A stretch of 35,498 bases of DNA from an uncultured Treponema sp. (lineage in GTDB: Bacteria; Spirochaetota; Spirochaetia; Treponematales; Treponemataceae): positions 6,931 through 42,428 of the forward strand of contig CAJOEO010000006.1 of the NCBI GenBank assembly GCA_905233535.1, given 5' to 3'. The notes beneath the pieces are model-generated. The model saw nothing but the letters and a program-made list of their open reading frames with translations. It was not told the DNA's origin and ran no database searches. This document shows, piece after piece, positions 1 to 35,498 of this stretch; within the stretch, counting starts at the first letter, position 1; every line of letters starts with the position of its first letter. The position numbers and the translations under genes are program-made.

Positions 1-2
1 AT

Positions 3-194
3 CAAATGGCGGAACTTGGCAAGGTTGATGTTGGCGGTGGCGGCACAATCGCGTTCGAGTGTGCAAAATACGGTATGGAAGTTCTTGACGCGGGAGTTCC
101 CGTTCTTTCTATGCACGCGCCCTGGGAAATCACTTCGCGTATCGACATTGAGCAAGCATTCTTGGCATACAAGGCGTTTTTGACATTGAATTAA
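3..194 (+). CDS. Aspartyl aminopeptidase (M18 family), C-terminal part; gene begins before the window
   Basis: ORF open from the window edge; DVGGGGTIAFECAKYGMEVLDAGVPVLSMHAPWEITSRIDI resembles the M18 C-terminus. Confidence 0.8.
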   Translation, partial: QMAELGKVDVGGGGTIAFECAKYGMEVLDAGVPVLSMHAPWEITSRIDIEQAFLAYKAFLTLN

Positions 195-198
195 CAAT

Positions 199-232
199 AA
201 AAAACACCCGAGAAAATCGGGTGTTTTTTATT
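199..232. terminator. Intrinsic (bidirectional) terminator, copy 1 of an exact 34-bp repeat
   Basis: aaaaaacacccgagaaaatcgggtgttttttatt: stem acacccga/tcgggtgt with A- and T-tracts, between convergent genes. Confidence 0.85.
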
Positions 233-980
233 ACTTAATTATTTTAAAATAATCGACATTTCCTTCTTTTTTTGTTTCTAAAATTCCATTTTCTTCTAAT
301 TTTTTAAATAATTGATTTTGACTTTTTACTTTTTTATTTTTATAAGAAAAAGTTTTTATAATATTTCTGATTTTTATACCAAAAGAATTACTTAAAATCC
401 ATGTATCTTTATCATAGGATTCAATAATTTCTTTTATACTTTGATATTCTTGTTCTGTGAAATCTAAATTTGCTAAAATTTTCTCAACTGTCGATATTTT
501 TACTTTATTCTCTATGCTTTCTGTAAAATTATCTTCAATAACAAGTATTTTATCTGAACTGCTAGTAAACAAGTCTTTATTTTTGAATTCTTCTTTTGTT
601 ACAAGCCAGACATTTTTTCCATATTTTCGCAACTTATCCATTATGACTGTAAAATCCGTATCGGAAGTAATAAAAACATACAAATCAATATTTGGTGATT
701 TTTGGTATAAACTTTCAAATGCTTCAACAGTAAGGATTAGGTCTGCACGATTTTTCAGATTTTTATCGGAAATATGAGGGGTTTCTCGAATTTCAAAATT
801 TAAATCTTTAAGCTGTTCTCTGAAGTTTGATATTGCATTTGTATCCCCGCACGCCAATTTTATAGCAAAGACCGATTCAGAATTTTCAATATTCAATGTG
901 ATTGATTCCAGCAATTTTTTCAGATTCAACTTTTTATCAATGTTTTCTAAGTCAAAGTAAATTGCAATCGCTGTTCTCAT
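231..980 (-). CDS. NYN-domain (LabA/DUF88-like, PIN-fold) putative RNase with a C-terminal winged-helix/LOTUS-like region
   Basis: AIAIYFDLENI, VFITSDTDFTVIMDKLRKYGKNVWLV motifs typical of NYN; SD-like gaggtg upstream of ATG; markedly AT-rich. Confidence 0.8.
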   Translation of the reverse strand: MRTAIAIYFDLENIDKKLNLKKLLESITLNIENSESVFAIKLACGDTNAISNFREQLKDLNFEIRETPHISDKNLKNRADLILTVEAFESLYQKSPNIDLYVFITSDTDFTVIMDKLRKYGKNVWLVTKEEFKNKDLFTSSSDKILVIEDNFTESIENKVKISTVEKILANLDFTEQEYQSIKEIIESYDKDTWILSNSFGIKIRNIIKTFSYKNKKVKSQNQLFKKLEENGILETKKEGNVDYFKIIK

Positions 981-1024
981 TTTTCACCTCGTCTAAAATA
1001 ATAGAACTTTTCATATATTTATAC

Positions 1025-1058
1025 AAAAAACACCCGAGAAAATCGGGTGTTTTTTATT
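1025..1058. terminator. Intrinsic terminator, copy 2 of the exact 34-bp repeat, downstream of clpX
   Basis: Identical to 199..232. Confidence 0.85.
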
Positions 1059-2311
1059 TACGCCGTCTGCTTTTCAATTAAAAGCGTTTGTGCATCTGGA
1101 ATCTTCTTTGAATCAACGATTTCGCGCGTTATCGTAAGTCGTTTCTGACCTTTCACGCTCGGTGCTTCATACATCAAATCCATCAGCATTTTTTCTACGA
1201 TTGAACGAAGTCCGCGCGCGCCCGTTTTCTGCTTAATCGCAATGTCGGCGATTTCGTCAAGCGCGTCGTCCGTAAACTCAATGTCCAAATCGTCAAGCGC
1301 GAAACTCGCCTTGAACTGCTTTGTAATCGCGTTTTTCGGTTCGGTCAAAATCCGCTTTAAATCGTCTTTTGTCAACTCTTTGAGCGCGACATTTATCGGC
1401 ATTCGTCCAATCAACTCTGGAATAATTCCGAACTTTACCAAATCGTCGCTCGTACATTCGTTCAAAAGATTCATCTTCTGCTCTTCGTCCATTTCTCCGA
1501 CATTTGAGCCGAATCCCATAGAATGGGCTGATATACGTTGTTCTATTATTTTATCTAGTCCAACGAATGCACCACCCATAATAAACAATATATTAGTCGT
1601 ATCGATTTGGAGCATTTCCTGGTTCGGGTGCTTTCGACCGCCCTGTGGAGGAACAGACGCAAGCGTTCCTTCGATTATTTTCAAAAGTGCCTGCTGAACG
1701 CCCTCGCCAGAAACGTCGCGCGTAATGCTCGTGTTTTCGCTTTTGCGTGCGATTTTGTCGATTTCGTCGATAAAAATAATTCCGCGTTCCGCCGCCTGAA
1801 TGTTGCCGTCCGCCGCGTTGATGAGTTTCAAAAGGACGTTTTCAACGTCCTCGCCAACGTAGCCCGCCTCGGTGAGCGTTGTCGCGTCCGCAATCGCAAA
1901 CGGAACTTTGAGTTTTTCCGCTAACGTTCGAGCCAAAAGCGTTTTTCCACTTCCAGTCGGTCCAATCAAAAGCACGTTCGACTTTTCGATTTTCACTCCG
2001 TTTCCGTCCGCTTTTCCGCCAAGCGACATTCGTTTGTAGTGATTGTAAACCGCCACGGACAACGCTTTTTTCGCGTAATCTTGCCCGATAACGTATTGGT
2101 CGAGGTGTTCTTTAAAATCACGCGGAGTCGGAACGTCCGACATTTCAATCGACGGCGTGTCTTGATATTCTTGGTCGATAATTCCTTGACAAACTGCAAT
2201 GCAATTATTGCAAATAAAAATATTGCTTTGTGGCGAGGCGACAAGGTGTCGTTTTTCGTCCGCTTCTTTGCCGCAAAACGAACAGCGGCTAACAGAACTT
2301 CTAAATCCCAT
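1058..2311 (-). CDS. clpX: ATP-dependent Clp protease ATP-binding subunit ClpX
   Basis: Zinc finger [28 protein letters not shown], Walker A GPTGSGKT, Walker [11 protein letters not shown]. Confidence 0.98.
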
Positions 2312-2322
2312 ACTTTCCCCCG

Positions 2323-2937
2323 TTACGCTTCTTTTGTTTTGTCGCGTTTTGTCATAACGAAGTCAACGATTCCGTATTCTTTTGCGTCCTGCGCGCTGAG
2401 ATAAAAATCGCGTTCGATGTCGCGAGCAATCGTTTCTTCGCTTTTTCCCGTCTGTTCCGAAAGATATTTTACAGAAAGTTTTTTAAGTCGCACGATTTCT
2501 TTTGCTTGAAGTGCAATGTCGCTTTCTTGTCCTTGCACTCCCCCAAACGGTTGATGAATCATAACGCGCGAAGAGGGGAGGGCGTATCGTTTTCCTTTTG
2601 TTCCGCCTGCAAGCAAAATCGCTCCCATGCTCGCCGCTTGTCCCATACAAATCGTTTGAATGTCGCATTTGACGTATTGCATTGTGTCGTAAATGGCAAG
2701 CCCCGCCGTTACGCTTCCGCCTGGCGAGTTGATGTAGATGCTGATGTCTTTTTCGGGATTCTCAGATTCCAAAAAGAGAATTTGCGCTACAACCAAGTCC
2801 GCGTTCAAATCGTTGATTTCGCCGTCAATAAATACGATTCTGTCTTTTAGAAGACGGGAAAATATGTCGTAAGAACGCTCCCCGTTTCCGCTCCGCTCAA
2901 TGACGAACGGAATATTGTTGTTCTGCTGTTCGTTCAT
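2323..2937 (-). CDS. clpP: ATP-dependent Clp protease proteolytic subunit ClpP
   Basis: [32 protein letters not shown] (catalytic Ser and His motifs). Confidence 0.98.
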
Positions 2938-2961
2938 GCAATCTCCTTGCGCTCGCCTAAG

Positions 2962-2987
2962 AAAAACGGAACGCTAAGCGTTCCGAA
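2962..2987 (-). terminator. Intrinsic terminator downstream of tig
   Basis: cggaacg-ctaag-cgttccg stem followed on the minus strand by a T-tract (ccgttttt). Confidence 0.75.
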
Positions 2988-3004
2988 TTCAATTTCTTAA
3001 AAAT

Positions 3005-4363
3005 CTACTGATTTTTGAACAAATCGGCAAATTTTATATTTTCGCCTTGCGAAACCTTCACTTGAGAGAAGAGGTCGGCGTAAAGTTTCTGCTCCTTTGT
3101 GTCGTCAACCAAATATTCTCGCGCCTTTGGGTCTGCGTAGTGTTTTTTCACTTCGTCAAGCGAAATGTTGTTCTGCTCGGCGATTTCTTTGTACTTCGCT
3201 TCGATATCCTCTTCGCTTGCCGAAATGTTCTTTTCGCGCATCAACGTGTCCACAACGATTCGACTTTTCAAAAGTTTCTCTGCTTCTGAAGCCCACTGGT
3301 CGAGCATTGCCTGTTTGCTTTGTCCCGATGACGTTACCAAGCGTTCAAGTTCCGTTGCTGTTGTTTGGAATTGTCGCGCCATCATTTCCCAACGACCTTC
3401 AAGTTCCGCACGAAGCATCGAATACGGAATCTCAAACTCGTTCTTTTCCACAATTTGCGAAAGAAGAGAATTGACTTTGATTTCGTTAAGTTTTCTTGAA
3501 AGTGCGCGGTTGAGTTGTCGTTTGATGTCTTCTTTCAACTCGTCGAGCGTGTGGAACTTTTCGTTTACATCTTGCGCAAAATCGTCGTCCAATGCTGGAA
3601 TTTCTCGCACTTTGACTGCTTTAACTGTAACCGAGTAATTCTTGGTTTTTCCTGCCAAATTCGCGTCGGAATCATCTGCGGCGTATTCTTTTTTAATCGC
3701 CTTTGTTTCGTCTTTTTTCATTCCAACGAGTTCATCGTCGATTTTGTAAACGTCTTCAGCCGTTCCCACCGTGAAAACAAAGCCGTCGCGCCTTGTTCCT
3801 TTGATTTCCGCGCCTGAATCGTCTTTTTCGATGATGTCAATAGTTACGATGTCATCTTTTGCAACCGTTTCGTCTTTTTTGTCGATTACAACGGCGTTTC
3901 GCTCTTGCAATCCTTTTAGTTCTTCTTCGACTTCCGCATCGCCCACAGAAACCTGCGGCTCTTTGATTTCGATTCCGTCAAAATTCTTCACTTCGACATT
4001 CGGAAAAACGTCGTAAGTAACCGTGTAAACGAGGTCTTTCGTCAAATCGAGTTCAGGCATCTTTTCAAGACGGGGCTGTGCGTAAGGAAGTGGACGATTT
4101 TCTTTTTCCGTTTCTTCCCCAAAAATCTCATTTAAAGAACGGTCTATGATTTCCGCGATTGTTTCGGATTTTATCTGCTCGCCGTATTTGCTTTCTAGCA
4201 CTTTTTGAGGAACGTGTCCTTTGCGAAAGCCTTTGATTTGAGCATTCTTTACATACTGCGAAAGTGCCTCATTGTAACCGTCTGCAACGTCCTTTTTTGC
4301 GACTGTAACGGTTAATTTCACTGCTGATTTTTCGAGTTTCTCGATTTCTTTGGTGACTTTCAC
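3005..4363 (-). CDS. tig: Trigger factor (GTG start at 4363; the track ORF is over-extended)
   Basis: VTKEIEKLEKSAVKLTVTVAKKDV...IKGFRKGHVPQKVLE signature; SD aagggg just upstream of gtgaaagtc. Confidence 0.95.
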   Translation of the reverse strand: MKVTKEIEKLEKSAVKLTVTVAKKDVADGYNEALSQYVKNAQIKGFRKGHVPQKVLESKYGEQIKSETIAEIIDRSLNEIFGEETEKENRPLPYAQPRLEKMPELDLTKDLVYTVTYDVFPNVEVKNFDGIEIKEPQVSVGDAEVEEELKGLQERNAVVIDKKDETVAKDDIVTIDIIEKDDSGAEIKGTRRDGFVFTVGTAEDVYKIDDELVGMKKDETKAIKKEYAADDSDANLAGKTKNYSVTVKAVKVREIPALDDDFAQDVNEKFHTLDELKEDIKRQLNRALSRKLNEIKVNSLLSQIVEKNEFEIPYSMLRAELEGRWEMMARQFQTTATELERLVTSSGQSKQAMLDQWASEAEKLLKSRIVVDTLMREKNISASEEDIEAKYKEIAEQNNISLDEVKKHYADPKAREYLVDDTKEQKLYADLFSQVKVSQGENIKFADLFKNQ

Positions 4364-4385
4364 GATGAATCCCCTTGTAAAATGT

Positions 4386-4424
4386 AATAAAAAAAGCGAT
4401 TCAGATGAAATCCAAATCGCCTTA
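4386..4424 (-). terminator. Intrinsic terminator of the tRNA cluster, or attenuator before tig
   Basis: Minus strand aaggcgatttggatttcatctgaatcgctttttt: stem gcgatt/aatcgc plus T-tract. Confidence 0.7.
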
Positions 4425-4430
4425 GAGAGA

Positions 4431-4501
4431 GCGGGAAATGGGAATTGAACCCACGACATCCACCTTGGCAAGGTGGCGCACTACCACTGTGCTATTCCCG
4501 C
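4431..4501 (-). tRNA. tRNA-Gly (GCC)
   Basis: Reverse complement GCGGGAATAGCACAGTGGTAGTGCGCCACCTTGCCAAGGTGGATGTCGTGGGTTCAATTCCCATTTCCCGC folds as a cloverleaf. Confidence 0.95.
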
Positions 4502-4550
4502 AAAATAAAAAATTTGCATCTGTTATAAAATCAAATAAAAACGCAATACA

Positions 4551-4621
4551 GCGGGAAATGGGAATTGAACCCACGACATCCACCTTGGCAAGGTGGCGCA
4601 CTACCACTGTGCTATTCCCGC
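4551..4621 (-). tRNA. tRNA-Gly (GCC), identical second copy
   Basis: Exact repeat of 4431..4501. Confidence 0.95.
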
Positions 4622-4628
4622 GTTTGTT

Positions 4629-4708
4629 TGCGAGAGAAGGGATTTGAACCCTTACGCCGAAGCACTGGAACCTAAATCCAGCGTGTATGCCAGTTTCACC
4701 ACTCTCGC
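4629..4708 (-). tRNA. tRNA-Leu (TAG)
   Basis: GCGAGAGTGGTGAAACTGGCATACACGCTGGATTTAGGTTCCAGTGCTTCGGCGTAAGGGTTCAAATCCCTTCTCTCGCA; class II variable arm. Confidence 0.95.
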
Positions 4709-4735
4709 AATTTTCTTTGTTAAAAGTTTCTTTTT

Positions 4736-4808
4736 GCGTCCGACACGAATCGAACGTGCAACCTACGGATTCGAAGTCCGTTGCTCTATCCAATTGAGCT
4801 ACGAACGC
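4736..4808 (-). tRNA. tRNA-Arg (TCG)
   Basis: GCGTTCGTAGCTCAATTGGATAGAGCAACGGACTTCGAATCCGTAGGTTGCACGTTCGATTCGTGTCGGACGC; anticodon TCG. Confidence 0.94.
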
Positions 4809-4818
4809 AAATAAAAAG

Positions 4819-4892
4819 GGGTGCCTGGAGGGATTTGAACCCTCGACAACCAGATCCACAATCTGGCGCTCTACCCCTGAACTACAGGCACC
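4819..4892 (-). tRNA. tRNA-His (GTG)
   Basis: GGTGCCTGTAGTTCAGGGGTAGAGCGCCAGATTGTGGATCTGGTTGTCGAGGGTTCAAATCCCTCCAGGCACC; anticodon GTG. Confidence 0.95.
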
Positions 4893-5043
4893 GTAAACAT
4901 GAGGAATAATATAGCAAAAATGTTACTTTTTCGTCAAGTGTATTTTTTCTAAAAGTCATTTTTTATTCAATTTTAAGTTAGTCAAGTTTTTGTGGGCAAA
5001 TTCCGAAAATCTAGGGAAGAATTATATCCTTGAGGATTTTTTG

Positions 5044-5877
5044 ATGGACGGCGAGATTGTTGATTTTTCATTTGATGATATGTTGGCTCAACTTGAACCG
5101 CCTGAAGACGTTTTTGAAAACTTAAATGAAAAACGCAACGATGAAAACGATGATTCTGGAGTTTCTTCGAAGAAACAAGAAAGTGAAGAAATTGAGGAGT
5201 CGGTTCAAAATGACGTTGATGTTTTAGAAGACAATTTGGACTTTTCGCAAATTGCTGGTGCGCTAGAAAATCCTGACGACATTTTTGGAAACGATGATTC
5301 TTCCTTAGAAGATGAGAAATTGGACGATTCCCAAGAGGTTGAAAAATCTAAAGATTTTGAAAATCCGAAAGATTTTCAAAATTCAGAAAATCTTTTGGAA
5401 GAATCGGATTCTAAAAAAGAAAAGTTGTCCGAAGATGAACTTCTTATAAAGAAAGAAAAAATCATCGCGGTAATGGAAAGCGAAAGCGATTTGCTCGACA
5501 AAATTCTTGAAGTACAGGGCATTCTTCATTCTTGTGTTCGTGAAAAAAATTGGGATTTGCTAAACGAACGACTAGAAGAATTGCAAAATCTTAGCGACGA
5601 ATTTTCTTCTTTGGAAGAAGAACGCGAAAGTCTTTGCGAGGAAATCGACATTCAGCGAGATTTTGACGTTTCGCCCGTGCTTGTTCGTGTGCGTGGAAAA
5701 TTGCAAAAGTCAAAAATCGAAAATCATGTGCTGAACGAGTACATTTCTACGACGCGGAAATTTTTGCAAGGTGTTTTTGATTCCGTTGTTCCGCAACGGC
5801 GAAATACGCTTTACTCTCGAACTGGAAAAATAATTCGTAATGAGCCGACTGCTGTTGCAGTGGACATTGAACTTTAA
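5044..5877 (+). CDS. FlgN-like flagellar export chaperone with acidic N-terminal extension
   Basis: Immediately upstream of flgK; helical C-terminal region LLDKILEVQGILHSCVREKNWDLLNERLEELQNL...; ATG at 5044 with SD-like ttgagga. Confidence 0.6.
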   Translation: MDGEIVDFSFDDMLAQLEPPEDVFENLNEKRNDENDDSGVSSKKQESEEIEESVQNDVDVLEDNLDFSQIAGALENPDDIFGNDDSSLEDEKLDDSQEVEKSKDFENPKDFQNSENLLEESDSKKEKLSEDELLIKKEKIIAVMESESDLLDKILEVQGILHSCVREKNWDLLNERLEELQNLSDEFSSLEEERESLCEEIDIQRDFDVSPVLVRVRGKLQKSKIENHVLNEYISTTRKFLQGVFDSVVPQRRNTLYSRTGKIIRNEPTAVAVDIEL

Positions 5878-5897
5878 TGTTTTAACTTTAATGTTTT
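5870..5897 (+). repeat. Tandem 14-bp duplication (aactttaatgtttt x2) spanning the flgN-like stop codon
   Basis: Exact copies at 5870-5883 and 5884-5897. Confidence 0.9.
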
Positions 5898-5921
5898 AAA
5901 AGGAAAAAAGCGGAGGAAAAT

Positions 5922-7756
5922 ATGGCGAATTCGTTTGCAGGAATTGAACTTGGAAAACGCGCGTTGATGGCGAACACTCAACACATTTCGACGGCAGGTC
6001 ATAATATTTCAAATGCGGACACCGAGGGGTATTCGCGGCAGCGCGTTCAAGTAAAAACGATGGATCCGCTTTATCGTGCGGATTTGTCGCGAGCAGAAAC
6101 GCCTGGTCAAGTTGGACAAGGCACGACGATTGAAAGCGTCAAACGTTTACGCGACGAACTTTTAGTTGGGAAACTCGCGAAAAATACTATACAATGATTG
6201 AAGATATTTACAACGAACCCGAAGAAATCAGCGTTCGTGGAAATATGGACAGATATTGGCAGTCCTGGCAAGAACTTTCGATGTATCCCGAAAGTCAGGC
6301 GGCACGCCAAGCGGTTGTAACTCGCGGAGAATCTCTTGCGGAGTCGATTCAGCAACGATTCAAAAGTATGTCTGGTGTTGGCACACTCATAAACGGCGAC
6401 ATTGAGGCGACTGTTCGGCAGGCGAACAGTTTGACTCGACAAATTGCTTCTATAAACGAGCAAATCGTAAAAAGCGAAGCGGTGGGCGATAATCCAAACG
6501 ACCTTTACGACAGACGCGACCTTTTGGTAGAAAATCTGTCAAAAATCGCAAATATTACGACGGACAATCGCGATAGCGACGAATTTATGGTTCATCTTGA
6601 CGGACATATTTTGGTGCAAGGCAAAGTTTCTCGCGATTTTGGGCTTGAATCTATAACGGACGGCACGGGTTACACTCGCGTAACTTGGGGCGACACTGGC
6701 GAAAAAGCGGAGATTTCTGGCGGTTCGCTTGGCGCACTTCTTGAACTTCGCGACGAGGACGTTCGTTCTGAACTCCAAAGTTTGAATACGATGGCGATGA
6801 ATTTTGCAGACCTCGTGAACGACGTTCACAAAAACGCGGTTGGCGCGAACAATGTTTCTGGAATCGATTTTTTTGTTCAGCAACCGTTTGTAACGAGCGT
6901 TGCGGGAAATTACGACCGCGATGGCGACGGCGTTGACGACCATTCATACATTTTCCGTTTTACAGGTTCGAATTCTCTAAATCCGCAGGAAAAATTGGGT
7001 TTGGAAGGCGAAATGACGATTTCTGCAAAAAGTGGCACGGTGAACGTTCCGTATCACGCAACGGATACAATCGAAGATGTGATTGCGCGAATCAACGATT
7101 CCGATGGAGAAGTGAAGGCGTATCTTGACAGAAACAGCCACCTCGTTTTGAAAGCGACGGCGAGTGCGGATTCTGAAAATCCTGATTTTGTTATTCGGCA
7201 CGTTGAAGATTCTGGAATGTTTTTGACTGGGTATTCTGGAGTTTTGGCTTCGAGTGGCGCGGACGGTGCTTACGATTTTGCGCGCGCGGACGCGGTTCAA
7301 TCTCTTCGCGATTCGGCGGAATTTTCTGTTGCGCCCGTTACAAATCCAGCGGCGTACATCGCTGTAAACGATGACATTCAAAAAGACGTTTTGAGCGTGG
7401 CGGCGGCGTATCCTGTTAGAGGAGGCGCAATGGTGGGCGACGGACGAGCGGCGGTTGAAATCGCTTCGATTCGTAACACTTACGTTATGATTGGAAAAGA
7501 CCGCACGTTTGACGACTATTTTGCGAATTCCGTTACGAACGTCGGTTTGAAAGGTGAGCAGGCGGAGCAGAATTATCTGAGTCAAAACGCGATTATGAAC
7601 GATTTGCGTTCTCTTCGTGATTCCATAAGTGGCGTAAACATCGACGAAGAACTTGCGGACATCATCAAATTTCAGCATGGCTACAACGCGGCGGCAAAAT
7701 TCGTGTCGGTGATGGATTCTCTTCTCGACACGGTTATAAACCGTCTAGGAGTTTAG
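5922..7756 (+). pseudogene. flgK: Flagellar hook-associated protein FlgK split by an internal deletion/frameshift into ORFs 5922..6197 and 6194..7756
   Basis: ORF1 has the basal-body rod N-terminus (HNISNADTEGYSRQRVQ...PGQVGQGTTIESVKRLRDELL); ORF2 continues FlgK through SISGVNIDEELADIIKFQHGYNAAAKFVSVMDSLLDTVINRLGV. Confidence 0.85.
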
Positions 7757-7798
7757 TCGATTTGGCTAAAAATCTAAAAAACTTTTGAGGAAAAACGA

Positions 7799-9046
7799 AT
7801 GCCAACGAGAATTTCAAGTCAATACAATAATCGCCAAACTCAACGGAACTTGCGCAGGCAAGAAGTTGAAAAGGCAAAAATCGACAGCAAAATCGGTACT
7901 CAGTCAAGGATTACATCTTTGCGCGATGACCCGTTGGCTGCTGGACATTTGGTGAAATTTCAGTCGTTCCTTACGCGCGTGAACAATTTTGAAAAGAACG
8001 CGCAGACTTTGAGCGACAAATTTCAGTACCGTGAAAGTTATATGCAAAATTCTTTGGAAATAATGCAGCGCGTTCGAGAACTTGCTGTTCAAGGTGCGAA
8101 CGGCATTTATTCTCCAGAAGATTTGCGAAATATGGCGGTGGAAGTTGACGAACTTTTGGGCGAACTTTTGCAAAACGCAAACGCCATTGGACCTGACGGA
8201 ACATCCATTTTTTCTGGAACAGCGACGAATATTCGTGCGTTTGACGTTGATTTAGGTGCGGTTCGCGGTTCGACTTCACCTGTGATTGCGAATGTGCGTT
8301 ATAATGGTTCGATTGAACAAAATCTCGTTGAAGTTGACGAAAATAAATTCGTTTCCGTTGACAATGCTGGAAGTCGGACGTTTTGGGCAGAAAATCAGCG
8401 ACTTTTTGGCGGACGAAATGCGAGCGATTGGCAGGCTCAAGAGGATTCCGTGATTAGTGTTGACGGCGTAAAAATCAACGTTGACGCTGGCGACAACGTT
8501 TACGCGCTAATTTCCAAAATCAACGCTAGCGGCGTTTCCGCAAAAGCGAGCATCGACCCGATGTCGCACGGTCTTAATTTTGTAACGACCGATGCGCATC
8601 AACTTTGGCTTGAAGACGTTTCTGGAAGCGCGTTAAACGAACTTGGAATTATCAAAGATTCTAGCCAAAAACCGCCGTATAATTTGGGCGACAGCGTTCG
8701 ACTTTCTGGTGGTTCGCTTTTTGATACGTTGATTGTTCTTCGCGACGCAATGTTTGCGGGCGACAACGAAACGATTGGCGGTCGCGCTCTTCAAGGAATT
8801 GACAGCGGAATTAACAATCTTGTGAATCGTTTGGCAAAAAGCGGTTCTCAATACGAGCGTCTTGAAAAAGACATGATTCGTCAGTCAGCCGTTGCTTTGA
8901 ACGTAAACGAGCAGATTTCGCGCGAGGGCGACCTTGATTTGACAAAAGCGATTACTGACGAAAAAATGCTTGAACAGGCGCAAAACGCCACACTTCACAC
9001 GGCTGGCAAAATGTACTCGTCTTCATTGTTGAATTATATGCGATAA
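7799..9046 (+). CDS. flgL: Flagellar hook-associated protein FlgL
   Basis: RISSQYNNRQTQRNLRRQE...ITSLRDDPLAAGH...[33 protein letters not shown]; flagellin-like termini. Confidence 0.93.
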   Translation: MPTRISSQYNNRQTQRNLRRQEVEKAKIDSKIGTQSRITSLRDDPLAAGHLVKFQSFLTRVNNFEKNAQTLSDKFQYRESYMQNSLEIMQRVRELAVQGANGIYSPEDLRNMAVEVDELLGELLQNANAIGPDGTSIFSGTATNIRAFDVDLGAVRGSTSPVIANVRYNGSIEQNLVEVDENKFVSVDNAGSRTFWAENQRLFGGRNASDWQAQEDSVISVDGVKINVDAGDNVYALISKINASGVSAKASIDPMSHGLNFVTTDAHQLWLEDVSGSALNELGIIKDSSQKPPYNLGDSVRLSGGSLFDTLIVLRDAMFAGDNETIGGRALQGIDSGINNLVNRLAKSGSQYERLEKDMIRQSAVALNVNEQISREGDLDLTKAITDEKMLEQAQNATLHTAGKMYSSSLLNYMR

Positions 9047-9087
9047 TTCATACAAAATGAGTTGGGATAGGGAGAAATATAAAAAGA

Positions 9088-9546
9088 ATGGAACAGAATA
9101 AGGTAGAAGTAGAAACAAAAACGTTGGGACTAGTTGCGGTCGATTCCGATAAAATCATTGAATTTCCGCGTGGTCTTTTTGGGTTCGAGGAATTTCATCG
9201 TTACGCGCTAATCGAGGCGGAATTCCGCCCGTTTATTTGGATGCAATCGCTTGACGAAAAAAATCTTTCGTTTTTGTTGGTTGACCCGTTTACGATTGTG
9301 GACGGTTATCAAATCGATGTTGATGACAAAATGCTTCTCGAAATTGGCGTGGACAATCCCGCAGATGTTGTGGTTTACGCGATTGTAACCGTGCCGACTG
9401 ACGGCGGACCTGTTACCGCGAATTTGCAAGGACCTGTCGTGATAAATCGAAAAAATCATCACGCTCTTCAAGCGATTCTTTCGGATTCAAAATGGACGAC
9501 GAAACACAATATCGTAAGTGCGCTAAAGTCGCACGCAAAAAACTGA
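9088..9546 (+). CDS. fliW: Flagellar assembly factor FliW
   Basis: IIEFPRGLFGFEEFHRYALIEAEFRPFIWMQSLDEKNLSFLLVDPF is a FliW signature; next to csrA. Confidence 0.96.
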   Translation: MEQNKVEVETKTLGLVAVDSDKIIEFPRGLFGFEEFHRYALIEAEFRPFIWMQSLDEKNLSFLLVDPFTIVDGYQIDVDDKMLLEIGVDNPADVVVYAIVTVPTDGGPVTANLQGPVVINRKNHHALQAILSDSKWTTKHNIVSALKSHAKN

Positions 9547-9558
9547 AAGGAGGCGAAG

Positions 9559-9783
9559 ATGCTGATTCTTTCAAGGAAAGTTGACGAAAAAATCAAAATT
9601 GGAAACGACATTACGATTACGTTGATTGGAATTTCTGGCGACCAAGTGAAAATTGGCGTTGAAGCTCCAAAAAGTATAAAAGTTTTCCGTCAGGAAGTTT
9701 TTAACGATATTCAACGACAAAACAAAACTGCGGCGGCTGCAACGCCGTCGCTTGAGGCATTGTCTAAACTTTTGTCAAATTAA
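9559..9783 (+). CDS. csrA: Carbon storage regulator CsrA
   Basis: MLILSRKVDEKIKIGNDITITLIGISGDQVKIGVEAPKSIKVFRQEVF. Confidence 0.98.
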   Translation: MLILSRKVDEKIKIGNDITITLIGISGDQVKIGVEAPKSIKVFRQEVFNDIQRQNKTAAAATPSLEALSKLLSN

Positions 9784-10481
9784 GAAAGAGAGGCGGGCTT
9801 TTCTAGCGAAAGTTCCGCTTCGCTTTTTCGTAAGTAAAGCGGACCGTCGTAATCTTTCAAAGGTTCTTTTTTTTGCAAAAATTGTTCCGACGCGATTTTA
9901 AAAATCGAATCCGTTGTTGCATTTTGAAATTTTGGCGTTTGAAAATTTAAATTCGGTGCGAATTTCTTTAATTCATCTGAAAAAATCTGTGCGTCAGAGC
10001 CGACTATTAGAATTTTTTGTTTGTCGTCTTTAACACTTTTTTTCAAAAAGTCCGCGATTTTATTTGCGTCCGTGTCAGATTCTGCAAAAATTTCGTTTTT
10101 TCCAAAATAAACCGACGCAAAAAACTGATTTTTCTTTGCGTCGATTACGGGAACGAGAAAAATCTCGTCTTCAAAAAATGGAAAAGCGTATACTTGTAAC
10201 GATGAAACGCCGTAAATAGGCACGTTGTGCGCAAGTTCAATCGCTTTTAACGCGCTAAACGCGATTCTTAAACCTGTAAACGTACCAGGTCCTTTTGTCA
10301 GCGCGGTAAAATCCAAATTTTGCGCGCAAAGTCCAACGGCGCGAAGCGCGTAGTCGATTGCGGGAAGAAGTTGCTGCGATTGCTTTGCACCAATTTCCAA
10401 CGTGATTGTGGCTCTTTCGCCGTTATTTTCCGCAGCGACTACCGTTTTTGAGGACGCGCAATCTATCGCAAGTGCTTTCAT
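9780..10481 (-). CDS. tsaB: tRNA threonylcarbamoyladenosine biosynthesis protein TsaB
   Basis: MKALAIDCASS...LTKGPGTFTGLRIAFSALKAIELAHNVPIYGVSSL. Confidence 0.93.
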   Translation of the reverse strand: MKALAIDCASSKTVVAAENNGERATITLEIGAKQSQQLLPAIDYALRAVGLCAQNLDFTALTKGPGTFTGLRIAFSALKAIELAHNVPIYGVSSLQVYAFPFFEDEIFLVPVIDAKKNQFFASVYFGKNEIFAESDTDANKIADFLKKSVKDDKQKILIVGSDAQIFSDELKKFAPNLNFQTPKFQNATTDSIFKIASEQFLQKKEPLKDYDGPLYLRKSEAELSLEKPASLS

Positions 10482-10484
10482 TTT

Positions 10485-10922
10485 TTATAAAATCCTTTCG
10501 TGTTGCCAATTTTCGATTGTGATTTTTCTTGCAGAATCTTCTATTGGTTCGATTTTTATGATAATCGTGCTTTCTGGAAGTTCGGACATGATTTTTTCGC
10601 TCCACTCGATAATTGTAACGCCGTTTGAATACATGAATTCTTGCGCACCGAGGTCAAAAAAATCTTCCGCGCCCGAAAGTCTATAAACGTCAAGATGATA
10701 AAGCGGCAATCTGCCTGAATACTCGCAAACCAAACAAAACGTTGGGCTTGTAATCGTGTCCGTTACGCCAAGTGCAAGCGCGATTCCTTTTGTCATCGTG
10801 GTTTTTCCAGCGGCGAGCGTTCCTTGCATCGCAATTATTTCGCCCCCCGTCAGCAACGAGCCGATTTTCTGCCCCAAAAGTTGCGTTTCTTCTGCCGATT
10901 TCGTTTCAAATGTCAACCGCAT
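10485..10922 (-). CDS. tsaE: tRNA threonylcarbamoyladenosine biosynthesis ATPase TsaE
   Basis: GTLAAGKTTMTKGIALALGVTDTITSPTFCLVCEY...LYHLDVYRL...VTIIEWSE. Confidence 0.95.
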   Translation of the reverse strand: MRLTFETKSAEETQLLGQKIGSLLTGGEIIAMQGTLAAGKTTMTKGIALALGVTDTITSPTFCLVCEYSGRLPLYHLDVYRLSGAEDFFDLGAQEFMYSNGVTIIEWSEKIMSELPESTIIIKIEPIEDSARKITIENWQHERIL

Positions 10923-11185
10923 GGCAATTTTCCTTCGTCGTCCATCGTTAAAATGAACGTTTTTAGAGCAGATTTTACGGGAATCAGCGGATAATCCAAA
11001 ACAGTTCCTGGCGCAAGGTCAACGTAAATTACTTTGTCGCCAAAAGGTCCTGTTTCTATTGTAAATGAAATCTTCGCGTCCACATTTTTTGAGAGCAACT
11101 CTAATTTTGCAACTCCTGTATAATTTCTTCTATAATAGATGAAATTGTCGTCGGTTTTGATTTCGTTCAATTCCAAAACTTTCAT
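10913..11185 (-). CDS. Conserved hypothetical protein (small, beta-rich)
   Basis: ORF between tsaE and the PilZ gene, overlapping tsaE by 10 bp; likely start MKVLELNEIK at 11185. Confidence 0.7.
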   Translation of the reverse strand: MKVLELNEIKTDDNFIYYRRNYTGVAKLELLSKNVDAKISFTIETGPFGDKVIYVDLAPGTVLDYPLIPVKSALKTFILTMDDEGKLPCG

Positions 11186-11216
11186 GAAAAAACCCCACTT
11201 AAAATTTCCTTGCATA

Positions 11217-12305
11217 TTAAACGTCGTAACCAACAGCGACCGCTTGAATTCTGTTCGTAACTGCAAGGTCTATTTTCAAAAAGCGAACGTGAAGAACGTA
11301 AACGCTGTCTGCTCGTTTTGTTGTACGAACAATTTGTCCAATCGCAGAATCTTCGACTTTGCGATTCATTGCACCCTTTATAAAAATATACTGTTCGGGT
11401 TTTATCGCAAGTTCTGTGATTATTCTGCAACCGCCCGTCGAAACGTCTTCCAATGTTCCGTCGTGTTCTTTTTCGCCCACGTCGTAATCGGTTTTTCCGG
11501 CAACTTGTTTTGCTTTAACTGAAGAAAATTTGCATGGAAGTTGAAGTTCAATTCGTTCTGCCAATCGCTTTTGAAGCGGAACAACTTTGTCCGTGTGCAT
11601 TGTTATAATTTGCTTTCCGTCGTCTTTTCCCGTCTGAAAACGCATAACTCTCGTTTCAATTTCGTAAGGCGCACCATCTTGCGCTTCAAAAATCAGCGTG
11701 ATTTTTGAAAGTGCCTCTGGCATTTCTTTCATCTGCTCAACGGATTTCGGCACCCCAAAAACCATTCCGTCTGGAGTGTTTTCCAAAAGCGTCAATTTGT
11801 GATGGAAACCTTTTGAAACGGTGTAAGAAAAAGTCGTTCCCTCTTCGATTATTTTTGAATTTTTGATGATTGGGACTTGCTTGTACGTTTTCATCAATTT
11901 TCGCCTAAGCGCAAAGAGAATCGATTTTCGCTGTTCATCGCTCGATTCGTTGTAATTTTGGAATTTTTCCTTCAAAACAGAATCAAATTCATCGATTTCT
12001 TTTACCGCAAAACGCAAATTTGGAGTTCGATGTTCTTTACAAATCTCCCACAAAAGCGACGTTTCTTCTTTTGAAAGTTCCGACTCTTGAGAGATTACGC
12101 TAACGTCCTCTTTTGAAGTTGGGCGTTTTTTCTGCTTTTCTAAGTATGCTGGCGAACTCTTATATTTTACTACCTGTTTATATATTGAAAAAACACCAAT
12201 AATTATGACTAAAAGTACAAGAAATAATACTATCCAAATAGTCCAATCGCCACCCGCTCGTGCGTCTAGCGGTGAACCAGAATTTGTACCGAGTAATGCG
12301 CCCAT
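11217..12305 (-). CDS. Membrane-anchored PilZ-domain protein (putative c-di-GMP receptor)
   Basis: N-terminal TM WTIWIVLFLVLLVIIIGVFSIY; PilZ-like RLAERIELQLPCKF...LEDVSTGGCRI. Confidence 0.85.
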   Translation of the reverse strand: MGALLGTNSGSPLDARAGGDWTIWIVLFLVLLVIIIGVFSIYKQVVKYKSSPAYLEKQKKRPTSKEDVSVISQESELSKEETSLLWEICKEHRTPNLRFAVKEIDEFDSVLKEKFQNYNESSDEQRKSILFALRRKLMKTYKQVPIIKNSKIIEEGTTFSYTVSKGFHHKLTLLENTPDGMVFGVPKSVEQMKEMPEALSKITLIFEAQDGAPYEIETRVMRFQTGKDDGKQIITMHTDKVVPLQKRLAERIELQLPCKFSSVKAKQVAGKTDYDVGEKEHDGTLEDVSTGGCRIITELAIKPEQYIFIKGAMNRKVEDSAIGQIVRTTKRADSVYVLHVRFLKIDLAVTNRIQAVAVGYDV

Positions 12306-12320
12306 GATTTTTACCTCTTT

Positions 12321-12929
12321 TTAGAAATTCACTGTTTTTGTAACAGCGTCGGCAATCGATTCAATGCGCGGGCGAATTTCGTATTCCGCCAAATCTCCGA
12401 GTAGAACAGTGTCGCCCGACGAAATCGCCTGTTCAAAGTCGCTGAAAATCGGGGTGAAATCTTGGAAAAAGTCCGCAATCGTTTTTCCGTCGATTTGCGT
12501 TGATTGAAAAGCCTCGAATTTTTGCGGAAAAAATGCGGTTCGTTTTATGCTTTGACAAAATCTGTCCACGACTTCGGCAAGTGTCGCAATCACCAAATTC
12601 GCCACCTTATCGCGTCCGCTTTGAAAATCCGCAGGCAATTCGTCCAATTTTTCGCTGAGTGCGCGGAATGCGCCCGCCTCGTCCAAAAGTTCCTGCACGA
12701 TTTGATTTTGCGTCAAAATCTCCAATTCTAATTTTGTGTCTTCGCACAGTGGCGCGGAATTTATCTCGTCAAAAGAAGATGCGTCTACCGTTTTTCCGTT
12801 TAGTGTAATTCCTACTGTCGTTGCGCCGTTTTTTTCAAATTCCGTTTCAAACGCTTTTAAAACGTCCCCGACCGTTTTTTCGTTTTCAATAGTAATGTCT
12901 ATTTTTTGTGAATTAACGTAAAATTCCAT
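12321..12929 (-). CDS. Hypothetical protein adjacent to fliD; possible beta-grasp N-terminus plus helical C-terminus
   Basis: MEFYVNSQKIDITIENEKTVGDVLKAFETEF...GITLNGKTVD; start at 12929. Confidence 0.75.
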   Translation of the reverse strand: MEFYVNSQKIDITIENEKTVGDVLKAFETEFEKNGATTVGITLNGKTVDASSFDEINSAPLCEDTKLELEILTQNQIVQELLDEAGAFRALSEKLDELPADFQSGRDKVANLVIATLAEVVDRFCQSIKRTAFFPQKFEAFQSTQIDGKTIADFFQDFTPIFSDFEQAISSGDTVLLGDLAEYEIRPRIESIADAVTKTVNF

Positions 12930-12971
12930 TAAAATCCCCTTGAAAAGTCGCAAAATGCAAAGAACATTATA

Positions 12972-15083
12972 CTACTGATTATCTCGATTTGTAAAACTGT
13001 TCAATGTGTTAGCCTGCGCGTTCAAACCGTTGAGAGTTCCTTCCATTTGCCCAAATTTTTGCCTAAGTTGCGCTTCTTTTACGTCCATTTGCGCTTCCAA
13101 TTTTTTGATATTCGTTTCACTTGAGCTGATTCTTTTGTCGAGTCCCGACGTTTTTGTCGCGATTATTCCGCCAGATTGAACCCAACTTGAAAGTTGTTTG
13201 TCTATACTATACGCGATTCCTGAATCTATGATTAAATCGCCGTCGCGGTCAAAGCCAAAAATGCTTTTTATTTGGTCGAGGTCGTTTTCTATACTTGAGT
13301 CGAGTTTTTTCTCGTCGATTTCAAGATAACCACGCATTTGTGAAGCGTTTACGCCACCGCTGTTCCCTGACGCTCGGCTCGAAATTCCAATTTGCGCAAG
13401 CATTGTAATTGTTGCGTCATCTGACCAAGGATAATTTGCGTTTACAATCGAACGCAATGACGACTTTCCATTTGTAAGGGAAAAATCGCTCAAAAACATT
13501 CCAAGTTTTTTTTGAGCCGCCTCTTTTTCTTCGTCCGAAAGATACGTCAATTCTTCAATGATTTCGGGTTTGTTGTCGCTCAAAACGTTGATTTCGGCGA
13601 TGACTTGGTTGTAATTTCCGACGAATTCGATTAGAGCGTCTTTTGCAGATTCTTTGTCGGGATTGATGTCGATTGTTGCCGTTTTTTCGGTCGGCTGCTT
13701 TACGTTTAGCGTAACGTGCGGAATTACGTCGTCGATTTTGTTAGTCGGGCGATGAATCGTGATTCCGTTGTAGCGAATCGCCGCGTCGCCCGCCACACTT
13801 ACGGGATTTACTGGCGAATACGCAAGATTCTTTTTTTCGTCGTAAACAGAATACGATGTCATTACAATTTCAGAACCCGTGCTTCGATTTCTAACGACAA
13901 TGCTTTCCATGTCGGGGTAGTCGCGAACCGCAAGAGAAATTGTTTTTTCGCCCGTTTGCTCGTTTGTCATAACAAGCGCGTCGCCGTTTGTGTCGATTTT
14001 GATTTCGCTTCCGTCGGAATTTCTTACGAAAAACTCAGCTCCGTTTTCGATTGGCTGGAATTCCGTTTGCACAATCGACGGAAGTTCCGTGTCGCTCGGC
14101 TCGTTCATAATTGTAACGTCTAAAAATGTCGCTTTCCCCGCATCCATTTCTGGTCGAGTTACTCGCCATTCGTTTAGGTCTTCTGTAATATCTTCCACGG
14201 CGTTCGTCATAAAACTAAAGTCGATTCTATTCGTTTCCGTTTCAAGAATGCTCGGGTCAACGGCAACTGAAAATCCTTGTCGCGGTGGAATAATCGTTCG
14301 ATTATCTTGCGGACTCGCCTCTCCGTCTTCATTTTCCGCTTCGCTGATTGAAACGGGCTTTTTCTTAAACGCGGGCATTCCTTCAAAATCGCCCTCTGGA
14401 ACGCCCTCTTCTTGAACTGGATTTGAAAAAAGAGTTGTGTCGTTTCCAAATTCTTGTAGATTTTTTCGACTTCGTTCCACGATTTTATTTTTGAGCGCGT
14501 AAGTAAGAGCGTCGTCTTTGAAAATCAAATTGGAATCATTGCCCGTTTTTAACGACTCGATTAAAAGTGATTGTTTGTCGCCGCTAACTCCGATTAGAGA
14601 TGCTTTAATTGTGTTTGCGCTACGTTTGTTTAGTGCGGTTATAAAATCAGTAACTTTTCCGCCTTTCCAATTAAACGAAATCGTTTTGTCCCCAACTTCA
14701 AATGTATATTTTCCCTTTGGAACAACCGACGTTTTTTCAATTTCAGTTGAAAGAAATCTGTCCGCCGTGGCTTCTTTTAGAACATCGATTTTTATGGAAT
14801 CGTAAGCGGCATCGCGTCCCGCTTCTGCTGTAATCGCGTCTTCGTCTGACGAAACTGCGAGTTTATTATTAAACGGATTTTCATAAGAATAGAGATTTTT
14901 TGAACTCGCTCTAAGCGTGGACATTTTTTGATTTACGCTTCGCCATGCTCCTTGTTGCGCTTTGTACTGCTCAAGATTTTCTTGCTCTCTCGTCAGCGGA
15001 ATTCTCTCTTTTTGCATGAGCGCGTCAACATAGTCTTTTGTTTTGTATTTATCACTGAAAACTGGAATCGAAATGTCCGCCAT
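12972..15083 (-). CDS. fliD: Flagellar filament capping protein FliD
   Basis: MADISIPVFSDKYKTKDYVDALMQKERIPLTREQENLEQYK...; C-terminal coiled coil GLDKRISSSETNIKKLEAQMDVKEAQLRQKFGQMEGTLNGLNAQ. Confidence 0.93.
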   Translation of the reverse strand: MADISIPVFSDKYKTKDYVDALMQKERIPLTREQENLEQYKAQQGAWRSVNQKMSTLRASSKNLYSYENPFNNKLAVSSDEDAITAEAGRDAAYDSIKIDVLKEATADRFLSTEIEKTSVVPKGKYTFEVGDKTISFNWKGGKVTDFITALNKRSANTIKASLIGVSGDKQSLLIESLKTGNDSNLIFKDDALTYALKNKIVERSRKNLQEFGNDTTLFSNPVQEEGVPEGDFEGMPAFKKKPVSISEAENEDGEASPQDNRTIIPPRQGFSVAVDPSILETETNRIDFSFMTNAVEDITEDLNEWRVTRPEMDAGKATFLDVTIMNEPSDTELPSIVQTEFQPIENGAEFFVRNSDGSEIKIDTNGDALVMTNEQTGEKTISLAVRDYPDMESIVVRNRSTGSEIVMTSYSVYDEKKNLAYSPVNPVSVAGDAAIRYNGITIHRPTNKIDDVIPHVTLNVKQPTEKTATIDINPDKESAKDALIEFVGNYNQVIAEINVLSDNKPEIIEELTYLSDEEKEAAQKKLGMFLSDFSLTNGKSSLRSIVNANYPWSDDATITMLAQIGISSRASGNSGGVNASQMRGYLEIDEKKLDSSIENDLDQIKSIFGFDRDGDLIIDSGIAYSIDKQLSSWVQSGGIIATKTSGLDKRISSSETNIKKLEAQMDVKEAQLRQKFGQMEGTLNGLNAQANTLNSFTNRDNQ

Positions 15084-15130
15084 CTTATTTTTTCCTGTTG
15101 ATTGGGCGCATGGATTACGGTTCTATCGGG

Positions 15131-15502
15131 TTATGCCTCCAATCTAAGCATACCGCCAATCATCAAGCCTCCTCCGCGATTTTCTGTTAGAGTGGCAAAC
15201 CGACGTAACTCTGCGTGTAAGTGTTGTTCTGATTCCGACGGAATCTCACGAATCACGGTGTTTGTATGCGGGTCTATCACCGCGACCACTAAATCCCCAG
15301 AATCCTCGTTTACAAAAAATCTTGTTTTCTGCCCGACTACAGTATCGGAAATTTTCTTGATATGCTCGATGTCTTCCCGCTTTTTTGCCAAATTCAAAGT
15401 AATATTCCGCGCGACGCTTTTTGCGTCTGCAAGTGGGCGGGGTTTATTTTGCGTTTGCGTAATCCAAGATGAATCTTTATTTGTAGAGCCGATTCCATTC
15501 AT
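15131..15502 (-). CDS. FlaG-family flagellar protein
   Basis: RFFVNEDSGDLVVAVIDPHTNTVIREIPSE matches the FlaG core pattern; start at 15502 with SD gaggtg. Confidence 0.85.
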   Translation of the reverse strand: MNGIGSTNKDSSWITQTQNKPRPLADAKSVARNITLNLAKKREDIEHIKKISDTVVGQKTRFFVNEDSGDLVVAVIDPHTNTVIREIPSESEQHLHAELRRFATLTENRGGGLMIGGMLRLEA

Positions 15503-15569
15503 TAGAACACCTCGCAAGTAAAAAGGAGGAAGAAAGAGAGGCGCACCTCTTTCTCCCTTAAAGTTGACC

Positions 15570-15598
15570 AAAAAGGCGACATCCAGAAGCCTTTTCGT
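15570..15598 (-). terminator. Intrinsic terminator downstream of the first flaB
   Basis: Minus strand aaaggcttctggatgtcgccttttt: stem aaaggc/gccttt plus T-tract. Confidence 0.6.
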
Positions 15599-15607
15599 CA
15601 TAAAATC

Positions 15608-16459
15608 CTAGCGAAGAAGTGCTAGAACATTCTGTGGTTGGCTGTTTGCCTGTGCGAGCATCGCAGAACTAGACTGTGTAAGAATCTGGTTCTTTGCAAA
15701 TTCAACCATTTCCGATGCCATATCCGTATCTCGAATGCGACTTTCAGAAGACTGCAAATTCTCTGCTGCAATCTCAACACCGTTCGATGACATTTCAAAG
15801 CGATTCTGATACGCTCCGAGGTCTGCTCGCTGCTTTGAAACAATTTTCAATGCGTTGTCGAGTGTGCCGATTGCCATGTTTGCAGAATCTGGCGTAGTGA
15901 GCGAAATCTGTCCCTCTTCCACCTGTCCGCGCAAACCAAGAGCAGCGGCTGTCATCGTTCCAATAAAAACGCGAACATTTTGGTCCATGTTCGCTCCGAT
16001 TTGGAACTGCATAACTTGCCCCGATGCCGAATCCTGTGCAAATCCACCCGTCAACAAATTGTATCCGTTGAACTGCGCCTGCGACGCGATTCTGTCAACT
16101 TCTGCAACAAGCGAAGAAACTTCAACTTGAATCTGCATTCGGTCTTCGTCAGAGTAAATGCCGTTTGATGACTGGACTGCAAGTTCTCGAACGCGCTGCA
16201 AAATGTCCTGCGTTTCCTGCAAGTAGCCCTCTGTCGTCTGAATGAACGACACGCCGTTCTGAATGTTCTCACTTGCCTGGTTCAAACCGCGAACTTGGCT
16301 GCGGAGTTTTTCAGAAACTGCCAAACCAGAAGCGTCGTCTGCAGCCTTGTTGATTTTCTCTCCTGACGAGAGTTTTTGCATACTGCCATACAACTGGTTA
16401 TTGTTCACGCTAAGCGAGCGTTCCGCGAACATTGAACTCATGTTGTGATTGATAACCAT
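15608..16459 (-). CDS. flaB: Flagellin FlaB (class B periplasmic flagellar filament core protein)
   Basis: [61 protein letters not shown]; start at 16459. Confidence 0.96.
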
Positions 16460-16475
16460 AATTTCCTCCATGATA

Positions 16476-16604
16476 AACGCACTTTTTAAGCGCGTTCCTC
16501 GCCTGATGCGGATTTTGAGCGATATTTGCGCCTTTCGCTCAAAATCCAACTCCATTTCGGCAGGAACTGCCACTGGAAGATTTTTCCAATTGCCGTTTCT
16601 GCCG
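16476..16604 (-). promoter_or_regulatory. Structured 5' leader of flaB with three hairpins
   Basis: Hairpins at 16476-16496 (aacgcgctt/aagtgcgtt), 16510-16547 (13-bp perfect stem ggattttgagcga/tcgctcaaaatcc), and 16558-16604 (imperfect, cggcag.../...ctgccg). Confidence 0.55.
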
Positions 16605-16689
16605 TCATCAAGCAACCTTTCAAAGAACAAAGACTTATGAATTCTAACTGTTTTTCAAGAAAAGTAAAGAGGGAAAGACAGAAAATGCA

Positions 16690-16735
16690 AAGAAAAAGCC
16701 CGCCTATCCCGAAAGAAAGGCGAGCCTTTTTTAAG
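16690..16735 (-). terminator. Intrinsic terminator downstream of the second flaB
   Basis: aaaaagcccgcctatcccgaaagaaaggcgagcctttttt, an imperfect G/C-rich stem flanked by A/T tracts. Confidence 0.7.
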
Positions 16736-16747
16736 TCCTAACGGCTA

Positions 16748-17608
16748 CTATCTCAAGAGAGAGAGTACGTTCTGCGACTGGCTGTTTGCCTGTGCAAGCA
16801 TTGCAGAACTTGCCTGCGAAAGAACCTGATTTTTTGTGAGTTCCACAACCTGCGATGCCATATCTGTATCGCGGATTCGGCTCTCAGAAGCCTGAAGATT
16901 CTCAGCGGCGATGTCAACACCTTTTACAGTGTGCTCAAGGCGGTTCTGGTATCCGCCGAGGTCAGAACGCTGTTTGTTGAGCTTTTTGAGGCTCTCGTCG
17001 AGTGTTCCGATTGCACGGTTTGCCGACTCTGGGTCTGCGAGAGAAATGATTTCCTCTCCAGCAACATCACGAAGTCCCAACGCTGCCGCTGTCATTGTTC
17101 CAACGAACACCTGGACTCTTTGATCCATGTTCGCGCCAATGTGGAACCACATTGAACCAGTTGCTGCACTTTCACCCTGCGCACGAGCAAAGCGTCCAGT
17201 GAGCATATTCATGCCATTGAACTGTGCCTGTGACGCGATTCTATCAACCTCAGCGACGAGAGAAGAAACCTCGACCTGAATCTGCATTCGGTCTTCTTCT
17301 GTGTAGATGCCGTTCGATGACTGAACAGCAAGCTCGCGAACGCGCTGGATAATGTCCTGTGACTCCTGCAAATAGCCCTCAGTTGTCTGAATGAAACTGA
17401 TGCCATTCTGTGCGTTCTGTGATGCTTTGTTCAAACCGCGAACCTGGCTTCGCAATTTCTCGGAAACAGCAAGTCCAGAAGCATCATCACCTGCACGATT
17501 GATTTTCTCGCCAGATGAGAGTTTCTCCATATCTTTTGCGAGAACGTTCTGAGTTGTTCCGAGTTGGCGATTTGAGTACATCGCTGACATGTTGTGGTTG
17601 ATGACCAT
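16748..17608 (-). CDS. flaB: Flagellin FlaB, second paralogue
   Basis: [61 protein letters not shown]. Confidence 0.96.
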
Positions 17609-17794
17609 AGTTTTTTTCCTCCGTGGAATATGGCTTGGACGGATTCCGTTCCGCCCTTTAGATTTTTGTAAAAGGACGCATCTGCATTACAAGGCTACAT
17701 CTGAATCCCCTTACGTTTTCAAATGACTTATCAGGAAGCTTCTCCGAAGTTGAACCAGATATAATCATTCATTTATATTTTCGACAACACCTTT

Positions 17795-17847
17795 AGAAAA
17801 CTTTAGAAAAAAATTAAAATTTTTTAAAATTTTTTTCTAAAGTTTTT
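17795..17847. terminator. AT-rich inverted repeat (19-bp perfect stem) at the rdgB 3' end
   Basis: aaaactttagaaaaaaatt ... aatttttttctaaagtttt, arms 17797-17815 and 17828-17846. Confidence 0.65.
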
Positions 17848-18467
17848 CATTCTTCTTTTAGAAGTTTTGAAATCGCACGAACTGCCTTTCCGCGATGCGA
17901 AATTTTGTTTTTTTCCTCCGCTGAAATTTCTGCAACCGTGCAACCGTATTCTGGCAAAAAAACAATCGGGTCATAGCCAAAACCGCCCGTTCCCGCTTGT
18001 TTTTCAATCGATTCCACGAGTTCGCCTTCAAAAGTTTCTTGCGCAACAAAAAATCTGTCGGGCGAAAAAAGAAGCACAATCGAACAGACGTATCTGCATG
18101 AACGATTTTTTGAATTCGTTGCATTTAATTGTTCAATTAGAAGACGATTTTGTTCTGATTGTGCGATTTTTTTTCCGTCCGCTCTTCCGTGTGGCGCGTC
18201 CGCGCCCGCGTATCGCGACGTAAAAATCCCAGGCTCTCCACCGAGCGCGTCCACGCAAAGCCCAGAATCGTCTGCAATTACAGGCGCGTGTACGATTTCC
18301 CAAAGTGTGTGCGCTTTTATCAAACTGTTTTCCATAAAAGACGCGCCGTTTTCCACTGGGTCGAATTCAATTCCTTCGTCCGCTGGAATTTTAATTTCAA
18401 CCCAGGGGAGAATTTCTTGCATTTCCTTTTTTTTGTGTTTGTTTCCTGTTGCCAAATAAAGTTTCAT
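17847..18467 (-). CDS. rdgB: XTP/dITP diphosphatase (RdgB/HAM1 family)
   Basis: MKLYLATGNKHKKKEMQEIL...PVIADDSGLCVDALGGEPGIFTSRYAG...GFGYDPIVFLPEYG...ISHRGKAV. Confidence 0.95.
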   Translation of the reverse strand: MKLYLATGNKHKKKEMQEILPWVEIKIPADEGIEFDPVENGASFMENSLIKAHTLWEIVHAPVIADDSGLCVDALGGEPGIFTSRYAGADAPHGRADGKKIAQSEQNRLLIEQLNATNSKNRSCRYVCSIVLLFSPDRFFVAQETFEGELVESIEKQAGTGGFGYDPIVFLPEYGCTVAEISAEEKNKISHRGKAVRAISKLLKEE

Positions 18468-18498
18468 GCAAAAATCATAGCGGATTCGCGAATTTTCG

Positions 18499-19434
18499 TC
18501 ATTCGTCGATTTCTTCACATTCGTTTTGGAAAATTTTGTGGAATTTTTCTGCGATTCCTTCATCTTGAACGTGCGAAATGCAGTAAGAAACTTTACGCGC
18601 GTTTAGACCTGTAACTTTTGCGATTTCCTCGTTTTTGGGCGAGCAAAGATAACGATACGAAAGTAAATCGTTTTGATTTTGCCAATTTTTCGTTTGATTT
18701 TGCATACTTTTGACGAGTCTTTCGTATTCTGCGCAATCTGCTTGCAAATTCGAAAGTTCCACGGCGTATTTTCGTTTGCGGAAAAACGCATTGTCGCGTT
18801 TGTTTACTAGTTTCGAGTGCAGTTCCGTCTTTTTTTCCGTTGTTGATTTTAGAATTTCCACCATCGAATCGATTTCTTTTTCCGTTTTTCCAGTGAAAGT
18901 CGCGAGATTTTTAATCGTTTTGTCGTCGAGCGAATAACACGATTTTAGAGCAAGCACAAGGGCAGTGTCTTTGGCAAGCCTAAGCGACGGCACACTCGTT
19001 TTGAATTGTCGTTTTCTTCCAAAAATCCGTCGTTTTTTTACTTTCAAATCGATTTCCGCGCTTTGTGGGTCTGAACGGTAATCTGCGAAAAAAACGCTTT
19101 CAACTTCGCCTTGTTTTGCGGCGGTCTGCAAAAATTCTTCTTCGGCACGATTTTTTAAAGATTTTTTTCGCCAAGAAAGTTTGTAGAACGAAATACAATT
19201 TCGCACGAACGTCGTAAAATCCGCCTGTTTTTCGTCGAACGTGTAGAGTAGTCGTTTGAATCGTTCGTGGTAGCGAAGCAAGAATTCACTGAGCGAATCT
19301 TCGTCAAAAGAACTAAGCGCGAACTTTTCAGGTGAACAGTAAACGTTTGCCCAAATCGCCTTTACCGCTTCATCTTCCGTGATTTTTCCAGACGCAAACA
19401 ACTGTGGAATTTCGTTCGTTTGGATTTGTTTCAT
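18499..19434 (-). CDS. Hypothetical protein; possible divergent sigma-70-like / HTH protein
   Basis: LLRYHERFKRLLYTFDEKQADFTTFVRNCI resembles sigma region 2; C-terminal NEEIAKVTGLNARKVSYCISHVQDE is HTH-like; start MKQIQTNEIP at 19434. Confidence 0.7.
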   Translation of the reverse strand: MKQIQTNEIPQLFASGKITEDEAVKAIWANVYCSPEKFALSSFDEDSLSEFLLRYHERFKRLLYTFDEKQADFTTFVRNCISFYKLSWRKKSLKNRAEEEFLQTAAKQGEVESVFFADYRSDPQSAEIDLKVKKRRIFGRKRQFKTSVPSLRLAKDTALVLALKSCYSLDDKTIKNLATFTGKTEKEIDSMVEILKSTTEKKTELHSKLVNKRDNAFFRKRKYAVELSNLQADCAEYERLVKSMQNQTKNWQNQNDLLSYRYLCSPKNEEIAKVTGLNARKVSYCISHVQDEGIAEKFHKIFQNECEEIDE

Positions 19435-19539
19435 TTTTTTTCCTCCGATTTTTACTTTGGGAAAATTCCCATCGAAGAAAATACAAGCAAAATCCGTGCC
19501 AAGTGGAATTATTGGAGATTTGGGGGTATTTTTTAGCGA

Positions 19540-19577
19540 AAAATGCAACAAAACTTGTTGCATTTTGTTGCATTTTT
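19540..19577 (-). terminator. Hairpin with an extra repeat half-site downstream of nrnA
   Basis: aaaatgcaaca-aaact-tgttgcatttt (11-bp perfect stem) followed by a further gttgcattttt. Confidence 0.65.
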
Positions 19578-19578
19578 G

Positions 19579-20562
19579 TTAGAAAAATACGTTTTTGAAT
19601 TCTAAAGTGATTGCTTTTACGATTTCGCTGACTCGACCTTCCGTGCTAAGTCCAGCGGCGTTTTTGTGTCCGCCACCACCAAATTTCGCGGCAATTGTGC
19701 TAACGTCAACGTTGTCGCGCGAGCGAAGTCCCGCTGTGCAAGTGGTTTCTGTGTCTTGTCGCACAAAAAGAACCGCCTCAACGCCGTCAACCGCAAGCAA
19801 AAGCGAATAGAGCGCGTCAGAATCTCGACCATCTTGCCCGAACGCCCAAGAATCTTTTTGCGTTTCATACGTTACAATCAATTTTCCGTTGTATTTTCGT
19901 TCCGCACGAGAAAGAAGAACTCCAAGAAGTTTTCGCGTATTGAACGCTCGTCCGCCAGAAATTTCGTCGTAAGTTTTTCGTGGATTTGCGCCCGCTTCAA
20001 CTAGTCGCGCCGCTTGCCTAAAAACTTCCGCAGAATCTTCCGTCAAAAATCTAAAATATCCCGTATCGGTGGAAAGTCCCGTAAAAAGCCATTTTGCGAC
20101 TTGGTTTGGCAAATCGCCGACTGTTTTTTCGTAAAGTTGTTGCACGATGCATGCAGTCGCGGGCGACGTTGGGTCGATTATGGAATTTTGCGTTTGTTGC
20201 GAAGTTTTGTGGTGGTCTACTATAAACGTGTCGAAGTCGTCGAGATTTCCTTCGATTTCGCCAAATCGACTTTTTTCCGAACAATCCAAAATAATTAACG
20301 CGGCGTTTTTCCTTTCGTCTTGCGAGATTTCCTTCGCTTTCGTGCTAAAAGAATCCGTCCAATTTCTGATTTCTGCGCGTTTAAAAGGTCCTGCCGAAAG
20401 AAGTTGGCACGATTTTCCTTTCGATTTTAAAAGTTCGCCCATCGCCAAACTCGAAAAAATCGCGTCTCCGTCAGGTTCTTTGTGCGAAACAACAAAAAAA
20501 AAGTTGTGCGACGACACGAACGCACAAAAATTTTCGATTTGTTCATTGGTTATGATTTTCAT
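19579..20562 (-). CDS. nrnA: DHH/DHHA1 phosphoesterase, NrnA-like oligoribonuclease / pAp phosphatase
   Basis: VSHKEPDGDAIFSSLAMGELLKSKGK, DTFIVDHHKT, GGGGHKNAAG motifs. Confidence 0.9.
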   Translation of the reverse strand: MKIITNEQIENFCAFVSSHNFFFVVSHKEPDGDAIFSSLAMGELLKSKGKSCQLLSAGPFKRAEIRNWTDSFSTKAKEISQDERKNAALIILDCSEKSRFGEIEGNLDDFDTFIVDHHKTSQQTQNSIIDPTSPATACIVQQLYEKTVGDLPNQVAKWLFTGLSTDTGYFRFLTEDSAEVFRQAARLVEAGANPRKTYDEISGGRAFNTRKLLGVLLSRAERKYNGKLIVTYETQKDSWAFGQDGRDSDALYSLLLAVDGVEAVLFVRQDTETTCTAGLRSRDNVDVSTIAAKFGGGGHKNAAGLSTEGRVSEIVKAITLEFKNVFF

Positions 20563-20577
20563 TTTGTTTTTCCCCAA

Positions 20578-20612
20578 AAAAATAGGGACTGCTGTAAAAC
20601 GCAGCAGCCCCG
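20578..20612 (-). terminator. Intrinsic terminator downstream of the 20634..21110 gene
   Basis: Minus strand ggggctgctgcgttttacagcagtccctattttt. Confidence 0.75.
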
Positions 20613-20633
20613 TTCAACTTTTCGCCAAACGAA

Positions 20634-21110
20634 TTAGTACTCTAATGTGATTGATTCTTTTTCGAGGTCGGAAACTTTTGTGTCCGAATCCGCAACCGTC
20701 CAATAACTACTTCGGCGTGACAACGGCATAGAAAGAACAACGTGGTCAAAATTTCCGTCGCGTGAGAAAACCGTGATGTACGGCTCAACACCTTTGTAAA
20801 TCGGGCGGAACTGAAGTTTTTGCTGTTTTTTGCCGTCCATTGCGTACCAAGCCTTTGGAATTGTAACTTCCGCCATCTCGTGCGAATTCCTCTGGTACAA
20901 AACGATGTAGGCATCTGGGTGGTCGATAACTCTGTAAATGCGAGCATTTCTGTAGTTGAGAGCCGACATCTGTAGAGGATACTGGAAATCTTTGTGTGGT
21001 GAATCCACTCTTCCAGATTCTAGACTTTTCGCAGAATCCGAATCCTGAGCAGTTGCAGAAAACGCAATCGCTCCCGCAAGCAGTGCCGAAATAATAAGTG
21101 ATTTTTTCAT
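20634..21110 (-). CDS. Secreted/periplasmic hypothetical protein
   Basis: Signal peptide MKKSLIISALLAGAIAFSATAQ; no recognised domain. Confidence 0.8.
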   Translation of the reverse strand: MKKSLIISALLAGAIAFSATAQDSDSAKSLESGRVDSPHKDFQYPLQMSALNYRNARIYRVIDHPDAYIVLYQRNSHEMAEVTIPKAWYAMDGKKQQKLQFRPIYKGVEPYITVFSRDGNFDHVVLSMPLSRRSSYWTVADSDTKVSDLEKESITLEY

Positions 21111-21139
21111 CTTGCAAAACTCCTTTTTGCTATACCCTT

Positions 21140-22102
21140 TTATATAAGGGCAAGCATGATTGCCTTTATTGTGTGCTTTCTATTTTCTGCTTCGTCCCAC
21201 ACTTTACTTGCGGAACTTTCAAAGAGAGAGTCAGTAACTTCCTGTCCCTTTACCGCTGGAAGGCAGTGCATGAAAATCGTTCCCGCTTTGCCAGTTTGAG
21301 CCATAAGTTTTTCATTTACTTGATACGGGGAAAGCAGTTTGGTTCGTTCATCTTTGAGCGATTCTTCGCCCATCGAAACCCAAACATCAGTATACAAGCA
21401 ATCCGCCCCGTTTACAACAGAAATTTCGTCTGAAACTTCGATTTTTGCACCACTTTTCATCGCAAATGGTTTGCAGATTTCTTGAATTTCTTTTGGAGGG
21501 AAAAGTTCTTTTGGGCTGTAAATTGCAAAATCGATTCCGAGTTTTGCAGAAATTACCATTAGCGAACGAGCGACGTTGTTTCGTCCGTCGCCACAAAACG
21601 CCCACTTTAAGCCTTTTAATTTTCCAAAATTTTCTTTAAGAGTCATAATATCGGCGAGTGCTTGCGTCGGGTGAAAATCGTCCGTAAGCCCATTTATGAC
21701 TGGAATTCCAGAAAATTCCGCGAGTTCTTTGACGTGTTTTTGGCTGAATCCGCGAAATTCAATCGCGCTAAACATTCTTCCCAAAACTCGCGCCGTGTCT
21801 TTTACGCTTTCTTTTCCGCCTAGTTGAATGTCGTCAGTTGACATAAAAACAGGGTGTCCGCCTTCTTCGCCGAATGCTGTTTCAAACGACGAGCGCGTTC
21901 TTGTGGAACGTTTTTCAAAAATCAAAGCGATTGTTTTTCCTAAAAATCGCTGATGGACTTCGCCTGCGTGCGCTTGTTTTTTTACCAAAAAAGCGTAATC
22001 GAGGATTTGTAAAATTTCCTCTGGTTCGTAGTCTAGCCAAGTAAGGAGAGAACGACCTTTGAACGGGGACTCGAACGGTTCTGTTTGAATTTGATAGGAC
22101 AT
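21140..22102 (-). CDS. argF: Ornithine carbamoyltransferase
   Basis: FEKRSTRTRSSFETA, DDFHPTQALADIMTL, FMHCLPA motifs. Confidence 0.96.
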   Translation of the reverse strand: MSYQIQTEPFESPFKGRSLLTWLDYEPEEILQILDYAFLVKKQAHAGEVHQRFLGKTIALIFEKRSTRTRSSFETAFGEEGGHPVFMSTDDIQLGGKESVKDTARVLGRMFSAIEFRGFSQKHVKELAEFSGIPVINGLTDDFHPTQALADIMTLKENFGKLKGLKWAFCGDGRNNVARSLMVISAKLGIDFAIYSPKELFPPKEIQEICKPFAMKSGAKIEVSDEISVVNGADCLYTDVWVSMGEESLKDERTKLLSPYQVNEKLMAQTGKAGTIFMHCLPAVKGQEVTDSLFESSASKVWDEAENRKHTIKAIMLALI

Positions 22103-22123
22103 TCAAACCTCCTAGAATTAAAA

Positions 22124-22158
22124 GAAAAAAGCCGTCTGCGTCGGCAGACGGCTAAAAT
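22124..22158 (-). terminator. Intrinsic terminator between tRNA-CAT and argF
   Basis: agccgtctgc-gtc-ggcagacggct stem followed on the minus strand by a T-tract. Confidence 0.8.
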
Positions 22159-22159
22159 C

Positions 22160-22232
22160 TAGGGGCGATAGGACTCGAACCTATGACATACGGAATATGA
22201 GTCCGGTGTTCTACCAACTGGACTACGCCCCC
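22160..22232 (-). tRNA. tRNA with CAT anticodon (tRNA-Met or lysidine tRNA-Ile2)
   Basis: GGGGGCGTAGTCCAGTTGGTAGAACACCGGACTCATATTCCGTATGTCATAGGTTCGAGTCCTATCGCCCCTA cloverleaf. Confidence 0.88.
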
Positions 22233-22323
22233 AAGTGATGTCGTTTATATTACATGAATTGATTTTTTTTGTCAATATGTCAAAATTTGTTTTATAATTT
22301 TTCAATATTTTTTTGGAGGAAAA

Positions 22324-22818
22324 ATGAAAAAGATTTTTTTGTGCGTTGCGTTTTTTTTGGTAAGTTTGTGCGTTTTTGCAGACCCTGCCGAAGGTTTTTG
22401 GATTAGTGTGGACGAAAATTCTGGAAAAGAAACTGCGGGTTGGCAGATTTTTCAAGAAAACGGCGTTCTTTGCGGAAAAATTCTTTCTGTTGCGGAGCAA
22501 GCGCAAGACGTAAAGGCGTTTTCGGCGACGGGAAAATCGTATAGTAATTTTTACGACGGCGTGGACATTGGAACTCTTTTTGTTGTTGGAACAAAATGGA
22601 TTTGGGATTTGAAAAACTCGTCGAGTGGAAAGTGGTCTGGTGGTTTTGTAATTGACCCGCAAAACGGAAAACGTTACAAATGCGAAATCACTTTTAGAAA
22701 AGCGGACGGAAAAAAATTCGTCGTTGATACGCTTGAAATGCGCGGAAAAGTCGGTCCGTTTGGAAGAAGTCAATTTTGGAAAAAAGCAAGCCAAGAAGAT
22801 GCTTCAAGTCTAAAATAA
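22324..22818 (+). CDS. Secreted DUF2147-like protein
   Basis: Signal peptide MKKIFLCVAFFLVSLCVFA, then EGFWISVDENSGKETAGWQIFQENGVLCGKIL...GKWSGGFVIDPQNGKRYKCEI. Confidence 0.8.
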   Translation: MKKIFLCVAFFLVSLCVFADPAEGFWISVDENSGKETAGWQIFQENGVLCGKILSVAEQAQDVKAFSATGKSYSNFYDGVDIGTLFVVGTKWIWDLKNSSSGKWSGGFVIDPQNGKRYKCEITFRKADGKKFVVDTLEMRGKVGPFGRSQFWKKASQEDASSLK

Positions 22819-22842
22819 TGGAGCGAAATTTTTTTTCATTAA

Positions 22843-22882
22843 AAAACGGCGGTTTTTGAATTTAAACCGTCGTTTTTTTTTC
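22843..22882 (+). terminator. Intrinsic terminator downstream of the DUF2147-like gene
   Basis: acggcggttt-ttgaattt-aaaccgtcgt followed by T8. Confidence 0.8.
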
Positions 22883-22917
22883 GATACAAAATGCAAAAAA
22901 AACACTAAATTCTTTTC

Positions 22918-23697
22918 ATGCGAAATTACACAACAAACGCGCTAGTGCTTCATTTACAACGTCAAGGCGAATCGAATCGGCTGGCGACGTTTTTGACTCC
23001 AAACGAGGGAATCGTTCGTGCGACGATTTTTGGCGGGGCAAAAAGTCGATTGCGGTCGCTCGTTTCTCCAATGAACACGGGGCGGGTATGGGTTTCTAAA
23101 AAAAATAACGGAATGTCCGCGAAAATAAGCGATTTTAGCGCGGAAAAATGTAGACTTTCGTTTAGGGAAAGCCTTTTTAAGATGGCGCAGGCGGACGTTA
23201 TGGCGGAACTTTTGATAAAAACGCAAGCCGCTGGAAGTCCTCAAAAAGCGTTCGTTTTGGCAAATGCTTTTTTGGACGGAATGGATTTTTTTGACGAAAA
23301 CGAATCTCGGCGCGGATTTGTTCGATTTTTATGGCGATATTTGGAACTTTTGGGCGAACAACCTTCCGTTTTGGAGTGTTTTCATTGTGGTTCGTCGCTC
23401 GACGTTTTGCGTGGAAAAAACGGCTTTGAAAAGGTATCATTGAAAGGAGCATTCGATTGGAAAGAAATGGCTTTCGTTTGCGCCGATTGCGCAACGGGCG
23501 CAGGCGATTTTGAAATGATTTCTTCGCGTGCGCTTGGATATTTATACGCCGTGTCTTTTTTGAAGCCAAGCGAATCTCGTGCAATTTCAATCGACGAAGA
23601 ATCGCTTGGCGAATTAAAACGATTTTGCCTCGCGCTTTTAGAACATTCTTGTGGCATTCGATTAAAAAGTCTGGAAGCAGTAGCAAATTTTCTGTAG
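22918..23697 (+). CDS. recO: DNA repair protein RecO
   Basis: NALVLHLQRQGESNRLATFLTPNEGIVRATIFGGAKSRLRSLVSP; Cys motif CFHCGSSLD...CADC. Confidence 0.9.
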   Translation: MRNYTTNALVLHLQRQGESNRLATFLTPNEGIVRATIFGGAKSRLRSLVSPMNTGRVWVSKKNNGMSAKISDFSAEKCRLSFRESLFKMAQADVMAELLIKTQAAGSPQKAFVLANAFLDGMDFFDENESRRGFVRFLWRYLELLGEQPSVLECFHCGSSLDVLRGKNGFEKVSLKGAFDWKEMAFVCADCATGAGDFEMISSRALGYLYAVSFLKPSESRAISIDEESLGELKRFCLALLEHSCGIRLKSLEAVANFL

Positions 23698-23726
23698 AAA
23701 TTCAATTTTTATAAGAGGAAATACAA

Positions 23727-25027
23727 ATGAGAGCAGTTGACATTATTATGAAAAAACGCGGAACTCGTGCAAGCAATGCAAAAAATGAACTTTCTGCACA
23801 AGAAATCAAATTTTTTGTGGACGGATACGTTTCTGGTACGATTAGCGACTATCAAATGAGCGCGTTTTTAATGGCGGTATATTTTAATGGCATGACGTTT
23901 AAAGAAACGGGCTTTTTAACAGAGGCGATGTTAAATTCTGGCGACAGAATCGATTTTCATAAAAACGGCGAAAACGCGCAAACGATTTTCACGGATAAAC
24001 ATTCGACGGGCGGCGTGGGCGACAAAATTTCGCTTCCGCTTGCGCCGATTGTGGCTGCGTGTGGCGTAAAAGACCCGATGATGAGCGGGCGCGCGTTGGG
24101 ACACACGGGCGGCACGCTCGACAAACTCGAATCGATTTTTGGTTACCGCGTGAATTTGAGCGAAGCCGAATTTAAGGCTGGAATTGACGCGGACGGATTT
24201 GCGATGATGGGGCAAACTCCAAAAATCGCGCCTGCCGACAAAAAAATGTACGCACTTCGCGACGTTACGGCTACGGTTGAAAGCGTGCCTTTGATTACCG
24301 CGTCGATTCTTTCAAAAAAAATCGCGGAAGGCGCGGACGCGCTTGTTTTTGACGTAAAATGCGGTTCGGGCGCGTTTATGAAAAATCAAAAAGAAGCGGA
24401 AGAATTGGCGACTTTTCTTGTGGAAACCGCAAAAACAATGGGCAAAAAGGCGAGCGCGTTCATCACGAACATGGATTTTCCTCTTGGTCGAACGGTTGGG
24501 AATTTCTTGGAAATCGAAGAAACGATTGATTGTTTGAAAGGCAAAGGTCCTGCAGACGTTATGGAATTGACGTATTGTTTGGGCGAGGAAATGCTTGTTC
24601 TTTCAAAAAATGCGACTTCTCAAAAAGATGCGCGACAAAAAATGGAAGAGGCGATTTCTTCTGGGCGTGCGCTTGAGAGATTTTTGTCGAACGTAAAGCG
24701 TCAGGGTGGCGATGTTGAAAAATTGATGAGCGAAATTGGAAAACGTCGAAGTCAATTTAAGGCGGAATTTGTTGCGCAAAAAAGCGGCTTTTTGTCTTTT
24801 GACGCATTCAAAATCGGGCTTGCGGGCGTAAATTTGGGCGTTGGACGAAATCGCGCGGACGAGGACGTTTTTGCGGACGCGGGAATGATTTTCAAAAGCC
24901 GATAATCGAACTTTTTGGAAAAAATCAGGAATGTTTGGCGGGCGCGTTAGAAATTTTGTCCGATGCAACGGCGTATTTTGACGAAAAAATCGAAGAAAAA
25001 CCGTTAATCATCAAAAAAATTTGCTAG
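23727..25027 (+). pseudogene. Pyrimidine-nucleoside/thymidine phosphorylase with a frameshifting deletion; ORF 23727..24905, C-terminal remnant in the -1 frame 24896..25027
   Basis: MRAVDIIMKKRGTRASNAKNELSAQEIKFFVDGYVSGTISDYQMSAFLMAVYFNGM, KHSTGGVGDKISLPLAPIVAACG, SGRALGHTGGTLDKLESI; remnant KPIIELFGKNQECLAGALEILSDATAYFDEKIEEKPLIIKKIC*. Confidence 0.88.
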
Positions 25028-25080
25028 GAATTTTTTTCGGTGTGTGAGCAAATTCAAAATCGAAAAAAATTGAGGGGAAA

Positions 25081-27234
25081 ATGAAAAATTGGAATAAACG
25101 GCAGGTTTTGCGCGAGGACGTTTTGAATCTGCATGAAAAATACGGAATTGACGCGCTAACCGCGTCGATTCTGGTTAGACGAGGCATTACAAAAGGAAGC
25201 GATATTCAGTTTTTTTTGGAAGACAGCGTGCGATTTATGCACAGTCCGTTTAAGTTTGCGAACATGGAAGACGTTGTTGACCGCATTTTTCAGGCAAAAG
25301 ACGAGGGCGAAATCGTTTTGATTTTTGGCGATTCTGATGTGGACGGAATTACGTCAACGGTCGTTTTGTTTGACGCGCTTTCGGCGTTGGGCGTAGACGT
25401 GCGGTGGCGGCTTCCGAGCGGAACAGACCCTTACGGCTTAAACACGCGGGCAATCGACGACTTTGAAAAAGAAAACGGCACGCTAATAATCACCGTGGAT
25501 TGCGGAATTTCAAACGTTGCAGAAATCGAATACGCTTCGCAAAAAGGCATGGACGTAATCGTTCTTGACCATCACAATCCGCCAGAAATTTTGCCGTCGC
25601 CTGCGATTATAATCGACCCAAAATGCGCAGATTCGGGTTATCCGTTCAAAGATATTTCGGGGTGCGCCGTGGCGTACAAAGTTTCTAGCGCGTTGCGATT
25701 TGCGCAAACGGAATTGTACAAAAACGAGGTCGCTTTAATCGTGGCGAGCGAAGAAAAAGACGGTTCGATTTTAATTAACGCGCTAAAAACGCAAAATCTT
25801 GTGGAAAAAAATCGACTTTCGATTTCGGTACAACCTGGTACAAACGTTTTTGAAACGAATTTGCCGATTTTTTTGCAGGGGCAACAACTTTTTGCTTGGG
25901 ATTGCGCACAAACAAAAGCTCTTTTAACAAAGGCTTTTGGAAATGGAGCAGATTTTCAACTTGTGGATTTTAGAAATCAAGTTTCAAAAAATTGGAAATG
26001 GGCTTCAAATCTTTCGATTTCCGCGCTTCGTTCAAAATCTCGGTTCGCGCTCTATTATAAGGAAGAAAATTGCGATTTGATGGCGTTTTTCAATTTTTTT
26101 GTAACGTATTGCGGGCAGATGGTTTCGCAGTCGAACAAAAATGCGCTTGCGGACGAGCGCGATTTGCAACTTGTAACGCTTGCCGCGCTTGCGGACATAA
26201 TGCCACTTTTGGACGAAAATCGAATTTTTGTAAAAAACGGAATCAAATCTTTAAACGAAATTGAAAAAGTCCGCGAAGGCTTGCGCGAATTGCTTTCAAT
26301 GCAAGATTTGCTCGGAAAACGAATCACGTCTTCCATTCTTTCTTGGCGCGTTGTTCCCGTTTTGAACGCGACGGGACGTTTACGCCAGCCAGAAATCGGT
26401 CTTCAACTTCTTTTGGAGAAAGATTCTCAAAAACGAATTGAACTTGCCGCCCGAGTAATCGAAATGAACGACGAGCGAAAACGTCTTGGCGCGGAAGCCT
26501 GGGAATATGGGCGGGCGCAGGCGGAAAAATCGATTTCGGAAAATGACGGAAAACTTTGCCTTGTAATCGACGAGCGAATAAATCGCGGCGTTTCTGGAAA
26601 CGTGGCGGGAAAACTCGTGTCGGTTTTTAACGTGCCGTCAATGGCAATTACGACTGTTGAAGACGTTGCGATTGGTTCGATGCGAAGTTGCCGTTCGTTT
26701 GACGCGACGGCGTTTTTGGACGCTCTCGACAAAAACGAGGGGGGCGAAAACTTTTTTTTGAGCCACGGCGGACACAATTATGCGGCGGGTTTTTCGTTCA
26801 AAAAAGAGCGAATGGCAGAATTTCGCGAAAAACTTTCAAAACTAATTCCGACGATTCAACTTGGCGCGGACGAAAGCGAGAATTTTGACGTTGATGCAGA
26901 AATTCCAGAAAAATTCCTCACGCCAGAAATTTTGTCGATTGTCGATAAACTTGAACCGTTCGGCGAAGCGAACCGCGAAATTTTGTTTATGAGTCGTTCG
27001 CTAAAAATCGACGATTGCCTTGTCGTCGGAAAAAGCGAAAAGCAACACCTAAAACTCACGTTTGAATGTGGCGGCACAAAATGGCCTGCTATGATTTGGG
27101 GCGGCGCGGAAATGTTGCACCGCGATTTTGACAAGGGCGAGCGCGTGGATATTCTTTATCATGTTGGACGCAATGTTTATCAAGGCGTTGAAAAACCGCA
27201 ATTAATCGTGGCAGATATTCGCCGTTCGATGTAA
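25081..27234 (+). CDS. recJ: Single-stranded-DNA-specific exonuclease RecJ with an internal insertion
   Basis: VLIFGDSDVDGITSTVVL, ITVDCGIS, VIVLDHHNPPEILPSPAIIIDPK, LVTLAALADIMPLLDENRIFVKNG, SHGGHNYAAGFSF. Confidence 0.92.
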   Translation: MKNWNKRQVLREDVLNLHEKYGIDALTASILVRRGITKGSDIQFFLEDSVRFMHSPFKFANMEDVVDRIFQAKDEGEIVLIFGDSDVDGITSTVVLFDALSALGVDVRWRLPSGTDPYGLNTRAIDDFEKENGTLIITVDCGISNVAEIEYASQKGMDVIVLDHHNPPEILPSPAIIIDPKCADSGYPFKDISGCAVAYKVSSALRFAQTELYKNEVALIVASEEKDGSILINALKTQNLVEKNRLSISVQPGTNVFETNLPIFLQGQQLFAWDCAQTKALLTKAFGNGADFQLVDFRNQVSKNWKWASNLSISALRSKSRFALYYKEENCDLMAFFNFFVTYCGQMVSQSNKNALADERDLQLVTLAALADIMPLLDENRIFVKNGIKSLNEIEKVREGLRELLSMQDLLGKRITSSILSWRVVPVLNATGRLRQPEIGLQLLLEKDSQKRIELAARVIEMNDERKRLGAEAWEYGRAQAEKSISENDGKLCLVIDERINRGVSGNVAGKLVSVFNVPSMAITTVEDVAIGSMRSCRSFDATAFLDALDKNEGGENFFLSHGGHNYAAGFSFKKERMAEFREKLSKLIPTIQLGADESENFDVDAEIPEKFLTPEILSIVDKLEPFGEANREILFMSRSLKIDDCLVVGKSEKQHLKLTFECGGTKWPAMIWGGAEMLHRDFDKGERVDILYHVGRNVYQGVEKPQLIVADIRRSM

Positions 27235-27247
27235 TTTTGGAGGAAAA

Positions 27248-28207
27248 ATGAAAATTTTTGTGCATATTACGCTATTGATTTTTTTATTCTGCTCGTCGAT
27301 TTTTGCAGAAACGCAAGATTTTTCGATTTCTGGAAAAAATGCAACGGCGTTTTGGCAAAAAAAAGTTTGCCCAGGAGACGCGGTTTTTGTGCGAATTTGC
27401 GCGGATAATTCGATGCAAAATTTGAGCGGATTTCTTGAAGTTTCAAAAAACAAAAAGCAAATCGGAAAAACTCCATTTTACGAAATCCCCGATTCGTCTG
27501 GAAAAAATCGAAAAATGCTCCTGGCGGGTATTCCTCTTTCGTCGTATCTTACGGCGGGTAGCGCGAACGCGATTGCGCACGTTTTTGTGGGCGAAAAAGA
27601 AAATGTCGTGAATCTTTCGCTCGACGTGGTTTCAAAGGAATTTGTGAGCGAAACGATTCCTCTAAACGCGACGAATACGGCGATTCGCACAAACGATTCT
27701 GACGAACGTTGGAAGCAAATCAACAAATTGAACAAAATTTTGGGAACGCGAAACGAAAAATCGGTTTATTCTCTTGAACCGATGACACCTCCCACAAAAG
27801 CAACACGAAGAACGTCGTTTTTTGCAGACCGACGAATTTTTGCCTATTCAAACGGAAAGTCGTCCACTAGTTTGCATTACGGAATCGACTACGGCGTTCC
27901 CACGGGAAGCGAAGTGCGTGCGTGCGCTGCTGGCAAAGTTGTTTTGGCGGAAACGCGAATTACGACGGGTTGGTCAACCGTAATCGAACATTTGCCAGGG
28001 CTTTACAGCCTTTATTATCATCAAAACGAACTCAAAGTCAAAGTTGGCGACACTGTGGAAGCGGGGCAGTTGATTGGGCTTTCGGGCGCGACGGGGCTTG
28101 CGACAGGTCCACATTTGCATTGGGAAATGCGACTAAACATGGAAGCGGTCAGCCCCGATTTTTTTACTGGAGATTTTACGTTCGAGAAAGCCGTAGAGAA
28201 CCAGTAG
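27248..28207 (+). CDS. Secreted M23-family (LytM-like) metallopeptidase
   Basis: Signal peptide; LHYGIDYGVPTGSEVRACAAGKVV...GLYSLYYHQNE...ATGPHLHWEMRLN. Confidence 0.92.
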   Translation: MKIFVHITLLIFLFCSSIFAETQDFSISGKNATAFWQKKVCPGDAVFVRICADNSMQNLSGFLEVSKNKKQIGKTPFYEIPDSSGKNRKMLLAGIPLSSYLTAGSANAIAHVFVGEKENVVNLSLDVVSKEFVSETIPLNATNTAIRTNDSDERWKQINKLNKILGTRNEKSVYSLEPMTPPTKATRRTSFFADRRIFAYSNGKSSTSLHYGIDYGVPTGSEVRACAAGKVVLAETRITTGWSTVIEHLPGLYSLYYHQNELKVKVGDTVEAGQLIGLSGATGLATGPHLHWEMRLNMEAVSPDFFTGDFTFEKAVENQ

Positions 28208-28787
28208 TCGGGTTTAGATAAATTTCGTAAGTTTCCCGAGAAACGATTGCAGAAAGGTCAAGCGAAATTACTTTTGAACGCGACGAACGAAATTTGGAAG
28301 ATTGCCAAACCGCAAACGTCGCGAGCGAAAAAAGCGCGTGCCTTTCTGCAAAACCCCAAGAATCGTCCAAAAACGCGCAAACGTCATCGTAAAGATAATA
28401 TCGAGGAAGCGGCGTTCCGCGATAAGTGCGCGATTTTCCAAGCGGCAAATATTGTTCCGCGCAAATATTCAGAGGAAACAAAAATTCACGATTTCCAAAC
28501 GCCGCGCTCGTAAATTCCACAGAAAGAACGTTTCCGCTCCAAGAACGGTCTAAAACGGCAAATTCTCTGCCGCTCGTGTCCAAAAGCGCGAACCGCGCGC
28601 TCACCGTGTCAAGCGATGTGCCGTAAATTTCAACGCGCATAATTGCCTGTTCGCCCAAATTCGGAACGTGTTTTTCTGCAAAAAAACATCGCGCAAACAA
28701 AAAAATGTAAAACGACGCAAATCCAAGAAAAATTGCCAAAAGTGCTAGCGAAAAAAATCGCAAAATCTTTATGGTTTCGTTTTTCAC
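28176..28787 (-). CDS. Membrane-anchored hypothetical protein
   Basis: N-terminal TM LRFFSLALLAIFLGFASFYIFLFARCFF; abuts ligA; 3' end overlaps the M23 gene. Confidence 0.7.
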   Translation of the reverse strand: MKNETIKILRFFSLALLAIFLGFASFYIFLFARCFFAEKHVPNLGEQAIMRVEIYGTSLDTVSARFALLDTSGREFAVLDRSWSGNVLSVEFTSAAFGNREFLFPLNICAEQYLPLGKSRTYRGTPLPRYYLYDDVCAFLDDSWGFAERHALFSLATFAVWQSSKFRSSRSKVISLDLSAIVSRETYEIYLNPTTGSLRLSRT

Positions 28788-30727
28788 ATTTTTCCTTTTA
28801 AAAGTGCGAGAAAATCATTTTCGTCGATAATCGGGATTTTGTATTTTTTTGCCTTTTCGTTTTTTGCCGAACCGCTATTTTTGTCGTTCGTAACCAAAAA
28901 ACTCAAATCTTTTGTAACACTCGATTTGCACGAACCGCCGTTTTCTTTAACGAGCGATTCCGCATCTGCGCGTTTCATTGATTTTAGTTCGCCCGTAAAA
29001 CAAAACGATTTTCCAAAAATCGCGTTGTCTTTTTTTTGCACCGTTTCGATTTCGATGATTTTTTCAAAGACGAGTTTTTCCATTTCCGCCCGATTTTCCG
29101 AAAGCCCGTCCACGACCGTGTTCGCCATAATCTGCGCAAATCCTTTGACGTTCAAAAAATCGTCCGCCGTTGCGTCAAAAAGTTTTTCAAGCGTGTCGAA
29201 TCCAGCGTCTACTAGTTTTTGAACGACCGTTTCGCCCACGCCTTCAATGTCAAAACCCGCAACAAAAGTCGCAAGCGAAAGGCGTTTTCGCGCGTGAATC
29301 GAATCGTAAACTTTTTTCGCGCCAAGAGAATCTTTGCCGTCAGAAATCGATTCTTCGTTCAAAAAATACGGCACAAAATCGTTTTGCGAAAGCGAATAAA
29401 TGTCCAAAATCGAATTGATTTTTTTGTCAGCAAAAAGCGAACGAACTAGCGTGTCGCCAAAATCGCGAATGTCAACGACGCTAATCCACTTTTGGATTCG
29501 GTGCAGAACGCGCTTTGAACAATGCTCGTTTGGGCAGAAAAGCCGCGTCCCCTCGTCAACAAGCATCGCGCCACACGTTTCGCACGTTTTCGGAAAATCC
29601 ACGTCGTGCATTTCGCCGTCGCCGTCTTGCGCTTCCTCGATTTTTGGGATAATTTCGCCGCGTTTTACAACGACAATTCGACTTCCGATTTTTAGATTTA
29701 GATTTCGAATCGTGTCGGGATTTGCAAGGCTTGCGCGACTGACCGTCGTTCCGTTTAACTGTACGCTGTCAAAAATACCAACGGGGGTATACGTCGCCCC
29801 CGATTCGCTCCATTCGACTTCTCGCAAAATCGTCGTCGCTTTTTCAAGCGAAAACTTAAATGCGATTTGTCTGTCGGGACGATTTCGCCAAGCGTCTTCC
29901 ATATTGATTTTTCGTTCTTTTATTACGAGTCCGTCTATATCGTATTCTAATGAAACACGTTTTTTATCGATTTCTTCACGATATTCTATGACTTCTTGCG
30001 CATTTTTTTTTATAACAAGTGGAACTGTATTAAAACCGCATGATTTTAGCCAATCGATTTTTTCTTCTTCGTCCGAAAAAAATGAATTTTGATTCGTCGA
30101 AAGCGCGTCGTAAACGATTAAACGCAGATTTTCCGCGCCTTTGCCGTCTTTTCGTTTCATAATTCCGTTTGCGGCGTTTCTACAATTCGCTTTTGTCGCG
30201 TAAAATTGCGCGTGAACGGCTTTTGTCATAATCACTTCGCCACGAACCGCTCCCGTAAAATCGATTTTTTTTCCGTCCGAATCAAAAAGCGCGGGAAGAA
30301 CACCAGACATTTTGCGAGCATTTTGCGAAATGTCGTCGCCAATCGTGCCGTCGCCCCGCGTTACCGCACGCACAAAATCCCCGCCGTCGTATTGCAATTC
30401 AAGCGATGCGCCGTCGAGTTTGTATTCCACGAGATATTCTTCGTAGTCGTGATTTTTCGCCCATTTCAAAAATTCGTCGCCGTTCGCTGCTTTTTCTTGA
30501 CTTCCCATCGGCATTCGGTGGCGCGTTTTTTGAAAATTTCCAGAATCCGCGCCGACTTTTTTGAGAATCGCGTTTTTGGGGTCGAGTTTTTTGAGTTCGT
30601 CCCAAAGCGAATCGAATTCCGCGTCCGAAATTTCCGCTTCACCGTTGTAATAAGAATCCTGATATTTTTTTATGAGTAATGTAAGGTCTGATATTCTTTG
30701 TTCTTTATCTGAATCGAATAAATCCAT
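28784..30727 (-). CDS. ligA: NAD-dependent DNA ligase LigA
   Basis: YLVEYKLDGASLELQYDGG (adenylation motif), TRGDGTIGDDISQNAR, Cys4 CETCGAMLV...CPNEHC, HhH and C-terminal BRCT. Confidence 0.96.
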   Translation of the reverse strand: MDLFDSDKEQRISDLTLLIKKYQDSYYNGEAEISDAEFDSLWDELKKLDPKNAILKKVGADSGNFQKTRHRMPMGSQEKAANGDEFLKWAKNHDYEEYLVEYKLDGASLELQYDGGDFVRAVTRGDGTIGDDISQNARKMSGVLPALFDSDGKKIDFTGAVRGEVIMTKAVHAQFYATKANCRNAANGIMKRKDGKGAENLRLIVYDALSTNQNSFFSDEEEKIDWLKSCGFNTVPLVIKKNAQEVIEYREEIDKKRVSLEYDIDGLVIKERKINMEDAWRNRPDRQIAFKFSLEKATTILREVEWSESGATYTPVGIFDSVQLNGTTVSRASLANPDTIRNLNLKIGSRIVVVKRGEIIPKIEEAQDGDGEMHDVDFPKTCETCGAMLVDEGTRLFCPNEHCSKRVLHRIQKWISVVDIRDFGDTLVRSLFADKKINSILDIYSLSQNDFVPYFLNEESISDGKDSLGAKKVYDSIHARKRLSLATFVAGFDIEGVGETVVQKLVDAGFDTLEKLFDATADDFLNVKGFAQIMANTVVDGLSENRAEMEKLVFEKIIEIETVQKKDNAIFGKSFCFTGELKSMKRADAESLVKENGGSCKSSVTKDLSFLVTNDKNSGSAKNEKAKKYKIPIIDENDFLALLKGKM

Positions 30728-30757
30728 ATTTTTCCTAATTTTTGCCCGAAAAAACGA

Positions 30758-31462
30758 TTAGATTTTTTCAAACATAATTTCCGTAATTGCGCGGTTTGCG
30801 TCCAATCCTTTTTGTTCAAAACGAGTTTCTGGTCGCCATTCCTGATGGGGCGCAAAATGCTCAAATTTGTTTTTTAACCCCGCCGTTTTTGAAAGTTCTT
30901 CAAGCGCGAACTCGGCGTAAGGCAACCAATCCGTTACAAAATAAACGTATCCGCCCGTTTTGAGTTTTTGCGCCAAAAGGTCTGTGCGCGGACGCTGTAC
31001 AAGGCGACGTTTGTGGTGGCGTTTTTTTGGCCATGGGTCTGGAAAAAAAATGTGAAAAGCGTCCACGGTTTTGTCGTCCACCATTTTTGTCAAAACTTCA
31101 ATCGCGTCGTGCGCCACAATTCTAACGTTTTTCAAATTCCGCGCACGAATTTCGCCGAGCAGTTTTCCAATTCCAGGTTTGTGGACTTCAAGCCCAAGAT
31201 AATTTACGTCGGGTGTATTTTCCGCAATAATCGCGGTCGCTTTTCCCATTCCAAAACCGATTTCGATTTTTACGGGATTTTGATTTCCAAACAACGATTC
31301 AAAATTCAATTTTTCGTTTGAAAATTCCACGCCCCAAATCGGCAAAAGTTCAGAATAATCGCGTTTTTCCGCTTGCGAAAAATGCCCAGAACGAATCACG
31401 AACGTTTTAATTTCGCGTCGATTTTCTTCCAAATTTTGCGTTTCGTTTTTATTTTCTTCCAT
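30758..31462 (-). CDS. trmB: tRNA (guanine-N7-)-methyltransferase TrmB
   Basis: VKIEIGFGMGKATAIIAENTPDVNYLGLEVHKPG; FFPDPWPKKRHHKRRLVQ. Confidence 0.96.
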   Translation of the reverse strand: MEENKNETQNLEENRREIKTFVIRSGHFSQAEKRDYSELLPIWGVEFSNEKLNFESLFGNQNPVKIEIGFGMGKATAIIAENTPDVNYLGLEVHKPGIGKLLGEIRARNLKNVRIVAHDAIEVLTKMVDDKTVDAFHIFFPDPWPKKRHHKRRLVQRPRTDLLAQKLKTGGYVYFVTDWLPYAEFALEELSKTAGLKNKFEHFAPHQEWRPETRFEQKGLDANRAITEIMFEKI

Positions 31463-31474
31463 AAATATTCCAAA

Positions 31475-32110
31475 TTATTCCGTTTTGTTTTTGTGGATTT
31501 TTTCCAAAGGAAAAAGGCAAATCACGCGATTTTCTTTTGAAAAAACGACTTTTCTACGACTTTCCGCCGTCGTTTGCGATTTTTGAATGTCGTCGTCAGT
31601 TTCCCATTTCGATTTTCCCAAAAAAATTAGTTGTTGAGAAGCGTCGTAAAGCGCGAGAAATTCTGTGGAATCCAAAATCATTTCTTGAACTTTTGAAAGA
31701 TTCGCGTTCAAAAGCGATTTTTCGTAAGAAAATTCAAATTCCGTTTTGACGCTGTTTCCCGCGGAATCCGTGTACGTTAAATCGTAAATTCCTTGCGAAA
31801 ACGAAAATCCTTCGCGCGGAAAAATCCCTTTTCCGTAAGCAAATTGTTCGCCGTTTGCAAAAAGCGTTTTTGGATTTTCAATCAGCCAACAAAGTCCGTC
31901 GTTTCTGCTTTCAAGCAAAATCGATTCAACTCGCGCCGCTTCGCTTGTGGTGCGCACAAAAATCGAAAGCGACGATTCAGGAAGCGAATCGTCGTTTTTG
32001 TAATTCAAAACGAGAGAAGGCTGAACTTCCGCCAAATCGGGCGTTGAATCTGCGCACGAAAAAAGAAAAAGCGCGCAAAGGCTTGCAAAAAAAAGCAGTG
32101 CCTTTGACAT
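31475..32110 (-). CDS. Putative lipoprotein, hypothetical
   Basis: Signal peptide with lipobox MSKALLFFASLCALFLFSC. Confidence 0.8.
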   Translation of the reverse strand: MSKALLFFASLCALFLFSCADSTPDLAEVQPSLVLNYKNDDSLPESSLSIFVRTTSEAARVESILLESRNDGLCWLIENPKTLFANGEQFAYGKGIFPREGFSFSQGIYDLTYTDSAGNSVKTEFEFSYEKSLLNANLSKVQEMILDSTEFLALYDASQQLIFLGKSKWETDDDIQKSQTTAESRRKVVFSKENRVICLFPLEKIHKNKTE

Positions 32111-33276
32111 TAGAAATTAAAAATTAAATTGATAACTGTTAAATCGTTTGACATCGGCTGGTTTACGATTGATTCAAACTTGACGTTTGCTTTTTTGCAC
32201 GATTCATCGAGGTAAGAAAAATACATCATGCCCAAATCCATGCCCGAGGACGCGTTCGGTTCGTCGCGGTAAAAATCTACGATTGACCGTTTTTTTGTAT
32301 CGTTCGACATTTTGTCCGAAACGGTGTCTTTCATCAGTTGATATTGGTCGTCTTTGTTAAAAAGCATTATGTGCAGCCGACCTTGTTTTCCAATCGCCGC
32401 GCTTCCGCCGCCAAGTTGCCAAGAAATCGTTACAAGTTCGTGTCGATTTTTTAATTCCGCAAAAAGTTTTTCGCGAATTTCTGGATTCAAAACGACTGAA
32501 TCGGTGTCTTCTATTCCGTTGTAGAGTATTTTTGCAACTTTTCGAAGATTCGTATTTTCGTTGTTCGTAACGAGTTCCATCAAAAGAAGCGAAATGTGGT
32601 CTGCAATCGAAGATTTTTCCATGTATTCTTGCAAAAGATGGCGAATGCTCAAATTTATCTGCTCGAATCCTTCTTTTTGAAAAAATTGCGTGATGACGTG
32701 CCAATTCATTAGTCCAAGTCTGTTCAAAAATTTCTCGGACATCAAAATGTAAACGTTGCGTTCTTCGGGCGAATACGATTGATTCGTCATAATCGCTTTC
32801 CAAACTGGTTCAAGAATCGATTTTTTTGCCAACGCCACAACCGTCTTTTTCTTTTCGAGAATTGGGCGAAGTTTTGCGTCGGGGATTTTTGTGGATTCGT
32901 CGATTAGACTTCGCGGATTCGCGCGGTTGAATTTTACAACAACGTCGCACTTTACAAGCGTGGAGTAAAGAACGCGGTCAAATTGTTTGTACAAAAGCGA
33001 ATAAACGATTGTTTTTGACAAATCCATTACATCTTGTCTGAATGCCGTTAATTCCGCCATCGAAACTTCGATTTTTGAAATGTAATCGAGCATTACCATG
33101 TCCTGCACGGACTTTGGCGAAAACGGGTTTATAGAAATTCCTTTTTCGTCTTTGCCGTCCGCCATGTGAAATCTCGTCAAATTTATGTTGTGTCCAAGAA
33201 AATGCGAAGTTCCGCCGTCGGAAAGAATGACTTTTAAGGGTAAGTTAAGTTGAAATTTTTTCCCATTATCGCCCAT
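32110..33276 (-). CDS. Hypothetical protein, possible degenerate GHKL/HATPase-like C-terminal domain
   Basis: Long ORF in operon with the lipoprotein; LLLMELVTNNEN and GMDLGMMYFSYLDESCKKANVKFESIVN patterns. Confidence 0.75.
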   Translation of the reverse strand: MGDNGKKFQLNLPLKVILSDGGTSHFLGHNINLTRFHMADGKDEKGISINPFSPKSVQDMVMLDYISKIEVSMAELTAFRQDVMDLSKTIVYSLLYKQFDRVLYSTLVKCDVVVKFNRANPRSLIDESTKIPDAKLRPILEKKKTVVALAKKSILEPVWKAIMTNQSYSPEERNVYILMSEKFLNRLGLMNWHVITQFFQKEGFEQINLSIRHLLQEYMEKSSIADHISLLLMELVTNNENTNLRKVAKILYNGIEDTDSVVLNPEIREKLFAELKNRHELVTISWQLGGGSAAIGKQGRLHIMLFNKDDQYQLMKDTVSDKMSNDTKKRSIVDFYRDEPNASSGMDLGMMYFSYLDESCKKANVKFESIVNQPMSNDLTVINLIFNF

Positions 33277-33407
33277 TTTTTAACCCCGTCTATTTTATTT
33301 TGTGTAAAATAATACACCAAAAATCGTTAGTAGACAAACTATTTCAAGGCGCGAAAAATCGCCGTTTGAAGATTCTTCTTTGCGGTTTTCGGCGATATAA
33401 TGAAAAA

Positions 33408-35345
33408 ATGTTTTTTTCGCTGCGCCGACTTTTTGCAGTTGCGATTTTTTTTCTTCCCGTGTTTTTTTCTGCTCAATCGAATACGCAATCAATCGAAAAT
33501 TTTATCTCGAACGTTCCGATTAAAGCAAAATTGATAAAACAAGAACTTGCGCAAACTGGTGGCGACAAATTTCCGTCAAACTTTTTTATCGATTTTGAAC
33601 AGAATACGAAAAACGACGGCGCTGGACGAAAAACGCTCGTTCTTTCGTTTTTGCAAGAAGACGTTTTTTTGCGCCAAGACGAATTTGCTGACCTTTTGCT
33701 AAGAATCGAAAACGCGCAAAAAAATTGTCGCGTGCGCGTTCTTTTTACCGCGTTAGATTCTACGATTTTGCCAAAACCGTTTTGGCATGGTTCTGCCGTT
33801 TTTGCCACAAAAATCGACGACGAAGAAGACGTTTTTGTTCTTTCGATTTCGTTTCGAGAAGATTCGCTTTCTTGTCTTTTGACGGGGTGTTTCGGTTCTG
33901 CGAGTCCGCTGTGGCTTACAAAATTTTGCGCGGATTCGTTTTCGTCTTCGCAAATTCCGTTTGAAATGCCAAACAAAATTCTTTCGCTTTACAGACTTGG
34001 CGTTTTAAAAGGCGACGAAAGAATGTCGGCGTTCATTCACGCAAAAATTCCTGCGGTCGCGTTGGAACTCGGCGAAAATTGGATTTCGTTTATTTTGACC
34101 GCCGTTTCGCTTTATGAGCCGAAAATTTCTAGAAGTTGGGACACGCATTATTTTTTCATTCCGCTTTCGTCGTTTTTTCGGTCGGTTTGGCTAGACGAAA
34201 AAGCGTTTTTGGCGATGACGATTTTGGTGATTGCGTTTAGTTCATTTTTGTTGTGCGGATTTTCGTTTATCGGGCGAACGGCGAGCGCGTACAAACGCGA
34301 TTTTGTAAAATCTTGGTATCTTTTTCCGTTTATTTTTGCGACTTGCGTTTTTGCGTGCGAATTTTTCCAGCGCGTTTTTCCCAAAATCGTTTTGTCTGTG
34401 GAGTTTTTGCAAAATCTTCCGCCTCTTTTTTTGATTGGCGCGAAAATTTCCGTCGCGATTCTTTTTGTGCAGTTGATTTTTGGAATAATGGAGCGGCTAC
34501 ATTTTTCCGTGGTGGCGTTCGTTTACGGATATTTTTGTTCGATTATTGCGATTTTTTCGATTTTGGTTTTTAGCGCGGTGGATTTGCTTTATTTTGTGGC
34601 GTTTGCGTTTGAATTTTTGATAATTTTTTTGTTTCGTCCTGCGCGACGCACGATTTTTATGATTTTTGCGATTCTTTTTTTGCTTGTGCCGTTTTTTCCG
34701 TACGCGCTTGAAATGGCTTTGCTTGCGGACGATTTTATGCTAGAAAAAATCGCGTTTTGTTCGATTTGGGGAAACGTCGCGCTTGCGCTTACGCTTTTTC
34801 CGATTCAGATTTTTTGGCAGCGCGTTTTGGTTCGTCTAAAAATCCGATTTGGGCGTTACGGCTTAAAAAGCGTTTTTTCTTCGATGATTTTGATTTTTTT
34901 TGCGATTTTAATTTCGACTTTTCCGATTTTGATTTCGTATTTTTTTCAAAAAAAAGTCAGAATCCGCCACGTTGAACAAAAACCGATTTTAATGGAAGAA
35001 ATCAAAGAAAACGACAAAAATTCGCTTTCCGCCAAAATTTCCAAAACCGATTTTCACGGACTTTCCACAAATCACATAAAAATCCAAGCCGAAAACGCTC
35101 TTAGAATCGAAGTCGAATTGAATTCTCCCGCCTCCGCGCCACTTTACGAATCGACGTACAGTTACGAATTGACGGGAAACGGCGAAGCGCGTTTTTTGCT
35201 TCCAGACAATCCGCCTTCCGCCGTTTCAATCGATTACGCTTGTGCGTCTTCGCAAAAATCCACCGTAAAAATCAAAGCGTATTTTTTTGACGACGACGAT
35301 TTTCGTTTTGAAGAGCGCGTTCTTTTTGTGGGAAACGAAAAATGA
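33408..35345 (+). CDS. Polytopic membrane hypothetical protein with signal peptide
   Basis: MFFSLRRLFAVAIFFLPVFFSA signal; many TM helices in the centre; soluble N- and C-terminal regions. Confidence 0.8.
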   Translation: MFFSLRRLFAVAIFFLPVFFSAQSNTQSIENFISNVPIKAKLIKQELAQTGGDKFPSNFFIDFEQNTKNDGAGRKTLVLSFLQEDVFLRQDEFADLLLRIENAQKNCRVRVLFTALDSTILPKPFWHGSAVFATKIDDEEDVFVLSISFREDSLSCLLTGCFGSASPLWLTKFCADSFSSSQIPFEMPNKILSLYRLGVLKGDERMSAFIHAKIPAVALELGENWISFILTAVSLYEPKISRSWDTHYFFIPLSSFFRSVWLDEKAFLAMTILVIAFSSFLLCGFSFIGRTASAYKRDFVKSWYLFPFIFATCVFACEFFQRVFPKIVLSVEFLQNLPPLFLIGAKISVAILFVQLIFGIMERLHFSVVAFVYGYFCSIIAIFSILVFSAVDLLYFVAFAFEFLIIFLFRPARRTIFMIFAILFLLVPFFPYALEMALLADDFMLEKIAFCSIWGNVALALTLFPIQIFWQRVLVRLKIRFGRYGLKSVFSSMILIFFAILISTFPILISYFFQKKVRIRHVEQKPILMEEIKENDKNSLSAKISKTDFHGLSTNHIKIQAENALRIEVELNSPASAPLYESTYSYELTGNGEARFLLPDNPPSAVSIDYACASSQKSTVKIKAYFFDDDDFRFEERVLFVGNEK

Positions 35346-35498
35346 AAAGATTTTTTGCGATTTTTGCGATTTTCGTTTCGTTTTTTTGCGCAAGTGCGCT
35401 TCCGCGTTTAATGCCAATCGAAAACGAAAGCGAATCGGACGGCGCGGGCGCGATTGTGTTCGACTCGTCAAAACTTCCGCCCGAAAACGCCGACGACA
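35342..35498 (+). CDS. N-terminus of a secreted hypothetical protein, truncated by the window end
   Basis: ATGA overlap with the previous stop; MKRFFAIFAIFVSFFCASALPRLMPIENESESDGAG signal peptide. Confidence 0.7.
   Translation, partial: MKRFFAIFAIFVSFFCASALPRLMPIENESESDGAGAIVFDSSKLPPENADD

Follow-up and report, generated by a model that had tools for sequence, protein, structure and literature searches.

Two overlapping flgK reading frames in a draft Treponema genome as a very probable assembly artefact

In the draft genome of an uncultured Treponema (GenBank assembly GCA_905233535.1), flgK is written as two overlapping open reading frames that together lack 37 bp present in the flgK of its relatives. 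The two-frame gene is in all likelihood an artefact of assembly (probability about 0.92), and the FlgK of the organism itself is very probably complete and ordinary. The stretch of DNA analysed here, referred to as the window, comprises the 35,498 nucleotides at positions 6,931 to 42,428 of contig CAJOEO010000006.1 (C6), and coordinates are those of the window unless a contig is named. The assembly as a whole amounts to 2.21 Mb in 237 contigs, is 92.7% complete, and carries runs of N at scaffold gaps.

The N-terminal piece of flgK, ORF1, lies at 5922–6197 on the plus strand, encodes 91 amino acids and matches the Pfam domain Flg_bb_rod (PF00460). About 82 of its residues are native; these are followed by an out-of-frame tail, ending in ...RLRDELLVGKLAKNTIQ, that runs up to a stop codon at 6195–6197. 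The remainder of the gene is ORF2 (6194–7756, plus strand, 520 amino acids), with Pfam matches to FlgK_D1 (PF22638, 4.8e-62), Flg_bbr_C and Flagellin_IN. The frame of ORF2 is open from immediately past the junction between the two pieces, reading ...SWETREKYYTMIEDIYNEPEEIS on the 5' side of its ATG and SWETREKYYTMIEDIYNEPEE around it, and its start codon overlaps the stop of ORF1 as ATGA at 6194–6197. Both halves are otherwise fully open. The NCBIfam profile for the family, TIGR02492, finds matches in both frames, the ORF2 part scoring 250.6 bits against a cut-off of 170.75, so that FlgK family models are matched over both the N- and the C-terminal parts and the gene belongs to the family. The single frame of about 620 codons typical of the genus is replaced, as assembled, by two frames with a net change of –37 bp, and a search of this assembly revealed no second flgK, intact or otherwise.

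The genes that follow on the plus strand are intact and were assigned from Pfam: a flagellin-family gene, flgL by position, at 7799–9046, and fliW at 9088–9546. Upstream of flgK, the gene at 4990–5877 encodes an acidic protein of 295 amino acids without a Pfam match, whose counterpart in relatives is about 45% identical, and five tRNA genes, two for tRNA-Gly(gcc) and then one each for Leu, Arg and His, are clustered at 4429–4891 on the minus strand.

When the gene is aligned with 24 flgK genes from the genus, 37 bp are missing in one block at about 6165–6168 on the plus strand, probably the site of an unmarked contig join; the same gap is obtained against T. saccharophilum, T. zioleckii and three metagenome-assembled Treponema. 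In those aligned relatives the segment concerned (RLRDELL, 13 residues, W.TR) is invariant in length. With tblastn, residues 1–81 of the nearest relatives map to 5922–6164 and residues 95–623 to 6167–7753, again a net change of –37. A sequence-only reading of the window had proposed that flgK is split by a loss of about 37 bp (1 mod 3) with a –1 frame change, leaving two otherwise open halves that overlap as ATGA; the alignments and tblastn confirm the loss and its effect on the frame, and the ORF coordinates agree with the remainder. It had also called for alignment with the FlgK of close Treponema species, and it is there that the one gap in a length-invariant segment emerges. The FlgK of gut and rumen Treponema, as represented by T. 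saccharophilum DSM 2985 and T. zioleckii kT3, has the same domains as that encoded here and is about 80% identical to it in amino-acid sequence across both halves, and in relatives such as these, as in the window, flgK is followed by flgL- and fliW-type genes. Relatives nevertheless encode FlgK in an uninterrupted frame of about 623 codons, whereas here there are two frames and 37 bp are absent.

A FlgK match was obtained in 186 of the 200 genus genomes searched, this one included; the matches listed cover all or almost all of the protein without a change of frame, this genome alone excepted. When ten of the more weakly matching genomes were re-examined, most of the partial FlgK matches proved to start where a contig itself starts. 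The flgK of one other genome (G190, contig C44, L138 741–3016) has a frame change near residues 372–382, at a different site from that described here. All of 80 related loci have one frame of fixed length through the junction site, extending to a start codon 102–103 codons upstream of the methionine of ORF2, and the junction sequence itself, with up to three mismatches allowed, was found in no other of the 200 genomes. On this comparison the two-ORF flgK is not a stable variant, because no relative has the same break; a stable two-ORF form in relatives, which the sequence-only reading had named as grounds for abandoning its idea of a split gene, was not found in the genus sample.

The flgK loss has counterparts elsewhere in the assembly. 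Open reading frames of relatives, taken for the most part from a complete Treponema genome (about 1.6 Mb of it), with stretches of others added, were used to survey 412 kb of the assembly, of which 109 kb was comparable. Within that comparable sequence there are five frame-changing losses of 37–62 bp that contain no N. Besides the 37 bp missing from flgK, they comprise 46 bp from tyrS on the same contig (C6, about position 2321 of the contig, 4.6 kb before the window), 46 bp near the start of rpoB (C2, about 4635), 62 bp from a DAHP-synthase-type gene (C7, about 19385) and 56 bp from an arginase-type gene (C16, about 15000). The last two names were taken from conserved motifs as read, not from a family search, and for four of the five losses the comparison is with a single reference species. 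At about position 1035 of C5, 39 bp are cleanly missing in frame. In-frame gaps on C3, C8 and C14 were set aside for low identity or unclean nucleotide alignment, and several other apparent splits, lying either antisense to genes or close to a tRNA cluster whose tRNAs are intact, were discounted as shadow matches that were short or of low identity.

Both rpoB and tyrS are essential genes, and the loss of either is lethal. No second copy of either was found in the assembly, and the breaks in them therefore cannot be real. As a control, the same test was applied to 80 loci of other congeners, mostly from metagenome assemblies and with self-matches excluded, and in these approximately 0.90 Mb there were no frame-changing losses of 15–90 bp free of N. 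The difference between the assembly and the control has p = 1.5e-5, or 1.4e-4 if flgK is left out, the test having been prompted by it. Equivalent unmarked losses thus occur elsewhere in this assembly, including in genes that cannot be lost. The other four losses establish that the assembly is faulty, without being direct proof for the flgK site; we infer that the joining error behind the others produced this one too.

Such an error would have joined two contigs inside flgK at about 6165–6168. If the gap between them had been under-estimated to zero or less, the contigs would have been abutted without a mark, and about 37 bp of real flgK sequence would have been dropped with no N left to record it. 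A loss of 37 bp is what gap estimates falling to zero or below predict, and the flgK junction contains no N. An under-sized gap of the marked kind ends immediately before the window begins. It consists of 13 N (C6:6918–6930) and lies inside an aminopeptidase-like gene that is the first of the window and ends at about 188. Relatives have about 43 bp at this point, so that at least one N gap left by the scaffolding of this assembly is about 30 bp too small. Among the sources of incorrect or incomplete protein-coding genes in metagenome assemblies, Chen et al. 2020 (PMC7111523) describe local assembly errors and scaffolding points left uncurated. The present case resembles those in that a draft assembly with N gaps would have had its coding sequences spoiled by errors of joining; it differs in that the joins seem to have been closed without N, with 37–62 bp missing.

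Of the three explanations that the sequence-only reading had left side by side, namely assembly error, a recent mutation and a two-polypeptide FlgK, the losses elsewhere in the assembly strongly favour the first. That the population sampled truly lacks the 37 bp is very unlikely, whether as a motility-altered strain of a gut Treponema in which flgK was newly broken or, with still lower probability, as one with two coupled FlgK pieces. A genuine recent deletion that inactivated flgK, whether throughout the sampled strain or in part of its population, and so cost the cells a proper hook-filament junction, would leave the remainder of both frames and the downstream flagellar genes intact, as is observed. 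The chance of it is nonetheless slight: losses of the same kind in rpoB and tyrS cannot be real, and no relative in the genus sample has the 37-bp loss. Deletion between direct repeats was also considered, but no direct repeat of at least 8 bp spans the flgK junction as it is now written, though the true flanks may differ.

Coupled translation across the ATGA to yield FlgK as two polypeptides is scarcely credible, as is frameshifting to yield it as a single chain, although the overlap at 6194–6197 and the two open halves would suit either. The two-ORF arrangement is shared by no congener, and a frameshifted FlgK would still be some 12 residues short in a part of the protein where the length is constant. 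In 80 of the 80 related loci the codon at 6194 is an internal ATG, and read one base out of step it supplies TGA, the first stop of the shifted frame. The overlap is thus a by-product of the frame change, because relatives have ATG at the same codon and any such frame change gives an overlap here. There is no Shine-Dalgarno site before the ATG of ORF2; the start of flgK itself has GGAGG. Programmed frameshifting and transcriptional slippage were rejected, as the junction region has no X_XXY_YYZ slippery heptamer in frame and its longest homopolymer is a run of five A.

An assembly error is much the most probable origin of the split. The rate at which this assembly has lost sequence, roughly one unmarked loss of 37–62 bp per 20 kb of comparable coding sequence, calls for caution over its other split genes, which, without raw reads, should not be taken for biology. 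For flgK itself, a pseudogene call that is likely to be false is cleared.
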